Origin: Cyanobium usitatum str. Tous
GTDB taxonomy: Bacteria; Cyanobacteriota; Cyanobacteriia; PCC-6307; Cyanobiaceae
Direction of reading: 5' to 3'
Assembly: GCF_003011885.1 (NCBI RefSeq)
Contig: NZ_PXXO01000001.1
Span: 186,001-250,000 of the forward strand
DNA: 64,000 bases
Positions 1-64,000 of this stretch are shown piece after piece. The notes below the pieces were generated by a model. That model was not told where the DNA came from, did not search any database, and was given only the letters and a program-made list of their open reading frames with translations. Positions within the stretch are counted from its first letter, which is position 1, and the number at the start of each line of letters is the position of its first letter. The position numbers were made by a program, and so were the translations under genes.

Positions 1-198
1 GCGAGGGGCAAAATCCTGGAGAGGAAAGTGCTGGGCCAGCTTGGTCGCGAGGGCCTGGGGATCTAAATCCACCACCGCTTGCTGGTCGTGGAACACCAGG
101 GGGAACTGGGAGACAGGATCCAAGCCAGACCAAAATCGTTGCCCACACCCTATGGAAAGACGGCTGCAGCGCCAGTAGCCGGGAAGCGGTATTAATGC
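1..198 (-). CDS. Possible partial conserved protein running off the left edge
   Basis: A stop-free minus-strand frame enters from position 198 (just after an in-frame stop at 199-201) and runs off the left edge. It reads like real protein near the edge (…FHDQQAVVDLDPQALATKL…), whereas the other frames look like shadows. No ATG start is present; the only in-frame candidates I see are a TTG and a GTG (at 96). It could be the N-terminal part of a gene continuing outside the window. I do not recognise the family, and the start is unresolved. Confidence 0.3.
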
Positions 199-213
199 TT
201 AGTGATTTAGGGC

Positions 214-501
214 TCAGCCCTGCTCCGGGAGATTGAGCAGGATGTTCTTGCTTTCCTTGAGATCGTTCCAGATGCGGCGGATTTCGTCGTAGGCCTGCTC
301 CTGACTCATCTTGCCATTGCTTTGCAGGCCCACCACTAGCCCGACCCTCTCGGCAAATGATTCGAGGTTTTGGTGGAACATCAAACGCTCGGGAGTCCAA
401 TCGGAGCCCCGGTAGGCGGAATGGGGTTCAAAAGGCGAGCTAATGCCGTTGGCTATGCCTTGCGGATCGGATGGGGTGGGCCTGGGCCCCGCACTGGACA
501 T
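214..501 (-). CDS. Small conserved cyanobacterial protein (DUF7219-like)
   Basis: A 95-residue soluble protein with no signal peptide or membrane segment. The core, from about residue 28, has the pattern S-x-YRGSDWTPERLMFHQNLESF, then an E-AY-EI--IW--LK-SK motif near the C terminus. This fits a family of small cyanobacterial proteins that I recall as DUF7219; the number is from memory. The first 25 residues are low-complexity Pro/Ser and vary in such proteins. The function is unknown. It is divergent from the corA-like gene to its right and probably its own transcription unit. Confidence 0.6.
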   Translation of the reverse strand: MSSAGPRPTPSDPQGIANGISSPFEPHSAYRGSDWTPERLMFHQNLESFAERVGLVVGLQSNGKMSQEQAYDEIRRIWNDLKESKNILLNLPEQG

Positions 502-634
502 TGAGATCTTCCAACCCTGGCCAACTTAGAAGAATTGGATTAAGGGGCGTTGAAGGGCGCTTCGGTGTCGTCAGGAGCACCGGCGGTATCAGGTCGGCGG
601 CCGCAACATGCCAAACCATCAGATCTGCGCTCTC

Positions 635-781
635 ATGGATCAGTCCACGGGTAGTAGGTGGCTACAGGTTGTGATGTGTCTGCTGATCCAGGCCAGCATC
701 ATTGCCGGTGGCCAACTCTTGATCCGCTGGCAGGCTCCTGAACTGACCCCAACGTGCTGCGCCCCACCCCTGGTGCTCTGA
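635..781 (+). CDS. Possible 48-residue membrane peptide upstream of corA
   Basis: An ATG-started frame of 48 codons with a hydrophobic stretch at about residues 9-30 (WLQVVMCLLIQASIIAGGQL), so a single predicted membrane segment, and a Cys-Cys-containing tail. It overlaps the GTG start chosen for the corA-like gene by 28 bases in another frame. The overlap is compatible with translational coupling, but the frame may also be chance in GC-rich DNA. No family is recognised. Confidence 0.3.
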   Translation: MDQSTGSRWLQVVMCLLIQASIIAGGQLLIRWQAPELTPTCCAPPLVL

Positions 782-1854
782 ATTCCCACCTCCTGGAGGA
801 GCGGCCGGCCAATTTGCCAGCCCACCTCTACGTCTCTGGCGGGCGGCACCGCAGTTGTTTCAGTGCCGTGTTGTTTGAGCCAGACGGCCCCCGGCTGATA
901 TTCCTGCACGATCCTGCTGAACTTTTGCCTCTGCAGGCGCTCGGCTATCCCATCTGGCTGAGGGTGATGGGCCTGGGGGATCCAGGGGCAGTTGAGGCCA
1001 TGCTCGACGTAGTCCAGGTGCCTCGCATGTTGCTGCCTCCCCTACTGGAGGTACCCCAGCGCTCACGGGTCGACGGGCTAGGGGAAGCCGTGATTGTGGT
1101 GCTGCACCGGCTCAGCTTTGCCCGTGATCCATTTCACCTGCTCAGCTCCCAGGTGGGTCTGCTGCTGCTGCCCAATCTGCTGGTCACCTTTGAGGAGGCG
1201 CCGGCGGGGGAGTCGTTTCCGGAGCTCACCGCTTGGCTGGAATCCAGGGTGGGTGAGGTGGAACATCGCGACCTTGATGACATTCTCCACTTCCTGGTGG
1301 ATGAGTTGCTCGATGCCCTCTTCCCCATGCTTGAGCAGATCGCCAATCGCCTCGACGATCTGGAAGAAGCTGCCTTGCGGGACCCCAAGCCGAAGTTATT
1401 GGCCCGGGCTTTTGTGTATCGCAGCAACCTGCGCACGATTCGCAACCAGGTGTGGCCCCTGCGCCACCAGATCCGGGTGCTGCTGCGCCAAAGGCAGCAG
1501 CTACTAGGCCCCGAAGCCCTGGTTGGCTTTCAGGAGATGGCAGATCTGGTGGAGTTGCTGTTTGAAAACTGTGAGTTGTTGCGACACCAATGTGATGCCA
1601 TCACCCAGGCCTATGCGGCCAGTGTGGGCAACAGGATGAACCAGGTGATGAAAACCCTCACCATCCTCACCAGCATCTTCGCGCCGCTCACCTTCATCGC
1701 CGGTATCTACGGCATGAACTTCGAGAATATGCCGGAGCTGCGTTGGCATCTGGGCTATCTCTACTGCATTGTTTTGATGGCGATCGTGTCGGTGATCCAG
1801 ACCTACTGGCTGTGGCGCCGTGGTTGGTTTGCGGATTGGACGGCACCGCGCTGA
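754..1854 (+). CDS. corA: CorA-family magnesium/cobalt transporter
   Basis: A 366-residue CorA-like inner-membrane channel for divalent cations, chiefly Mg2+. The large N-terminal cytoplasmic domain carries the usual long helices (about 180-290). The two C-terminal membrane helices lie at about 298-318 and 335-357. The selectivity signature GMN is intact at about residues 322-324 (YGMNF), followed by the short acidic loop ENMPEL. The length is slightly above the usual 310-350. The start is a GTG at 754; later starts would cut into the N-terminal domain. It is followed after 60-70 bases by the phosphate-binding protein gene. Confidence 0.9.
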   Translation: MLRPTPGALNSHLLEERPANLPAHLYVSGGRHRSCFSAVLFEPDGPRLIFLHDPAELLPLQALGYPIWLRVMGLGDPGAVEAMLDVVQVPRMLLPPLLEVPQRSRVDGLGEAVIVVLHRLSFARDPFHLLSSQVGLLLLPNLLVTFEEAPAGESFPELTAWLESRVGEVEHRDLDDILHFLVDELLDALFPMLEQIANRLDDLEEAALRDPKPKLLARAFVYRSNLRTIRNQVWPLRHQIRVLLRQRQQLLGPEALVGFQEMADLVELLFENCELLRHQCDAITQAYAASVGNRMNQVMKTLTILTSIFAPLTFIAGIYGMNFENMPELRWHLGYLYCIVLMAIVSVIQTYWLWRRGWFADWTAPR

Positions 1855-1857
1855 AGC

Positions 1858-1887
1858 CACAACCTGGCCTTAACCCCCATAAGCCCT
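1858..1887 (+). promoter_or_regulatory. Candidate Pho box upstream of the sphX-like gene
   Basis: Three 8-base units spaced by 3 bases: CACAACCT, CTTAACCC and TAAGCCCT. The cyanobacterial PhoB/SphR-type box is a tandem array of 8-mers resembling (C/T)TTAA(C/T)(C/T)(A/T) at 11-base periodicity. The first two units match at about 6 and 7 of 8 positions; the third is weak. The array ends about 16 bases before a TCTATT that could be a -10. It sits directly before a phosphate-binding protein gene, which is the main reason to propose it. Confidence 0.4.
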
Positions 1888-1923
1888 CCGATCACCCAGA
1901 GTTCTATTGCCGTTGTGATCGTT

Positions 1924-2943
1924 ATGCGCCCTACCTTGCGCTTTGCCTGGCTTGCCCCGATGGTGTCCCTCCTGCCGGCGGGCGCGCTGGCAGCACCGGA
2001 GCCGATCCTCATCGGCGGTTCGAGCACGGTGTTCCCGGTGATGCAGGCGGCGATCGCGGCCTATCAGAAGGGCGGCGCCAATCGCCACGTGCGCTTTGAG
2101 CTCAAGGAAACCGGCACCTCGGCGGGATTTAGGCAGTTCTGCAGCGGTAAGTTGCCCGTGGCCAACGCCTCGCGTCCGATCAATGCCAAGGAGCTCAAGG
2201 CCTGCGCGGCCAAGGGGGTGACTTTCCTGGAGCTGCCGATTGGCTTTGATGCGATCACTGTGGTGGTGAACCCCGTCAACACCTGGGCTTCCAGCATCAC
2301 CACCCGGGAGCTCGCGCGTATCTGGAGTGCGCGGGCGGCTGGATCGGTAAAAACCTGGAGTCAGGTCAACCTCGATTGGCCCAATCGGCCGATTCGACTG
2401 TGTGGCCCTGGTAAGGACTCTGGTACTTATGATTATTTCAATAAGGCCATAAATGGTGATGAAGACAATTCGAGGTCGGATTACTTTTCCAGTGAAAACG
2501 ATAATGAACTAGTTGCCTGCGTTGCCAAGAATCCTGATGCCTTGGGCTATTTTGGATTTTCCTACTACCAAGCCAACGCCAAGCGTTTGAAGGCCCTCAG
2601 CATTGTTGGGTCAAAAGGTGCTGTGCTTCCTTCGCTGGCGACGGTCCAAAAGGAAGCCTATGTTCCTCTGTCCAGGCCCCTGTTTATTTACGTAAACGAC
2701 AAGGCCTTGCGGCAACGCCCGGAGCTGCAGAAATTTGTGAACTACACCATCAAAAATGGTCTCACTCTGGTGAAACAGGCTGGGTCTGTGCCCATCTCCT
2801 CCAGTACCTATAGGTTGGTGGAAAGTAAGTTGCATCAAAAAGTGAGCGGCACGGCTTTCGGTGGCGATATCCCCGTAGGACTCACCACCAGCCAGGCCCT
2901 GCAGCGCAGTCTCGACAGCATCAAGAAACCGGAATTCCGCTGA
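1924..2943 (+). CDS. PstS/SphX-like phosphate-binding protein of ABC transporter
   Basis: A periplasmic phosphate-binding protein. The ATG at 1924 gives 339 residues; a GTG three codons upstream is possible. A signal peptide covers about residues 1-23, ending ALAAP. The mature N terminus has the family hallmark IGGSSTVFPVMQA, then ETGTSAGFRQFCSG and ASRPI, which form the phosphate-binding loops, and GKDSGTYDYF further on. This divergent PstS subtype matches the SphX type better than classical PstS, which is also present at 5978. The CHAD-domain gene follows after 7 bases. The middle of the gene (about 2410-2850) is visibly more AT-rich than either end. Confidence 0.85.
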   Translation: MRPTLRFAWLAPMVSLLPAGALAAPEPILIGGSSTVFPVMQAAIAAYQKGGANRHVRFELKETGTSAGFRQFCSGKLPVANASRPINAKELKACAAKGVTFLELPIGFDAITVVVNPVNTWASSITTRELARIWSARAAGSVKTWSQVNLDWPNRPIRLCGPGKDSGTYDYFNKAINGDEDNSRSDYFSSENDNELVACVAKNPDALGYFGFSYYQANAKRLKALSIVGSKGAVLPSLATVQKEAYVPLSRPLFIYVNDKALRQRPELQKFVNYTIKNGLTLVKQAGSVPISSSTYRLVESKLHQKVSGTAFGGDIPVGLTTSQALQRSLDSIKKPEFR

Positions 2944-2950
2944 GCTCGGC

Positions 2951-3925
2951 ATGGTGTTCCAGGCAACCTCCCACCCCCTCAGCAATGGCCGGTTTGCCCG
3001 GGATCTGCTGCAGCGGCAGGTTGCCAAGCTGGTGCAGTTGCAGACCCCTGTTTCCGAGGGCAAGGGTGCCGAGCCGTTGCATCAGATGCGGGTCACCATG
3101 CGGAGGCTGCGCACCACCGTGCTCCAGTTCGAGCCAGCCCTGCAGCTGCCCTCGGCCATCAATGACCAGCGCCTGGCCAAATGGGTGCGGCGACTGGGTC
3201 TGGCCCGGGATCTCGATGTGCTGCGGGAGCGCCTAGAAGAGGGCTTCCTGCCCCAGCTGCCGCAGGCCGAGGTGAAGGCCCTCCGGCCCGTGCTCAAGCA
3301 ACTGCGCCGGGAGCGGCAGTTGGCCTACGGCCATGTGGTGGAGGTGCTGCAGAGCCGCTCCTATCTGGAGGGATTGGCCCAGTTGCAGCTCTGGTTGAAG
3401 CAGCCCCAATACACCCTGTTGGGGGATCAGCCGGTCCGGGAGTGGCTGATCGAATGGCAGGGGCCCTGCCTGGCCAGCGTGTTTCTCCATCCGGGCTGGC
3501 AGGTCAGTAGCGCGGAGGGCGAAGTGGAGGTGCTGCACGAGCTGCGGCGGCAGATCAAGCAGGCTCGCTATCGCCTGGAAAATCTAGCCGCGCTGGAGGG
3601 CGTTCAAACTGCCGCCTGCATCGACAGCCTCAAGCAGGGGCAGGAGCTGCTTGGTGAATTCAACGATCTGCAGGTGCTGCAGTGCGCCATCAACGATCAG
3701 GTGCCAGGTCGGTTGGAGGAGGTGCTGCCCCAGCTGGAGTGGCTGCTGGTGCAGCATCAACGCCATTGCTGGGAGCAGTGGCGCGAGCTGGTCTGCGATG
3801 TGCTGCCGAGCAGGCGGCGGCAATCTCTCTGGCGGGCGTTGCTGCCGCGACCGCGGCTGTGGCGCCCCTGGTGTTTACTGAAGGGGAGGTTATGGCGGGC
3901 TGTCGCAGCTTCGTCTAAGGGTTGA
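2951..3925 (+). CDS. CHAD domain-containing protein
   Basis: A 324-residue soluble alpha-helical protein. The CHAD domain spans nearly the whole length, with the conserved His/Arg helices LHQMRVTMRRLRTT (about 39-52), LGLARDLDVLRERL (about 82-95) and LRRQIKQARYRLENL (about 198-212). CHAD domains are known to bind polyphosphate. The gene starts 7 bases after the phosphate-binding protein stop, so the two probably share a transcript, and a link to phosphate storage is a reasonable inference. No adenylate-cyclase-like CYTH domain is attached. Confidence 0.85.
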   Translation: MVFQATSHPLSNGRFARDLLQRQVAKLVQLQTPVSEGKGAEPLHQMRVTMRRLRTTVLQFEPALQLPSAINDQRLAKWVRRLGLARDLDVLRERLEEGFLPQLPQAEVKALRPVLKQLRRERQLAYGHVVEVLQSRSYLEGLAQLQLWLKQPQYTLLGDQPVREWLIEWQGPCLASVFLHPGWQVSSAEGEVEVLHELRRQIKQARYRLENLAALEGVQTAACIDSLKQGQELLGEFNDLQVLQCAINDQVPGRLEEVLPQLEWLLVQHQRHCWEQWRELVCDVLPSRRRQSLWRALLPRPRLWRPWCLLKGRLWRAVAASSKG

Positions 3926-3936
3926 AAAGCTGGCAC

Positions 3937-4095
3937 TTACTCGCTGCAGCACTTCAGCATCAGACTTGCCGCATGTGCTGTGTCCTGGAACACCCAACGC
4001 ATGTAGTCCGCTTGCTCGTAGTTGCCAAGCGCCCTCGATAGGTTGCCTGAGTCTTCCTTTGTGAAGTCACCCCTATCGGTGTGAGGACCCGATGA
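3937..4095 (-). other. Gene-free leader before the porin, with an antisense frame
   Basis: The stretch between the CHAD gene and the porin is the promoter and leader of the porin. On the opposite strand it carries an open frame ending in …EQADYMRWVFQDTAHAASLMLKCCSE, which reads more like protein than chance. Its only start is a GTG inside the porin gene (4144-4146). I recognise no family. It may be a relic of a small gene or chance. Confidence 0.25.
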
Positions 4096-5771
4096 TTCTT
4101 TCCAAAAAGCTGCTGCTGGCTCTTGCCGGCGCCAGCATTTCAGCACCCCTAGCCGCTCCTGCCCAAGAAGTGGCCTCGTTGAACGGCTCGGCCGCCATCA
4201 ACGACTACATGCAGCAGCAAGACGTTGATCGCTTCCGCGCCTGGGAATCGAAAAACCAGGTGACCAGCGTCAATCAATTCTCTGATGTGCTGCCCACCGA
4301 CTGGGCCTATCAGGCACTCAGCAACTTGGTGGAGAAGTACGGCTGTGTGGCCGGCTACCCCAACGGCAAGTTTAAGGGCGGTAACGCCATGACCCGCTAC
4401 GAAGCGGCCGCCTTGCTGAACGCTTGCCTCGACCGCATCACCGAGGTGACCGACGAGCTCCAAAAGCTGCTCAACGAGTTTGACTCCGAGCTCACCGTGC
4501 TCACCTCCCGGGTGGACGGCCTCGAGTCGAAGGTGGGCCAGCTGCAGGCCCAGCAGTTCTCCACCACCACCAAGCTGCGTGGAGAGACTAGCTTCATCAT
4601 TGGCGGCATGCCGAGTCTTGATAGCAATGTTCCCAAGACCGTAGTTACTCCAGCAGTTTCTGCGGTTCGTGGTACCAAACTCAACGCTGCCCGTACGGCT
4701 ATTGAGGCCTGCAATTTCGGTACAGCTAACTGTGTTGGGGGTTCAGCTGCCAAGGCCGCTGTATTAAGCGACCGTCCTAATAAGACTGCTTTCAACTACG
4801 ACCTTCGCCTGAGCTTCGATACAAGCTATACTGGTAAAGATCTACTACGTACTCGCCTGCGCAGCGGTAACTTCAGCTCTCTCCCCTTCGGAAGTAGCGG
4901 TCAGATATTCAAGTTGGACAAGGCTGAACAGTCGCAGGGCACAGGTACCAGCAGCAACATCTGGGTTGATCGCCTTTTCTACACCTTCCCTGTTGGTGAC
5001 GAGATCAAGCTCACGGCTGGCGCACTAGTCCGTAACACCGAGATTCTCGCCTTTATTCCTAGCGCCTACAAGTCAGACATTCTTGACTTCTTCGGCCTGG
5101 CTGGGGCATCAGGCACCTACAACAAGGCGACTGGTGCAGGCTTCGGCTTTAATTGGAAGCAGAAAGTAGAGAAAGGTAAGCCTTATGTCACATTTGATGC
5201 AAACTACATTTCGGATAGTGGATTCGCAGATTCTTCTGCTATCGGTGCCTTCGACTTTGATGGCGCCCTCAATGTCCTGAGTCAATTGGGTGTCAAAGGC
5301 CAGAACTGGGGTGCTGCCGTGGGCTATCGCTATGGCACACAGGGTTCTCGGATGAGGGATCCTAACTTTGCACTTGCCGCCCTGCCTCGTGGTGCTAGCT
5401 CCAACAGCATTTCTTTTGCTGCTTTCTGGGAGCCGATGAATACTGCTTGGGCTCCTTCGATCAGCCTCGGCTACGGTTTCAACGCCGGTGGCGGTGGCTA
5501 TGAAGACTCCCAGTCTTGGATGGCAGGTTTCCAGTGGAAGGATGTCTTCCTAAAAGGCAACAACGCCGGTTTTGCCGTGGGCCAAGCTCCCTTCAATAAA
5601 GATGGAGTCGCTGGTATCGACAGCGAAAGCTGGCTCTGGGAGGTGTACTACAAGTATCAGGTCACAGACAAGATTTCGGTTACTCCGGCAATCTTCTGGG
5701 CGACTGATTACCGCCAAAACGGTGGTAATGGCACCTACGGCGGTGTCATTCAGACGACTTTCCGGTTCTAA
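4092..5771 (+). CDS. SLH-domain outer membrane porin (OprB/iron-uptake porin family)
   Basis: A 559-residue outer-membrane porin of the SomA/SomB type that dominates cyanobacterial outer membranes. A signal peptide covers about 1-24 (ending APAQE). An S-layer homology domain follows at about 55-115 (FSDVLPTDWAYQALSNLVE…YPNGKFKGGNAMTRYEAAALLNA), which binds pyruvylated peptidoglycan-linked polymer. A coiled-coil spacer (about 117-150) leads to the OprB-like beta-barrel ending in the typical C-terminal aromatic (TTFRF). The N-terminal part is GC-rich like its neighbours, but about 4600-5450 is clearly less so. It ends at a strong terminator and lies beside pstS, so a role in phosphate entry is possible but unproven. 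Confidence 0.9.
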   Translation: MILSKKLLLALAGASISAPLAAPAQEVASLNGSAAINDYMQQQDVDRFRAWESKNQVTSVNQFSDVLPTDWAYQALSNLVEKYGCVAGYPNGKFKGGNAMTRYEAAALLNACLDRITEVTDELQKLLNEFDSELTVLTSRVDGLESKVGQLQAQQFSTTTKLRGETSFIIGGMPSLDSNVPKTVVTPAVSAVRGTKLNAARTAIEACNFGTANCVGGSAAKAAVLSDRPNKTAFNYDLRLSFDTSYTGKDLLRTRLRSGNFSSLPFGSSGQIFKLDKAEQSQGTGTSSNIWVDRLFYTFPVGDEIKLTAGALVRNTEILAFIPSAYKSDILDFFGLAGASGTYNKATGAGFGFNWKQKVEKGKPYVTFDANYISDSGFADSSAIGAFDFDGALNVLSQLGVKGQNWGAAVGYRYGTQGSRMRDPNFALAALPRGASSNSISFAAFWEPMNTAWAPSISLGYGFNAGGGGYEDSQSWMAGFQWKDVFLKGNNAGFAVGQAPFNKDGVAGIDSESWLWEVYYKYQVTDKISVTPAIFWATDYRQNGGNGTYGGVIQTTFRF

Positions 5772-5827
5772 TTTCCAAATCGTAACTACTCCTCACGCAG
5801 TCCTCGGCTGCCCATCACACACTTCCA

Positions 5828-5856
5828 AAGCCTCCCCATTTCGGGGAGGCTTTTTT
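5828..5856 (+). terminator. Rho-independent terminator of the porin gene
   Basis: A perfect 10-base stem AAGCCTCCCC / GGGGAGGCTT with a 5-base loop (ATTTC) runs into six T residues. It lies about 57 bases after the porin stop codon and separates the porin from pstS. Confidence 0.9.
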
Positions 5857-5908
5857 GTAGTTGGCGTTTGCCTATTGAGGGCGATCATCACCCATTGCTT
5901 TGCCGCCT

Positions 5909-5938
5909 CTTAATGGCCTCATAACGTTGGCTAAGGAG
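5909..5938 (+). promoter_or_regulatory. Candidate Pho box upstream of pstS
   Basis: Three 8-base units separated by exactly 3 bases: CTTAATGG, CATAACGT and CTAAGGAG. Compared with the cyanobacterial unit (C/T)TTAA(C/T)(C/T)(A/T), the first two match at about 6 of 8 positions and the third is poor. A good -10 (TATTAT, 5948-5953) begins 9 bases after the last unit, the usual geometry for a PhoB-type activator replacing the -35. The strong Shine-Dalgarno-like string TAAGGAGGT inside it is too far from the start to act in translation. Confidence 0.45.
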
Positions 5939-5977
5939 GTGGGTTGCTATTATTTTTTTGGAACTGTCTTCTACTTA

Positions 5978-6952
5978 ATGACTTTCCTGAAGCGATCTTT
6001 TACTACCCTGGTTTTTGCTGGGCTCATCGGTGGAGCAGCTTCCCAGGCTGCCGTGCGCTTGGCTGGTGCCGGTGCAACCTTCCCTGATGCGATTTATGCC
6101 CGCTGGTTTTCCATGCTGGCCAAATCGGGTGGCCCTAAAGTGAATTATCAGGGCATTGGCTCTGGTGGTGGCCGCAAGGCATTCATCAACGAAACCGTTG
6201 CTTTCGGTGCCAGTGATGACCCGATCAGCGAAAAGGATATCAAGAGCGTGTCACGCGGTGTGGTTCAGATCCCCACCGTGGGTGGCTCAATCGCGGTTGC
6301 CTACAACAAGTCTGGCTGCTCTCCTAAGCTCACCCAGAAGCAGGTTGTTTCGATCTTCATGGGGTCTATCAACAACTGGAAGCAGCTCGGATGCGCTGAT
6401 GGCAAGATCACCGTGGTGCACCGTTCCGACGGCTCTGGCACCACTGCGGCTTTCACCGAATCACTGCAGTCATTCTCGAAAGAATGGACTCTCGGTAACG
6501 GCAAGTCCGTGAACTGGAAAGTGGGTGTGGGTGGCAAGGGTAACGACGGTGTTGCCGGTACTATGAACACCACTGAAGGCTCGATTGGTTACCTGAACCA
6601 GGCCTTTGTGAAGGGCAAGTTGAAGGCCGCTGCCGTACAGAACAAGGCGGGTGAATTCATGCTTCCCACTGCCGCCGCCGGCGCCAAGGCTCTGGCTGAC
6701 ATCAAGCTCGATAAGAACCTGGCTGGTGGCAACCCCAACCCAGCCGCCAAGGGTGCTTATCCGATAGCTACTCTCACCTATCTTCTCTTCTACGCCAAGG
6801 GAAATGGTGCCAAGGCAGAGTCCCTTCGTGAAATGGCGACCTTCATCCTGAGTGACAAGGCCCAGGCCATTGCCGACGACCTCGGCTACGTGCCCCTGCG
6901 TGACTCGATTCAGGTTGCAGCTCAGAAGGCTGTGGCACGGATTAAGGAGTGA
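5978..6952 (+). CDS. pstS: Phosphate ABC transporter substrate-binding protein PstS
   Basis: The classical periplasmic high-affinity phosphate-binding protein, 324 residues from the ATG at 5978. This start places a standard signal peptide first (MTFLKRSFTTLVFAGLIGG, cleavage near SQA). Binding-loop motifs are GAGATFPDAIYARW (about 27-40), GIGSGGGRKAF (about 57-67), FGASDDPI and HRSDGSGTTAAFTE (about 148-161). No pstC, pstA or pstB lies nearby, so the permease is elsewhere. The gene is monocistronic, with a candidate Pho box before it and a terminator after it, which suits strong phosphate-starvation induction. Confidence 0.93.
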   Translation: MTFLKRSFTTLVFAGLIGGAASQAAVRLAGAGATFPDAIYARWFSMLAKSGGPKVNYQGIGSGGGRKAFINETVAFGASDDPISEKDIKSVSRGVVQIPTVGGSIAVAYNKSGCSPKLTQKQVVSIFMGSINNWKQLGCADGKITVVHRSDGSGTTAAFTESLQSFSKEWTLGNGKSVNWKVGVGGKGNDGVAGTMNTTEGSIGYLNQAFVKGKLKAAAVQNKAGEFMLPTAAAGAKALADIKLDKNLAGGNPNPAAKGAYPIATLTYLLFYAKGNGAKAESLREMATFILSDKAQAIADDLGYVPLRDSIQVAAQKAVARIKE

Positions 6953-6981
6953 TCGTCTGGATCTTGTGATCCATTTAGCAA

Positions 6982-7005
6982 GGGGGCTCAACGAGCCCCC
7001 TTTTT
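6982..7005 (+). terminator. Rho-independent terminator of pstS
   Basis: A stem of 8 bases GGGGGCTC / GAGCCCCC with a 3-base loop (AAC), followed by five T residues, 29 bases after the pstS stop codon. Confidence 0.9.
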
Positions 7006-7457
7006 AATGGGCTGCGATCGGCGTGCGAATGGCATCCACGGCCGGATTAATTCCCTGTCAGCGCAGGAGTCAAAAGTTCTGCCAACGGGATTTTTCTTTC
7101 CCTATCACTTGACTGGCTATCGCTTAAGACCAGCCTAAGTATCAATTGCAATCGATGCGTACTCTGTTGGCTGAATTATACCTTGGTGCTTCGTTGGCCA
7201 ACTCCCGTTTCGCTGCTGTCCTTGCCACAATATGTCCAATAAGGGATAATGAATCTAAATTGCGACTACATATGTCCTGATCATCTTCTGCTGCCGCGCA
7301 GAGAGCAAGTGCTGTATTTATTCTTCTGAATATAAGAGTTGCATCCTTGTCTCCAAATTGTTAGCCCTGGTTTGGTATTTGTGCCGAAAAAAAGGAGCGT
7401 GGCTAATCCGCTGGCTTTTGGCGAAAAATCATTAACTCAGCTCGGTAGCCTTCAGAA
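7006..7457. other. Gene-free, AT-richer stretch with a possible decayed gene
   Basis: About 450 bases between the pstS terminator and the 3' end of arsJ, with composition clearly more AT-rich than its surroundings. No start-to-stop gene is convincing. On the minus strand, 7142-7360 is open for 72 codons between two stops and reads protein-like (for example RINTALALCAAAEDDQ and LIGHIVARTAAKREL) but has no ATG; an ATG with a good ribosome-binding site nearby is in another frame and stops after 8 codons. This suggests a decayed small gene. No RNA gene or repeat was recognised. Confidence 0.4.
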
Positions 7458-8714
7458 TTAGCTGGTTTCTATAAGTTGCCGCGGCGGCGTTGGCAGGCGA
7501 GTGCTCACTAAGGCAGCTAGGGCAACCATTATGGCCGAGCTCCACAGGCAAGCCTGAAGACCTCCCAGCATAAATAGGGTTCCAGAAAGCACGGTGCCGA
7601 GTAGGCGGCCTGCTGCGTTTGCCATGTAATAGAAGCCCACATTTAGGCTCACGGATTCAGTGTCGGTGTAAGCCAGCACCATGTAGCTGTGGATTGATGA
7701 ATTCATCGCAAACACCACGCCAAATACGGCTAATCCCCCCACTACTGCTACCCCAGGCTGGCCAACCTCCCGCCACAACGCAATTGCAATCAGAGCTGGT
7801 ATAGCGGTGAGGACCGCACTCCAAAACTGCACTGCTGCTACTCCTGGAGGTGCGCTCTGGCCCCAGGCCCTGCGCAGGGCCGGTGCCGACCCCTGCACGA
7901 TTCCGTAGCCGATCACCCACAGGCCCATGAAGCCGCCTACTTCCCAGGAGCGCCACCCCAGGGCGCTCTGCAGAAAAACGGGTAGGGCCACCACAAACCA
8001 AACGTCGCGAGCACCAAATAGGAAGAAGCGTGCCAGCGACAACACGTTGATGCCGCGGCTCTTGGAAAACAGCGCTGTGAAGCCCGGCTTCTGTTTCATC
8101 TTGCCGATTTCTGCTGGCAGCACCAGGGTCACCAGGAAAGCCAAAAACAATCCGGCCGCCATCGCTGCCACCGCGAGGTTGAAGCCGATTGTGGTGAGCA
8201 GCACTCCGCCAAGAAAGAAGCCCACACCCTTGAGGGCATTTTTGGAGCCGGTGAGAATCGCTACCCACTTAAAAAGCTGACCCTCTCCCTTGCTGTGGTC
8301 TTCCGGAGTTTCAGGCACCACGGTTTTAATGGCGCTCTTGGCACTCATTTTGTTGAGATCTTTGGCTATGCCGCTGATCGCCTGGGCCACCATCACATAG
8401 GCCACGCTCCACCATTTGGGCCAGTCTTCAGCCACTGGGATCAGCATCAGCAGTGCTGCCACCTGCATTAAGGTGCCGCTCCAGAGGGTTAGCCGCAGAC
8501 CAAAGCGAGCTCCCAGCCAGCCGCCATAGAGGTTGGTAATGATGCCAAAAAACTCATAAAAAAGAAACAGAAAGGCTATCTCAAGGGTGCTGTAGCCAAG
8601 CTCGTGGAAGTGGAACACCACGAGCATGCGCAGTGCGCCATCGGTGAGGGTGAAGGCCCAGTAATTGGCCGTCACGATCATGTATTGCTGCAGGGCTGAA
8701 AGGGCGCGGCTCAT
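7458..8714 (-). CDS. arsJ: Organoarsenical efflux MFS transporter ArsJ
   Basis: A 418-residue major-facilitator transporter with about 12 hydrophobic segments. The identification rests on the family resemblance (opening with a YMIVTANYWAFTLTDGALRM segment, which is characteristic of ArsJ) and on context: it follows a glyceraldehyde-3-phosphate dehydrogenase gene by 9 bases, the pairing known for ArsJ. In that pathway the dehydrogenase makes 1-arseno-3-phosphoglycerate from arsenate, and ArsJ exports it; the product then breaks down outside the cell. It shares a divergent promoter region with arsR-acr3. Confidence 0.88.
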   Translation of the reverse strand: MSRALSALQQYMIVTANYWAFTLTDGALRMLVVFHFHELGYSTLEIAFLFLFYEFFGIITNLYGGWLGARFGLRLTLWSGTLMQVAALLMLIPVAEDWPKWWSVAYVMVAQAISGIAKDLNKMSAKSAIKTVVPETPEDHSKGEGQLFKWVAILTGSKNALKGVGFFLGGVLLTTIGFNLAVAAMAAGLFLAFLVTLVLPAEIGKMKQKPGFTALFSKSRGINVLSLARFFLFGARDVWFVVALPVFLQSALGWRSWEVGGFMGLWVIGYGIVQGSAPALRRAWGQSAPPGVAAVQFWSAVLTAIPALIAIALWREVGQPGVAVVGGLAVFGVVFAMNSSIHSYMVLAYTDTESVSLNVGFYYMANAAGRLLGTVLSGTLFMLGGLQACLWSSAIMVALAALVSTRLPTPPRQLIETS

Positions 8715-8723
8715 GGCTCTGGC

Positions 8724-9749
8724 TCAGCGCTCGTCGATCAGGGCCACATGGCTCACCAGATCGGCCATGCGAGAGCTGTAGCCCCACTCGTTGTCATACC
8801 AGGCGTAGACCTTGAGCTGGGTGCCATTAACGACCATGGTCGAGGCGGCATCAACGATGGCGCTGCGATCATCATTTACATAATCAACTGAGACCAGCGG
8901 CCTGGTTTCGTAGCCAAGAATGCCTCGCAGTGTTCCGTTGGCAGCGACTTCAAAGGCGCTGTTTATCTCCTCCACTGTCACCTCGCGCTTTAGTTCAAAT
9001 ACCGCATCGGTGAGCGAGGCATTTAGCAGCGGTACCCGCACGGCATGGCCGTTTAGTTTTCCTTGCAGCTCTGGAAAGATCATTCCAATCGCCTTGGCTG
9101 ATCCCGTGGTGGTGGGGATCAGGCTCTGCATGCAGGAGCGGGCCCTGCGCAGGTCACTTTTAAAGCCATCCACCACTACCTGGGTGTTGGTGACGTCGTG
9201 AAGGGTGGTGATCGAGCCGTGCTTGATGCCAAAGCCCTCGTGAACCACCTTCACGACCGGTGCCAGGCAGTTGGTGGTGCAGGAGGCGGCCGTGAGCAGG
9301 CGGTGCTGCTCAGGGTCGTAGAGCTGGTGATTGATGCCGAATACAACGTTGAGGGCCTCGGCCCCGGCGATCTCACCCTTCACTGGGCAGGCCACCACCA
9401 CGCGCTTGAGGCCCACCTGGTCGAAGTAGGGCTGGAGTGTTTCCGGTGTTTTGAACTTGCCGCTGCACTCCAGCACCATCTCCACGCCAGCTTCCTTCCA
9501 GGGCACGGTGGTGGGATCGCTGTGGCGGGTGTAGCTCACCGCCTGGCTACCCACGAAGAAGCCGCGCGTATTGCCTTGCACCGCCTGTTGCCAGCGGCCA
9601 TGAACGGAGTCAAAGGCGAGCAGGTGGGCGGCGGTTTGAGCATCACCGCCGCAATCGTTGACGTGGACAAGCTCAATGCCGGGACGGCCCCACAGGGCCC
9701 TAAACACCAGGCGGCCGATGCGGCCAAAGCCGTTGATGCCGATTTTCAT
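8724..9749 (-). CDS. ArsJ-associated glyceraldehyde-3-phosphate dehydrogenase
   Basis: A 341-residue type I GAPDH from the ATG at 9749 ([17 protein letters not shown]); upstream in-frame codons would cross the ars operator region and are not used. The Rossmann NAD site is at the N terminus, with an Asp in HVNDCGGD favouring NAD. The catalytic cysteine is in SCTTNCL (about residue 154), and the substrate site continues into TGSAKAIG. Placement directly before arsJ and divergent from arsR suggests a dedicated arsenate-detoxification copy that forms arsenophosphoglycerate, rather than the Calvin-cycle or glycolytic enzymes expected elsewhere in the genome. Confidence 0.9.
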
Positions 9750-9791
9750 GGCGCAGAGCCGACAATGGCGGTATGGGTTGCTAGACCCTAA

Positions 9792-9825
9792 ATCAATATG
9801 AGTTGATTGATCAACTAAAGTTGGT
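9792..9825. promoter_or_regulatory. Tandem ArsR-type operators between gap-arsJ and arsR-acr3
   Basis: Two copies of the ArsR/SmtB-type pattern ATCAA-N6-TTG(A/G)T: 9792-9807 (ATCAA-TATGAG-TTGAT) and 9810-9825 (ATCAA-CTAAAG-TTGGT), with starts 18 bases apart. A third, overlapping perfect palindrome AGTTGAT-TG-ATCAACT covers 9801-9816. The array ends 2 bases before the arsR start codon and lies in the only gap between the two divergent transcription units, so one repressor could control both. Confidence 0.7.
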
Positions 9826-9827
9826 GT

Positions 9828-10154
9828 ATGAGTGTTATAGGTCACCCTGTGGCGCTTGATCCCACCAAGGCTCGGGCCCTGCTTAAGGCCATGGCAGATC
9901 CCCTCAGGCTCCAGGTGCTTGAAGCCTTGGGGGTTGGTGAGCGCTGTGTTTGTGAGCTCACCAGTGAGCTGGGCCTGGCCCAATCCAAGCTCTCTTTCCA
10001 TCTCAAGGTATTGCGAGAGGCTGGTTTGATTGAGGCCCGAGATGAGGGCCGCTGGGTGTACTACAGCCTGCGCACCGATGCGATTGAGCAGTTGCGCTGC
10101 TGGCTAGGGGATTTGGCTGCCAAATGCTCAACTCCTGCCCCCTCTTGCCGATGA
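9828..10154 (+). CDS. arsR: ArsR-family metalloregulatory repressor
   Basis: A 108-residue winged-helix repressor. The helix-turn-helix core runs through about residues 40-75 ([20 protein letters not shown]). The cysteine motif of arsenite-responsive ArsR is present as RCVCEL (about 39-44), and two more Cys near the C terminus (KCSTPAPSC) could add to As(III) binding. It is expected to sit on the operators just upstream and release DNA on arsenite binding. Its stop overlaps the acr3 start as ATGA. Confidence 0.9.
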
Positions 10155-11218
10155 CCTCCCCTGCTCAAGAGCCTGTTTTGGCTCGACTTTCTTTGCTTGA
10201 TCGGCTTTTGCCGTTGTGGATCCTTTTGGCAATGGCGAGCGGTCTGTTGCTTGGTCGCCTATTGCCTGGTCTTCAGTCGCTGCTTGGCACCGTGCAGGTA
10301 GGCCACACCTCCCTACCGATTGCGCTGGGTCTATTGATGATGCTGTATCCGGTGCTGGCCAAGGTTCGCTATGGGGAACTCGCGCGGGTGGCCAGCGACC
10401 GCAAGCTGCTGGGACTGGCGCTTGGCTTGGTTTGGGGTTTGGGACCCTTGCTGATGTTCTGCCTGGCTTGGTTGTTTTTACCTGATCAGCCCGAATTTCG
10501 CACCGGTTTGATCCTGATCGGCATTGCCCCATGCATTGCGATGGTGTTGATCTGGATTGATCTGGCTGGGGGCGATCGGGAAGCGGCTGCTTTGCTTGTG
10601 GCCATTAATTCCGTTATTCAGGTGCTCGCTTACGCCCTGCTTGGCAGCTTTTATCTTCAGATCCTGCCTAACTGGCTTGGTCTTAATAGTGAGACGGTGA
10701 ATTTTTCGCTTTGGGAGATCGCCAAGGCGGTGATGATCTTTTTGGGAGTTCCTTTGCTTGCTGGCTTTCTCACCCGACGCATTGGCGTGCGAACTAAGGG
10801 TGTGCGCTGGTATGAAAAAACCTTTTTGCCACGGCTCGCTCCCTGGGCCCTTTATGGCCTGCTGTTCACGATTGTGGTGATGTTCGCCTTGCAGGGTCAG
10901 GCCATTACATCTGATCCGCTTCAGGTGTTGTGGATAGCCATTCCACTGTTCATTTATTTCGTTCTGATGTGGAGCCTGGCCTTTGTAATCGGCCGCTGTA
11001 GTGGCCTCGACTATCGCCGCACCTCGTCGCTCGCCTTCACTGCTGCTGGCAACAACTTTGAGCTGGCAATTGCCGTCAGTATCAGCGTTTGGGGTGTCAC
11101 CTCCCAGCAGGCTCTGGCCGGGGTCGTTGGCCCCCTGATCGAGGTACCTGTTTTGGTGGGCCTGGTTTACGTCTCGCAGGCTTTGAGGCGCTGGTTTCCT
11201 GTGGTTTATGAGAATTGA
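10151..11218 (+). CDS. acr3: Arsenite efflux permease, ACR3 family
   Basis: A 355-residue inner-membrane permease with about 10 hydrophobic helices. Family features include the early helix with LLPLWILLAMASGLLLGRL, the GIAPCIAMVLIW segment holding the conserved membrane Cys (about residue 130), and the late motif FTAAGNNFELAIAVSISVWG (about residues 296-315). It expels As(III), driven by the proton motive force. The ATG at 10151 overlaps the arsR stop; an in-frame ATG at 10124 would lie inside arsR. No arsenate reductase gene is next to it, so reduction must come from elsewhere. Confidence 0.93.
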   Translation: MTSPAQEPVLARLSLLDRLLPLWILLAMASGLLLGRLLPGLQSLLGTVQVGHTSLPIALGLLMMLYPVLAKVRYGELARVASDRKLLGLALGLVWGLGPLLMFCLAWLFLPDQPEFRTGLILIGIAPCIAMVLIWIDLAGGDREAAALLVAINSVIQVLAYALLGSFYLQILPNWLGLNSETVNFSLWEIAKAVMIFLGVPLLAGFLTRRIGVRTKGVRWYEKTFLPRLAPWALYGLLFTIVVMFALQGQAITSDPLQVLWIAIPLFIYFVLMWSLAFVIGRCSGLDYRRTSSLAFTAAGNNFELAIAVSISVWGVTSQQALAGVVGPLIEVPVLVGLVYVSQALRRWFPVVYEN

Positions 11219-11371
11219 GCGCTGTCCCCTTGTCAGGGTCTTCACCGCACTGCTTCGACTTTTGTGGCAACTACAAGCAATGGTCCAGACAGGGGGAACG
11301 GTCCCGGCGGGGGAACCCTCACGGCGGGGCGGCTGGCGCGCCAGACTGTTAAGTAACGAACCATCACAGTG

Positions 11372-11611
11372 ATGCCCAAGCCTCTTTGGCTGGTGCGTCC
11401 CCGCCCAGACGGGGGCTGCGATTACGTGAGTTTCCTGCCCGCCCAGGGACCTATTGGTGCGACCACGGTTGAGATGCGGGAAGGTAGCCACTTGCCACCC
11501 CAGCTTCCCCTGCTCAAACACCGCAAGCGACTCGGGGCTGAGGAAGCAGAGAGCTTCCGCCTCCGACTGCAACTCGAGTCTGGATTTCTCTCCTGTGAGC
11601 CCCTGTTTTAG
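11372..11611 (+). CDS. Small cyanobacterial protein, DUF1651-like
   Basis: A 79-residue soluble protein from the ATG at 11372. The C-terminal half has the pattern PPQLPLLKHRKRLGAEEA followed by a short helix and a final aromatic. That fits the DUF1651 family, common and multi-copy in Prochlorococcus and Synechococcus, whose function is unknown. It stands alone between acr3 and the CPP1-like gene. Confidence 0.6.
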   Translation: MPKPLWLVRPRPDGGCDYVSFLPAQGPIGATTVEMREGSHLPPQLPLLKHRKRLGAEEAESFRLRLQLESGFLSCEPLF

Positions 11612-11678
11612 TCACGCCTCGATACCCTGATTCCAGGGAACGATTTGTGATCCCCTCTGTGCCGTTCCGCGGCTTGTC

Positions 11679-12356
11679 ATGACCCAACGCTCCGACCAGC
11701 CATCACCTGCAGCCGACCCCTCTGGCCCTTACGAGCTGCTGGGCGTGCCTGCTGATGCTGGCTTCGACGAGGTGCAGGCGGCCAAATTGGCCCGGCTCGA
11801 CGAGGTGGGTGACGACACCATGGCGCGCTCGCGGATTGAGGCTGCCTACGACGCTGTCTTGATGGAGCGACTCAAAGAGCGTCAGCAGGGTCGCGTCAGT
11901 AGTGCTGCTAAGTCCGCCTCCCAGCGGGAGCAACTGGCGCCGCCGCCGCCCAAGCTGGCAGTGCCGGCCCTGCCTCAGCTGCAGTTGCCCAGGGTTTCCG
12001 CTCCCCAGCTCAGGCTTCCTGGCTTGGCTCTAGCCACTGGTCGGGAGCTCTGGTTTCCCTTGGCTACATCTGGGGCTTTACTGCTCCTACTGCTGCTTGC
12101 TCCAGGCTTCCCCCCGGATCTGGTGCTTGCCTTTGCTACCGCAATGGCAGTTATCAACCTGCAGTGGCGTAACCGCCGCTTCTTGGCTGCGGTGGGCTGG
12201 GGCTTCGCCCTTCTCTGCGCCGGATTGCTGGTGGGCGCGATTTTGGCCGGTGCTCTCTCCAGCACCTTGCCGCTGGGGTTGCCATTGAGCCTTACCCAGG
12301 TGCAAAGCCTGCCGGCTCTGCTGCTGTTGTTGCTTGGCGCCCTGCTTATTGGTTGA
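11679..12356 (+). CDS. CPP1-like J-domain-like membrane protein
   Basis: A 225-residue protein. Residues about 17-65 form a degenerate J-like domain (PYELLGVPADAGFDEVQAAKLARL) without the HPD tripeptide, followed by a Pro/Leu-rich linker. Three or four hydrophobic helices fill the C-terminal half (from about 127). This is the layout of the cyanobacterial and plastid CPP1 family; plant CPP1 acts as a holdase for protochlorophyllide oxidoreductase. The role here is inferred from the family only. It converges with the Hsp33 gene. Confidence 0.75.
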   Translation: MTQRSDQPSPAADPSGPYELLGVPADAGFDEVQAAKLARLDEVGDDTMARSRIEAAYDAVLMERLKERQQGRVSSAAKSASQREQLAPPPPKLAVPALPQLQLPRVSAPQLRLPGLALATGRELWFPLATSGALLLLLLLAPGFPPDLVLAFATAMAVINLQWRNRRFLAAVGWGFALLCAGLLVGAILAGALSSTLPLGLPLSLTQVQSLPALLLLLLGALLIG

Positions 12357-12359
12357 TTT

Positions 12360-12375
12360 GGTTAATCACTTAACC
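12360..12375. repeat. Small inverted repeat between convergent genes
   Basis: GGTTAA-TCAC-TTAACC lies right after the CPP1-like stop codon and before the convergent Hsp33 gene. A possible second hairpin (CCAGC … GCTGG) follows. Neither has a T run, so a terminator role is only a guess. Confidence 0.3.
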
Positions 12376-12416
12376 AGCTAATATATTAAATGCTGGAACA
12401 GGCCAGGGCTTGTTAT

Positions 12417-13334
12417 CTATAGAGAAGAGCCAAACTCTGCGATTAGCTCGCTAAGCTCTGCTGCCCCAACCGTGTAGATCTCATTACAGAAGTGGCAGGT
12501 AAGTTCGGCATGGCCGTCTTCCACTAAAATTGAATTCAGCTCAGCGTGGCCAAGCAGTTTCAGGGCGCTGACGCTGCGCTCCCGGCTGCAGGGGCAGTGG
12601 AACCGCACCGGCGTACAGCCCTCAGCATCTTCCAGGGGCTGGGGATCGAGGTCTGGGAAGATATCTTCGAGCAGGTTGTGTAGCTGGCCTTCGCACTCGG
12701 CCAGTCGTTGGCTGAAGTGTTTCACCTCGCGGCAGCGCTCCTCGAGAAGGGCCACTAGGGCTGGTTCGCGGGCGGCCTTTGGCATCACCTGCACAAGCAC
12801 GCCGCCACTGCAAACCACACCACTGTTGTCGAGCTGCTCGCCCACGAATACCGCTGAAGGGGTCTGCTCGGAGTGCAGCAGATAGGAGGCCAGGTCTTCG
12901 CCGATGCCGCCGCTCACCAGCTCCACCGTTGAGCTGAAGGGCTCGCCTTCACCCAGATCTCGCACCACGTGCAGATAGCCGGTGCCGCAGGCGGTTTTGA
13001 AGTCAAAGTGGGCCAGGCCTTCTGGATCTTTCAGCAGCTCCAGCTCCAAGCCCGGATAGCCCACATGGCCGCGCACCGTGCCGTTGCGGCCCGCATCCAC
13101 CATCAGGCCCTTCAGGGGGCCATCGGAGGCAATGCGCAGGTTGACGCGGCCATGGGCCACCTTCATCGAGCTGGCCAGCAGCAGCCCAGCCGTCATGGCC
13201 CGGCCCAGCAGGGCACTGGCGAGAAAAGAGAGCTGGTGGCGCTCCCTGGCGGTGCGGCTGGCCTGGGTGGTGCTGACCGCCACCATGCGGATGCCGCCGC
13301 CGGCGGCCGTGGCCCGGAGAAGTTGGTCGCTCAA
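12417..13334 (-). CDS. hslO: Redox-regulated chaperone Hsp33
   Basis: A 305-residue cytoplasmic chaperone activated by oxidation. The C-terminal zinc switch is complete: CPC at about residues 247-249 and CHFC at about 280-283. The N-terminal substrate-binding domain carries the family segment [17 protein letters not shown]. The start (ATG, 13334) overlaps the stop of the upstream ABC ATPase by 4 bases, so the two are probably co-transcribed. Confidence 0.92.
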
Positions 13335-14011
13335 GGCTGGTTTCCCTGGGGTGTGGCAATCGTTGGGGCCATCGTAGGCAGCGCGCTGAGGGGTTCCAGC
13401 TGGCCCCGCGCCAGCCGCCAGCCGCCATCGATCACGCCGCCAAATAGCTCCGGCTCGTGGGTGACCACCAGCACGGCCCGCTCTTGGGAAAGGACCGCTA
13501 ACAGCTCCAGGATTTCGCCACGAACGGCCCAGTCGAGGCCTGCGGTGGGTTCATCCAGCAGCAGCACCCGGGGGTTGCGCAGCAGCTGCACTGCCAGGGC
13601 CAGGCGCCTTTGCTGGCCGCCGCTGAGCTGCTCCGGCGCCTGCTGCAATGACAACCCCTCCATACCCACCAGCTGCAGGGCTGCCTGGGCCTCTTCTGCT
13701 GTGAGCCGGCGGTGACCGAGCTTCAGCTCCTGTCCCACGCTGAGGCCGAGGAAATGGCGCTCCGGAAACTGAAACACCAGGCCGCATAGCCAGCGAAGCT
13801 GGCGACCATTGAGCCGCTCGCCTTCCCACAGCACCTGGCCGCTAGAGGGCTCGGCCAAGCCGCTGATCACCTCCAGCAGGGTGGTTTTGCCACTGCCACT
13901 GCGGCCGGCCACCAGGGAAGCGCGGCCCACGGCCAGGCTGAGGCTGACGCCGCAGAGCACCGGTGCCACCGCCGTGGCCGGTTGGTAGCTGACGTTGCGG
14001 AGCTCAAGCAT
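13331..14011 (-). CDS. ABC transporter ATP-binding protein
   Basis: A 226-residue stand-alone ATPase from the ATG at 14011 ([11 protein letters not shown]). The Walker [10 protein letters not shown] is at about 36-44, the signature LSGGQQRR at about 129-136, Walker B VLLLDEP at about 149-155 and the H-loop in VVTHEPE. No permease or binding protein is adjacent, so the substrate is unknown; the sequence resembles CbiO/EcfA-type ATPases. It overlaps hslO and is divergent from the DUF3531 gene. Confidence 0.88.
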
Positions 14012-14072
14012 CCCCCCAGCATGCCGGCGGGCGTGTTTGATTGAGCCAGTTCTCTGTTGCAGCCAATCCGCC

Positions 14073-14621
14073 ATGGAGGTGCGTTTCCGCGAATTCAATC
14101 CCTTCAACTGCTGGATCTGGATGCGTTTCCCCCACCCGTTGGGTTCGGGTGAGCGCGGCTACTTGGAAACCGCCTTCGATAGTTGGTTTTACCTGGGCAA
14201 GTTGGGGGGCTTCAACGCCGAAAACCTCCAGGCCCACGAGGAGGGCGCGGAGCTGGGCTGGATGGCCTACAGCCACGAAGCTGCTGCCGGCGCCCTGCCA
14301 GCCCTGATGCACAACATGGGCCCTATGGAATACCAGGAGGAGTGGGCGCGCTGCTGGGTGGATCTCGGCACCAGTGATGCCTTCGCCCTCGACGTGTTGA
14401 TCAATGCCCTGGGCCAGCTCAACAACGACGTGCTCGAAATTGAGGAGTTGCTGATTGGTGGCCTCAACGACGACTGGCCGATCGAGGAACAACCCGATGC
14501 CCTGTTCCCTGGCCTCGATGAGCTTGAGGATGAAGACAACGACGAAGACGACAACGATGAAGACGACGAAGACGATGGTGAAGCTGGCGAAGATTACGCA
14601 GACCCCCAGTCCCGCGACTAG
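14073..14621 (+). CDS. DUF3531 family protein with acidic tail
   Basis: A 182-residue protein from the ATG at 14073 (MEVRFREFNPFNCWIW). The N-terminal two-thirds matches the cyanobacterial and plastid DUF3531 family, with a conserved aromatic-rich core including WIWMRF and FDSWFYLGKLGGFN. The last 40 residues are almost entirely Asp/Glu/Asn, a long acidic run that may be disordered. The rsmE gene follows after 8 bases. The function is unknown. Confidence 0.8.
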   Translation: MEVRFREFNPFNCWIWMRFPHPLGSGERGYLETAFDSWFYLGKLGGFNAENLQAHEEGAELGWMAYSHEAAAGALPALMHNMGPMEYQEEWARCWVDLGTSDAFALDVLINALGQLNNDVLEIEELLIGGLNDDWPIEEQPDALFPGLDELEDEDNDEDDNDEDDEDDGEAGEDYADPQSRD

Positions 14622-14629
14622 GAAGCAGG

Positions 14630-15412
14630 GTGACTCGCGATCTTCGCCGTCTGCTAATTACCCCCGGTCGCTTGCCCGCCGGCCCCTCTGCTGGCGCTGA
14701 GCTGGAGCTGGATCGTCAGGAGCTCCACTACCTCACCCGGGTGCTGCGCTTGCGCCCCGGTGATCGCTTTGCGGTGGTGGATGGGGCAGGCAGTCTCTGG
14801 ACTGCCCTGTTGGGTCCTGCCGATCAGGCTCTGCTGGAGCAGCCCCCCAGCTCCCCCCTGGCGTTTGATCCTTCACCGGCGCCGCCACTGCAGCTGGCGG
14901 TGGCCCTGCCAAAGCGCGATGCCGACGTGTTGTTGCGCATGGCCTGTGAACTTGGTGTGGATCGGTTCACCCCTCTAAAGGCCCAGCGCAGTGTTGCTGC
15001 CGACTCCCTGAAGCCGGAGCGAGCAGAGGCGATCCTGCGGGAGGCGGTGGAGCAGTGTGAGCGCCTGTGGCAACCCCAGCTGGAATCGCTGCGGCCAGCC
15101 GCCGAGCTGCTGGGGGCCCGGCCGCCCGGTGGTTCAGGCCGGGGGCTGCTTTGCACCGCCAGACAGCCGGGCCTGGCCCTGTTAGCCCAGGCGCTGGAGT
15201 GCTTAGGAGACCCGCCTGGGGCCAGCGAGCCGCTCACTGTGGCGATTGGCCCGGAAGGGGGCTGGACTCCAGGGGAGGAAGCCTTGGCGCTGGCCCACGG
15301 CTGGCAAGCCGTGAGCTTGGGCAGCACGATCTTGCGTTGCAGCACCGCTGCCGTGTCGGCAGCAGGGCTGCTCAGCCACTGGCGTGCCCAGCAGATTGGC
15401 GCGCCCAGCTGA
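14630..15412 (+). CDS. rsmE: 16S rRNA m3U1498 methyltransferase RsmE
   Basis: A 260-residue SPOUT-fold methyltransferase that modifies U1498 of 16S rRNA. The N-terminal PUA-like part contains HYLTRVLRLRPGDRF (about 31-45). The C-terminal SAM knot carries AIGPEGGWTPGEEAL (about 203-217) and SLGSTILRCSTAAVSA (about 229-244). The start is a GTG 8 bases after the DUF3531 stop. Confidence 0.92.
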   Translation: MTRDLRRLLITPGRLPAGPSAGAELELDRQELHYLTRVLRLRPGDRFAVVDGAGSLWTALLGPADQALLEQPPSSPLAFDPSPAPPLQLAVALPKRDADVLLRMACELGVDRFTPLKAQRSVAADSLKPERAEAILREAVEQCERLWQPQLESLRPAAELLGARPPGGSGRGLLCTARQPGLALLAQALECLGDPPGASEPLTVAIGPEGGWTPGEEALALAHGWQAVSLGSTILRCSTAAVSAAGLLSHWRAQQIGAPS

Positions 15413-15413
15413 G

Positions 15414-15803
15414 TTAGTTGCGGAACATGCCAGAGGCCATCGCCTTATAAACAGCCAGGTTTGCGCCGGCTAGGCGGCGGCGGCTGGGCAGGGCATTGGC
15501 GGGGTTGAGGCAGTCGGGGGCGAAGGTGACGTTGCTGGGTGGGGGCAGGGCCTCCTGGGCGGCCCGCAATTCGGCAGCGATCGCTTCAGCAGTGGTGAGT
15601 GCCGTGCCTGCTGGAGCTGGGCTCGCTGGCGTTGCTTCAGCAGCAGCTGGAGTGGACGAGCCAATTCCTATTTGGAAAGTTGCCGCTTGGCTGGCTTCCG
15701 GTTCGCTGGGATCGGGCTTGGCCTCGGCGATCGCCACCTGCGCTGGTGTGGCCCCTTCGCTGCCCAGATCTAAGAAGAAGGAGGCCTTGCGGTTGAACAC
15801 CAT
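15414..15803 (-). CDS. Conserved picocyanobacterial protein, unknown function
   Basis: A 129-residue protein from the ATG at 15803 (MVFNRKASFFLDLGSEG). The short N-terminal motif with KASFFLDLG precedes an Ala/Pro-rich, probably disordered middle (about 20-80), and a compact C terminus reads NVTFAPDCLNPANALPSRRRL … NLAVYKAMASGMF. No signal peptide is seen. The stop is one base from the rsmE stop, so the two converge. The start was placed here because upstream in-frame sequence is shadow-like and overlaps the promoter region of the divergent DUF92 gene. Confidence 0.65.
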   Translation of the reverse strand: MVFNRKASFFLDLGSEGATPAQVAIAEAKPDPSEPEASQAATFQIGIGSSTPAAAEATPASPAPAGTALTTAEAIAAELRAAQEALPPPSNVTFAPDCLNPANALPSRRRLAGANLAVYKAMASGMFRN

Positions 15804-15903
15804 CACGGCAGCAGCGTCGTAATGGGGATTATCCGTTGCTGCGCTGCCCTCTGACGCTGCTGCCACGCTGTGCAACACACTTTGTTGGCGCCGCTGCTGC
15901 CCT

Positions 15904-16653
15904 GTGCTGATGTCTGCCGCCGCACTCGTCGCCCCCCAGACCTGGAGCCACTGGCTCCTGGCCCTGGCCCTCAATGGGGTGCTGATCTTCCTTGCCCAGC
16001 GCCTGCCCCTGCTCACCCGCGCTGGCTGGGTGCATGCCGGCATCCTCGGCAGCTTGCTGTGGGGTTGCCTCGGCCTGCGGGGCTGGCTGGCGGTGGTGAT
16101 CTATCTGGCTCTGGGCTCCCTGGTGACGCGCCTGGGCTTTCGCACCAAGCAGGCGCGGGGATTGGCGGAGGCGCGGGGCGGGTTGCGAGGGCCGGAGAAC
16201 GTTTGGGGTTCGGCCGCTACTGGTGCCCTACTGGCTGGCGCCGCCGCCCTGGCGCCGGCAGCGGCGCCGCTGCTGCTGGTTGGTTTTGCTGCCAGCTTCG
16301 CCGCCAAGTTGGCCGACACATTCGGCAGTGAAATCGGCAAGCGCTGGGGGCGCCACACGCTGCTGATCACCACCTTGCGTCCGGTGCCCCCCGGCACGGA
16401 AGGGGCGATCAGCTTGGAGGGCACAGCCGCCAGCCTGGCGGGCAGTGCGCTAATGGCGGCCCTGATGCTGGCCCTGGGGCTGCTGGCTGGCAGCGGCGCC
16501 TGGCTGCTTGTGACCCTGGTGGGACTGGGGGCCACCTTGATCGAAAGCCTGATCGGAGCCAGCTTCCAACAGCGTTGGTGCTGGCTCAGCAACGAGCTGG
16601 TGAACGGGCTTCAGACGGCGATCGCGGCGCTGCTGGCGATGGCGTTCACCTGA
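15904..16653 (+). CDS. DUF92 family membrane protein (possible VTE6-type phytyl-phosphate kinase)
   Basis: A 249-residue integral membrane protein with 5-6 hydrophobic helices; the start may be the GTG at 15904 or the ATG at 15910. Family landmarks include RTKQARGLAEARGGLRGPENVWGSAATGALLA (in two stretches, about 80-115), AASFAAKLADTFGSEIGKRWG (about 128-148) and PPGTEGAISLEGTAASL (about 163-179). Plant and cyanobacterial DUF92 members related to VTE6 make phytyl diphosphate from phytyl phosphate for tocopherol synthesis; that role is inferred. Its 3' end overlaps the convergent sigma-factor gene by 43 bases. Confidence 0.75.
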   Translation: MLMSAAALVAPQTWSHWLLALALNGVLIFLAQRLPLLTRAGWVHAGILGSLLWGCLGLRGWLAVVIYLALGSLVTRLGFRTKQARGLAEARGGLRGPENVWGSAATGALLAGAAALAPAAAPLLLVGFAASFAAKLADTFGSEIGKRWGRHTLLITTLRPVPPGTEGAISLEGTAASLAGSALMAALMLALGLLAGSGAWLLVTLVGLGATLIESLIGASFQQRWCWLSNELVNGLQTAIAALLAMAFT

Positions 16654-17537
16654 AGACAGGCCAGCAAAGCCTCGCCACGCTGCCGGGCTTGGCGGCTGCT
16701 GAGCTTGTGCTCAAGGGCCAGCTCGCACCAGCCCAGACCCTCGATCCAGTGACCCAGCAGCAACCGCTGCTCGATGCCGCCCAGCCGGCTTAGCTGAGCC
16801 TGCAACCAGTGGGCCTCTAAAGCCCTTTCGCCAGCCGTCAGATCTTCGCTCGGATCGTTGCTCGGATCGTCGCCTGCGCTGGTTGCGCCTGTTGACCCAG
16901 CTGCCAGCTGGTCGAGCAGGGTTCCCTCCTGCTCGCCTTCGCCGCTGAGCGGGGCATCGAGACTGCGCACCTGCAGGGCCCGCTGCACTGCGCTGGCCTC
17001 CTCAAGTTGGGCGGTGTTGCAACCGAGCTCTAAGGCCAGATCTGCGGCGGCAAGCGGCGCAAGGCCCTGGCTGCGGCGCTGCTCCTGCCGCCGCCGGGCC
17101 CGTTGCTGTAGCTCCCGCAGCCGCCGGGGGGTGTGCAGTGGCTGGCCGTGGTCGCGGACGTCGTGAAGCATGGCGCCGCGGATGAAGGGCACCGCATAGC
17201 TGCTGAGATTGCAGGTTTGGCGCAGGTCGAAGGCCTCCACGGCCCGGATTAGCCCCAGGCAGCCTGCAGACACCAGCTCATCGAAAGGTTGACCCGTGCG
17301 CTGGCTCTGGCGCTGGGCCACCATGCGCACTAAGGCGAGGTTGTGCTCCACCAGGGCGTTGCGCCACCAGAGCTTGGTTGCGGCGTCCGGGCTGGCGGCC
17401 ATGGCCTCAAGCCAGCTGCGGTTGCGGGTGTGCAGCTGGGAGGGGCCCAGCTCGGCCTGGGCTGGATCGGCTTGGCCGCTGCGGCGCTGGCGGGCAGATG
17501 TTTTCGAGTGGGCAGATGCTGGGCAGGAGCGGGCCAT
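16611..17537 (-). CDS. RNA polymerase sigma factor, group 3-like (sigma-70 family)
   Basis: A 308-residue sigma-70-family protein. Region 2 is clear: LVEHNLALVRMVAQ, ELVSAGCLGLIRAVEAFDL and SSYAVPFIRGAMLHDVRDHG (about 64-140). Region 3 follows with TPRRLRELQQRARRRQEQ. A Ser/Asp-rich linker (about 213-235) separates a weak region 4 that lacks an obvious strong helix-turn-helix. This layout fits the alternative (type III, SigF-like) sigma factors of marine cyanobacteria. The start could be 17537 or the later Met at about residue 46. The stop end overlaps the convergent DUF92 gene. Confidence 0.8.
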   Translation of the reverse strand: MARSCPASAHSKTSARQRRSGQADPAQAELGPSQLHTRNRSWLEAMAASPDAATKLWWRNALVEHNLALVRMVAQRQSQRTGQPFDELVSAGCLGLIRAVEAFDLRQTCNLSSYAVPFIRGAMLHDVRDHGQPLHTPRRLRELQQRARRRQEQRRSQGLAPLAAADLALELGCNTAQLEEASAVQRALQVRSLDAPLSGEGEQEGTLLDQLAAGSTGATSAGDDPSNDPSEDLTAGERALEAHWLQAQLSRLGGIEQRLLLGHWIEGLGWCELALEHKLSSRQARQRGEALLACLQVNAIASSAAIAV

Positions 17538-17574
17538 GGGGTGGAGGCGTCGGTGTTATTACCTTCGCCGCGGT

Positions 17575-17600
17575 GCCCATGGGGCTGGCTCCCCCAGGGC
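17575..17600. repeat. GC-rich hairpin upstream of the sigma-factor gene
   Basis: GCCCATGGGG-CTGGCTC-CCCCAGGGC can fold to a 9-pair stem with one bulged base and a 7-base loop. It lies in the 105-base gap between the GDSL hydrolase stop and the sigma-factor start. There is no T run, so it could be a leader structure of the sigma gene or a weak terminator for the phn operon. Confidence 0.35.
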
Positions 17601-17642
17601 GGTGAAGCGCTCTTACCCGAATGGGTGATATGTAATTGCTGC

Positions 17643-18323
17643 TTAGTAGCCCAAGGGGGTGGGCTCCTGGCGCAGCTGCAGATCGGCCCAGTCCAGAAGG
17701 GCCGGCCAGGAGCGCACCCGCTCAAATACCCGGCGATGCCCCTCACTGTTGAGGTGCAGGCCGTCGTTGCTCAGCCATAGGGGCCAGTCGGAATCGGCCA
17801 GCAGCCCCTCCAGTAGAGGCAGGAACGGCACATTCGCCTCCAGGCAGGCCTCTTCCAGCAGGGCCTCGTAGCGACGGATGTCTGCCAGGGAATACCAGAG
17901 CGCCCCTGCATAGGGCATGGCGCTCTCCTCCACCGGGGTGAGGCCGATCACATGCACCGCAGCGATCTCCTTGGCCTTGTGCAGCAGCTGCAGCAAGCCA
18001 AACAAAAAGCCTTCGGCATCCAGTTGGGGTCGCCCATCAGGCCGCCCCACCCGGGCGGTGTCGTTGAGGCCTATACCGAGCAGGATCCCCTGGGGCAGCT
18101 GGCGTCGTAGCTCACCGCGGCAGCCAACCTCAGCGCTGAGGCGAGCCGCCAGTCGCTCCAGGCCATCGCCACGCACGCCGAGGTTGTAGAGCACCGGGCC
18201 GCCCGGCAGTTCCATCCAGTGGCGCCGTAGCCGCTCGCACCAGCCACCCTCAAGGGGATCACCCCAGCCAAAAACGCCGCTATCGCCAAGTGCCACCAGC
18301 TTCCTGGGGATGGCCATCACCAT
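17643..18323 (-). CDS. SGNH/GDSL-family hydrolase
   Basis: A 226-residue hydrolase with the four SGNH blocks: GDSGVFGWG with the catalytic Ser (about 13-21), the Gly block in YNLGVRGDGL, GIGLND (about 82-87) and NDGLHLN with Asp and His (about 190-196). Such enzymes are esterases or lipases of broad type; the substrate here is unknown. It overlaps the 3' end of phnE by 44 bases on the same strand and is therefore probably the last gene of the phn transcript, but a functional link to phosphonates is not shown. Confidence 0.8.
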   Translation of the reverse strand: MVMAIPRKLVALGDSGVFGWGDPLEGGWCERLRRHWMELPGGPVLYNLGVRGDGLERLAARLSAEVGCRGELRRQLPQGILLGIGLNDTARVGRPDGRPQLDAEGFLFGLLQLLHKAKEIAAVHVIGLTPVEESAMPYAGALWYSLADIRRYEALLEEACLEANVPFLPLLEGLLADSDWPLWLSNDGLHLNSEGHRRVFERVRSWPALLDWADLQLRQEPTPLGY

Positions 18324-19866
18324 GGGGGGTCTCCAGCAGCCACTGGCGTGCGCGGTCGCTGAGATCTTCCCCCAGCAAGGTCAGCAGCGCATAGGCCAGC
18401 ACAAGGGCCAGCAGTTGGTCGCCGGCAAACGAACTCAGGGCTTCCAGCAGCTGGCTGCCCAGGCCCGTGGCCCCAACCAGCCCAACTACCACCGATTCGC
18501 GCAAAATCACATCAGCCCGGTAGGCGCCATAGGCCAAGTAGGGACGGGCCAGGCCGCTGAAGCGGCCGTAGAGCAGGGCCAAGCGCGGACCCACCCCTGC
18601 GGCCAGCAGGGCCTGCTCCTGGTTGCCGCCACTGGTTTCGGCGGCTTCTAGTAGCAGGCGTCCGAGAATGCCCAGGTTGTGGAAGCCCAGGGCAAGGGCA
18701 CCTGTAAGCACCCCGGGCTGGAGCACAAACAGCAGCAACAGCGCCGTTAGCGGTGGCGGCCATAGCCGGCCCAGGGCCCAAAGCCCCCGCACTAGTGCGC
18801 CCGCCGCCGGCCAGGGCGTCGCAAGCAGCAGTAGCAGCGGCGCCAGCCCCACAGCTAGGGCCGCTGCCACCAGGGTGAGCACCAGGGTGTTGCCTATCAG
18901 TCTCGGCCAGGGCAGGGCGGCCACGGCTCCCCAGTCGGCGGCGCCCAGCGGTGGCAGGCCTTGCCACTGCAACAGGGTGGCGGGCTGCACCTCCAGGCGC
19001 CATGCCACCAGCACCAGCACGGGCAGCATGGCCATTGCCACAGCCACCATCTCCTGGCCCTGGCTGCCCACCCCCCGCTGGCTCAGCCCCAGCCGTGCCG
19101 GCATGGCCCAGCGACGCCGCAGCCAGCCCATCAGGGCCTCCAGCAGCAGCATCACCGCCAGTAGCAGCCACAGGCCGCTCCAAAGCTCGTTGAAGGCCAG
19201 CGATTGCAGGGTGAGGCGCAGCTCGGTGCCCAGCCCGCCCAGGCCAAAAACCCCCAGCAGGGTGGCGCTGCGTAAGGCGCATTCGAGCCGGTAGCCGCTG
19301 TAGCTGATCACTTGGGGCAGCAGGGGCGGCCCCAGGGCCGTTAATAGGGCGGTTGGGGCGGGGCTGCCGCCGCAGCGCAGGGCCTCCAGGCTTGCGGTGG
19401 GCAGGGCATCCAGCAGGTCGCTGACCACCCGGGCTACTAGCGCTCCAAATGGAATGGCGATTGCCACTACCGCCACCACTGGTTGCAGCCCGACCACCTG
19501 CAGCAACAGCAGCCCCCAGAGCAGCTCGTGAATCGAGCGCGGTAGGGCTAGTAGGCGGCGTATCCAGCTAGCTGGAGCGGCGCTGCCGTAGCAGGTGCGC
19601 CACACCACCCTTGAACTAGCAATTCCCAGCACCAAGCCCAGCACCAGGCTGCCGGCCCAGCCCAATAGGGCCATGCCGGCTGTTACGGCTAGGCCGCCCA
19701 GCACCGATCCCAGCACTATGGGATCAAGGGAGGGCCGCAGGGCTGCGGCAGCAAATTGCCCCACCAGCTCCCAGCCACCGCCATGGCTGATTCCCGGCAG
19801 CAACGCCAGCAGCGGCAGCACGATTAGGGCGGGCAGCAACACCCACAACGGCGCCGCTGGTCTCAT
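18280..19866 (-). CDS. phnE: Phosphonate/phosphite ABC transporter permease, fused double PhnE
   Basis: A 528-residue permease formed of two PhnE-like units in tandem. Each half has about six hydrophobic helices and its own EAA-type coupling loop: EALRCGGSPAPTALLTALGP in the first half (about 165-184) and SGGNQEQALLAAGVGPRLA in the second (about 410-428). A single chain would therefore supply both halves of the membrane pore. Its ATG overlaps the phnC stop by 4 bases. No C-P lyase genes are adjacent, so uptake could serve phosphonate, phosphite or phosphate. Confidence 0.85.
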   Translation of the reverse strand: MRPAAPLWVLLPALIVLPLLALLPGISHGGGWELVGQFAAAALRPSLDPIVLGSVLGGLAVTAGMALLGWAGSLVLGLVLGIASSRVVWRTCYGSAAPASWIRRLLALPRSIHELLWGLLLLQVVGLQPVVAVVAIAIPFGALVARVVSDLLDALPTASLEALRCGGSPAPTALLTALGPPLLPQVISYSGYRLECALRSATLLGVFGLGGLGTELRLTLQSLAFNELWSGLWLLLAVMLLLEALMGWLRRRWAMPARLGLSQRGVGSQGQEMVAVAMAMLPVLVLVAWRLEVQPATLLQWQGLPPLGAADWGAVAALPWPRLIGNTLVLTLVAAALAVGLAPLLLLLATPWPAAGALVRGLWALGRLWPPPLTALLLLFVLQPGVLTGALALGFHNLGILGRLLLEAAETSGGNQEQALLAAGVGPRLALLYGRFSGLARPYLAYGAYRADVILRESVVVGLVGATGLGSQLLEALSSFAGDQLLALVLAYALLTLLGEDLSDRARQWLLETPHGDGHPQEAGGTWR

Positions 19867-20609
19867 GCCCCTGGGGTCCCGGCGTAAAGCTCCTCGAGCT
19901 GGCCTGGCTCAAGGCTGGCCATGGGTTGGTCGAAGACAAGGCGCCCGGCCCGCAGCCCCAGCACCCGATCGAAACCAGCCAGCAAATCGGGACGGTGCAG
20001 GCTCAGCAGCAAGGCCCGAGGCGGGTTGGCGAGCTCCAGCAGCAGGGTTAACAGCTCGCCGGCCAGGCGGGGATCAAGGCTGGCTACGGGTTCATCGGCT
20101 AGTAGCAGTTCGGGCTCCTGTCGCAGTAGTCGAGCTAGGGCCACCCGCTGGCGCTGGCCGCCGGAGAGGGCGGAGACGGGCTGGTTGAGCAGGGCTGGAT
20201 CGAGATCAAGCCGCTGCAACATCGTTGTGCAGGCCTTGGTCTCTAGGGGCATCAGCAGGTTGAGCAGGGCCCGCGGCCAGCCCCAGACCGCTAGCCGGGC
20301 GGCGTTGAGGTTTTGCTGCACGGTGAGCTCCTCAATCAGGCGCAGGTCTTGCCAGAGGGTGCCGATCCGCGCTTGCTGCCTGCGCCGGGCCCGTCCGCTG
20401 CGGGCCCGGGCCTCCCCCTGCCAAAACACCCTGCCCTGCTGCGGTGTCAGCAAGCCATTGGCCACGGCAAGCAAGGTGCTTTTGCCAGCTCCGCTGGGAC
20501 CCAGCAGGGCGATCCGTTCACCGGCATCAACCTGAAGCGACACCCGATCAAGGCGAGGCTGGCTGCGGCCCTTGACGGTGATGTCTTGAAGTTTGAGCAG
20601 TGCAGACAT
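19863..20609 (-). CDS. phnC: Phosphonate/phosphite ABC transporter ATP-binding protein PhnC
   Basis: A 248-residue ATPase. Walker A GPSGAGKST is at about 38-46, the signature LSGGQRQRV at about 148-156 and Walker B LLLADEP at about 168-174, followed by VASLDPRLA. The start (ATG 20609) has a strong ribosome-binding site (AAGGGGGG). It sits between a 28-codon membrane peptide gene and phnE, with which it overlaps by 4 bases. The substrate class is assigned from the neighbouring phnD and phnE. Confidence 0.88.
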   Translation of the reverse strand: MSALLKLQDITVKGRSQPRLDRVSLQVDAGERIALLGPSGAGKSTLLAVANGLLTPQQGRVFWQGEARARSGRARRRQQARIGTLWQDLRLIEELTVQQNLNAARLAVWGWPRALLNLLMPLETKACTTMLQRLDLDPALLNQPVSALSGGQRQRVALARLLRQEPELLLADEPVASLDPRLAGELLTLLLELANPPRALLLSLHRPDLLAGFDRVLGLRAGRLVFDQPMASLEPGQLEELYAGTPGA

Positions 20610-20617
20610 GCCCCCCT

Positions 20618-20704
20618 TCAGACCAGGGTGAGGCGGTAAACGATCAGCGCCAGGATCAGAGCCACTAGGGACACCTCAATCAGATCAGGGCCGCGGGGAT
20701 TCAT
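20618..20704 (-). CDS. 28-residue single-span membrane peptide in the phn operon
   Basis: ATG to TGA, 28 codons. The peptide begins MNPRGPDLIEVSL, continues with a hydrophobic helix (VSLVALILALIVYRLTL) and ends in Val. It begins 7 bases after the stop of the 90-residue membrane protein gene and ends 8 bases before phnC, so the spacing is exactly that of an operon gene. No Shine-Dalgarno is obvious. It resembles photosystem-type small subunits in size and shape but I cannot match it to one. Function unknown. Confidence 0.55.
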   Translation of the reverse strand: MNPRGPDLIEVSLVALILALIVYRLTLV

Positions 20705-20711
20705 TGACGTT

Positions 20712-20984
20712 TCAGGTGCGCCGCCGGTCCAGGCTGGCCGCTGAGGGCAGGGCCAGGGCTAGGGCGAGGGCGGGAATTTCAATCAGCAGTTGGCCGTTGC
20801 CGAAGGTGATGAAGGCCAGATCAAGAAAGGCGATGCTGCGCAGAAACAGGGACCAAGCCTCATCGCCTTCATTATTGGCGCGGCTCCAAAGCACAAAGCC
20901 TGCCAGCAGCAACACCAAATCAATCAACCAGACCACGGATCTGAGGCGCTGGAGAGAGTTGATTCTGAATGCTGCTGGACCCAA
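20712..20984 (-). CDS. Small membrane protein between phnD and phnC
   Basis: A 90-residue protein with two clear hydrophobic helices (about 16-34, VVWLIDLVLLLAGFVLW, and about 50-80, with a short polar break). The linker contains NNEGDEAW and the C terminus is basic (DRRRT). It begins 13 bases after the phnD stop on the same strand. I do not recognise a family. Its position suggests a lineage-specific accessory of the phosphonate/phosphite transporter or a passenger. Confidence 0.6.
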   Translation of the reverse strand: MGPAAFRINSLQRLRSVVWLIDLVLLLAGFVLWSRANNEGDEAWSLFLRSIAFLDLAFITFGNGQLLIEIPALALALALPSAASLDRRRT

Positions 20985-20997
20985 ACGCCGGCCTGTG

Positions 20998-21933
20998 TCA
21001 GCGGATCTTGCCGATTTGCCGCCCCACCTGCTCGATCTGCTTGTATTCGCCCGGTTTCACCGTGGTGAATTGCTGGGCACCAAACAGGCTCAAGATCTGC
21101 TTTTGCTCTGGGTCAGTGGGTCGCCAGCTGATGATCGACTGGCGCAGCTTGGCGCTGAAGCCCTTGCCGAAGCGCTGGTCGAGGTTGGGCTGGCCCAGCC
21201 AGAGGTAGTCGGGGTAGCTGGGGGTGCGCCAGATCTGAACCACCTTGCTGCGGTTGGCCTTGCCGCTGCGCAGGTTGCTCTTCCACACCTGCTCATTGAC
21301 GGCGCCAGCGTCGTAGGTGCCGCTCTGTACCAGGGCGATGGTGGCGTCGTGGCTGCCACTGAAGCCGGGGGCTCCGCCTGCGAAATCAGCCAACTTGACG
21401 CCGGCCTGTGCGAGGAAGTACTGGGGCATCAGCCGGCCGGAGGTGGAGCTTTCCGAGCCAAAGGTGAAGCGCTTGCCTTTAAGGGCCACTAGCCCCTTCT
21501 GGTTCTGGATCGGCTTGATGCCGCTGCGGGCATTGGCGATAAACACGGTGTAAAACTGCGCATCGATGTCTCGCTGGGCAAGCATCTGGGCACCGGGTTT
21601 CTGCAGGCTTGCCTGCACACCGGTGAGCCCGCCAAACCAGACCAGATCAAGACTGCCGGTGCGGAAGGCACTGACAGCAGCTGCGTAATCGGTGACGGGC
21701 ACATAGCTGACCTTGACACCCAGTTGCTGACTGAGCTCATCGGCCACCAGGCCGTAAAGGCGATTCAGCTTTTCAGGGTTCTGGTCGGGGATGGCACCGA
21801 TGCGCAGCACCTGCTGGGCTTCGGCCGCCGGCAGCAGGGAGGCGGGCACTGGGGGGAGTGGGGGGAGGACCGCCGGTAGCAGGGCCAGGCAAAGCCCCGC
21901 AAAAGCGGCGGTCCAACGTTCTCGGGTAGGCAT
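20998..21933 (-). CDS. phnD: Phosphate/phosphite/phosphonate-binding protein PhnD
   Basis: A 311-residue periplasmic binding protein. A hydrophobic signal segment lies at about 8-36. The mature part begins with RIGAIPDQNPEKLNRLYG and continues with DLVWFGGLTGVQA (about 115-127) and FGSESSTSGRLMPQYFL (about 170-186), all typical of the PhnD group. Cyanobacterial members bind phosphite, phosphate or methylphosphonate, and the sequence alone does not decide which. It starts 15 bases after the aminotransferase stop and leads into the rest of the phn genes. Confidence 0.88.
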   Translation of the reverse strand: MPTRERWTAAFAGLCLALLPAVLPPLPPVPASLLPAAEAQQVLRIGAIPDQNPEKLNRLYGLVADELSQQLGVKVSYVPVTDYAAAVSAFRTGSLDLVWFGGLTGVQASLQKPGAQMLAQRDIDAQFYTVFIANARSGIKPIQNQKGLVALKGKRFTFGSESSTSGRLMPQYFLAQAGVKLADFAGGAPGFSGSHDATIALVQSGTYDAGAVNEQVWKSNLRSGKANRSKVVQIWRTPSYPDYLWLGQPNLDQRFGKGFSAKLRQSIISWRPTDPEQKQILSLFGAQQFTTVKPGEYKQIEQVGRQIGKIR

Positions 21934-21948
21934 GGGACGGGGTGGGAA

Positions 21949-23139
21949 TCAGAGGGCGGCCAGGAAGCGCTGCAGCCGCTCGAGGCCATCCTCGATCGTG
22001 GCAGGTGACGCGGCACAGGAGAGACGAATGCAGCGATCGTCGCCGAAGGCAACTCCAGGCACCACCGCTAGGCCCACCTCATCGAGCAGGCGGTTGCACA
22101 GGGTCATGGAATCGAGGCCGAAGCCGCTTACATCGGGGAAGGCATAGAACGCCCCCTCCGGCGGCAGCAGTTTCGATCCTTCGATTGCCATCAGCCCCGC
22201 ACTGAGCAGGCTGCGGCGCTCGTTGAACTGGGCCGCCATGGCGTGCACGCAGTCGCGGGGCGCTTCGATCGCAGCCAGGGCGCCGAACTGGGCAAAGCTG
22301 CAAACGTTGCTGGTGCTCTGGCTCTGCAGGGCGCTGGCGGCGGCCACCACTGGCTGGGGGCCGGCCAGCCAGCCGATGCGCCAGCCGGTCATGGCCCAGC
22401 CCTTGGCGAAGCCATTCACCGTGAAGACGCGATCGGCCAGGTCTGGCGCCACGGCTCCAAAGCTGTGGTGGGCGTGGCCTGGGGCTAGCAGGAATTCGTA
22501 AATCTCATCGCACACCACGGCCACCTGGGGATGGCGGCGTAGCACGGCGGCAATCGCCTCCAGCTCCGGCCGGCTCAGCACCATGCCGGTGGGATTGCCG
22601 GGGCTGTTGAGCACAAGCAACTTGCTGGCTGGAGTGATGGCTGCCTCCAGTTGGGCCGGATCAAGGCGGAAGCCTTGGGCCGCTGAGCTGGGCAGCATGG
22701 TCACCGTGGCGCCGGCCAGCTTGGCGATCTCTGGATAGCTGAGCCAGTAGGGCGCCGGCAGCAGCAGCTCGTCGCCCGGCTCGAGCAGCACCTGGAACAG
22801 GTTGTAGAGCGCCTGCTTGCCGCCGTTGGTGACCAGCACCTGCCGGGCGGTGGTGGGTATGCCGTTTTCAGTGCTGAGCTTGGCGGCTATCGCATCGCGC
22901 AGGGCAGGCTCGCCGGCGGCCGGGCCGTAGCGGGTGTGGCCTGCCTCCAGAGCAGCCGTGGCGGCCTGGCGGATGAAGGCCGGGGTGTCGAAATCAGGCT
23001 CGCCGGCGCTGAGGCTGCAGATGTCCTGACCATCGGCCTTGAGGGCCTTGGCTCGGGCGGCAATGGCCAGGGTGAGGGAGGGCTGGAGGGCCCGGGCCCG
23101 GGCAGAGAGGGCCGGAGTGGTGGTGGGCGCGGCGTTCAT
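21949..23139 (-). CDS. aspC: Class I aminotransferase (aspartate aminotransferase type)
   Basis: A 396-residue PLP enzyme from the ATG at 23139 (an ATG at 23154 is also possible). Motifs: SLSAGEPDFDTP (about 35-46), NGGKQALYNLF (about 104-114), NSPGNPTG (about 176-183), CDEIYEF (about 209-215) and the PLP lysine in VNGFAKGWAMTGWRIGWLAG (about 240-259). It is of the subgroup Ib aspartate (or prephenate) aminotransferases. It is divergent from the uracil-DNA glycosylase and reads directly into phnD with a 15-base gap, which suggests co-transcription. Confidence 0.88.
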   Translation of the reverse strand: MNAAPTTTPALSARARALQPSLTLAIAARAKALKADGQDICSLSAGEPDFDTPAFIRQAATAALEAGHTRYGPAAGEPALRDAIAAKLSTENGIPTTARQVLVTNGGKQALYNLFQVLLEPGDELLLPAPYWLSYPEIAKLAGATVTMLPSSAAQGFRLDPAQLEAAITPASKLLVLNSPGNPTGMVLSRPELEAIAAVLRRHPQVAVVCDEIYEFLLAPGHAHHSFGAVAPDLADRVFTVNGFAKGWAMTGWRIGWLAGPQPVVAAASALQSQSTSNVCSFAQFGALAAIEAPRDCVHAMAAQFNERRSLLSAGLMAIEGSKLLPPEGAFYAFPDVSGFGLDSMTLCNRLLDEVGLAVVPGVAFGDDRCIRLSCAASPATIEDGLERLQRFLAAL

Positions 23140-23261
23140 CCCTGTGTCCGGCATCAGGACGCGCGGCTTCAGCACTAACTGGCATCCTGCCTTACGGATT
23201 TGCCGCGTACGGTTCAAAGGGGCACGAAATGGCCAGCTAGTTACACGTTGATGGTTTTGCC

Positions 23262-23885
23262 GTGACGACATCTACCCCTGCAGCGCCCGATCCCCTGGGG
23301 CAGTTGCTGCTCGATTGCGCAGCCTGTCGCCGCTGTGATCTGGTGGCGGAGAGGCAGCAGGTGGTGGTGAGTCGGGGCAATCCCGCCGCCCGGCTGATGC
23401 TGATCGGCGAGGGACCAGGCGCTCAGGAAGACAGCGCTGGCTTGCCTTTTGTGGGTCGCTCCGGCCAGCTGCTCGATCAGCTGCTGGCGGCCGCTGGCAT
23501 CGACAGCAACCGAGATGCCTACGTGGCCAACGTGGTGAAGTGCCGCCCCCCCGGCAACCGCAAGCCCACGGCGGCGGAGATGGCCGCCTGCCGCCCCTGG
23601 CTAAATCATCAGATCGATTTAGTGAATCCGGCCGTGATCCTGCTGCTGGGGGCCACGGCGCTGGAGGGGGTGCTGGGTATTAAGGGCGGCATCACGAGCT
23701 TGCGGGGCCAGTGGCGCGCCAGCGAGATAGAAATTTTGCGGGGCCGCCGCCTGATGCCGGTTCTGCATCCCTCCTATCTGCTGCGCTTTAACTCGCAGGC
23801 CCAGGGCTCGCCCCGCGCGCTCACGGCAGCCGACTTCCAGGAGGTACGCCGATCCTTTTCTGGCCAATCCCGCCCGCCTTGCTGA
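23262..23885 (+). CDS. Type 4 (Fe-S) uracil-DNA glycosylase
   Basis: A 207-residue DNA repair enzyme that removes uracil from DNA. The N-terminal cysteines CAACRRC (about 21-27) and two further Cys (KCRPPGNRKP and MAACRPW) fit the iron-sulfur cluster of family 4. Active-site motif 1 is GEGPGAQEDSAGLPFVGRSG (about 50-69) and the late motif is HPSYLLR (about 169-175). The GTG start gives a normal N terminus. It is divergent from aspC. Confidence 0.9.
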   Translation: MTTSTPAAPDPLGQLLLDCAACRRCDLVAERQQVVVSRGNPAARLMLIGEGPGAQEDSAGLPFVGRSGQLLDQLLAAAGIDSNRDAYVANVVKCRPPGNRKPTAAEMAACRPWLNHQIDLVNPAVILLLGATALEGVLGIKGGITSLRGQWRASEIEILRGRRLMPVLHPSYLLRFNSQAQGSPRALTAADFQEVRRSFSGQSRPPC

Positions 23886-23970
23886 ACTGCTCAATCCGTT
23901 TGACACCCTCGTCGCTTGAGCGGCTTTTGTGACAGGCTTTGCCCTTCCCGGCCCCCCGCTTCACCCAGCC

Positions 23971-25182
23971 ATGACCGGCACCCCGGCTTCTTACGACAGC
24001 GTGGCTCGCTACGACACCTTGATTCACCGGCGCCAGACCCGCAGCGTGCGGGTGGGAGATATCTGGATCGGCAGCGATCACCCGGTGGCGGTGCAGTCGA
24101 TGATCAACGAGGACACCCTCGATATTGAGGGTGCCACCGCTGGCATCCGGAGGCTGCACGAAGTCGGTTGCGAAATCGTGCGACTTACGGTGCCTTCCCT
24201 GGCCCACGCCAATGCGGTAAAAGAAATTCGCCAGCGGCTTGAAGACACCTACCAGCCGGTGCCATTAGTGGCCGACGTGCACCACAACGGCATGAAGATT
24301 GCCCTGGAGGTTGCCCAGCACGTCGACAAGGTGCGGATCAACCCGGGTCTGTTCGTGTTTGATAAGCCCGACCCAAATCGCACCGAATTCAGCCCCGAGG
24401 AGGTATCTGCCATCGGTGAGCGCATCGCTGAAACATTTGAACCGTTGGTTCAATTGCTCAAGCAGGAGGACAAGGCCCTGCGCATCGGTGTCAACCATGG
24501 CTCTCTGGCTGAGCGGATGTTGTTCAGCTACGGCGACACGCCCCTGGGCATGGTGGAGAGCGCCATGGAATTTATCCGCATCTGCGACCGGCTCGACTTC
24601 CACAACATCGTGGTGTCAATGAAGGCTTCGCGGGCGCCGGTGATGATGGCCGCCTACCGAATGATGGCCGACCGCATGGATGCGGAGGGCTTCCCCTACC
24701 CCCTGCATTTGGGAGTCACCGAGGCAGGCGATGGCGACTACGGGCGAATTAAAAGTACCGCCGGCATTGCGCCCTTGCTGGCTGAGGGCCTAGGCGACAC
24801 GATCCGGGTGTCACTCACTGAGGCCCCCGAGAAGGAAATTCCTGTTTGCTACTCGATCTTGCAATCCTTGGGGCTGCGCAAGACGATGGTGGAATACGTG
24901 GCCTGCCCCAGTTGCGGCCGCACCCTGTTCAACCTGGAGGAGGTGCTGCATCAGGTGCGCAACGCCACCGCCCATCTCACTGGCCTCGATATCGCCGTGA
25001 TGGGTTGCATCGTTAATGGGCCGGGCGAAATGGCCGACGCCGACTACGGCTATGTGGGTAAAACCCCCGGCACCATTTCTCTGTACCGGGGCCGCGACGA
25101 GATCCGGCGGGTGCCGGAGGCCGAGGGAGTGGCAGCCCTGATCGCCCTGATCAAGGAGGACGGTCGCTGGGTTGATCCCTGA
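23971..25182 (+). CDS. ispG: 4-hydroxy-3-methylbut-2-enyl diphosphate synthase IspG
   Basis: A 403-residue enzyme of the MEP isoprenoid pathway (GcpE), which supplies carotenoids, chlorophyll tails and quinones. The TIM-barrel part has [19 protein letters not shown] and [13 protein letters not shown]. The iron-sulfur part has [14 protein letters not shown] (about 311-324) and [20 protein letters not shown] (about 350-369). The ATG at 23971 is chosen; an in-frame GTG at 23929 would add 14 residues. Confidence 0.95.
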
Positions 25183-25275
25183 GCGCCTGCTCACTTCCGG
25201 TAACCCGCCCCGTTTGGGGTTGGATAACGGCGCTAGCTTGATAAGACGTTTCCCGGGCCCTGACGGCTCTTCCAG

Positions 25276-26622
25276 ATGGCCAGCCCCCGCGCCAGCATGC
25301 TTGTGCTGGCTGGCATAGGCGCTTGTGCGGCCACGGCGGTGGTGGCTAGGGAAGTGGTGACCCCTCCCGGGGGCTCATCTCGCATCAGCGACAGCCCCAA
25401 GGAAGTAATCGACCAGACCTGGCAGATCGTCTTCCGCGACTATCTGGATATCAACGGCAAGTACAAGCCAGAGCAATGGCGCAGCCTGCGGCGTGACGTG
25501 CTCGCCAAGAGTTACGGCAGCTCTAAGGAGGCCTATGAAGCGATCCGGGGCATGCTCGGCAGCCTCGATGACCCCTACACCCGTTTTCTCGATCCACGGG
25601 AATTCAAGGAGATGCAGATCGACACCTCCGGAGAACTCTCCGGGGTGGGAATCCAGCTGAGCCTGGATAAGGAAACAAAAAATCTGGTGGTGGTTTCACC
25701 GATTGAAGGTTCGCCCGCTTCGCGAGCTGGCGTTCAGCCCAAGGATGTGATTGTGGCGATCGACGGCAAGTCGACCAAGGGCATGAGCACCGAGGATGCC
25801 GTCAAGCTGATCCGTGGTCAGGCCGGCACCAAGGTGACCCTCACCCTCAAGCGCAAGGCTCAGACCCTGGAGTTGCCCCTTACTCGGGAGAGCATCGAAC
25901 TCCATGCCGTTGACCACCAGATCAACACCAGTGCTGATGGCGTCAAGGTGGGTTATATCCGCCTCAAGCAATTCAATGCCACCGCCACCAAGGACATGCG
26001 CCAGGCGGTGAAGGACCTAGAAGAAAAGGGGGCCCAAGGTTATGTGCTCGATCTGCGCAGCAACCCAGGCGGCCTGCTGATGGCAAGCGTGGAGATTGCC
26101 CGCCAGTGGCTAAACGAAGGCACGATCGTTTCCACCAAAACCCGTGACGGCATCCGGGATGTCAAGCGCGCAAACGGCCGTGCCCTCACCACCAAGCCCA
26201 TGGTGGTGCTGGTCAATGAGGGTTCAGCTAGCGCCAGTGAAATTCTCTCCGGCGCCCTGCAGGACAACAACCGGGCGGTGCTGGTGGGCCAGAAAACCTT
26301 CGGCAAGGGATTGGTGCAGTCGGTGCGGGGGCTATCCGATGGCTCAGGGATGACTGTGACCATCGCCAAATACCTCACCCCCAGTGGCCGCGACATCCAC
26401 AAGCACGGCATCGACCCTGATGTGACGGCAAAAATGACTGAGCTCGAGGCCCAGCGCCTCAAGCTCGAGGATCTCGGCACCAAGAAGGACAGCCAATACC
26501 GGGTGGCGGAATCCACGCTGGTGAAACGACTTCGCAATGCAAATAGCGTGGAGAAGGCCTACAACCCACGCAGCGCCAATGTGCCGGCGGCTTTGGCCCC
26601 TCAGGACTCCAGCGCGCCATAG
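25276..26622 (+). CDS. Carboxy-terminal processing protease (S41 family, Ctp)
   Basis: A 448-residue exported protease. A signal anchor is at about 6-28. A PDZ domain (about 115-200) contains GELSGVGIQLSLD and SRAGVQPKDVIVAIDGKS. The catalytic domain has GYVLDLRSNPGGLL (about 255-268), the nucleophile Ser in NEGSASASEILSGAL (about 314-328) and the Lys in GQKTFGKGLVQS (about 337-348). Cyanobacteria have several Ctp paralogues; CtpA matures the photosystem II D1 protein, and I cannot tell from sequence which one this is. The 3' end overlaps the next, convergent gene by 22 bases. Confidence 0.92.
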   Translation: MASPRASMLVLAGIGACAATAVVAREVVTPPGGSSRISDSPKEVIDQTWQIVFRDYLDINGKYKPEQWRSLRRDVLAKSYGSSKEAYEAIRGMLGSLDDPYTRFLDPREFKEMQIDTSGELSGVGIQLSLDKETKNLVVVSPIEGSPASRAGVQPKDVIVAIDGKSTKGMSTEDAVKLIRGQAGTKVTLTLKRKAQTLELPLTRESIELHAVDHQINTSADGVKVGYIRLKQFNATATKDMRQAVKDLEEKGAQGYVLDLRSNPGGLLMASVEIARQWLNEGTIVSTKTRDGIRDVKRANGRALTTKPMVVLVNEGSASASEILSGALQDNNRAVLVGQKTFGKGLVQSVRGLSDGSGMTVTIAKYLTPSGRDIHKHGIDPDVTAKMTELEAQRLKLEDLGTKKDSQYRVAESTLVKRLRNANSVEKAYNPRSANVPAALAPQDSSAP

Positions 26623-27233
26623 GCGCTGTAGCGCCTGCGAATTTCCAGATGAATCCCCGGTTCGGGCTGCCAGCAAAGGGCTACTTCTTCTGGCACCCCA
26701 GACTGCCGGCGATCCGCCGTTTGGAGGGTTACGCCTAAAGCTGCCGGCAGGCTCCAGATCAAGCCAGCGCTAGTGGGGGCCGGGCTAGCTAGGGCCTGGA
26801 GCGGCGCGGGAGGTAATGGTTCCTCCATCCCTGGCCTCGCCTCGCTTACAACCACCAGCGATTCGAGCCGTTCGCTGCCATGGCGAATCACGGCGCGGCG
26901 GCGGCGCTCTCCCCACACCAAGCAGAGCTCGCTCACCCAGGGCCAGGCACCGATGCGATCGGGGCCCAGGCTCCAGTGCCCCTCTGGGCTGATTTGCATT
27001 TCTGCGGGAGGCTCAGCAAAATCCATTGAGCGCACCTGGCCACTGCAGACATTGGTCAAGGCCGCCACTACTTTGCCGTCCTGGTCTTGCACTGAGAGCT
27101 GGCTTTTGAAGCGCTCCTGCTCCCGGCCACGGCCATCACAGCGAATGAAGCAGCCATGCCAATCGCCAGAGTTGTGGGAGAGCAAGGTTTCACGCCGCAT
27201 CTGGGCAGTAAGCGGCGAGAATGGCGTATTCAT
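26601..27233 (-). CDS. Conserved cyanobacterial protein, DUF3598-like
   Basis: A 210-residue soluble protein from the ATG at 27233. It starts with a LLSHNSGDWHGCFIRCDGRG-type segment, followed by beta-rich sequence that suggests a lipocalin-like barrel. This pattern is seen in DUF3598 and related cyanobacterial proteins, some near pigment-protein genes. The assignment is by motif recall and moderate. It converges with the ctp gene and is divergent from, and close to, the next small membrane gene. Confidence 0.6.
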   Translation of the reverse strand: MNTPFSPLTAQMRRETLLSHNSGDWHGCFIRCDGRGREQERFKSQLSVQDQDGKVVAALTNVCSGQVRSMDFAEPPAEMQISPEGHWSLGPDRIGAWPWVSELCLVWGERRRRAVIRHGSERLESLVVVSEARPGMEEPLPPAPLQALASPAPTSAGLIWSLPAALGVTLQTADRRQSGVPEEVALCWQPEPGIHLEIRRRYSAYGALES

Positions 27234-27277
27234 ATAGAAATTTGGTGGCTGTGCCGCTTGATTCGCCCCCACCTCAA

Positions 27278-27508
27278 ATGATCGACCCTGCATCTATTTG
27301 GGAGATCAAGCCATGGTGGTGCCAGCCCTGGAGCATCTTGCTCACCGGTGCAGTTGTGGTGGCAGGAAGCTGGTTGCTAATTCAGCGTTGGTGGATCACC
27401 GCGCCAGTAGTCATAGGGGTGCTGGCTTGGTGGCTGCTTTTTCTGGTTGTGGTGCCAGCTGGCTATCAGGCCGAACTCCGGGCTGCTGAACAACCTGAAA
27501 AGCCTTGA
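27278..27508 (+). CDS. Small membrane protein of a cyanobacterial family (DUF6737-like)
   Basis: A 76-residue protein from the ATG at 27278. It starts MIDPASIWEIKPWWCQPWSI and has two hydrophobic helices (about 19-35 and 42-60). The KPWWCQPWSILLTG block is characteristic of a small family in cyanobacteria that I recall as DUF6737. The function is unknown. It is divergent from the DUF3598-like gene. Confidence 0.65.
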   Translation: MIDPASIWEIKPWWCQPWSILLTGAVVVAGSWLLIQRWWITAPVVIGVLAWWLLFLVVVPAGYQAELRAAEQPEKP

Positions 27509-27543
27509 AATCCGCTTGACTTCAAGTGACTAACTAGGTGAAG

Positions 27544-27717
27544 TCAGGCGACCGGCTGCATCAGTCCACCGCCTGGGCCGGAATCGTCGTCATCGTTGTT
27601 GTTGCCGGGACCCGGTTGAAGCAGGGCATACATGCCGATCGCCAGGAGGCTCACCACTCCAGAAACGAGGCTGAACCCGCCCCCTAAGCCCGAACCTGCT
27701 CCGATCACTTCGCCCAT
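27544..27717 (-). CDS. 57-residue single-span protein with Asn/Asp tail
   Basis: ATG at 27717 to TGA. The N terminus is Gly-rich (MGEVIGAGSGLGGGF), then one hydrophobic helix (about 15-33, SLVSGVVSLLAIGMYALL), then a PGPGNNNDDDDSGPGGG linker and a short end. It is flanked by about 100 bases before the mfd stop on the same strand. Composition and layout look like a real small membrane protein; I do not know the family. Confidence 0.6.
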   Translation of the reverse strand: MGEVIGAGSGLGGGFSLVSGVVSLLAIGMYALLQPGPGNNNDDDDSGPGGGLMQPVA

Positions 27718-27815
27718 GGATCGCCGTTACACAACTTCTCATGAATGTAACGGATTTTTGCGGGACCCGGTCGGATTAAGGGGCCTTGGGCCTTAGAGCA
27801 GCTCGCTTGCGGCGC

Positions 27816-30800
27816 CTACACCGCCAGCACCTCTTCATTGCGGGCCTTGAGCTGCTCGCGCCGCTGGGCTTCGGTGAGGCCATCGCTGCCTGGGATCTGC
27901 TCCGCCATTTGGTTGAGCCAGCCCATCAGCTCCTCGAGCTGCTTCTCAGCAGGCAGCACCCCCAGGCCCCGGGCCAGCACCTTGGCAGTGGCGCCCGATC
28001 CGGGCTGAAACACCAGGCGGCCATGGAGGTGCTGGGGCAGGCCTTGGCGCAGTAGGCGGAAGGCGGGCTCCTCCATGGGGGTTTCCAGGGCGATGTTGGG
28101 TTTTTCCGGCTTGATGCGGGAGAAGCCGCAGCGCTTGGCCACCAGCTTCAGCTCCATCAGCTGCAACAGCGAGATCACCGGCGCCGGAATGGCGCCATAG
28201 CGATCCACCCAGCCGGTGGCCAACTCCAGCAACTCCTCCTTGCCGCCGCACTCGGCGGCGGCCCGGTAGGCGGCGATCTTCTCGTCGTTTTCCGTGATCC
28301 AATCGCCTGGGATGAAGGCGGTCACAGGCAGGTCGATCTGGGTGTCTTCCACCACTGGGATGTCCTGGCCTTGGATTTCAGCCAGCGACTCCTGCAGCAT
28401 CTCCATATAAAGGTCGAAGCCGATGGTTTCCATCTGGCCGCTCTGCTCCACCCCCAGCAGGTTGCCGACGCCACGGATTTCCATATCGCGCATAGCCAGC
28501 TGGTAGCCGGATCCCAGCTGGGCGAATTCCTGAATCGCCCGCAGCCGTTGCCGTGCCGCTTCGCTCAGGGAGGCATTGCCGGGATAAAACAGCCAGGCAT
28601 GGGCCTGGATACCGCTGCGGCCCACCCGGCCCCGCAGCTGATAAAGCTGGGCCAGGCCGAACTTGTGGGCGTCCTCGATCAGGATCGTGTTCACCCGGGG
28701 GATGTCGAGGCCGCTCTCCACGATCGTGGTGCAGAGCATCAGGTCTGCTTCGCCGGCGTTGAAGGCCACCATGGCGCTCTCCAGCTCGCCTTCGGCCATC
28801 TGGCCGTGGGCGACCAGCAGCCGCAGGCCCGGGATCATTAGCCGCAGGCCGGAGGCCACGTCTTCGATACCCTCCACCCTCGGCACCACGTAAAAGATCT
28901 GACCGCCGCGGTCGAGCTCCTGGCGGATTGCGCTGCGCACCGCCTCCTCGTCGAGGGCGGCCAGGTGGGTCTTGATTGGCCGGCGCAGCGGCGGTGGTGT
29001 GGTGATCAGGCTCATCTCCCGCACACCGGAAAGGCTCATGTAGAGGGTGCGGGGGATCGGCGTGGCTGAAAGGGTCAGCACGTCTACGTCTTTTCTCAGC
29101 GCCTTGATCTTTTCTTTCTGGTTGACGCCAAAGCGCTGCTCCTCATCCACCACCAGCAGACCCAGCTGCTTGAAGCCAGTGCTTTTGGACAGCAGCTGGT
29201 GGGTGCCCACCACCACATCGACCGTGCCTTCGCCCAATCCTTCCAGGATTGTTTTGCGTTCGGCGGTGGTGCGAAAGCGGTTTAGCAGGCTCACCTTCAT
29301 CGGGTAGGGCGCAAAGCGCTCCGAAAGGGAGCGCCAGTGCTGCTGCGCCAGCACCGTGGTGGGGGCCAGCATCGCCACCTGTTTGCCCGCCGTGACGGCC
29401 TTGAAGATGGCCCGGATCGCCACCTCGGTTTTGCCGAAGCCCACGTCGCCGCACACCAGCCGGTCCATCGGCTGGGGCTGCTCCATATCCCGCTTGACAT
29501 CGGCGATGGCCTTCACCTGGTCGGGGGTGGGCTCGTAGGGGAAGGAGTCTTCGAGTTCGATCTGCCAGGGGCCGTCGGCGGGGAAGGCGAAGCCCGGTGC
29601 CTGGTGGCGCTCGGCGTAGAGCTTGACCAGATCCACCGCCACCTTGCGCACGGCCTTTTTGGCGCGCTCCTTGGCCTTGGCCCAGGCCGTGCCGCCCATG
29701 CGGTTGAGGTCTGGAGGCGCATCGGTGCTGGCGCGGTACCGGCCGAGGCTGCCCAGCTGGTCGGCGGCAACCCGCAATAGGCCGTCGGCGTATTGCACCA
29801 CCAGGTAGTCGCGGGATTCGCCGCCGATCGCCAGCTTTTCCAGCTTCAGAAACTTGCCGACGCCGTGGTTGCGATGCACCACGAAATCGCCCGGCTGCAT
29901 CTTGCCCGGATCCACGGTGCGGCTGACGGCCTTGCGGCGCCGGCGTACGTAGCCGCTGGCGGCCAGGGCGTGCTGGCCAAAAAACTCCCGGTCGGTGATC
30001 AGCACCAGCCGCCAGGCCGGCAGCTGCAGCCCTTCGAGCTCGGCGGTGCCCTTGGTTTTCAGGGCCACCGGCGTGGCCTGCTCCACCAGTCGGTCGATGG
30101 CCGGAAAGTCGGCCGGATTGGGCACGAAGCGGGTTATGCAGTCGTGTTCCTCCAGCAGGGCTACCGCCCGCGAGGGCTGGGCCGATAGCAGCCAGACCGT
30201 GGCTTTCTCGGCCACAAAGCCCTTCACCAGGCCGGCCAGCTTGCCGAAGGCGTTGGGGTAGGCCGGCACCGAGCGGGAGGCCAGGTCAAAGCTGTTGGGG
30301 TGCTGGTCGGTTTCGTGCAGCTCGGCCAGATCGAAACCCGCAAACACCTCCGCCTGCTCCAGGGCGTCTGCCGCGGGGCGATGCAGGAGCGGCGGCAGGA
30401 TGGATAGCGCCGCGCTGGCTTCTAGTTCCAGCTCCTTCACCACGTCGGCGTAGTGGTCGCAGGCATGGTCAAACCACTGCTGGCCATGGGAGAGGCAGTG
30501 GCGCCGCTCATCGATGGCGATCAGGGTGTGGGCCGGCAAATAATCCAGTAGGGAGGCCGGCTGCTGCCAGGCCAGGCCCATCAGCCGCCGCATGCCCTCC
30601 GGGGTGCCCCCTTCGAGTAGCTGCTCGAGGGCCTCAGGACTGAGCATTTGCTCGAGCCCATCGGGCATCGACTCGCGCAGGGCATCGGCGATCAGGGGGC
30701 CGTAGCCGGTGGGTGTGAGTCGCACCACCTCGATGGCGTCTAGGGAGCGCTGGGAGGCGGGATCGAATTCCCGCAGTTTCTCCAGTTCTTCGCCAAACAG

Positions 30801-31388
30801 CTCCAGCCGCACGGGCAGCTCGGCACTCACCGGAAACACATCAATGATGTCGCCGCGCCGGCTCCAGCTGCCCTCCTGCTCGATGGTGGGCACCCGTTCG
30901 TAGCCCAGCCGGCTGAGGGTGGTGGCGAGCTGTTCAAGGTCGATCGTGTCGCCCTTACGCAGGCTCAGGCATTGATCCCGCAGGGTTTCGGGAGGCGGCA
31001 GGTGCGGCTGCAGGGCCCTTTCCGTTGCCACGATTGCCAGGCGGCGGGGGGCATCCAGCAGTTCGCTGAGCACCTGCAACTGGCCCCAGGTGATTTCGCT
31101 GGTGGGGTCAAAGGGCTCGTAGGGGCTGCCCTCGCTGGTGGGGTAGAGCTGGCAGCTGTTCCACCCCATCAGCTCCAGCAGCGCTGCCCAGCGGCCCGCT
31201 TCCTCCAGGGTCGGAACCAGAACAAGCAAGGGCGCCTCGGCAGCCCCGGCCAGGGCGCTGCTCACCAGGGCCCGCGCACTGCGCCCCGCCCCACTGAGCC
31301 GCAGGCGGTCGGCCCGCTGCAGACGCAGCAAAACCTCGCCGGTGAGGGGCACCTGCTGCAGCTGGCGCACCAGGGCGGTGAGGGGCAT
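27816..31388 (-). CDS. mfd: Transcription-repair coupling factor Mfd
   Basis: A 1190-residue SF2 translocase that removes stalled RNA polymerase and recruits UvrA. The order is a UvrB-like N-terminal module (PLLVLVPTLEEAGRWA, YPTSEGSPYEPFDPTSEI), the RNA polymerase-interaction domain (PGDFVVHRNHGVGKFLKLE, about 500-520), the helicase core (Walker A CGDVGFGKTEVA at about 640, Walker B VDEEQRFG, SATPIPRTLYMS, QLRGRVGRSG) and the C-terminal TRCF domain. The ATG at 31388 is chosen; earlier in-frame codons are shadow-like. Confidence 0.97.
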   Translation of the reverse strand: MPLTALVRQLQQVPLTGEVLLRLQRADRLRLSGAGRSARALVSSALAGAAEAPLLVLVPTLEEAGRWAALLELMGWNSCQLYPTSEGSPYEPFDPTSEITWGQLQVLSELLDAPRRLAIVATERALQPHLPPPETLRDQCLSLRKGDTIDLEQLATTLSRLGYERVPTIEQEGSWSRRGDIIDVFPVSAELPVRLELFGEELEKLREFDPASQRSLDAIEVVRLTPTGYGPLIADALRESMPDGLEQMLSPEALEQLLEGGTPEGMRRLMGLAWQQPASLLDYLPAHTLIAIDERRHCLSHGQQWFDHACDHYADVVKELELEASAALSILPPLLHRPAADALEQAEVFAGFDLAELHETDQHPNSFDLASRSVPAYPNAFGKLAGLVKGFVAEKATVWLLSAQPSRAVALLEEHDCITRFVPNPADFPAIDRLVEQATPVALKTKGTAELEGLQLPAWRLVLITDREFFGQHALAASGYVRRRRKAVSRTVDPGKMQPGDFVVHRNHGVGKFLKLEKLAIGGESRDYLVVQYADGLLRVAADQLGSLGRYRASTDAPPDLNRMGGTAWAKAKERAKKAVRKVAVDLVKLYAERHQAPGFAFPADGPWQIELEDSFPYEPTPDQVKAIADVKRDMEQPQPMDRLVCGDVGFGKTEVAIRAIFKAVTAGKQVAMLAPTTVLAQQHWRSLSERFAPYPMKVSLLNRFRTTAERKTILEGLGEGTVDVVVGTHQLLSKSTGFKQLGLLVVDEEQRFGVNQKEKIKALRKDVDVLTLSATPIPRTLYMSLSGVREMSLITTPPPLRRPIKTHLAALDEEAVRSAIRQELDRGGQIFYVVPRVEGIEDVASGLRLMIPGLRLLVAHGQMAEGELESAMVAFNAGEADLMLCTTIVESGLDIPRVNTILIEDAHKFGLAQLYQLRGRVGRSGIQAHAWLFYPGNASLSEAARQRLRAIQEFAQLGSGYQLAMRDMEIRGVGNLLGVEQSGQMETIGFDLYMEMLQESLAEIQGQDIPVVEDTQIDLPVTAFIPGDWITENDEKIAAYRAAAECGGKEELLELATGWVDRYGAIPAPVISLLQLMELKLVAKRCGFSRIKPEKPNIALETPMEEPAFRLLRQGLPQHLHGRLVFQPGSGATAKVLARGLGVLPAEKQLEELMGWLNQMAEQIPGSDGLTEAQRREQLKARNEEVLAV

Positions 31389-31531
31389 GGGGTCAGGGAA
31401 TCTCAGAAGGCTCCGATCTTCGCAACTGGTACCAGAGTGGTGTTGGTTGCCACCAACTTCTGCTTCGACTTCACTGTCTGTCCAAGACCAACAGCCTGTC
31501 CAACACCAACAGCCTGCGCAAGGCGCCAGCC

Positions 31532-32200
31532 GTGTTGGCGCTGGGCGGCTTGCTGGCTTTGTTGGGGGCTTGCTTGGCAAGCGAGCCTGCGCGCCCAACG
31601 GCCCAGGCGGCAGGTCTGCTGCCTGAACAGGAGGCGGCTTTGCTGCAGCGACTGGCTATAGCTGATCGTCAGTGGCTGCCGCGGGCTGAAACCCTTCCCA
31701 GTGGGGCGGTGCGTTACCACTACCGCCTCCGGGCCAACGAACCCAGGCTGTCTGTGGCGGAGCTGCGGGCCCTGATCGCCAACCCGCCTAGCTTTGGGGC
31801 CGAGCGCCTGGCGATAGGTGAGCTGCTCATGGTGCTGGCCAAAGCCGGGGTGCGTCTGGAGCTGGGTCAGCCCCGCAAGCCTGGGGCGGCGGGGGAATGG
31901 GACCCGGCAGCTCGCACCCTGCGCATTCAGCCCCGGGTGGTGGCTAAGGGCAGTGTGGAGTTTGCCCGGGTGCTCAACCATGAGGCGATTCACGTTGCCC
32001 AGAGCTGCAGTAATCGGGGATTGCGTTCCCGCCCCCGGCCCCTGGGTCTGCCCTCGGCCTTGCCCGATCACCTAAGTCGTGTGCTCAATGAATCCGTCTA
32101 CAGCCAGGCATCGGAGCAGGAGCGGCAACTGGAGCGGGAGGCCTATGCCAATCAAACCCGCTTGGGCTTGGGGGCCCAGTTGGTACGCCGCCATTGCTAA
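31532..32200 (+). CDS. Lipoprotein with HExxH zinc-protease motif, unknown function
   Basis: A 222-residue protein starting at a GTG. The N terminus has a short hydrophobic run ending in LLALLGAC, a lipobox-like signal, so it is likely a lipoprotein. The C-terminal half carries VLNHEAIHVAQSC with an HEAIH (HExxH) zinc-binding motif (about residues 151-155), and a downstream glutamate-rich helix (LEREAYANQ, about 201-209) could supply the third ligand. The C terminus ends RRHC. It looks like a conserved cyanobacterial metalloprotease-like protein without an assigned role. It is divergent from mfd. Confidence 0.7.
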   Translation: MLALGGLLALLGACLASEPARPTAQAAGLLPEQEAALLQRLAIADRQWLPRAETLPSGAVRYHYRLRANEPRLSVAELRALIANPPSFGAERLAIGELLMVLAKAGVRLELGQPRKPGAAGEWDPAARTLRIQPRVVAKGSVEFARVLNHEAIHVAQSCSNRGLRSRPRPLGLPSALPDHLSRVLNESVYSQASEQERQLEREAYANQTRLGLGAQLVRRHC

Positions 32201-32217
32201 ATCGAGCGTCGTCTCTT

Positions 32218-32955
32218 TCAAGGTGACGTCCCTGGCGCATCATTACGGGCGAGCCACTCACTTTCCAGCAACATATTAAATTGCAGTAGTTGGCTGTCGC
32301 TGAGTAGTTGGCGGCTGGCTAAATCAAAATGCTTCTCAAGGAAGGCACGACCCTGGCCCGGATCCCACTGCAACTGGCTAAGCAGCTCCTCACACTGGCT
32401 GAGCAGCTCCTTGCGTCGTAGGGGGGGTGGGGCGCTGGCGGGTTCGCTGCCATCGGCAAAGCCTTCTAGGGCCTGTAGGTAGGCCAGCAGGTCCCCATAG
32501 CTGGTGAGGCGGTTGCGGTTGGGGTGGCCGAATACCCGCTCGAGATAGACGGCCTCCTGCTCGCGATTCCAGCCGAGCCGTTGCAGCTGTAAATCCAGTC
32601 GGGCCAACTCGCTGCTCCAATCCTCCGGGTCGGCCGGCGGTTCTTCGATCGCCTGGGCCGGCGGGGGGCTGGGCGCCGCTGGGCGCTCGGCTTGGGGTTT
32701 GGGCTGAACCTGGGGGGGCGCACTACTTATCCGGACGGGCGTGGGTGCGCTCGCAGTGGGGGGCGCGGCCACTGGAAGGTGTTCACCCAGGCGTTGGCGG
32801 GCTCGGTCTTCTGCAGCCTCGGCGGTCGCTGCTTCGCCCAGTGCTGCGTCGATTACCTGGCCAGCACGGCTTATTTGCACCAGCACCACTCTGCTGCCTG
32901 GTTCGGCATGGAGCAGCTGGACGTTTAACTGCAGTTCGCCTAACGGATGCTCCAA
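32218..32955 (-). CDS. Conserved cyanobacterial protein with two helical repeats
   Basis: A 245-residue soluble protein. Residues about 1-55 form a small domain (GSRVVLVQISRAGQVIDAAL). A Pro/Ala-rich linker (about 60-105) follows. The C-terminal half has two similar helical units, each with the pattern 'LQLQRLGWNREQEAVYLERVFGH' and 'LSQLQWDPGQGRAFLEKHFD', suggesting an internal duplication of about 60 residues. I recognise it only as a cyanobacterial conserved protein. It converges with the preceding lipoprotein gene and is divergent from terC. Confidence 0.65.
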   Translation of the reverse strand: MEHPLGELQLNVQLLHAEPGSRVVLVQISRAGQVIDAALGEAATAEAAEDRARQRLGEHLPVAAPPTASAPTPVRISSAPPQVQPKPQAERPAAPSPPPAQAIEEPPADPEDWSSELARLDLQLQRLGWNREQEAVYLERVFGHPNRNRLTSYGDLLAYLQALEGFADGSEPASAPPPLRRKELLSQCEELLSQLQWDPGQGRAFLEKHFDLASRQLLSDSQLLQFNMLLESEWLARNDAPGTSP

Positions 32956-32998
32956 CCCAGCTTTCTAGAGTGGATCCCATCTTGACCCGCTGCAGCCC

Positions 32999-33766
32999 GT
33001 GGAAGCGGAGTCGATCCAATCCCTCACCCCCCTGCTGAACCAGGCAGACCAGTGGCGTGAGGTGCTGTTGTTGCTGCCCCTGTTGGTGGCCTTAGAGGCG
33101 GTGCTCTCCGCCGACAACGCCATTGCCCTGGCGGCGATCGCCCGGGGTCTGGAGGATCCGGCCCGTCAGCGCCAGGCCCTCAACCTCGGCCTGGCCTTGG
33201 CCCTGGTGTTTCGGCTTGGTTTGATCGTGGCTGCCCGCTGGGTGCTCAATTTCTGGCCGCTGCAACTGGCGGCGGCGGCCTATTTGCTGTGGCTTTGCGG
33301 GCGCCACCTGCTGCTGGTGTGGTCTGAGCCCGAAGAGGGGGCCGGCGCGGCCGGTGCTGCTGATGGTGCAGCCACTGCAGGAGCCAAGCCCGGCTCGCTG
33401 CACCACGCCGGGCTTGGATCAATTGTGGCCACCCTGGCCCTTACCGATCTGGCTTTTTCGCTTGACAGCGTTGCCGCAGCGGTGGCGGTGAGTGATCGGC
33501 TGTGGCTGGTGATGGCCGGTGGGGTGATCGGCGTTATCGCCCTGCGACTCACCGCAGAGCTGTTTATTCGTTGGCTTGAGGTCTACAAGCATTTGGAAAC
33601 GGCCGGCTACCTGGCGGTCGGTCTGGTGGGTATGAAGCTGCTGCTGCGCCTGGGCCTGCCCCAGGTGGTGCCGCCGGAGTGGCTGCTGCTGCTGCTGGTG
33701 GCTGCCTTGTTTACTTGGGGCTTTTCGGTGCGCCTGCCTCTGGCGCCGAAACCGCTGGAGCCATGA
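32999..33766 (+). CDS. TerC family integral membrane protein
   Basis: A 255-residue membrane protein with about seven helices. The two metal-associated motifs of the family are present: VLSADNAIALAAIARGL (about 36-52, containing DNAIAL) and LALTDLAFSLDSVAAAVAV (about 147-165). TerC relatives are linked to tellurium resistance and manganese export, and in plants to thylakoid assembly. The GTG at 32999 is the start. The stop overlaps the next gene as ATGA. Confidence 0.85.
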   Translation: MEAESIQSLTPLLNQADQWREVLLLLPLLVALEAVLSADNAIALAAIARGLEDPARQRQALNLGLALALVFRLGLIVAARWVLNFWPLQLAAAAYLLWLCGRHLLLVWSEPEEGAGAAGAADGAATAGAKPGSLHHAGLGSIVATLALTDLAFSLDSVAAAVAVSDRLWLVMAGGVIGVIALRLTAELFIRWLEVYKHLETAGYLAVGLVGMKLLLRLGLPQVVPPEWLLLLLVAALFTWGFSVRLPLAPKPLEP

Positions 33767-34110
33767 GGGTGGAGCTGCGCCAGATCGGCAGCGATCGCCT
33801 GCTTGATTGGCTTGAGGTGCCAGAGCTGGCTGAGGTGCCCCATCCGGGCCGTTGGCTTGAGGCTGGCGGCCGCAGTTTTTTGGTGCTGCAGCGGCGCCAC
33901 CGCTATCAATTGCGCAATGGGTGCTACGAACTTGCCAGTGTGGCTCTGCAGGTGAAGCCCCAGCGCCAGCCCACCGATGCCCGCTGGTGGCAAAACCAGT
34001 GGGTGATCGGGAACCCCGATTGCCGTTTCAACGCCCGCAGCCCGCTGCTGCGCTGTGCCGTGCTTCCCGATGGCCCATGCGAGCGCTGCAGCCACTTCGC
34101 CGGTCCCTAG
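33763..34110 (+). CDS. Small conserved protein, DUF6464-like
   Basis: A 115-residue protein from the ATG that overlaps the terC stop. It begins [19 protein letters not shown], and the C-terminal block [20 protein letters not shown] with CERCSHF contains four Cys that could bind a metal. I recall this block from the cyanobacterial DUF6464 family. The function is unknown. It is probably co-transcribed with terC and the helicase that follows. Confidence 0.7.
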
Positions 34111-34111
34111 G

Positions 34112-35506
34112 GTGGGGGATCATGCAACACCTGCAATCCGTCAGCCCTCTCCACGATCCGGCACAGAGGTTGCCGATTCCAGTCCGGCGGCGGTGGACGC
34201 TGCGGCGCTAAGCAGCGATGCTCCCGAGTTGCTCGACTTTGCATCGTTTGGGCTGGGTGAGCCGATCTTGAAGGCGGTAACCGAAAAGGGTTACACCAAG
34301 CCCTCACCGATTCAGGGCCAGTGCATCCCGGCGGTGCTGGCGGGTCACGACGTGATGGCGGCGGCCCAGACCGGCACGGGCAAGACCGCCGGTTTCACCC
34401 TGCCGATGCTGGAGCGGCTGCGCCACGGCCCCCCCGCCCGCGCCGGCATTGTGCGCTCCCTGGTGCTCACCCCCACCCGCGAGCTGGCTGCCCAAGTTGG
34501 AGAAAGCGTGCGGGCCTACGGCCGCTACCTCGATCTGCGCAGCGACGTGGTGTTCGGCGGGGTCAAGGTGAATCCCCAGATCTCCAGGTTGCAGCGCGGC
34601 ACTGACGTGCTGGTAGCCACCCCGGGCCGGCTGATGGACCTTTATCAGCAGAAAGCCCTGCGGCTCGACCGGGTCGAGATCCTGGTGCTCGATGAGGCCG
34701 ACCGGATGCTGGATATGGGCTTCATCCGCGATATCCAGAAAATCCTGGCCCTGCTGCCGCCCAAGCGTCAAAACCTTCTTTTCTCAGCCACCTTCTCTGG
34801 GGATATTCGCCGCCTTGCCACCGGCCTGCTGCACAACCCCGTGCAGCTCCAGGCCACTCCCGAAAACCGCACCGCTCCCACGGTGGAGCACCTGCTCCAT
34901 CCCTGCGACATGGATCGCAAGGGTGATCTGCTCAGCCACTTGATCAGCAGCAACAACTGGCAGCAGGTGCTGGTGTTTTCACGCACCAAGCACGGCGCCA
35001 ACCGCATGGCCGAGCGACTCACCCGCGAGGGGATGTCGGCTTCGGCTATCCATGGCAACAAGAGTCAGGGAGCTCGCACGCGGGCCTTGGCCGACTTCAA
35101 GGCTGGTTCGTTGCGGGTGCTGGTGGCAACAGACCTGGCTGCCCGCGGCATTGACATTCACCAGCTGCCCCACGTGGTCAACCTGGACCTGCCGAACCAG
35201 GCGGAGGACTACGTACACCGGATCGGCCGCACCGGCCGGGCCGGCCACAACGGCCACGCAATTTCCCTGGTGGCAGCTGAGGAAAGTGAGCTACTGCGGG
35301 CCATTGAGCGCATGATCGGCACCCGTCTGCCGCGGCAGGAGGTGCCCGGTTTTGAGCCCAAGGTGCTCTCTGCTCCACCCCTGGATCTCAGCGGTGGTCG
35401 GGGTAAGGGCAGGGGCGGTGGTCCTCGCCGGGGTGGACCCCCAGCCGGACCCTCCCGCAGCGGCAGCGACGGGGGCCGCCGGGGTCGCTACAGCTCTGGG
35501 CGTTGA
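34112..35506 (+). CDS. DEAD-box ATP-dependent RNA helicase (RhlE-like)
   Basis: A 464-residue helicase from a GTG just after the previous stop; a start within the previous gene is possible. Motifs: the Q motif ([14 protein letters not shown]), Walker [61 protein letters not shown] and [10 protein letters not shown]. The C terminus is a Gly/Arg-rich tail (from about 420), typical of RhlE/CrhR-like helicases that remodel RNA in cold or stress. Confidence 0.93.
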
Positions 35507-35572
35507 TCAAAGCCCTAACGGCAGCAATCGACACACCGGCTAAGGGTTGTCTCCGCTCGGATAGGGACGTTG

Positions 35573-35788
35573 ATGAATGCCCCTATGCCCTACGAGCCCG
35601 GATCCCCTGAATGCCGAGTCCTGATCGACTGCAAGGTTCAGATTGAGTCGATGCTGCTGGCCCTGGGGCGCATCGACAACAGCCAGCACATCCGCGACCA
35701 GCTGTTGTCTGTGCACAACCAACTTGAGGGGCTGCACGCCATCCACCGCAAGGCAGTTGCCGCTCCCCTGGCTGCGGGCGAGCCTTGA
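35573..35788 (+). CDS. Small helical protein, unknown function
   Basis: A 71-residue soluble protein from the ATG at 35573. It has a predicted helical hairpin (RVLIDCKVQIESMLLALGRI … QHIRDQLLSVHNQLEGLHAI), with no signal or membrane segment. It follows the helicase by about 65 bases and is next to a convergent 68-residue gene. No family is recognised with confidence. Confidence 0.5.
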   Translation: MNAPMPYEPGSPECRVLIDCKVQIESMLLALGRIDNSQHIRDQLLSVHNQLEGLHAIHRKAVAAPLAAGEP

Positions 35789-35791
35789 GGA

Positions 35792-35998
35792 TCAACCAGC
35801 CGCCTGGGCAGCAACGAGCCCGCTATTCAGCCGCCCCATTTCAAAACCTTGACAGGTGGCATAGGCGCTGGCCAGGGTTGCAACCCGGCGGCGCCTGTGG
35901 GGCTGTTGCTCGTGGCTGACCACGTAGCGGCCTGTCGTTTCCCTGTAGATCAGACAACCATTGCCGGTTTCACCGACGTAGGACAGTTCGTTTCCCAT
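35792..35998 (-). CDS. Small conserved picocyanobacterial protein
   Basis: A 68-residue soluble protein, ATG at 35998. It opens MGNELSYVGETGNGCLIYRE and has a basic middle (QQPHRRRRVATL). Similar short proteins with this opening recur in Synechococcus genomes, as far as I remember. The function is unknown. The stop is 3 bases from the convergent 71-residue gene. Confidence 0.55.
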   Translation of the reverse strand: MGNELSYVGETGNGCLIYRETTGRYVVSHEQQPHRRRRVATLASAYATCQGFEMGRLNSGLVAAQAAG

Positions 35999-36088
35999 GG
36001 TTCCCGAGCAAGGTCTCCTTCCTCTCTAGCTGCGGTTACTGGCGCCGAAAAGTGAGGGAGCCCTAACAACACAGAACTTAAGTTATGT

Positions 36089-37129
36089 CTAAGCGACCCC
36101 AAGCTGATCACCTGCGCTGCAGCCCAGTTGTTGCAGCAAGCTCTGGCCTTGGGCAGGTGACTTGCCCTCCAGTTGGGCTGCTCTTACCAGCAATGGGCAG
36201 CCAGCAGTGCCAACCACCAGGCCCGCGTCGGCAGCAAGCGCCAGCAAGGTTCCGGGTGCCGCTGCTGCCGACAACGATCCCTTCGACAACACTCCTGGCT
36301 CCGCTAATAAGTAGCGGGCTTCTGGGCTCACTTGAGAAGCGAGCCTGGCGACCAGAGGTTCGGTGGCTAGAAGTTTCAGCCGCTTGCCCTGCCACTGGGT
36401 GACGGCGCCGGGGTACAGGCCCATCACCCGACGATGAATTTCCAGAGCCGACTGGTTCCAGTCGACTAACAAGTCGTCTTTGGTGAGCATCCGGGCGTAG
36501 CTGAGGCCCATTTCTCCCTGGACACGAGCCCCGAGCCGGGCTAGCCGTTCGGCTTCTGGTCCCGTTCCGGCGGTTTCGATGCGCGGCAGCGCCTCCACCA
36601 GCAGCTCGGCGCTGAGCTGGGCGAGCCGCTGCCCCAGCTGCTGGGCGTTCTCCAGCAGGCCAATGGAGATAGAGCGCTCCAGCAGCACCGGCCCGGTATC
36701 GAGGCCCTCCTCCATGGCCATAATCCCGACGCCGGTGCTGCTGTCGCCCTGCAGTAGGCACCACTGGATCGGTCCGGCGCCACGCCAGCGGGGCAGTAGG
36801 GAGCCGTGGGCGTTCCAGCAGCCCAGGGGGGGCTGGGCCAGCACCTCTGGCGGCAGGATCTGGCCAAATGCCACCACAACGGACACATCGGCGCGGAGGG
36901 CGCCAAGCCTGGCCTGGAGCTCGGGCTCGCGGCGGATCCGCTCCGGCGTGAATATCGGCAGGCCTAGCTCCAGGGCGCGTGCCTTGACAGGACTTGGCAG
37001 TAAGTCCTTGCCCCGCCCCCGCCGCCGATCTGGCTGGGTAACCACCCCCACCAGCTCGTGCCCTGCTTCCACCAGCGCATCAAGGCTGGGCACCGCGTAG
37101 GCGGGGGTGCCCCAAAACAGGATCTTCAA
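36089..37129 (-). CDS. fmt: Methionyl-tRNA formyltransferase
   Basis: A 346-residue enzyme that formylates initiator Met-tRNA. The N-terminal domain has KILFWGTPAYAVPSLDALVE and VVTQPDRRRGRGKDLLPSPV; the formyl-transfer site is around HGSLLPRWRGAGPIQWCLL (about 110-128) with EEGLDTGPVLL. The best start is a TTG at 37129, placed 10 bases after the upstream pmbA stop; the in-frame ATG at 37222 would overlap pmbA heavily. Confidence 0.93.
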   Translation of the reverse strand: MKILFWGTPAYAVPSLDALVEAGHELVGVVTQPDRRRGRGKDLLPSPVKARALELGLPIFTPERIRREPELQARLGALRADVSVVVAFGQILPPEVLAQPPLGCWNAHGSLLPRWRGAGPIQWCLLQGDSSTGVGIMAMEEGLDTGPVLLERSISIGLLENAQQLGQRLAQLSAELLVEALPRIETAGTGPEAERLARLGARVQGEMGLSYARMLTKDDLLVDWNQSALEIHRRVMGLYPGAVTQWQGKRLKLLATEPLVARLASQVSPEARYLLAEPGVLSKGSLSAAAAPGTLLALAADAGLVVGTAGCPLLVRAAQLEGKSPAQGQSLLQQLGCSAGDQLGVA

Positions 37130-37139
37130 GGACAGATGA

Positions 37140-38516
37140 TCAGGCCTCGCCAGTGATCGAGAGCCCTTCCACCCAGACATAAGGGCAGAGACCATCTGGG
37201 GTGATCTTGGCCAGGCCTTCAAAGCCGACGACCGCCTTCATCACGGTGCGGATGTCGCCGGCGACGGTGGCGGCTTCGATCGAGCGGCTGACCCCACCCT
37301 CAACTAACCAGCCGTCAAAAGGCAAGGAGAAAGAGCCCTGGCTGGCTTTAACTCCAGCATGCAGGGCCGATAGGGAGTCGATCACCACAACGGGGCCGGA
37401 ATGGTTTAAGCGATCTAGACCCTGCTGGCCGCCGCCACTGCCAGGGGTAGCCCCAATCTCGAACCAATCGGCCCCCACCGACACCTTTGCTCCCATGCCG
37501 GCATGGCCGGTGGGCGCCACCCCAAATGCTCGGGCCGTGGCCTCCGAGTGCAGGAAGTTTTTCAGCATGCCGCCAGCCACTAGGTCTAGGGGCGCGGTGG
37601 GGGTGCCCTCGCCATCGAAGGCAGAGGCGCCCACATTGCCGGGGTGCAGGCCGTTATCGCGGATGCTCAAAAAGGTCACGGCCACGCAGTCGCCAAGTGA
37701 GTCGCGGTGGCTGAGGCTCACCCCATCGAGCACGGCCCGGGCATTGAAGAGGCTGCTGAAGGCCCCGATCAGGTCGAGGAAGGCTTCCGGGCTGAAAACA
37801 CAGGTGTAGTAGCCGGTTTCGATCGGTGCGTAGTCAAGGTGGGCGATCGTGCGCTCGGCGGCCTCTTCGATGCAGCCGGCGATGTCGAGTTCGGTGGCGC
37901 CGTAGGCCAAGCGCACGGCACCGGAACTGCGTGGTTTGCGACCGGCTTCCTCTGCCCTGGCGTAGAGGTAGAGGCTGGCGGTGGTTAGGGTCTGGTGGCG
38001 GCAGGCCCCTTCGCTATTGAGATAAAGGCGCTCGCTGCTGCGCTGGGCCAGGCCGTTGTATGGAACTGTGCCGATGGCTATGTGGCGATCAAGCAGTTGC
38101 CGTTCGGCCTGTTTGAGGGTGTCCAGCAGGCTGAGGATCGGCTGGGGTTGATGCAGCGGTTGATCTAGTGGGGCCAGGGGTGCGGTGGCCAGGGGCGAGA
38201 ACGCCGGTGTTTCCTCCGCATTGCCAAAGGCGCTGGCGTCGCGGGCGCCGCTCAGGGCCCTGGCCAGGCCGGAATCGCTGAGGTCTGAGGTGCTGGTAAT
38301 GCCAACTAGGCCGTCGCCGTTCCACACCCGCAAGGTGATGGCGCTGCGTTGGGCACCTTTCATCTGTTTGGCTTCGCCGCGGTCTACCTGCACGGAGGTG
38401 TCGGTGCTGCAGGAGGCGCCAAGATCCCATTGCTGGATGCCGGCGCCTTGGGCGAGTTGTTGGAGCCGGCCGCTGAGGGCCTCGGCGTTCAGGGTCTGGA
38501 TGGTGGGCTGGGTCAT
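37140..38516 (-). CDS. pmbA: TldE/PmbA family metalloprotease subunit
   Basis: A 458-residue protein from the ATG at 38516. It is the non-catalytic partner of the TldD/TldE heterodimeric peptidase, which processes modified peptides and CcdA-like toxins. Family segments include VWNGDGLVGITSTSDL and the C-terminal VSRSIEAATVAGDIRTVMKA. The gene lies 2 bases downstream of tldD, so both subunits are made together. Confidence 0.92.
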   Translation of the reverse strand: MTQPTIQTLNAEALSGRLQQLAQGAGIQQWDLGASCSTDTSVQVDRGEAKQMKGAQRSAITLRVWNGDGLVGITSTSDLSDSGLARALSGARDASAFGNAEETPAFSPLATAPLAPLDQPLHQPQPILSLLDTLKQAERQLLDRHIAIGTVPYNGLAQRSSERLYLNSEGACRHQTLTTASLYLYARAEEAGRKPRSSGAVRLAYGATELDIAGCIEEAAERTIAHLDYAPIETGYYTCVFSPEAFLDLIGAFSSLFNARAVLDGVSLSHRDSLGDCVAVTFLSIRDNGLHPGNVGASAFDGEGTPTAPLDLVAGGMLKNFLHSEATARAFGVAPTGHAGMGAKVSVGADWFEIGATPGSGGGQQGLDRLNHSGPVVVIDSLSALHAGVKASQGSFSLPFDGWLVEGGVSRSIEAATVAGDIRTVMKAVVGFEGLAKITPDGLCPYVWVEGLSITGEA

Positions 38517-38518
38517 GG

Positions 38519-39982
38519 TCAGCGTCCTCCCACGGTGATCGAATCCACCTTGATGTGGGGCTGGCCGACGGTTACGAAGATGCTGCCGCTCACGGAGCCA
38601 CAGAAGCCCGCGGCTAGTTCCAGGTCGTTGGCGCACATCGAAATGCGCGGCATCACCTCCTTGGCTTCGCCAATCAGGGTGGCCCCCTTCACCGGTTTGG
38701 TGAGCTGGCCGTTTTCAATCAAGTAGCCCTCCTCCACGGCGAAGTTGAACTGGCCGGTGGGGCCGACGCTGCCGCCGCCCATCGATTTGCAATAAAGCCC
38801 CTTGTCGACCGATCCGATCAGCTGCTCGGGGGTGTGGGGGCCGGCGGCGATGAAGGTGTTGCGCATGCGGCTGGCGGCAGCAAAGGTATGGCCCTGGCGC
38901 CGGCCGCTGCCGGTGCGGCTGTGGCCGGTGCGCAGCTCGCCGGCTCGATCGCTGAGAAATCGCTTGAGAACGCCGTTTTCGATCAGCACGGTGCGCTGGG
39001 GCTCCATGCCTTCGTCGTCCATGGAAAGGGAGCCGAAGGCGCCGTCGCTGAGGCCTTCGTCGATGGCCGTGACGGCCTCGTGGGCAATGGATTGGCCAAC
39101 CATCTCAGCAAAGGGGGTGGTGCCCCGCTCCACCTGGGTGGTTTCCAGCAGATGGCCGCAGGCCTCATGAAAAATCACGCCGCCGAAGCGGTTGGCCAGC
39201 ACCGCTGGCATCTGACCGGCTTCGACGTAATCGGCGTAGAGCATGGTGCCCACACTCGAACACACCTCCTGGGCGGCGGCGTCCGCGTCCCATTGGCGCA
39301 GGTCATCGGGGCGATCGGAGGTGCCGTAGCGGCGGCCGAGGCCGGCGCGGTGGTCGCCGTCGGCGGCAAGCACGTTTAAACCGAGGGACTGGTGCAGGCG
39401 GATATCGCGGGCAAAGGTGCCATCACTGGCAGCAACCAGCACCGACTGCCAGTCGCGGGAGTAGCTGCCGCGCCTGGCCTGTAGGTGGCTGCCGTGGTGC
39501 TCGAGGCGGCAAGTGCCCTCCAGCAGCTTCAAGGTGGCTTCAGCCAGGGAGGGGCAGCTATCAAGCCAGTCCAGCTTGGCGGCGGCGAAATCGCGCATCA
39601 CCTGCAGACCTTCGAAGGGGCTGGAGTTGCTGCTGCTGTGGCTCAATCCGAGCATGCCGAGGGCTTGCTCAAGGGCCTGCATCAGGCCGCGTTCACTCAG
39701 GTCGTTGGTGCTAACGAAGCCATCGCGGTCGCCCAGGAACACCCGAATACCAGCGCCCATGCCGAAGGCAGGACTGACGCTGGTGATGGTGTCCTGCTCA
39801 GCCAAGACGCCGAGGTGGTCGGTGCGCTCTAAGAAAATCTCAACTAAATCGGCACCTGCTGCCCTGCCGCTCGCCAGTAAGGCCTCCAGCCGCAGCATCC
39901 AGCTTTGATCAAATGCATCTGCCGCTACCACTGCCGACTGGGCTGCAGCCGACTGGAGAACAACCGGTTTGGAGGCAACCAA
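38519..39982 (-). CDS. tldD: TldD family metalloprotease (catalytic subunit)
   Basis: A 487-residue zinc peptidase. The HExxxH motif is present in [16 protein letters not shown] (around residue 270), and the C-terminal region has [20 protein letters not shown] and the [17 protein letters not shown] block. The partner subunit gene follows immediately. The start ATG at 39982 leaves a 90-base gap to acsF. Confidence 0.93.
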
Positions 39983-40069
39983 AAGAACTCAGCGAAGGAA
40001 TGATGTAACTGCAGGCCAGGCAAAGGCAGGCCAGGCCTATCAAAAAATGCTCGGCGAATCAGGAATAAT

Positions 40070-41176
40070 TCAGCGCACTGAGGGCTGGAATTGCTCGCTG
40101 CGGATAGCAGGGGTGAAATAAAGCTTGGCCATTTCTGCGCCATTGGCGATCCAATAAGGCAGTTTGCGCAAAACTTTTATTGCTCCAGGAGCACCGCTTG
40201 CGTCGGCCTCGCTGAGCTTGGCGTTGTTGCTAACCAGACGCTCTAGGCGGATGTAGAACTTGGGATGGTCAACATTCAGCACCACGGGGAACACTCTGGC
40301 GGAAGTCTCATTGGTTTTAGCAATCACGACCTTGTCGTATTCGCGAGCGTCGAGGCCCAGGGCTTCGTAGAACTCTTTGCGAGAAACATCTCGGACATAC
40401 ATGGTGGCAAACACTGCCAGCAGGAAGAAGCGGCACCAAAGCCTGGCGGTGAAGCCGCGCACGGTGTCTGGCTGAGCCTTCATCAAGGCATCAAAGAAAT
40501 CGCCGTGGCGGTTCTCGTCTTGGCACCAATTCTCGAAGAAGTTAAAAATAGGGAAGATCTTGCTTTCTGGATTTTGCTCTAGGTGGCGATAGATGGCGAT
40601 GTAGCGCCAGTAGCCAATCTTCTCGCTCAAGTAGGTAGCGTAGAAGATGAATTTAGGCTTGAAGAAGGTATACGACTTGCTGGCGGTCAAGAAGCCCAAG
40701 TCCAGTTGCAGCCCAAAATCTCCCATGGCTTTATTGAGGAAGCCGGCATGGCGGGCCTCATCGCGCGCCATGTGGGCAAAGCACTCGGCAAGTAGCGGAT
40801 TTTTGGTTTTGATGCGGCGGCTGAGCTCCTTGTAGAGCAGGAAGCCAGAAAATTCAGAGGTGCAGCTCTGCTCAAGAAACTCAACGAAAACCCTCCGGGT
40901 ATCAGGATCTAGCTTCTCGGCTGCCCCCTCAAACTCGCCGTTGCGCACGAAGTGGTGGCGGTTGTAATCCTTGCGGAACTCCTCGCATATGGCCTCAAGC
41001 TCCACCTCATTTGGCCGCAGATCCATCGCCGCAATGGCGTCGAAATCTGTGGTGTAGAAGCGGGGCGTCAGGATCGTGTCTTTGGCCGGATCTTTGACGG
41101 CTGGTGCACCGGGCGAGCCCACAGAGGCTTGACTGGGGCTGGTGGTAGCGCTGGCAGTTGCGGCTGGAGGCACCAT
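40070..41176 (-). CDS. acsF: Mg-protoporphyrin IX monomethyl ester oxidative cyclase AcsF
   Basis: A 368-residue diiron oxygenase that forms the fifth (E) ring of chlorophyll. Diiron ligands are visible in [19 protein letters not shown] (about 116-134), [14 protein letters not shown] (about 155-168) and [12 protein letters not shown] (about 234-245). The first about 35 residues are a Ser/Thr/Ala-rich extension. The enzyme acts at the thylakoid or plasma membrane with Ycf54. It lies within a long minus-strand run, 48 bases downstream of the DUF2996 gene. Confidence 0.96.
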
Positions 41177-41224
41177 CGAGGCTTGCGGCTTACGGCAGTT
41201 CCTGCATCGTAGAGGGCGTGGCAG

Positions 41225-41641
41225 TCAGTTCGGGCCGAGCCATTTCTGACCGTTGAGCCGCTGCACCAGCCGCGATACCAGCAGCGCCAGGCTCATCTTC
41301 TTCTCGTCGATCAGAAACGACTCCAGCAGGCTTGGCTGGCCGCCTGCCTCTGCCAAAGCCACCGTTTTGGCTGAACTGATATCTGGTTTGGTGAAGCACA
41401 GCCAGAAGCGACGCCGACCCGGCAGCTCCCCTTGAATCATCCAGCACTCCGACCCCACCACGGGCATGGCTCCTTGCACAAAGGCCAGTTCGGCAGCAGC
41501 TCCTCCGTAGCCCTGGATCTCTTTGGCCAGGGCCGGGATCAGTAGCTGGGGCACAAAGATCTCAAACGGCTGGTCTTCCACTGCAGGCGGTTTGGCCTTT
41601 GCGGGTTGATCTTTGGCAGCTGGCTGGGCGGATTCGCTCAC
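41225..41641 (-). CDS. DUF2996 family protein
   Basis: A 138-residue soluble protein. The first 22 residues are Lys/Pro/Ala-rich and probably disordered. The conserved core follows: AVEDQPFEIFVPQLLIPALA, the segment ending MPVVGSECWMIQGEL, then SLLESFLIDEKKMSLALLVS and VQRLNGQKWL at the C terminus. DUF2996 is a cyanobacterial and plastid family of unknown function; the neighbourhood with acsF may hint at chlorophyll or membrane biology. Confidence 0.85.
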   Translation of the reverse strand: MSESAQPAAKDQPAKAKPPAVEDQPFEIFVPQLLIPALAKEIQGYGGAAAELAFVQGAMPVVGSECWMIQGELPGRRRFWLCFTKPDISSAKTVALAEAGGQPSLLESFLIDEKKMSLALLVSRLVQRLNGQKWLGPN

Positions 41642-41715
41642 CGTTGCAGGCCCCTTTCGGCATCGTCCTTGGACTTTACGCAGGTTGCCAGGCGATGGGT
41701 TGCCCGGCAGCTAGC

Positions 41716-42204
41716 TCACCAGTCGTCACTGCTGGGGATGTCCCAGCCATCACCCACGGCAGCGGCCTGGGCCACCACCGGTTCGCCTGCCGAAGCTGGA
41801 TTGCTGCCTTTGCGAATCACCCGAAATTGCACGGCAACGGTTGGGGCTGGTTCGCCAGGGGATCTCTGCGGCCCGGCTGCGGCTCGAGGGGCTGGCCTTG
41901 CTGGCTCGCTTTGGTTTTGCTGCTGCGGCTGCCTCCAGTTCTCCTCGGGGGCACTGGCGCCGCCGCGCACTTGACGGCGCAGGGTGAGCGGCCCAGTGCG
42001 CAGGGCTAGGGCGGCTCCGGCGGCGCTCAGCCCGGCTCCCGCGCTGGCGGCCAGGGCTATCCAGGCTCCGATTGGCAGGGCCGGGCTGGTCCAAACCAGC
42101 AGGCGCAGGGCCGCATTGGGTCGGGGGTTTAGGGCGCCTACCAGCAGCACCAGCAGCAGGGGAGCCAGCAGGGGGAGCAGCAGCAGGCGTTGCAGCAGGG
42201 CCAA
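41716..42204 (-). CDS. Conserved membrane protein, unknown function
   Basis: A 162-residue protein with two hydrophobic helices (about 5-24 and 35-68), followed by a Gln/Pro/Ala-rich cytoplasmic or lumenal stretch and an acidic C terminus (GDGWDIPSSDDW). It starts 27 bases after ubiX on the same strand. Similar two-helix proteins with a disordered tail recur next to ubiX in Synechococcus as far as I recall, but no function is known. Confidence 0.6.
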   Translation of the reverse strand: MALLQRLLLLPLLAPLLLVLLVGALNPRPNAALRLLVWTSPALPIGAWIALAASAGAGLSAAGAALALRTGPLTLRRQVRGGASAPEENWRQPQQQNQSEPARPAPRAAAGPQRSPGEPAPTVAVQFRVIRKGSNPASAGEPVVAQAAAVGDGWDIPSSDDW

Positions 42205-42231
42205 TGGATCGACTGGGGTGAGGAGGGCGGC

Positions 42232-42915
42232 CTAGGGGGAAGTAGTCCCGGCGGCTGGTGCCCCAGGGGATCCTGGCTGGTGCGGCGGCCCCTGCCAACG
42301 GCGCAGGTTGCCGAGCTCGTAGCCGAGCACGTCAAAGACGCGGATCACCAGAAAATCCACCATGTCTTCGATCGATTGGGGTTGGTGATACCAGGCAGGC
42401 ACCGGCGGGGCGATGCGGGCACCAGCCTCGGCCAAGGCCGTGAGGTTGCGGAGGTGCACCAGGCTCCAGGGGGTTTCCCTCGGGCAGATCACAAGGGGGC
42501 GCCCCTCCTTGAGGTGAACATCGGCGGCCCGCTCCACGAGATCCAGGGCTACCCCAGAAGCGATGCGCCCCACGGTTCCCATGGAGGCCGGCAGGATCAC
42601 CATACCGCGGGTTTTGAAGCTGCCACTGGCAATGCCAGCGGCCTGGTCGTTCCAGCGGTGGCAGCGCAGCTGCCCTGTGCTGACAGCGGTGCGTTCTCGC
42701 CAAAAGGCTTCCTGGGCATCAGGTTCTGAGGGCACCCTCAGTCCCAGTTCGGCCTGCCAGACGCCAATGGCTCCTCGCGAGGTGACCAGCTCCACCGCTT
42801 CTCCGGCCTCCAGCAGCAATTGCAGGGCCCGCTGGGCGAGGGGCTGGGCCGAGGCGCCAGAAACGGCCAGCACCACCGGCCCCTTTCCGGAGCTGGTTCC
42901 GGATGGCCGAACCAT
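42232..42915 (-). CDS. ubiX: Flavin prenyltransferase UbiX
   Basis: A 227-residue enzyme that attaches a dimethylallyl group to FMN, giving the prenylated flavin used by UbiD decarboxylases. Motifs: [16 protein letters not shown] (about 16-31), the helix with [20 protein letters not shown] (about 107-126) and [20 protein letters not shown] (about 139-158). It starts 3 bases after the RNase R homologue stop. Confidence 0.9.
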
Positions 42916-42918
42916 GGC

Positions 42919-45267
42919 TCAGACCTCGCTCAGCACCGCGATGGGCGCGAAGGGGTCGATCTCGTCATGGTCCTGGTTTTGGTACTGGTTTTGGTCCTGG
43001 TTTTGGGGATAGGAGTCGGCCGTCTCGCTCTCGTAGCCCTCGGGCAGCACCACGGCCAGGTCGATCTGGTGGCGCAGGGCATCCACCTTCTGGATCTCCA
43101 CCTGCACCTGGTCACCCAGCATGTATGTGCGACGGTTTTTGCGTCCCACCAGCCGGTTTTGGCGGGAGCGGTACTCGTACCAGTCGTCCTTGAGGGAGCT
43201 GACGTGCACCAGGCCTTCCACCTGGGAAGGGGGCACCTCCACGAAGAAGCCGTAGCTCTGCACACCGCTGATTACCCCAGGAAGCACCTGCCCCACTAAG
43301 GGCTCGGCTTGGCGGGCCTGCAGCATGGCCAGCAGGTCGGCCTGTAGTTCAGATAAAAAGCGGCGCCGGCCATTGAGACGCTGCACCAGCCCATGCTCCT
43401 GCACTTCCAGGTAGGGAGTGAGCTGGCTAGGGGCCAGCAGCGGCCAGTCGATGGCGCCGTGGCAGGCATCCGATGCCAGATCGACGGTGGTTTTGTGGCG
43501 CACACTGGGGCGGTCCTTGCCCTCGGTGAGCAGCAGCACCAGCAGTTGCTGGTTCCAGAGGTCGGCGTAGTGCAGGGTTGGGCAGCACCAGGGGGCTAGG
43601 GCCGCCCCCTCTTCCAGCAGGCCGGCCAGGGCATGGGGGCCGGGGCTGGTGCTGAGCTGGATCGGTTTGAGGATGGCCTGCAGTTGCTGCTGCAGGGCCC
43701 GGCTGCGGTCGGTGCCAGCGAAGGCGGCGGCCAATTCGGCCGCACTTGCATTGCCCTCTTCGCTCAGCTCCAGCGGGATGTCGAGGGCCAGGGCCGCCCG
43801 GGCAACGTCGTTGAGGTCGCTGGGGTCCGCCAGGGCATTGGTGGCATATATCGCCGGCAGTGCCAAGGTCGCGAGGTGCTGGCCTAGGGCCTGATCGGCC
43901 AGCAGAACCGCTTCGCGCATCAGGGCCAAGGGGTGGTGGGGCTCCAGGCTTACAAGCCAGCCAGCTAGGGCGCTGTCGGGGCCGGGCACAGCCAGATCTC
44001 CCAGGCTGTCGATGGCGGGCAGGGGCAGGTTGAGGTCGAGGGATCCAGCCGCTTGCCGCCGTTGGCGCAGCAGGCCAGTGACAGCGATGAGCTGCTCCAG
44101 CAGGCCCAGCTGCTCCTTCAGCCCCTTGAGTGCCGCTGGCACGGTGCGGCTCTTGGGTTTGCGCTCCGCCAGGGCGTTTAGTGCTTCCAAACCGACTGCC
44201 GCCACGGGATTGATCTGGCTGCGGCTGAAGCGGTAGTGCTCAAGGCTGCCGTCAGCGCCCAGCTCCAGGGCCACCGACAGGGCTGCCTGCACCTCGCCCA
44301 CCTTGAAGGCACTGGCCTTGGCCAGGGCTGGACTCAGCAGCGGTAGCCACTGGTTTCCGGTGCAGTAAGCGTCAGCCTGGTTGCGAAGCCAGGTGTCGAG
44401 GGTGCTGCCGGCGCTGAAGCGCTCTGCGATGGCCGGGGTGTGCACCCACAGGGTCCAGCCGCCGTCGCGCTCCTCAATGCCCAGGGCTGGCAGAGCGGGG
44501 GCCTCCTTGCCGCTCCATGGTTCAAGCAGCAGGGTGGCTTGGGCCGTGAGGTCGATGCGCTCCTTGGCGGCCAAGGTTTTGAGGGTTGCCCGTGGTGGCT
44601 GGGGGCGGCTGTGGAGCCGGTGCTTGGTCAGCAGCAGGTCTAGGTCGGCTGCTTCCCCCCCGTTGACAGGCAGGCTGCGCGCCACGTGACCCTGAGGGGC
44701 AAATTGCCCCACCGGATAGCGGTCCACCAGCACTTCCACCACCGATGCCTGTTCGCCATCGAGATGGGCGGCGTCGCCAGCCGGCAGCTCCACCGCCGTT
44801 AGCAGGCGGTCGTCTAGGGGGGTGGCCACCAGACGCTCATCCTGCTGCTCGACCTGGGCCAGCAGCGAGGTGGTGTGGCGCTCAAGAACGCACTGCACCC
44901 CGCCCTCGGGTGAGCGGCGACGGCCGCCTTCGCGGGTCACCTTGACCAGCACTCGGTCGCCATTCCAGGCGTGGTTGAGCTGGTGATCGCGGATGTAGAT
45001 GTCTTCGCCGCCGTCTTCGCGCAGGGCAAAGCAAAAGCCTTTGCTGGAGCAACGCAGCCGTGCTGCGATCAGTTCAGGGTCTTCGCGGCGGGCGACTCCG
45101 TCCTCACTGACCTCCAGCAGGCCAAGGCGGCTGAGCCCGTCGAGGCCGATCTGAAGCTGCTGCTTTTCAGCTTTTTGGCTGATGCCCAGGGCTTTTTCCA
45201 GCTTTGTCAGCGGCAGGGCTTCCTGGGCGGGCAGCTGGTCGAGCAGGTCGGCGACCGTGAACTTCAT
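42919..45267 (-). CDS. RNase R/RNB-family protein with apparently lost catalytic centre
   Basis: A 782-residue protein from the ATG at 45267. The family is clear from the N-terminal helix-turn-helix and cold-shock domains, the RNB domain (DGGWTLWVHTPAIAERFSAG; LMREAVLLADQALGQHLATL; ALPAIYATNALADP) and a C-terminal S1 domain (GVISGVQSYGFFVEV, VEGLVHVSSLKDDWYEYRS). In active RNase R, a segment with four aspartates (DGEDARDFDDA in E. coli) precedes GGWRLWV. Here the aligned stretch (about 44450-44565) reads WSGKEAPALPALGIEERDGGW, without those aspartates. The usual PIRRYADL is also altered, to PTLHYADL. It may bind RNA without degrading it. Confidence 0.8.
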   Translation of the reverse strand: MKFTVADLLDQLPAQEALPLTKLEKALGISQKAEKQQLQIGLDGLSRLGLLEVSEDGVARREDPELIAARLRCSSKGFCFALREDGGEDIYIRDHQLNHAWNGDRVLVKVTREGGRRRSPEGGVQCVLERHTTSLLAQVEQQDERLVATPLDDRLLTAVELPAGDAAHLDGEQASVVEVLVDRYPVGQFAPQGHVARSLPVNGGEAADLDLLLTKHRLHSRPQPPRATLKTLAAKERIDLTAQATLLLEPWSGKEAPALPALGIEERDGGWTLWVHTPAIAERFSAGSTLDTWLRNQADAYCTGNQWLPLLSPALAKASAFKVGEVQAALSVALELGADGSLEHYRFSRSQINPVAAVGLEALNALAERKPKSRTVPAALKGLKEQLGLLEQLIAVTGLLRQRRQAAGSLDLNLPLPAIDSLGDLAVPGPDSALAGWLVSLEPHHPLALMREAVLLADQALGQHLATLALPAIYATNALADPSDLNDVARAALALDIPLELSEEGNASAAELAAAFAGTDRSRALQQQLQAILKPIQLSTSPGPHALAGLLEEGAALAPWCCPTLHYADLWNQQLLVLLLTEGKDRPSVRHKTTVDLASDACHGAIDWPLLAPSQLTPYLEVQEHGLVQRLNGRRRFLSELQADLLAMLQARQAEPLVGQVLPGVISGVQSYGFFVEVPPSQVEGLVHVSSLKDDWYEYRSRQNRLVGRKNRRTYMLGDQVQVEIQKVDALRHQIDLAVVLPEGYESETADSYPQNQDQNQYQNQDHDEIDPFAPIAVLSEV
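42969..43004. repeat. Three 12-base tandem repeats near the RNB gene 3' end
   Basis: GGTCCTGGTTTT, GGTACTGGTTTT and GGTCCTGGTTTT in tandem on the plus strand. In the minus-strand gene they encode a QNQD/QNQY-type repeat in the tail after the S1 domain. Repeat number may vary between strains. Confidence 0.8.
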
Positions 45268-45402
45268 CGAGGGGAGGGCTGGTTGGCAGGGGGCCGCCCC
45301 GGGGAACCCGGGGTGCAGGGGCGGTGGCTGGACTGAAGCCGGTTGATGGCGGACTGGACTCGGAGCGATGCCCACGGCCGCCAAGGCCTTCATTTACTGA
45401 TA

Positions 45403-45705
45403 TTAATCAGCTGACGATTCTTCGGCTTCCGGGCTGCTCGATCGCTGGATCAGGCGTGCGCCGATCACCAGAAAGCCAACCGAGGCTGCCAGCTGCAGGG
45501 CATTGGTGGGGATCACGGCGGATAGGGAGCCGCCGGCGGCTGCGCCCAGCAGGCTGGCCAGTACCAGGGCAGCGGAACTGCCGGCAAACACCGCTCCAGG
45601 GCGGGTTGAGGTGCCACTGATGGTCACGATGGCCAGCTGGGTTTTGTCTCCCAGCTCAGCCAAAAACACTGTGGCGAAGGTGGAAGCGAGCAGGGCGAAG
45701 GGCAT
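45403..45705 (-). CDS. Half-size GDT1/UPF0016 family membrane protein (second of pair)
   Basis: A 100-residue protein with three hydrophobic helices and one copy of the signature AELGDKTQLA (about 16-25). GDT1/TMEM165 proteins exchange Mn2+ or Ca2+ and normally carry two such motifs in about 200 residues; here the two halves are separate genes in tandem, and probably act as a heterodimer. Similar paired 'hemi' exchangers affecting manganese are known in other cyanobacteria. It starts 15 bases after its partner. Confidence 0.85.
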   Translation of the reverse strand: MPFALLASTFATVFLAELGDKTQLAIVTISGTSTRPGAVFAGSSAALVLASLLGAAAGGSLSAVIPTNALQLAASVGFLVIGARLIQRSSSPEAEESSAD

Positions 45706-45720
45706 GGCGTAGCGCTGCGG

Positions 45721-46071
45721 TTAGGAGAGGGGAAGGTCGGAGGGGCTGGGAACCAGGCCCAATACGGCTTGCCGGCCCAGCCACAGGCCCAGGGCCACCA
45801 TCAGGATTCCCGCCAGGCGCTCCAACTGCTGTGGCGGCATCACCTTGGCCAGCCAGCGGCCCAGTAACACCCCCACCAGGCTGGAGCTAATCAGGGCCAG
45901 GGAGGCGCCAACAAACACGACAACTGGCCTGCCTGATTGGGCAGAGAGCAGGAGGGCGGCGAGCTGGGTCTTGTCCCCAAGCTCTGCCAGGAAGACCGTG
46001 GTGAAGGTGGTCAGGAAGGCGGCACCCCAACTGCCTGCCCGGTTGGCGCTTGGATCGGGTTCGCTGCTCAT
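45721..46071 (-). CDS. Half-size GDT1/UPF0016 family membrane protein (first of pair)
   Basis: A 116-residue protein with three hydrophobic helices and one AELGDKTQLAALL motif (about 29-41). It has a short polar N-terminal extension (about 1-14) that its partner lacks. It overlaps the Cys-cluster gene by 4 bases (ATGA) and is followed 15 bases later by the second half-size gene, so the pair is made together. Confidence 0.85.
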   Translation of the reverse strand: MSSEPDPSANRAGSWGAAFLTTFTTVFLAELGDKTQLAALLLSAQSGRPVVVFVGASLALISSSLVGVLLGRWLAKVMPPQQLERLAGILMVALGLWLGRQAVLGLVPSPSDLPLS

Positions 46072-46439
46072 AAACGCTTCCGTATGGCACGCCTAAAGCG
46101 TTTCATTACCCTGCCACGGCCTCCGTATTCACTGCGGATCTGCTGCAGGCAGCAGCCAATAGCCAGGCGGTCGCCGGCGCCTGGATCATCAACCGTGCCA
46201 AACAGCTGCACCAGGTTGGCCACGTTGCAGAAGTCAGGCCGGTCCGCATAGATGCGGCAACTACGCGCGCCGGTGTTGAAGTTGATGCACCAGCCATCGG
46301 GGCCAACCATGGCCAGATACTGCTCCTGCTGCTCTGGGCTAAGCGCCTCGATTGCTTCCTGACGCAGACTGGGATCCAGCCGGCAGCAGGCTCCGCAGCC
46401 GCTGATGCATCCCCAATGGGCCCGATCGTCCCTGGCCAT
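46068..46439 (-). CDS. YkgJ-family cysteine cluster protein
   Basis: A 123-residue soluble protein with a Cys-rich metal or Fe-S type motif: [13 protein letters not shown] (about 11-23), then [21 protein letters not shown] and a late CC pair. This is the CxxCxxCC-type cluster (UPF0153, YkgJ). The function is unknown. It is divergent from psb30 and overlaps the first GDT1 half, suggesting a shared operon. Confidence 0.85.
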
Positions 46440-46590
46440 CCCCCTGCAGCGATTAACTCCATTCAGCCACAGCTCAAGGCGCTACTGCCGCTGTGACAAG
46501 CCGTCACAGAGCCTGCCGGCAGCCATGGGCAGCTGGGATCGACCCCTAACCTGTGCCCATAGCGACTACTGCTCTACGGCAGCAATCTCC

Positions 46591-46698
46591 ATGGGTATCG
46601 ACTTCCACCTGATCGCCAATTTTGCCGCCCTGGCGCTGATCACCCTGGCTGGTCCTGCCGTGATCTTCGTGCTCTTCTACCGCCGCGGCGCACTCTGA
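46591..46698 (+). CDS. psb30: Photosystem II protein Psb30 (Ycf12)
   Basis: A 35-residue single-helix subunit of photosystem [22 protein letters not shown] followed by [15 protein letters not shown]. The sequence fits the picocyanobacterial Psb30 almost word for word in my memory. It binds at the periphery of the PSII core and helps stability under strong light. The 3' end overlaps the convergent ClC gene by 22 bases. Confidence 0.93.
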
Positions 46699-48002
46699 TC
46701 GCCACTTCGGCCGAGGTTCCAGAGGGCGTGATAAATCGGCTCAGGCTGGATCTGGCGGCCCACATAGGCACCCACCACGGCGCTCAGCAGGATGCCGAAG
46801 AGCCACTGCTGATCCCCTGCCATGCGCAGGGCAAACAGCACCGTCATCAGGGGCAACTGGGTAGCCCCGGCGAGAGCTGCCGCCATACCTAGGGCTAGGC
46901 CAAGCTCGCTGCTGCCCCCAAGCAGCTCCAGGCTGCCGCTGCCAAACAGGGCACCAATGGCGAAGGCTGGATCAATCAGGCCCCCGGGTATTCCCGCTGC
47001 CAAGGCCAAAATCGGTGCCACCAGTCGGGCTGCCACCACCAGCAGCCAGCCGATCACGCTGACGGGCAAGCCTGGCACCGGCAAGCTGCCGCGACCTTCA
47101 AGCAGCTGAGCCATCAGGGCTTCGCCATCGCCACCGCTCCAGCCACCGCTGGCCACGGCGATCAGGCCGAGGGCCACTCCCAGCCCCAGCCCCCAGGCCA
47201 GGGGCCGCTGCCGTACTCGCTGGCGCAGCAGGGCCGAGCTCTGCCAGAGGATGCGGCTGAACAGGCCGCCCAGCAGGCCGCCACCCACCCCGACGGGCAG
47301 GGCCCATAGCAGTTGCTGCCATTCCGGCTGGGTGGTCTGAACCATGCCCAGGGTGAAAAGGGGTGTGCCAGCGAGATTGCTCACCAGGGCTGCTGCTGAG
47401 CAGACCACCACTGCCGGCCAAAGCACGGCTGTTTGGAAGCGTCCGGTGAGTTCTTCCACCACAAACACAGCTCCCATTAGCGGGCTGTTAAAGCCCCCCG
47501 CTAGGCCGGCGCCGGCGCCGATTGCCATCAGGCTCTGGGTGCTGAGTTTGGCCAGCAAGCGGGGGAAGCGTTGCCGCAGGCCGTGGGCCACTGCCGCTCC
47601 CAACTGCACCACGGGGCCCTCGCGGCCGAGGGGCATCAGGGCCAGGCTGGCCGCCGTCCAGAGGCAGAGCCGCGCCACGGTGGCGAAGGGTGCCATCAAA
47701 GCAGCGGCCTGCTCGGGATTCTCGAGGCTCTCGATTGTTTGGGGTATGCCCGAGCCCGAACCCCGGCCCCAGGGGCCGGCCTGAAGCCAAAGCAGGGCTG
47801 GCATCACCAGCACCGGCGCCAGGGCTATCGCCAGGCCCTGCAGCGTCCAGGCCCCGCCGGCAAAGTTGGGCAAGCGCTGCAGCAGCAGCTCCTGGGCGTG
47901 GTCCACCAGATTCAGGGGCCAGCAAGCCAAGCCCACCAGCAGCCCTAAAAGCAGGAGCTGCAACAGGAAGGGGAGCTGGCCGCGGTTTAGGGGTAAGGAC
48001 AT
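46677..48002 (-). CDS. ClC-family chloride channel/transporter
   Basis: A 441-residue membrane protein with about 10 or more helices, from the ATG at 48002. The chloride-site motifs are present: [17 protein letters not shown] (about 121-137), [24 protein letters not shown] (two stretches, about 155-178) and [20 protein letters not shown] (about 334-353). The gating glutamate of GREGP is kept. It follows recJ with a 1-base gap on the same strand. Confidence 0.9.
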
Positions 48003-48003
48003 C

Positions 48004-49905
48004 TCAGGCGACCAGGCCCAAGGCCAGGGCAGCATCCTGCATCAGGCCTCGTACGTAGGGGTGGTCGTGGCTGGCGCCCTCGGCGCTTGTGAGTTCGTCG
48101 CCGGCCGCATTGCGCACCACCAGCCCAGCCCCCTCGCGGCGACACCAGTAGGTGCGGTTGTGGTGCTGCAACACCACCTCACCACCATCAACGGCTCCAC
48201 CAGCGCTGGCTCGCAAGCCCACCAGCTCCAGCTGTAGCCGCTCATCCCCCTGCCAGGAGTCGAGCCGCAGGCGGTAGGCCACATCCAGCAAGGCCGGCAG
48301 GTTGGTTTCACCCTGCCAGCGCCAGCCCATGGCGCGCAGGCTCGCCTCGCCCTGGCGCAGCTCCAGTTGCAGGTGGCCGCCGCGCAACAGCTTCTGGGTC
48401 GCAACCTGGCAGCCCTGGCTCCAGAACACGGGCTGGGGGTGGCCGATGCCGAAGGGCTCGAGCCGTTGCAGCTGGCGGTAAAAGCTGCGGTTGATCTGCT
48501 CGAAGCTGAGCAGGGCTTCCGGTTCTACCGGGGTGCCATGGCCTGCCTGCTGCAGCCAGGTTTGGGCCAGTTGGTTGAGTTGCTCGTGCAGGGCTGCCAC
48601 CTGCTCGGCGCGCACGGTGAAGCCCCCGGCGGCGGGGTGGCCGCCGAAGCGCTCCAGCAGGGACGCGCACTGCTGCAGGGCCCCGTCCACCGCAAAGCCC
48701 CGGGGAGCCCGCACCGAGGCCCGCAGGCGGCCGTTGCCCTCGCCAGCGAGCAGGGCGGCGGGCAGGCCGAAGCGCTCCACCAGCCGGGCGGCCACGATGC
48801 CGATCACGCCGTGGTGCCAGTGGTTCTGGGCCAGCAGCAGGAAGGCCGGGCGCTGGGGACCATCGGCCTCGAGCAGGGCCAGGGCCTCGGCTTCGATGGC
48901 GGTGCAGAGGTCGCGGCGTTGGCGGTTGAGCGCCTCGCAATCGCGGGCCAGGGCCAGCGCCCGGCTTGGATCTTCGGTGGTGAGCAACTCCACCACCAGC
49001 TGGGGATCACCAAGCCGGCCGACGGCGTTGATCCGCGGCGCGATCTGGAAGCCCACCGCCTGGGCATCGAGGGGCGTTTCGTCGAGGCCAGCTAGCTGTT
49101 GCAGGGCCTGGAGCCCCACCAGGGGGCTGCGGCCCAGCTCGGGCAGGCCATCGATCAGCCAGCGCCGGTTTACCCCCACCAGCGGAGCCATGTCGGCGAT
49201 CGTGCCGATACAAAACAGATTGAGAGCAATCTGCTGGCCGTCGGTGTGCCGCAGGCTTTGGCAGAGCGCCGCCGCCAGCACATAGGCCAGTCCAACCCCA
49301 GCCAGGCCCCGATAGGGGGATCCGGGCGGGGTGCGCTGGGGATGGAGCAGGGCCAGGTGCGGCGGCAGCGGATCGGGAATCGTGTGGTGGTCCGTGAGGA
49401 TCGCTTCGACGCCAAGGGCTTTGGCCCGCTCCAGGGCCTCAAGGGCAGACACCCCGTTGTCGACGGTCACCAGCAGGGCGACCCCCTGCTCCGCCAGCTT
49501 CTCCACCATGGCGGCGTTGAGGCCGTAGCCGTCATCCATGCGGCTGGGGATCGCCGCGATCGGCCTGGCGCCAAGGCGCTGCAGCACTCCCACCAGCAAG
49601 GCCGTGCTGGTCATTCCGTCGGCGTCGTAGTCGCCGCAGATCGCCACCGCTTCCCCCTGGCTGCAGGCGCGCTTCAGCCGCGCGACGGCCTTGGCCAGGT
49701 CGGGGAAGTGACGCCCGGCAGCCGGTGCCGCCTCCGGATCCAGCAGGGCGGCGATGGCCTCCGGGCTAGTGAAGCCCCGGCGGCTGAGCAGCGCTAGCAG
49801 TGGTTCGGGCAGGGGATCGCTGGCCGGCGCTGCCTGCAGGGCGCCAGGCGCCAATGGAGCGGGCAGGTGCCAGCGTTGCTCTTGGAGGGCTGGCAGCAAC
49901 GACAT
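48004..49905 (-). CDS. recJ: Single-stranded-DNA-specific exonuclease RecJ
   Basis: A 633-residue DHH-family exonuclease. The catalytic motifs are all visible: ICGDYDADGMTSTALLVGV (about 89-107), TVDNGVSALEALERA (about 145-159), LTDHHTIPD (about 169-177) and the DHHA1-type region with GGHPAAGGFTVRAE (about 423-436). The ATG at 49905 is chosen; a GTG at 49920 is also in frame. It acts in recombination and mismatch repair. Confidence 0.93.
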   Translation of the reverse strand: MSLLPALQEQRWHLPAPLAPGALQAAPASDPLPEPLLALLSRRGFTSPEAIAALLDPEAAPAAGRHFPDLAKAVARLKRACSQGEAVAICGDYDADGMTSTALLVGVLQRLGARPIAAIPSRMDDGYGLNAAMVEKLAEQGVALLVTVDNGVSALEALERAKALGVEAILTDHHTIPDPLPPHLALLHPQRTPPGSPYRGLAGVGLAYVLAAALCQSLRHTDGQQIALNLFCIGTIADMAPLVGVNRRWLIDGLPELGRSPLVGLQALQQLAGLDETPLDAQAVGFQIAPRINAVGRLGDPQLVVELLTTEDPSRALALARDCEALNRQRRDLCTAIEAEALALLEADGPQRPAFLLLAQNHWHHGVIGIVAARLVERFGLPAALLAGEGNGRLRASVRAPRGFAVDGALQQCASLLERFGGHPAAGGFTVRAEQVAALHEQLNQLAQTWLQQAGHGTPVEPEALLSFEQINRSFYRQLQRLEPFGIGHPQPVFWSQGCQVATQKLLRGGHLQLELRQGEASLRAMGWRWQGETNLPALLDVAYRLRLDSWQGDERLQLELVGLRASAGGAVDGGEVVLQHHNRTYWCRREGAGLVVRNAAGDELTSAEGASHDHPYVRGLMQDAALALGLVA

Positions 49906-50002
49906 AACAACCGGTACCAAGTCATTGTGCGGGACCTGCTGCTAGGCCGCATCCCCCAGAAGGGATGAGCCCTAGCCTGATAAGCCCTGGTGCGAGCAGC
50001 TG

Positions 50003-50755
50003 ATGGCCCTGCAAGCCCTGCTCTGGGATGTCGACGGCACCCTGGCGGAGACCGAGCGGGATGGCCATCGCTTGGCCTTTAACCGCGCCTTTGCCGACGT
50101 TGGTGTGCCCCTGCATTGGGATGCCGCCCGCTATGGCGAGCTGCTGGCCATCAGCGGTGGCGGGGAGCGTATCACTTTTGCTCTCACGGAGCTGCTGGGC
50201 GAGCCGCCACCGCCAGAGATGGTCGCTGAGCTGCAGGCCCGCAAGCAAGACCATTACGGAGCTCTGGTGGCCGCCGGCGAGCTGCGGCTGCGCCCCGGGG
50301 TGGCCGAGCTGATCGCTGCTGCTGGCTCGGCTGGCCTGAGCCAGGTGATCGTGACCACCAGCGGTCGCGCCGCGGTGGCGGCCCTGGCGGAGCACCTGCT
50401 GGGGGGGCTCTGCCAGCACTTCGCCTTCTGGGTGTGCGGCGAAGATGTGGCCCGCAAGAAGCCCGATCCGGAGGCCTACCGGCTGGCCCTGCAGCAGCTG
50501 GGCTACCCCGCCAGCACGGTGCTGGCCTTGGAAGATTCCGGCAATGGTCTTGCGGCCGCCGCCAGCGCCGGACTGGCCTGTCTGCTCACCCTTAGTCACT
50601 ACGGCAGTGCGGAACCGCCGCAGCGCTTTGCGCGGGCGCGGGCGGTGGTGGATCACTTGGGCGCCGGGGCGGCCGTGCTGCGGGGGCCCGCTTGTCAGGG
50701 CGGGCAGATCACGCTCTCCTATGCCCAGGCTTTGCTGGAGGATTCGCCCACGTGA
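50003..50755 (+). CDS. HAD-superfamily phosphatase, CbbY-like
   Basis: A 250-residue HAD hydrolase. The nucleophile motif is LLWDVDGTLAETERDGHRLA (about 6-25), motif II is VTTSGR (about 116-121) and the late motifs are RKKPDPEAYRLA and ALEDSGNGLAAAASAG. CbbY removes xylulose-1,5-bisphosphate, an inhibitor of Rubisco. Its stop overlaps the GTG start of the DUF565 gene by 4 bases. Confidence 0.88.
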   Translation: MALQALLWDVDGTLAETERDGHRLAFNRAFADVGVPLHWDAARYGELLAISGGGERITFALTELLGEPPPPEMVAELQARKQDHYGALVAAGELRLRPGVAELIAAAGSAGLSQVIVTTSGRAAVAALAEHLLGGLCQHFAFWVCGEDVARKKPDPEAYRLALQQLGYPASTVLALEDSGNGLAAAASAGLACLLTLSHYGSAEPPQRFARARAVVDHLGAGAAVLRGPACQGGQITLSYAQALLEDSPT

Positions 50756-51099
50756 CGCGTTCGAACCTGCAGCCCACCCGCTTCAATCGGGCTATCGAGC
50801 GGCTAGGAGCCCAGCTGCTGGGCAATCTGCGAGGCAATTGGCGCCTGCGCAGCAGCGTGGTTTTGGCCCTGCTGCTGGGCTTCTACGCCGGCAGCAACCT
50901 CACGGCATACGTGCTGCTGGAGATCCCCGGTGGGCGCCCGATGGCGGTGCTCACCATGGTGCTGCTGTTGGAGCTGGTCGTGCGCGTGCGCGGCCGTTTG
51001 GTTCGAGCCACGCCCGGACTCGGCTGGGTGCTGGTCGACAACCTGCGCATTGGCATGGTGTACGCAGTGGTTATTGAGGCCTTCAAGCTCGGCACCTGA
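50752..51099 (+). CDS. DUF565 family membrane protein
   Basis: A 115-residue membrane protein from the GTG at 50752. It contains RFNRAIERLGAQLLGNLRGN, a helix at about 35-55 (VVLALLLGFYAGSNLTAYVL) and another at about 63-78, with the C terminus VDNLRIGMVYAVVIEAFKLG. That is the pattern of DUF565 in cyanobacteria and plastids. The function is unknown. It overlaps the CbbY-like gene upstream and the glycerate kinase downstream. Confidence 0.8.
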   Translation: MTRSNLQPTRFNRAIERLGAQLLGNLRGNWRLRSSVVLALLLGFYAGSNLTAYVLLEIPGGRPMAVLTMVLLLELVVRVRGRLVRATPGLGWVLVDNLRIGMVYAVVIEAFKLGT

Positions 51100-51929
51100 T
51101 GGATTCCCAGCTAGAGCGCAGGTTTGTGCAACCCCTGCTGGCCCAGTTGCAGCTGCTGGGCCGCAGGGGCCAGCGCGCGGTGCTGGCCCTGAATGGGCCG
51201 GTGGGCGCTGGTAAGTCCACCATGGCTCGAGTGCTGCAGCAACGGGCCGCCGGCCTAGGGCTGGGGCTGGCAGTGGCCTCAATCGACGACTTTTACCTGC
51301 CCTGGGAGCAGCGGCAACGAGCGCTTGAAGGCAACCCTTTTGGCGTATCCCGGGTGCCGCCGGGCTGTCATGACGTGGCCCTGGCGCTGGATTGTCTCGA
51401 CGCCTGGCAGGCCGGCGGCGCCCTGCGCCTGCCTCGCTTTGACAAGACCCTGCGGGGTGGCCTGGGTGACCGCTCTGCTGAGGAGCTGGTGGAAGCGGAG
51501 GTGTTGCTGCTGGAGGGCTGGCTGCTCGGTTGCCGCTCGCTGGGGAGGGAATCCCTTGCCACTATTCAGCCCCCGGCCGGGCTCAACCAAGAGGAGCTGG
51601 CCTGGCTGCCCCACTGGGACCTAGCGCTTGAGGCTTATCAGCCGCTTTGGCAGCGCTGCGCCAAATTGTGGCTGCTGCGTCCCCAAAGCTGGCAGTCACC
51701 GCGCCGTTGGCGCCTGCAGGCGGAGGCAAAACAGCGCCGCCGAGGCGAAGCCTGGTTGCCAGCGAGTGAGCTGGATCGCGTGGTGCGCGCCAGCCTTTGT
51801 TCCCTGCCCCCATCCCTTTATCAGAATCCCCTGCTTGAGCTAGCCAGTGGTTACGCAGTGCTGGACAGCCGGCGCCGCTGGATTGATGGCAGCTGGATTG
51901 GCGGCAGCTGCGTTAGCTCAGAGACCTGA
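51099..51929 (+). CDS. D-glycerate 3-kinase
   Basis: A 276-residue P-loop kinase, the last enzyme of photorespiration: it phosphorylates glycerate to 3-phosphoglycerate. The P-loop is ALNGPVGAGKSTMARVLQQ (about 29-47), followed by ASIDDFYLPWEQR (about 60-72) and RFDKTLRGGLGDRS (about 108-121). The start overlaps the DUF565 stop by one base. With the CbbY-like phosphatase two genes upstream, this makes a small carbon-metabolism cluster. Confidence 0.9.
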   Translation: MDSQLERRFVQPLLAQLQLLGRRGQRAVLALNGPVGAGKSTMARVLQQRAAGLGLGLAVASIDDFYLPWEQRQRALEGNPFGVSRVPPGCHDVALALDCLDAWQAGGALRLPRFDKTLRGGLGDRSAEELVEAEVLLLEGWLLGCRSLGRESLATIQPPAGLNQEELAWLPHWDLALEAYQPLWQRCAKLWLLRPQSWQSPRRWRLQAEAKQRRRGEAWLPASELDRVVRASLCSLPPSLYQNPLLELASGYAVLDSRRRWIDGSWIGGSCVSSET

Positions 51930-51946
51930 TTGAGTATTCGGAACGA

Positions 51947-52126
51947 TCAGCTTTCGCCGTCGTCGCCTTCCTCATCCACCGGATAAATAAAGCCTTGGGC
52001 CTTGCCGCTCAGCACTGCTTTGCCGATGGAGAGAGCTTTCTGAGCTGCCACCGCGGCCTTGCCCTTCCAAGTTGCATGGCGCTGGTTGCGCTTGCCCTGG
52101 GAAGTTTTCTTCTTAGGAACAGCCAT
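51947..52126 (-). CDS. rpmF: 50S ribosomal protein L32
   Basis: A 59-residue ribosomal protein: [20 protein letters not shown], a basic middle and an acidic C terminus ending DEEGDDGES. It lacks the CxxC zinc site found in some L32 proteins. It is divergent from ftsH. Confidence 0.95.
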
Positions 52127-52211
52127 TCCGGCCTACTACATCAAACCAAGATCTTCCGTTGTCGCCTGGCCTTTCGTCAAATCGCTAAGCTCAGTGCAAA
52201 GACAGAACCTA

Positions 52212-54077
52212 GTGAGCGACAGCATTCCTCCAATTGGGCAATCCATGCGGTTGAACGGACTATCGACTCGCGACCCTGCACCCTCCTACAGCCAGTTGCT
52301 GAAGGATCTGCGGGCGGGCAAGGTCAAGGATCTGGAGTTGTCCTTGCGGCAGCGGGAAGTGCGGGTGCGCTTCGACGACGGACGCCAGGCCACGGTGCCG
52401 GTATTCAGTAACGATCAGCTGCTTTTGCGCACCGCCGAGCAGGCGAAGGTGCCCCTCAACGTGCGCGATGACCGGGCTGATGGCGCCACGGCTGGTCTGG
52501 TGGCTAACGGCTTGCTGGTGCTGTTGCTGTTGGCTGGACTTGCCCTCCTGATCCGTCGCTCGGCCCAGGTGGCCAATCGGGCCATGGGCTTCGGCAGCAG
52601 TAAGCCCCGGTTGCAGGAGGAGGGCGGCGTGGCGGTGCGATTTGAGGATGTGGCCGGTATTGGTGAGGCCAAGGAGGAGCTGCAGGAGGTGGTCACCTTC
52701 TTGAAGGAGCCGGAACGCTTCACCGCCGTGGGCGCCAAGATCCCCAAGGGAGTGCTGCTGGTGGGGCCTCCAGGCACTGGCAAAACCCTTTTGGCCCGAG
52801 CCATTGCCGGCGAGGCTGGCGTGCCGTTTTTCTCGATGGCCGCCTCCGAATTCGTTGAGATGTTCGTGGGGGTTGGTGCCAGTCGGGTGCGAGACCTATT
52901 TCGCAAGGCCAAAGCCAAAGCGCCCTGCATCATTTTCATCGACGAGGTAGATGCGGTCGGTCGCCAGCGAGGTGCTGGTATCGGTGGCGGCAACGATGAG
53001 CGGGAGCAGACCCTCAACCAGCTGCTCACCGAGATGGATGGTTTCGCGGATAACTCCGGCGTAATTCTGCTGGCGGCCACAAACCGACCTGATGTGCTCG
53101 ATAGCGCCTTGATGCGGCCCGGTCGTTTTGACCGCCGCATCACCATTGACTTGCCAGATCGCCGCGGCCGTGAGGCGATCCTTGCGGTCCATGCCCGTAG
53201 CCGCCCCCTGGCTGGGGCGGTGTCGCTTTCGGCCTGGGCCAGCCGCACCCCGGGTTTTTCTGGGGCCGATCTGGCCAACCTGCTCAACGAGGCAGCCATC
53301 CTCACGGCACGCCATCACCAGAGCGAGATCGACGACGGCGCCCTAGCCGGTGCCCTCGAACGCATCACCATGGGCCTGACGGCGGCACCGCTGCAGGACA
53401 GTGCCAAAAAGCGGTTGATTGGCTATCACGAGGTGGGCCATGCCCTACTCACCACCTTGGTGCCGAAGGCCGATCCCCTCGACAAGGTGACCCTTCTGCC
53501 GCGCTCAGGCGGAGTTGGCGGCTTTGCCCGAATGATGCCGGACGAGGAGATCCTCGACTCCGGGTTGATTAGCAAGGCCTACCTGCAAGCCAGGCTTGTG
53601 GTTGCTTTGGGTGGCCGCGCAGCTGAGCTGGTTGTTTTTGGTCCCGCTGAGGTGACCCAAGGTGCCAGTGGTGATCTGGATATGGTCACCCGCATCTGCA
53701 GGGAGATGGTGACTCGCTACGGCTTCTCCAGTCTTGGCCCGGTGGCCTTGGAGGGGGATGGGGCTGAGGTTTTCCTCGGCCGCGATTGGTTGCGTTCCGA
53801 GCCGCCCTATTCGCGAGAAACCGGCAATCGCATCGATGGCCTGGTGCGCGAACTGGCTAGCTCAGCCCTCGACCAGGCCGTGGCCTTGCTGCAGCCACGC
53901 CGCGCCCTAATGGATGAGCTGGTCGAAATGCTGATCCGAGATGAAACAATCGAAGGTGAGGCTTTCAGATCGGTGGTGACAAGCCATGAGGCGGCCCATC
54001 CTCAGCCGACTGGCTCAGCCGTTGCCCTGCAGGCCACCGGAAAAGCGGATGTCGAGGCTGCGCAAGTAGGTGTGTAG
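52212..54077 (+). CDS. ftsH: FtsH family AAA+ metalloprotease
   Basis: A membrane protease for quality control of photosystem II and other membrane proteins; 621 residues from the GTG at 52212, or 610 from the ATG at 52245. Walker A is [19 protein letters not shown], Walker B is [17 protein letters not shown] and the second region of homology is [19 protein letters not shown]; the zinc site is HEVGH with a later Asp. Only one transmembrane helix ([18 protein letters not shown]) is visible after this start. The usual first helix is missing unless translation starts further up, inside the divergent rpmF gene. Its 3' end overlaps the convergent bicupin gene by 63 bases. Confidence 0.93.
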
Positions 54078-54983
54078 GCCCGAATCCTGAATCGGCAGCA
54101 ACCGGGACATCCGCTCGCTGCTGTTGACATGGGCGTGCCAGTAGCCCGGCGGTGTGATGAAGGCCCCACCGGACTGCCAGTCGATGCGGCTGGGGTTGGC
54201 GATGGCGCCGCTGGCATCGAGCTCCGTGCCCACCAGGGTGTAGCAGCCCGGGTCGCAATCGATGATTAGATCAAGGGCAACCGACTGGTGCCGGTGCGGT
54301 GGCTGGATGGCGCCAGCAGGCACAACTCCGAGCATGGCCCAAAGGGTGTGGGTCACGGTGCGACTTTGGGGCAGATCGCTGTTAGCCAGCAGCAGGCTCA
54401 GCCGGTTGCTGCGAGCAGAGCTGGGATCGGCGAGTAGCTGATCTAGTTCGCGCTGCAGCAGGGCGGCGGGGTAGTGGGTTGGCTCAAACCGGGCGGTGCT
54501 GGCCTCGACGCCGAGGTGGCTGAGCAGGGGGCCGTCGTGCACCCAGTAAAGAACGCTGGTGGCCTTTGCAGTTAGCAGGGGGGGCTCGCCAGCCGGCAAT
54601 ACAAAAAGATCTCCAGCGCTCCAGTCAAGCTGCGGCGTGCCAGCACGCTTGAGGCTGCCCGATCCGTGCAGCACATAAAACAGCAAGCTGGTGGCGTTCG
54701 CCGCTGCCTTGAGGCCTTCACCAGGTTCGATGCGCAAAAAGTTGGCCGATAGGCCAGGGCTGGTGGCCGGGGCGCTACAGCCGAGCTCGTTGCTGAGATC
54801 GAGAGGCACAACCGCCGTGGGCCCTGACTGGTGCAGGGCTGGGTCCCATTGGCGCAGGGGGATAGGTTCGGTTAGCCCTGCTCGCACCGGATTGGCAGCC
54901 TGGCGGTAGTCGAACAGCTCTGCCTTGGCTTGCCACTGGGCAGAGCCGGTAGTGGGGATCGAGTGGATCGGGGCCTGGGTCAT
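54015..54983 (-). CDS. Cupin-domain (bicupin) protein
   Basis: A 322-residue soluble protein with two cupin barrels. The first has LLFYVLHGSGSLKRAG and DLFVLPAGEPPLL (about 101-138); the second has PAGAIQPPHRHQSVALDLI (about 225-243) and FITPPGYWHAHVNSSE (about 274-289), with His residues fit for metal binding. Such proteins are often dioxygenases or sugar-binding regulators. The function is unknown. It overlaps the 3' end of ftsH on the opposite strand. Confidence 0.8.
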   Translation of the reverse strand: MTQAPIHSIPTTGSAQWQAKAELFDYRQAANPVRAGLTEPIPLRQWDPALHQSGPTAVVPLDLSNELGCSAPATSPGLSANFLRIEPGEGLKAAANATSLLFYVLHGSGSLKRAGTPQLDWSAGDLFVLPAGEPPLLTAKATSVLYWVHDGPLLSHLGVEASTARFEPTHYPAALLQRELDQLLADPSSARSNRLSLLLANSDLPQSRTVTHTLWAMLGVVPAGAIQPPHRHQSVALDLIIDCDPGCYTLVGTELDASGAIANPSRIDWQSGGAFITPPGYWHAHVNSSERMSRLLPIQDSGLHTYLRSLDIRFSGGLQGNG

Positions 54984-55045
54984 TGCTCTGGCTCCTCGCG
55001 GGATCTGAACACTATTAGGAGTTGGCTCGAGCCCAGAGGCTTCGG

Positions 55046-55321
55046 TCAGCCGCCGGCCACGGCGGGAACAATCGAAACCTCATCGCCGTCGCTGAGGCTG
55101 GTGGCCTGGTTGTCGAGGAAGCGGATGTCCTCACTGTTTACGTAGACGTTGAGGAAGCGGCGCAATTTGCCGGCCTCATCGCACAGCCGACCCTTGATCC
55201 CCGGATAGCGGCCCTCGAGGGCATCGATCAGGCCATCCACGCTGGAGGCATCGAGATCCACGCTGGCCTCGTCGTTGGTGAACTTCTGCAGGGGGGTGGG
55301 GATCAGAACCTGAACTGCCAT
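55046..55321 (-). CDS. MoaD/ThiS family ubiquitin-like protein
   Basis: A 91-residue ubiquitin-fold protein ending in the exposed Gly-Gly needed for thiocarboxylate formation (…SIVPAVAGG). Core strands include ADGDEV-like [12 protein letters not shown] and [14 protein letters not shown]. It lies 54 bases downstream of the threonine synthase gene on the same strand; such MoaD-like proteins next to amino-acid biosynthesis genes may act as sulfur carriers. The partner enzyme is not in view. Confidence 0.85.
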
Positions 55322-55375
55322 GGCGGGGATTGGAGGGGCGTGGGGAATGGTTGGGGTGATCAGTGCTAGTGGTGA

Positions 55376-56647
55376 TCAGCCCTGGTGGGAGGCTTGCGCT
55401 TTTGCCCAGGCCGCTTTGAAGCTGTCGAGCTGGGCCTCAATCAGGTAGGGCTCGCCGATGGAGGAGGCGATCGCCTCAGTCGTCTTGAGACCGTTGCCGG
55501 TGATGTAAGCCACGGTGGTTTCGTCAGGATTGATCTTGCCCTGCTCCACCAGCTTCTTCAGCACTGCGATGGTGGTACCGCCTGCCGTTTCGGTGAAAAC
55601 GCCCTCGGTTTCAGCCAGCAGCTTGATGCCCTCGATGATCTCGTGGTCGCTGACGGCGGCGATGCTGCCGTTGGTCTTCTTGGCGATGTCGATGGCGTAG
55701 GGGCCGTCCGCCGGGTTGCCAATGGCAATCGACTTGGCGATCGTGTTGGGCTTCACCGGAGTGATGAAGTCCCGGCCTGCTTCGAAAGCCTGGGCGATCG
55801 GGGAGCAGCCCTCGGCCTGGGCGCCGCTGAAGCGCACGTGCTTCTCCTGTACCAGCCCCACCTTGATGAACTCGTCAAAACCCTTGCGAATCTTGGTGAA
55901 CAGGGAGCCGGAGGCCAGGGGCGCCACGATGTGGTCTGGCAATTGCCAGCCCAGCTGCTCGATCACCTCGTAGCCCAGGGTTTTTGAGCCCTCGGAGTAA
56001 TAGGGGCGCAGGTTGATGTTGACGAAGCCCCAGCCGAAGGTGTTTGCCACCTCGGAGCAGAGGCGATTCACCTGGTCGTAGTTGCCATGCACCGCCATCA
56101 AGGTGGGGTTGTAGATCAAGGTGCCCAGCACCTTGCCCAATTCCAGATCGCTGGGGATGAACACACAGCAGTCGAGGCCGGCGTGGGCGGCGATTGCGGC
56201 GGTGGAGTTGGCCAGGTTGCCAGTGGAGGCGCAACTCACCGTGGTGAAGCCCAGCTCCCGGGCGCGGGTGAGGGCCACACTCACCACCCGATCCTTAAAC
56301 GAGAGCGTCGGCATGTTGACGCCGTCGTTCTTGATGTAGAGGCTCTTGAGGCCGAGTCTCTTGGCCAGGTTGCCGGCTTTGAGCAGTGGCGTAAAGCCCG
56401 TGCCTACATCAATGGGATCGCCTTCAATCGGCAGGAATTCGCGGTAGCGCCAGATAGAAGCGGGCCCCGCCTCGATCGTGGCCCGGCTCACCCGATTTTT
56501 GATCGCCTCGTAGTCGTAGACAACTTCGAGCGGTCCGAAGCAGACGTCTTCGCAGACGTGGCGAGCGCTCGCTTCGTAGGGATGGCCGCATTCCTTGCAG
56601 CGCAATCCGGTGAAGGTGGAGCGGGAGAGGGTGGCAGTCACAGTCAC
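55376..56647 (-). CDS. thrC: Threonine synthase
   Basis: A 423-residue PLP enzyme converting phosphohomoserine to threonine, from the GTG at 56647. It opens with a Cys-containing segment typical of the plant/archaeal-like subtype (TGLRCKECGHPYEASARHVC, about 12-31), then NDGVNMPTLSFKDRVVSVAL holding the PLP lysine (about 110-129), SCASTGNLANSTAAIAAHAG (about 140-159) and AETEGVFTETAGGTTIAVL. The upstream in-frame ATG at 56758 is less likely because it approaches the divergent UPF0182 gene. Confidence 0.93.
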   Translation of the reverse strand: MTVTATLSRSTFTGLRCKECGHPYEASARHVCEDVCFGPLEVVYDYEAIKNRVSRATIEAGPASIWRYREFLPIEGDPIDVGTGFTPLLKAGNLAKRLGLKSLYIKNDGVNMPTLSFKDRVVSVALTRARELGFTTVSCASTGNLANSTAAIAAHAGLDCCVFIPSDLELGKVLGTLIYNPTLMAVHGNYDQVNRLCSEVANTFGWGFVNINLRPYYSEGSKTLGYEVIEQLGWQLPDHIVAPLASGSLFTKIRKGFDEFIKVGLVQEKHVRFSGAQAEGCSPIAQAFEAGRDFITPVKPNTIAKSIAIGNPADGPYAIDIAKKTNGSIAAVSDHEIIEGIKLLAETEGVFTETAGGTTIAVLKKLVEQGKINPDETTVAYITGNGLKTTEAIASSIGEPYLIEAQLDSFKAAWAKAQASHQG

Positions 56648-56771
56648 GCCCAGTGTTGATAAGAAGTTAGCAGCGGTGGAACCGGGACTTCTTAATATCC
56701 GATCTTGGAGCTCGGGTATTGCCTCTTCCTTCTGGGCCCCTTGACCTGGGGGGTTCACTTCTTAGCCTCCA

Positions 56772-59645
56772 ATGGTGACAGCACCCTCCCCGCGCTTCTC
56801 CGCTGAAAGCCTCTTCGGCGCTCTGCGCTGGCTGGCCGCACTAGCCCTGCTGTTCGGCTTGCTGCTCTTGATTGCCAGGCTCGGCATTGAGAGGCTCTGG
56901 TTTGCCCAGTTCGGGGCTGAGATGGTGGTGATGCGCCGCTGGCTGCTCCAGCTGCTGGGCTTCGCCGTTGTGATGGGCCTGGGTGTTCCTCTTCAGCTGC
57001 AACAGCTGAATCGCTGCTGGCGTCTGCGTCAGCAGGCTGCCAGCAAAGATCTGCCCCAATCCCCCCTAGTCGTGCTCGGGCAGAGGCGGCTGCTGCTCGT
57101 TCTTGGAGTCTTGCTTTTGCTGCTGGCGGCAGGACTCACCTATCTGATGGTGCAGGCCAGGGATCTCATTGCCGCTCCCTTCAGTGGCCAGGTGATCACA
57201 GGCATTCCCGTGTTGGCCGATCTCAGGCCTCTGGTCGTGGTGGCCCTGGCGGCGGGGCTGCTGGTGCCGTTGCTGCTTTGGCCCCTCACCACTTTGCGGA
57301 TCAGCCTGGCCACGGCCCTGGCCGGCTCGGCCACCGCTCTGGCTCGGGGCTGGAGCCTCTGGCTGCCTGCTCTCCTGGCGGTGCCTTTCCACGAGGCCGA
57401 CCCAGTTACGGGATTTGATCTGCGCTTCACCGTGCTGCAGCTGCCGGCGTTGCATTTGCTGATCAGTGTGGTGATGGCCCAGGCCGTTGTTGGCCTGGCT
57501 GGTTGTCTCTGGCTGACCTGCACAGAGGGCACGAGCCTCTCGGAGCTCCGCTTTCCAGGACTCAGCTCCCTGCAGCAGCGAGTGCTGCAGCCCCAGTTGG
57601 CGGTGCTGGCGCTGATGGCGGCCTTCAGCAATGCTCTCTCGCCCTTCGATCTGATGGTGCAGGGCAGCGGGGTGGCCTCGGGAGCGGGATTTGTGGATCT
57701 GCATGTGCGCCTGCCCCTGCGTCTGCTGTTCAGCGGGCTGCTCCTACTCACGGCCCTGGGGCTGCTGGTGCCGCTGCCCAAGGGGTGGCTGCGTCGTGGT
57801 GCCCTAATTCCTCTGGCGTTAACGGCCCTGGCCGTGCCGATCACCGAGTGGATTGTGGCTCCCCTGGTGCAGAGGTTCTTGGTGCAGCCGCGGGAGTTGG
57901 TCCTTGAATCCCCCTATCTGGCGCGGTCCATTGCGGCCACGCGGCAGGCGTTCGGCCTTGAATCCGTTCAGACGCTTACCCTCCAGCCCCGCCAAAACCT
58001 CACCGCCGCCGATCTGGCGCAAGCGCCGGGCACCCTGGCCAACATCCGCTTGTGGGACAGCAAGCCCCTGCTGGAGGCCAATCGCCAACTCCAACAGCTA
58101 CGCCTCTACTACCGCTTTCCCTCCGCGGCCGTCGATCGCTATCCCCTTGGCAGCGATCCGGCCCGCCAGGGCTCCCAGATGGTGTTTATCGCTGCCCGGG
58201 AACTCGATACCGGAGCCCTGCCCAAGGACTCCCGCACCTGGTTGAACCGCCATCTGGTTTTCACCCATGGCTACGGCTTCACCGTCAGTCCCGTGAATGC
58301 CTTCGGTCCCGACGGGCTGCCGCTGTATTTCGTCAAGGACCTGGGGCGGAGCGGCAGGGTGCAGGGCATCCCCCAGCTGGGCCTGCCTGACTACACCGTG
58401 CGCCAGGCTCTGCCTGTGGGACGGCCCCGCCTGTATTTCGGCTCGGCCAAGGCGCCCTATGTGATTGCCCCCACCAAGGTGCGTGAGTTCGACTACTCCG
58501 AGGGGGAGCTGAACATCTATTCCCACTACGGCGGTGCCGGGGGCGTGGCCATTTACGGTCCCCTGGAACGTCTAATGGCAGCGGCCTATCTGCCAGAGCC
58601 GCGGCTGTTGTTCACGGGGTCTTTGCAGCCAAATTCGCGGCTGCTGCTCCGCCGCCAGGTAAGTGAGCGCCTTGCAGCTCTGGCGCCGTTTCTGCGCTTC
58701 GAGAGCCAGCCCTACCTCGTCACGGCCAGGGTGCCGTCCACCCCCGGCTACGACCCCGGTCAGCACCAGTACTGGCTGCTCGATGGCTTCACCAACAGTC
58801 GCAGCTACCCCTACAGCGATGCCAACCCCTCCGGTATCCGCTATTTACGCAATCCGGTGAAGGCCGTGGTTGACGCCCATAGCGGCAAGGTCTGGCTCTA
58901 TGTGAATGATCCCAGTGATCCAATCCAGCGCACCTGGCAGAAGGCGTTCCCTGAGCTGTTCAGACCGCTCTCAGCCATGCCGAAGTCGCTGCTGGCCCAC
59001 ATTCAGGTGCCCCAAAGCCAGTTTCAGGTGCAGGCCGAACGGCTGCTGCGTTACCACGTAACCGATGTGCGCACCTTCTACAGCGGAGATGACGTCTGGT
59101 CGATGCCACTGGAGATCTACGGATCCTCGAATACGCCGGTGCGCCCGTATCACGTGACGGTGCAGCTGCCGGGAGAAAGCAAGCCGGAATTCGTTTTGCT
59201 GCTCCCCTTCTCGCCCTTGAAGCGTCCCAACATGGTGGGTTGGTTGGCTGTCCGCAACGACCCCCCCAACTACGGCCAGCAGCTGCTGGTTCGCTTCCCC
59301 CAGCAGCGCCTACTTCTGGGGCCGCAGCAGATCTCCTCACTGATCGAGCAGGATCCCGCCATCAGCTATCAGTTCGGCCTTTGGAACCGGGCTGGCTCCA
59401 GCGTGATCCACGGCAATCTGCTCGTGCTGCCGGTGGGTCGGGGGCTGTTGTATGTGGAGCCCATCTACCTGCAGAGCAAGAACAACAACCTGCCCACGCT
59501 GGTGCGGGTGGTGGTGACGGACGGCACCAACTTCGTGATGGAGCGCAATCTTCAGGATGCCCTGGCCAAGCTCGTGAGCAGCAAGAATGGTGTGGTAACT
59601 GGCCGCTCACTGACCCTGGCCGGTACTGCTGGCCGGCGCCAATAA
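56772..59645 (+). CDS. UPF0182 family large membrane protein
   Basis: A 957-residue protein. The N-terminal third has seven hydrophobic helices (about 13-375); the rest is a large, probably periplasmic domain with motifs such as TLANIRLWDSKPLLEANRQL (about 416-435), NRHLVFTHGYGFTVSPVNAF (about 491-510), YFGSAKAPYVIAPTKVREFDY and the segment VKAVVDAHSGKVWLYVNDPS. This is the UPF0182 family, present in cyanobacteria and actinobacteria, with no established role. It converges with the aldolase gene at a shared hairpin. Confidence 0.9.
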   Translation: MVTAPSPRFSAESLFGALRWLAALALLFGLLLLIARLGIERLWFAQFGAEMVVMRRWLLQLLGFAVVMGLGVPLQLQQLNRCWRLRQQAASKDLPQSPLVVLGQRRLLLVLGVLLLLLAAGLTYLMVQARDLIAAPFSGQVITGIPVLADLRPLVVVALAAGLLVPLLLWPLTTLRISLATALAGSATALARGWSLWLPALLAVPFHEADPVTGFDLRFTVLQLPALHLLISVVMAQAVVGLAGCLWLTCTEGTSLSELRFPGLSSLQQRVLQPQLAVLALMAAFSNALSPFDLMVQGSGVASGAGFVDLHVRLPLRLLFSGLLLLTALGLLVPLPKGWLRRGALIPLALTALAVPITEWIVAPLVQRFLVQPRELVLESPYLARSIAATRQAFGLESVQTLTLQPRQNLTAADLAQAPGTLANIRLWDSKPLLEANRQLQQLRLYYRFPSAAVDRYPLGSDPARQGSQMVFIAARELDTGALPKDSRTWLNRHLVFTHGYGFTVSPVNAFGPDGLPLYFVKDLGRSGRVQGIPQLGLPDYTVRQALPVGRPRLYFGSAKAPYVIAPTKVREFDYSEGELNIYSHYGGAGGVAIYGPLERLMAAAYLPEPRLLFTGSLQPNSRLLLRRQVSERLAALAPFLRFESQPYLVTARVPSTPGYDPGQHQYWLLDGFTNSRSYPYSDANPSGIRYLRNPVKAVVDAHSGKVWLYVNDPSDPIQRTWQKAFPELFRPLSAMPKSLLAHIQVPQSQFQVQAERLLRYHVTDVRTFYSGDDVWSMPLEIYGSSNTPVRPYHVTVQLPGESKPEFVLLLPFSPLKRPNMVGWLAVRNDPPNYGQQLLVRFPQQRLLLGPQQISSLIEQDPAISYQFGLWNRAGSSVIHGNLLVLPVGRGLLYVEPIYLQSKNNNLPTLVRVVVTDGTNFVMERNLQDALAKLVSSKNGVVTGRSLTLAGTAGRRQ

Positions 59646-59670
59646 AAAAGGGGCCCCGTGTGGGGCCCCT
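59643..59670 (-). terminator. Terminator of the aldolase gene (shared with UPF0182)
   Basis: On the minus strand, AGGGGCCCC-ACAC-GGGGCCCCT is followed by a T run (TTTTTATT), a strong hairpin terminator for fba. Because the stem is symmetric, it may also stop the convergent UPF0182 transcript, which ends just before it. Confidence 0.88.
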
Positions 59671-59691
59671 GGAATCCGATCGCTGGCCAGA

Positions 59692-60765
59692 TCAGGCTGC
59701 GACTGCTGCCTTGGGGTCAAGGGCGCCCTTGGCGTAGAGGCCGGCGTAGTAATTGATGTCGCGCTGCTTGATCTTGCTGGCGTTGCCTGCACACCAGAAC
59801 TGCTGATAACGATCTAGGCAAACCTGCTTCATGTACTGGCGGGCAGGCTTGTTGAAGTGGCGGGGATCGAAGTTGGCGGGATCCTTGAAGGCCGCTTCCC
59901 GAACAGCTGCGGTAAAGGCCAGGCGGTTATCGGTGTCGATGTTCACCTTGCGCACGCCATTGCGGATGCCCTCCTGGATCTCTTCGACGGGCACGCCGTA
60001 GGTCTCGGGGATGGCGCCGCCAAACTTGTTGATCATGTCCAGCCACTCCTGGGGAACCGAGGAGGAGCCGTGCATCACCAAGTGGGTGTTGGGGATCGCT
60101 TTGTGGATCTCGGCGATGCGGCTGATGGCCAGCACTTCACCAGTGGGCTTGCGGGTGAACTTGTAGGCGCCGTGGCTGGTGCCGATGGCGATAGCCAGGG
60201 CGTCAACTTTGGTTTTGGCGACGAAATCGGCTGCTTCGGCGGGGTCGGTGAGCAACTGGCTGTGGTCGAGCTTGCCCTCAAAGCCATGGCCGTCCTCGGC
60301 CTCACCCATGCCGGTTTCCAGGGAACCCAGGCAACCCAGCTCGCCTTCCACACTCACGCCGATGGCGTGGGCCACGTCCACCACCTCTTTGGTGACAGCC
60401 ACGTTGTACTCATAGCTGGCGGGGCTCTTGGCGTCAGCCATCAGCGAGCCATCCATCATCACAGAGGTGAAACCGTTAGCGGCAGCACCAAAGCAGGTGG
60501 CAGGGCTGTTGCCGTGGTCCTGGTGCATCACCACCGGGATGTCGGGATAGGTTTCGACTGCGGCCAGGATCAGGTGGCGCAGGAAATTTTCACCGGCGTA
60601 CTGGCGGGCACCGCGGGAGGCCTGCAGAATCACCGGAGAGTCGGTCTCGCTGGCCGCCTCCATGATCGACTGCACCTGCTCCAGGTTGTTTACGTTGAAG
60701 GCAGGGATGCCATAGCCGTTCTCAGCGGCATGGTCGAGCAGCAGCCGAAGCGGAACGAGCGCCAT
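59692..60765 (-). CDS. fba: Class II fructose-bisphosphate aldolase
   Basis: A 357-residue zinc-dependent aldolase from the ATG at 60765, serving the Calvin cycle and glycolysis. Motifs: [20 protein letters not shown] (about 17-36), [19 protein letters not shown] with the zinc ligand and catalytic Asp (about 75-93), [15 protein letters not shown] (about 133-147), [18 protein letters not shown] (about 232-249) and [20 protein letters not shown] (about 274-293). It ends at a strong terminator. Confidence 0.95.
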
Positions 60766-60806
60766 GGGAAAACCTCTCGGGGTCGGGAGTTGAACTGGCG
60801 CCGACT

Positions 60807-61904
60807 CTAGGTGATGCCCCTTGGAGTGCTCTGGGCAGCTCCCAGGCGGGCCCAGTCGCAGCAGCGCTGACTCAGCACTGCCTCGCCCAAGCCAGGCAGC
60901 ATCGGTCGGCCCTCGCGCACCGCCGCACTCCACCAGCTGTGGATGCGCTGCACCGGCGCAATCCGGCCATCGGCCCAGGTGCGAGCAAAGCTCCAGCGGT
61001 CATCAGCCTCCACCGGCCGCAATGGCTCTCCCGCATGGGACTGCCACAGCCCAAAGCCATGCACGTAGTCGGCCTGGTTGTCGGAGCCCAGCACGGCGGT
61101 GCCGTCGCGGCCGTACAGCTCCAGCCAGCAGCCCCGGCCCCTGCGGGCCACGGAGGCCAGGTTGAGCTGGGCAGGCACCCTCTGCCCCAGTGGTGTTTCC
61201 AGCTCCAGCTGCACCAAGGCGATGTCTTCGGCATCCACCCTGGCCAGGCGACCACTGCCATCGGCTAGGGGCCGCTGGGTAATTGCCGTGCTCAATTGGG
61301 CCCTAAGGGAGTGGCTTGGACCCACCAGCCAGTGCAGGGTGTCAAAGGCATGGGTGCCCAGCGCTCCCAGCACCCCGCCACCTTCGGCTGCCTGGGAATA
61401 CCAGCTCCAGGGGCGCGAGGGGTCAGCTCGGCTGCCCATCAGCCAGTCGTATTTCACCAGCACCAATTCACCGAGGACGCCGCTGGCCAGCAGGTCGGCG
61501 AGCTGCTGAAACAGGGGAACGGCCCGGTATTCAAAGTTGACCGCCACGGTTAGCCCCCGCTGCAGGGCCAGCCGTTGCAGGCTCTCGATCTGCTCGGCGT
61601 TGAGGGCTACGGGTTTCTCCAGCAGCAGGTGCTTGCCCGCTTCCAGGGCGCGCCTGGCTAGATCAAAACGCGGCCCCGGCGGGGTGGCGATCACGATCGC
61701 CTCGACGGCCGGATTGGCCAGCAACCCATCGAAGTCGCTGTGGCCAGGCAGTTCGGCGCTGCGGCAGGCGGCTTCCAGTCGCTCGGGGCGCGGGTGCCAG
61801 AGGGCCACCGGCTCGGTGCCGGGGCAGGCGCGCAATGCGGGTAGGTGCACGGCCTCGCCAAAGCCCAGGCCAGCAATGGCGACCTTCAGCGGGGGAGCGC
61901 TCAT
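60807..61904 (-). CDS. Gfo/Idh/MocA family oxidoreductase
   Basis: A 365-residue NAD(P)-dependent oxidoreductase from the ATG at 61904. The Rossmann start is [20 protein letters not shown] (about 7-26), with [20 protein letters not shown] (about 70-89) and the catalytic-type EKPVALN (about 95-101). Substrates in this family are sugars, inositols or bile pigments, and I cannot tell which. Its start overlaps the stop of the small exported-protein gene by 4 bases. Confidence 0.85.
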
Positions 61905-62305
61905 GAGAGGCCCTCGGCTGCGGTGGCACAAACTTCGCCGATCACGCTGCTGATCAGGTTGTCCCCCGATGCCGGCTGCCATTCAGCTCTGAACTGGGGT
62001 AGGCCGTTGATAGATGTGTCGCGGAACAGCTCCTGGCCGCAGTCGATTTCCATCACGTAGAGATCGGCGAGGGGCCTGGGTTGCTCCTCGCTGACAGGTT
62101 TTTGGAAGCGTGTCAGCACCGAAATATTGCCGCCGCGGCTGGTGCGCAGGCTGCCGCCGTCCCACCACTGGCGTCCCTCGCTGGTGCTGGCCACCTCATG
62201 CCAGTCGACCGGGCCAGCTAGGGCCCTTCCAGGCGTGGCGGCCAGGATCCCCACGACCAGCAACATCAGCAGCAGGGAGTGGGCTGCCCGGCGCAGGCTG
62301 CTCAT
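61901..62305 (-). CDS. Conserved exported protein, unknown function
   Basis: A 134-residue protein with a clear signal peptide (about 1-30, [21 protein letters not shown]). The mature part has [29 protein letters not shown] and [20 protein letters not shown]. Cyanobacteria have such small exported proteins, but no function is known. It overlaps accD upstream and the oxidoreductase downstream, so it is inside an operon. Confidence 0.65.
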
Positions 62306-63177
62306 GCCGCCACCGTTTCACGGCAGCCGTGCATGGTCAGCAGGCTGGCCAGGGTTGCCTTGAATTCAGTGCGATCCACGATCGCGTCAACGAAGCCGTG
62401 GTCGCGCAGGTATTCGGCGGTTTGGAAGCCCTCGGGCAGCTTTTCGCGCAGGGTCTGCTCGATCACCCGGCGGCCGGCGAAGCCGATCAAGGCCTTGGGC
62501 TCGGCCAGGATTAAGTCGCCCAACATGGCGAAGCTGGCAGTTACACCCCCTGTGGTGGGGTAGGTGAGCAGGGGTAGGTAAAGCAGCTCTGCCTGGCGGT
62601 GCCGCTCCAGGGCGCCGGAGATCTTGGCCATCTGCATCAAGCTCAACATCCCCTCCTGCATGCGGGCACCACCGGAGGCGCAGACAATCAGCACCGGTAT
62701 GCGCCGGGCGGTGGCGGTTTCGATCAGGCGGGTGAGCTTCTCGCCCACCACCGAACCCATCGAACCGCCCATGAAGCGGAAATCCATCACTCCAAGGGCC
62801 AGGGGTAGGCCACTGGTGCGGCAGATACCGGTAACTACGGCATCGCGCAGGCCCGTGCTCTGCTGGCTGTCGCGGATGCGATCGGCGTAGCTACGCCGGT
62901 CCTTGAAGGCGAGGGGGTCGGTGGGAGAGAGGCCGGTATCCATGGGCTCGAAGCTGCCCGGGTCGGCGATCAGGGCGATGCGCTCAGGGCTGTCGATGCG
63001 GTTGTGGTGGCCACATCCCTTGCAAACGCTGGCGTTAGCCACCAGGTCTTTGCGATACACCACCAAACTGCATTCCGGGCACTTGCTCCAGAGACCATCG
63101 CCCTCCTCCGGCTCCTGGGTGACCCGCACGGTTGGGGCATTTTTCTGGCGATCCGCAAACCAGTCGAACAGCGACAT
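62302..63177 (-). CDS. accD: Acetyl-CoA carboxylase carboxyltransferase subunit beta
   Basis: A 291-residue subunit of the fatty-acid synthesis enzyme. The N-terminal zinc finger has [20 protein letters not shown] with CKGC (about 33-55). Carboxyltransferase motifs include [19 protein letters not shown] (about 134-152), [20 protein letters not shown] (about 165-184) and [20 protein letters not shown] (about 206-225). It overlaps the exported-protein gene by 4 bases. Confidence 0.95.
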
Positions 63178-63214
63178 GCGGCACTTACCAACAGCTCAAC
63201 CTATTTAAGGCGCT

Positions 63215-64000
63215 TCACCACACCAGCCCCAGCACGGCCAGCCATAGGTCGTTGCCCAGTAGCCACACGGCGGCTCCTCCAGCTGCAAGGAAGGGGCCAA
63301 AGGGAAAGGGCTGGTGCTTGCCGAGCAGGCCGCTAAGCCGGCCGATGCTGCCCAGCACCGCCCCAGCAAACACCGCCAGGATCACGGTGATGCCAAGCCC
63401 GGTGAGACCAAGCCAAGCACCAAGCAGGGCAGCCAGTTTGGCGTCTCCCAGGCCGAGGGCTGGCCGGCCGATTGCCTTGTGGGCCAAGGCACTGACCGTT
63501 TCAAAGCCAACCAGGCCAACTCCAGCGGCCACCAGATGGTGAAACAGCAGCTCTCGGCCGATTTCGGCACCCTGCTGGAAGCCGATCACCGCGGTCACCG
63601 CCAGGCCTATTAACAGGCCAATTCGGCATAGAGGTTCGGGCAACCAGAGGCGATCTAGATCGATCAACACCAGCGGCAGCAGCCAGCTCAACAGCAGCCA
63701 GCCTGCGGCTACCAGCAGCCAGGGCTGGGGCTGGCTGCCCATGGCGCTCGGCTGGGCCAGCAGGGCCGCTACCCAGAGCCCGGCGCTAAGCAGCTCCACC
63801 AGGGGGTAGCGGCAGGAGATCGGAGCACCGCAGTGGCCACAGCGTCCCCGCAACAGCAACCAGCCCAGTAGGGGCACATTTTCAAACCAGCGCAGCCGGC
63901 TGCCGCAACGGTGGCAGTGGCTGGGTGGCAGCACGATCGATTCCTCCCGAGGCAGGCGCCAGGCCACCACATTGAGAAAGCTGCCTACGCAGGCCCCAAG
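63215..64000 (-). CDS. Prepilin peptidase (type IV), partial at the right edge
   Basis: The frame is open to the right edge, so the start lies outside the window; the last ten codons visible there read LGACVGSFLNVVAWRLPRE-like, as expected for the N terminus of the family. Cys pairs CHRC and CGHC (about 30 and 55 residues into the visible part) bind zinc. The two active-site aspartates are in LVLIDLDRLWLP and LGLGDAKLA. It cleaves and methylates type IV pilins used in twitching motility and DNA uptake. At least 262 residues are visible. Confidence 0.88.
   Translation of the reverse strand, partial: LGACVGSFLNVVAWRLPREESIVLPPSHCHRCGSRLRWFENVPLLGWLLLRGRCGHCGAPISCRYPLVELLSAGLWVAALLAQPSAMGSQPQPWLLVAAGWLLLSWLLPLVLIDLDRLWLPEPLCRIGLLIGLAVTAVIGFQQGAEIGRELLFHHLVAAGVGLVGFETVSALAHKAIGRPALGLGDAKLAALLGAWLGLTGLGITVILAVFAGAVLGSIGRLSGLLGKHQPFPFGPFLAAGGAAVWLLGNDLWLAVLGLVW

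Follow-up and report, generated by a model that had tools for sequence, protein, structure and literature searches.

A picocyanobacterial form of Zam with a replaced RNB catalytic site, and the uneven loss of catalytic residues among its relatives

Ribonucleases of the RNB family such as RNase R (E. coli Rnr; PDB 5xgu) and RNase II (2ix1) possess four catalytic aspartates and a set of motif arginines, the most critical aspartate being Asp209 of RNase II according to PMC3293843. According to the excerpted text of PMC9145284 (2022), cyanobacteria have two RNB genes, and 'Zam is a redox-regulated member of the RNB-family' with a degenerate catalytic site; the loss of the catalytic site in Zam has thus been in print since 2022 and is already known. 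In the excerpts, the first cold-shock domain of Zam carries C73 and C79, an invariant and redox-active cysteine pair; the gel mobility of the purified Synechococcus PCC 7002 protein depends on its redox state, and Zam function in PCC 7002 is lost when either cysteine is changed (PMC9145284). Deletion of zam is reported to lead to acetazolamide resistance, with phenotypes published for PCC 7002 and PCC 6803; with the substrates tested, purified PCC 7002 Zam displayed neither nuclease activity nor RNA binding, but the protein aggregates (PMC9145284, excerpts). Our search of the open-licence literature brought up no further publication about the active site of Zam, although one may still exist.

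The other RNB protein of cyanobacteria, Rnb (the sll1290-type RNase II of PMC3293843), is encoded by the second RNB gene of the genome studied here. Unlike Zam, Rnb retains its active-site residues (in all nine rows fetched) and lies on the opposite side of our tree. The available parts of two publications disagree on the number of RNase II-family proteins in Synechocystis: the 2012 abstract of PMC3293843 counts only one, and the review PMC10989914 lists two, sll1290 and sll1910 (zam).

Outside bacteria, yeast Ssd1 (7am1) is an RNase II-family protein which, like Zam, has lost catalysis and conserved its cold-shock domains (PMC8934651, PMC8097288, both in part). Loss of the catalytic site at least four times, with the cold-shock domains kept, is reported for fungal Dis3L2/Ssd1 (PMC8097288, in part), and the recurrence of such losses among related lineages resembles the situation in Zam. 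Ssd1 descends from fungal Dis3L2 and is likened to Zam here as an analogue, our tree having been built without fungal rows. RNA targets are known for Ssd1, and we know of no redox cysteine pair in it.

The window is the whole stretch of 64,000 nucleotides of Cyanobium usitatum str. Tous that was analysed. It is close to certain that one of its genes (Table 1) is zam, in a picocyanobacterial form of the published cyanobacterial RNase R-like protein. The window protein shares with Zam (sll1910 of Synechocystis PCC 6803; Synechococcus PCC 7002) the domain order, the degenerate RNB site, the C73/C79 pair and the intact Rnb encoded alongside, as far as the excerpts of PMC9145284 describe them. Its cysteines are found at exactly positions 73 and 79, the same numbering as in PCC 7002, and 138 of 141 Zam rows retain both; the exceptions are L142, a row cut at the N-terminus, L140, with G in place of C79, and L099, which lacks both. 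The window's family differs from the published Zam in a more extreme replacement of the catalytic site (a W..xAPxLPA-type segment and a PTLHY-type motif), which is shared among picocyanobacteria. The first-pass annotation of the window, made from the sequence alone, had recognized a degenerate RNase R homologue and had missed that its family was already named and studied: the flagged protein belongs to a nearly universal cyanobacterial family and is not a single-strain oddity. We prefer the start at 45267 over an alternative in-frame ATG upstream at 45393, which would give 824 aa, because all 19 aligned sequences, the window's own among them, share M1-K2-F3.

Table 1. Coordinates of zam, its encoded features and its neighbours in the window
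Feature	Position	Strand	Basis
zam, RNase II/R family without catalytic aspartates, 782 aa	42919..45267	-	open frame, Pfam, C73/C79; nearest published family Zam
CSD1/OB_RNB domain, residues 70-130, holds C73 and C79	44878..45060	-	Pfam OB_RNB 70-125
Degenerate RNB domain, residues 237-581	43525..44559	-	Pfam RNB, 130.8 bits
Replaced catalytic segment WSGKEAPALPALGIEERDGGW, residues 251-271	44455..44517	-	alignments with RNase R and relatives
PTLHYADL instead of PIRRYxDL, residues 563-570	43558..43581	-	alignments with RNase R and relatives
C-terminal S1 domain, residues 657-738	43054..43299	-	Pfam S1, 45.4 bits
ubiX-like flavoprotein gene, directly downstream of zam	42232..42915	-	Pfam Flavoprotein
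Two adjacent GDT1 cation/proton antiporter genes, upstream of zam	45403..46071	-	Pfam GDT1, both
Rubrerythrin-family gene, three genes downstream of zam	40070..41176	-	Pfam Rubrerythrin

Domains, fold and catalytic site of the window protein

The window protein matches the Pfam families OB_RNB (70-125), CSD2 (88-131), RNB (237-581) and S1 (657-738), all above cut-off. Its RNB match far exceeds the Pfam cut-off of 29.3 bits, and the score against the NCBIfam RNase_R model TIGR02063 (178.5 bits) is far under the curated cut-off of 597.85; a search of the strain's own genome (G000) placed the degenerate RNB domain at C1:229525-230559. An AlphaFold model built with 19 sequences (mean pLDDT 80.6, pTM 0.77) had RNase R chains as its top matches in both structure lists, one of them from Foldseek. 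It aligned with the RNase R chains 7dcy at Z 37.3 (rmsd 5.8 over 605 residues) and 5xgu at Z 35.7 (rmsd 5.2 over 596 residues), with RNase II 2ix1 at Z 34.3 and with yeast Ssd1 7am1 at Z 30.0 (rmsd 6.1 over 591 aligned residues). According to the model, the RNase R fold is retained. Across 27 rows of the window's family, the mean share of the majority residue is 0.84 in CSD1, 0.77 in S1 and 0.63 in CSD2, then 0.60 in the replaced segment, 0.58 in the N-terminal helical part and, lowest, 0.54 in the RNB domain. The Pfam matches and the predicted fold bear out the first-pass description of an RNase R domain order, and CSD1 and S1 are strongly conserved. Model confidence is low near the two cysteines, with a mean pLDDT of 63 in both blocks spanning residues 61-80, too low for the model to lend support to a C73-C79 disulphide geometry.

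In a multiple alignment that has rnr of E. coli (NC_000913) as its RNase R reference, the columns of D272, D278, D280 and D281 read E, P, L and P in the window protein. A pairwise phmmer alignment with 5xgu places the gap elsewhere and still puts no aspartate at the catalytic columns, and the translation itself has no aspartate between D239 and D268. Both arginines of PIRRY are absent, the window protein having PTLHY there. The same state, without an aspartate at any of the four columns and without either PIRRY arginine, is found in every one of the 27 distinct rows from the window's GTDB family, the window protein included; in 80 named relatives neither arginine occurs, and a lone aspartate, at the first column, is present in just one of them. 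The segment that occupies the site has a pattern of its own. In an alignment of 19 sequences that includes the window protein, E265 never varies and W251, P257 and A261 are each conserved in no fewer than 90%; a loose form of the pattern (W, then AP-x-LP or alike) occurs in 64 of the 80 named relatives. The claims that the catalytic aspartates had been lost within 44440-44570 and that the second hallmark PIRRYADL had become PTLHYADL therefore hold, and a search of the active-site segment for four aspartates placed elsewhere found none and did not refute the loss. Without the metal-binding aspartates and the arginines of the motif, the window protein is presumed unable to hydrolyse RNA: judged by its sequence, it should not be capable of metal-dependent hydrolysis.

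The strain's genome has one other RNB gene, located on contig C12 (61193-62071), which contains TIDDADTCDIDDG and PIRRYADL and thus an intact site, D-x5-D-x-D-D with PIRRY. A second RNB gene with intact aspartates, for which the first-pass annotation had proposed a search, is accordingly present, and we rejected the idea of a strain without an intact RNB enzyme. The pattern D-x5-[D/E]-x-D-D with PIRRY recurs in 9/9 Rnb rows fetched, six of which have E in the second place. At least one RNB match was detected in each of 116 genomes of the class, with a single match in three (G214, G237 and G246), in a count where a split domain may count twice. In the multi-contig genomes G214 and G246, the sole RNB match is a Zam (L054 with D1-D3-D4 and L047 with D3-D4, respectively), and no Rnb was found. 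Third, shorter RNB proteins occur in G229 (L161, open over 635 aa) and G226 (L162, open over 486 aa); their acidic catalytic columns are intact, and they sit on long branches apart from Zam. A plasmid search with Rnb returned distant matches only.

Catalytic residues across the Zam family

The fresh detail here is the unevenness of catalytic-site loss among the relatives of Zam. None of 141 distinct Zam rows has all four aspartates and 80 have none, the former count agreeing with the published statement that no Zam has a complete site; these row counts are not frequencies, because searches list the best matches first. The remaining rows retain D3-D4 (25 rows), D1-D3-D4 (19), D2-D3-D4 (1), D3 alone (11), D1 alone (2), D4 alone (2) or D1 with D3 (1). 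When glutamate is counted together with aspartate, four acidic residues are still found in 0/141 rows, and three in 21. The arginines of PIRRY are less affected in the 114 rows outside the window's family: the first is kept in 68 and the second in 107.

A tree was built from 95 Zam rows, 11 other RNB rows and E. coli RNase R, with the catalytic columns left out. The Zams all fall on one side of the root branch with an SH-aLRT of 88, obtained with a quick method and long outgroup branches, and there is moderate support for Zam grouping apart from cyanobacterial Rnb. All 30 rows with D3-D4 lie within one group of 34 (SH-aLRT 95), which is not basal under the outgroup root; the long outgroup branches leave the root itself uncertain, and support from a quick method is less trustworthy. 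If no regain is assumed, the outgroup root implies 9 losses of D3-D4, and a set of 188 rootings gives a range of 4 to 19. To say that D3-D4 was lost several times appears safe on this reconstruction, but the exact number is not. As with fungal Ssd1, the catalytic site of Zam seems to have been lost by degrees and more than once.

One possible history, which we put forward tentatively, is that a redox-switched non-catalytic role of the cold-shock domain arose first in a live nuclease and that catalysis was then lost stepwise, several times. Lineages that keep D1-D3-D4 (19/141) or D2-D3-D4 (1/141) together with PIRRY-type arginines may then still cut RNA, and some aspartate-free Zams (Alr1240-like) may cut by other chemistry. 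If true, this stepwise loss would be a bacterial parallel to fungal Dis3L2/Ssd1 and would contradict the inference, drawn in the literature, that no Zam is active as a nuclease. Natural intermediates within the class could date the loss of catalysis and test the origin of a redox RNA regulator from an active nuclease.

Several Zams, including L048 (G262) and L058 (G267), keep D1, D3 and D4 with PIRRY-type arginines, and it is possible that proteins of this type are live enzymes. The Pfam RNB score of Zam against that of Rnb from the same genome is 325.8 versus 253.2 bits in G262 and 320.9 versus 259.5 bits in G267.

Possible roles of a Zam without catalytic aspartates

The function that we favour for the window protein, and consider reasonably probable, is that of a non-catalytic, redox-switched regulator binding RNA and/or RNase E; the RNA ligand, the RNase E partner and the transfer to this strain are inferred. 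Under this reading, the RNase R scaffold of two cold-shock domains, RNB barrel and S1 would be kept without hydrolysis, a C73-C79 disulphide would switch the first cold-shock domain, and the photosynthetic redox state would act through this switch to alter RNA turnover. The actual 3'-5' degradation would be done by the Rnb paralogue with its intact site. The first-pass annotation had read the protein as an RNA-binding pseudo-enzyme, which comes close to the reading of Zam in the excerpts of PMC9145284 and is supported here, with RNA binding remaining the inferred part.

The protein may instead regulate the translation or stability of specific mRNAs without RNase E, in the manner of yeast Ssd1 and perhaps with its RNA contacts moved to the outer surface. 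We regard this as a credible minority possibility. The predicted structure shares its fold family with the pseudonuclease Ssd1, and fungi display the same combination of kept cold-shock domains and an eroded RNB domain (PMC8097288, PMC8934651, both in part). The published Zam model, itself a hypothesis, nevertheless favours RNase E in the available text (PMC9145284), and the literature searched reported no RNA targets of Zam.

The link between Zam and RNase E depends on Alr1240 of Anabaena. PMC9145284, as excerpted, equates Zam with the protein of Anabaena PCC 7120 that binds RNase E, and the review PMC10989914, in the part available, ascribes to Alr1240 RNase II-like properties and the degradation of unstructured RNA; either activity is kept there, or the assignment or the assay is in doubt. 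In two genomes that we read as Nostoc-like (G040 and G019; L243 and L244), zam is followed on the same strand by a ubiX-like gene and a gene of 233/234 aa. This run fits the unit alr1240-alr1241-alr1242 given in the excerpt of PMC10287535, so that together with the statement in PMC9145284 it makes it likely that alr1240 is zam. All ten Nostoc-like Zam rows lack aspartate at the four columns and read xxEN there. The activity that the review describes conflicts with these aspartate-free sites, and it would come from another source, reflect a different chemistry or follow from a wrong identification. This disagreement between the activity described for Alr1240 and the aspartate-free sites of its probable orthologues gives a well-defined question for further work. 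The catalytic columns of L243 and L244 read TVEN.

The described activity of Alr1240 (PMC10989914, in part), set against 10/10 Nostoc-like rows without aspartate, is also a reason to consider a residual or altered-chemistry nuclease in the window protein, acting through other acidic residues (E249, E255, E265, E266 and D268). The invariance of E265 in the 19 aligned sequences points the same way. We find such a nuclease improbable: both motif arginines are lost, the column of RNase II Asp209 is a leucine or a gap in the window protein, and Zams that retain D3-D4 likewise have E at the position of E265, which therefore looks structural. Altered chemistry, which the first-pass annotation had offered as its second option, found no direct support for the window protein, and the non-catalytic, redox-switched regulator is the reading that we retain.

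Selection, distribution and gene neighbourhood

That the gene is decaying, or that an error of sequencing or frame is to blame, can be dismissed for practical purposes: the RNB domain and the N-terminal helical part evolve fastest and the matched stretch of one named relative (L185) is interrupted by a stop, but the frame is open, the state of the site is the same in 27/27 family rows and nearly so in the 80 named relatives, dN/dS is low (below) and gene order is conserved. On these grounds we rejected both a frame error, given the open frame and the same state in relatives, and a pseudogene, given dN/dS and gene order. By a simple Nei-Gojobori calculation with ten relatives 77-98% identical, dN/dS of zam is 0.04-0.21 over residues 1-740 (10 pairs), and zam is under purifying selection. 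By part, dN/dS is 0-0.07 in CSD1, 0.01-0.10 in S1, 0.07-0.28 in RNB and 0.11-0.36 in the N-terminal helical part; in the replaced segment it is 0.03-0.35, from only 33 codons.

With the window protein as query, a Zam match with E of 1e-20 or better was found in 230 of 232 genomes of the class, and Zam is near-universal in the class as sampled. The two exceptions, G195 and G237, have no Zam match even at 1e-5. G237, a single contig of 4.2 Mb, has one RNB gene only, of the Rnb type. In a phylum-wide sample, 92 of 194 genomes match Zam, all in the window's own class, and the 20 non-matching genomes among the misses listed are all outside it.

The neighbourhood of zam was compared in the 57 relatives with full flanks among the 80 named relatives fetched, which had been picked by similarity to the window protein. 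All 57 have ubiX downstream on the same strand and matches to GDT1 upstream, and 56 have downstream a counterpart of the rubrerythrin-family gene, which we take to be acsF-like. Tandem single-domain GDT1 genes stand in the window beside a gene for a CxxCxxCC metal-chelating domain (45403-46439). Matches to both GDT1 genes and to this domain gene are present upstream of zam in 57/57 relatives, with the proviso that the two GDT1 paralogues can match each other's gene. A more distant family member, G157, has GDT1-GDT1-zam and the acsF-like gene in order, with no ubiX match between. The operon of zam, ubiX and GDT1 that had been proposed for the window is plausible from the gaps, 3 bases from the zam stop to the ubiX start and 135 bases between zam and the upstream GDT1 gene; the operon itself remains putative.

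The C-terminal tail of the window protein contains a Q/N-rich run, YPQNQDQNQYQNQDHD, encoded at 42964-43011 of the window, and the DNA of this run looks by eye like a short imperfect repeat.
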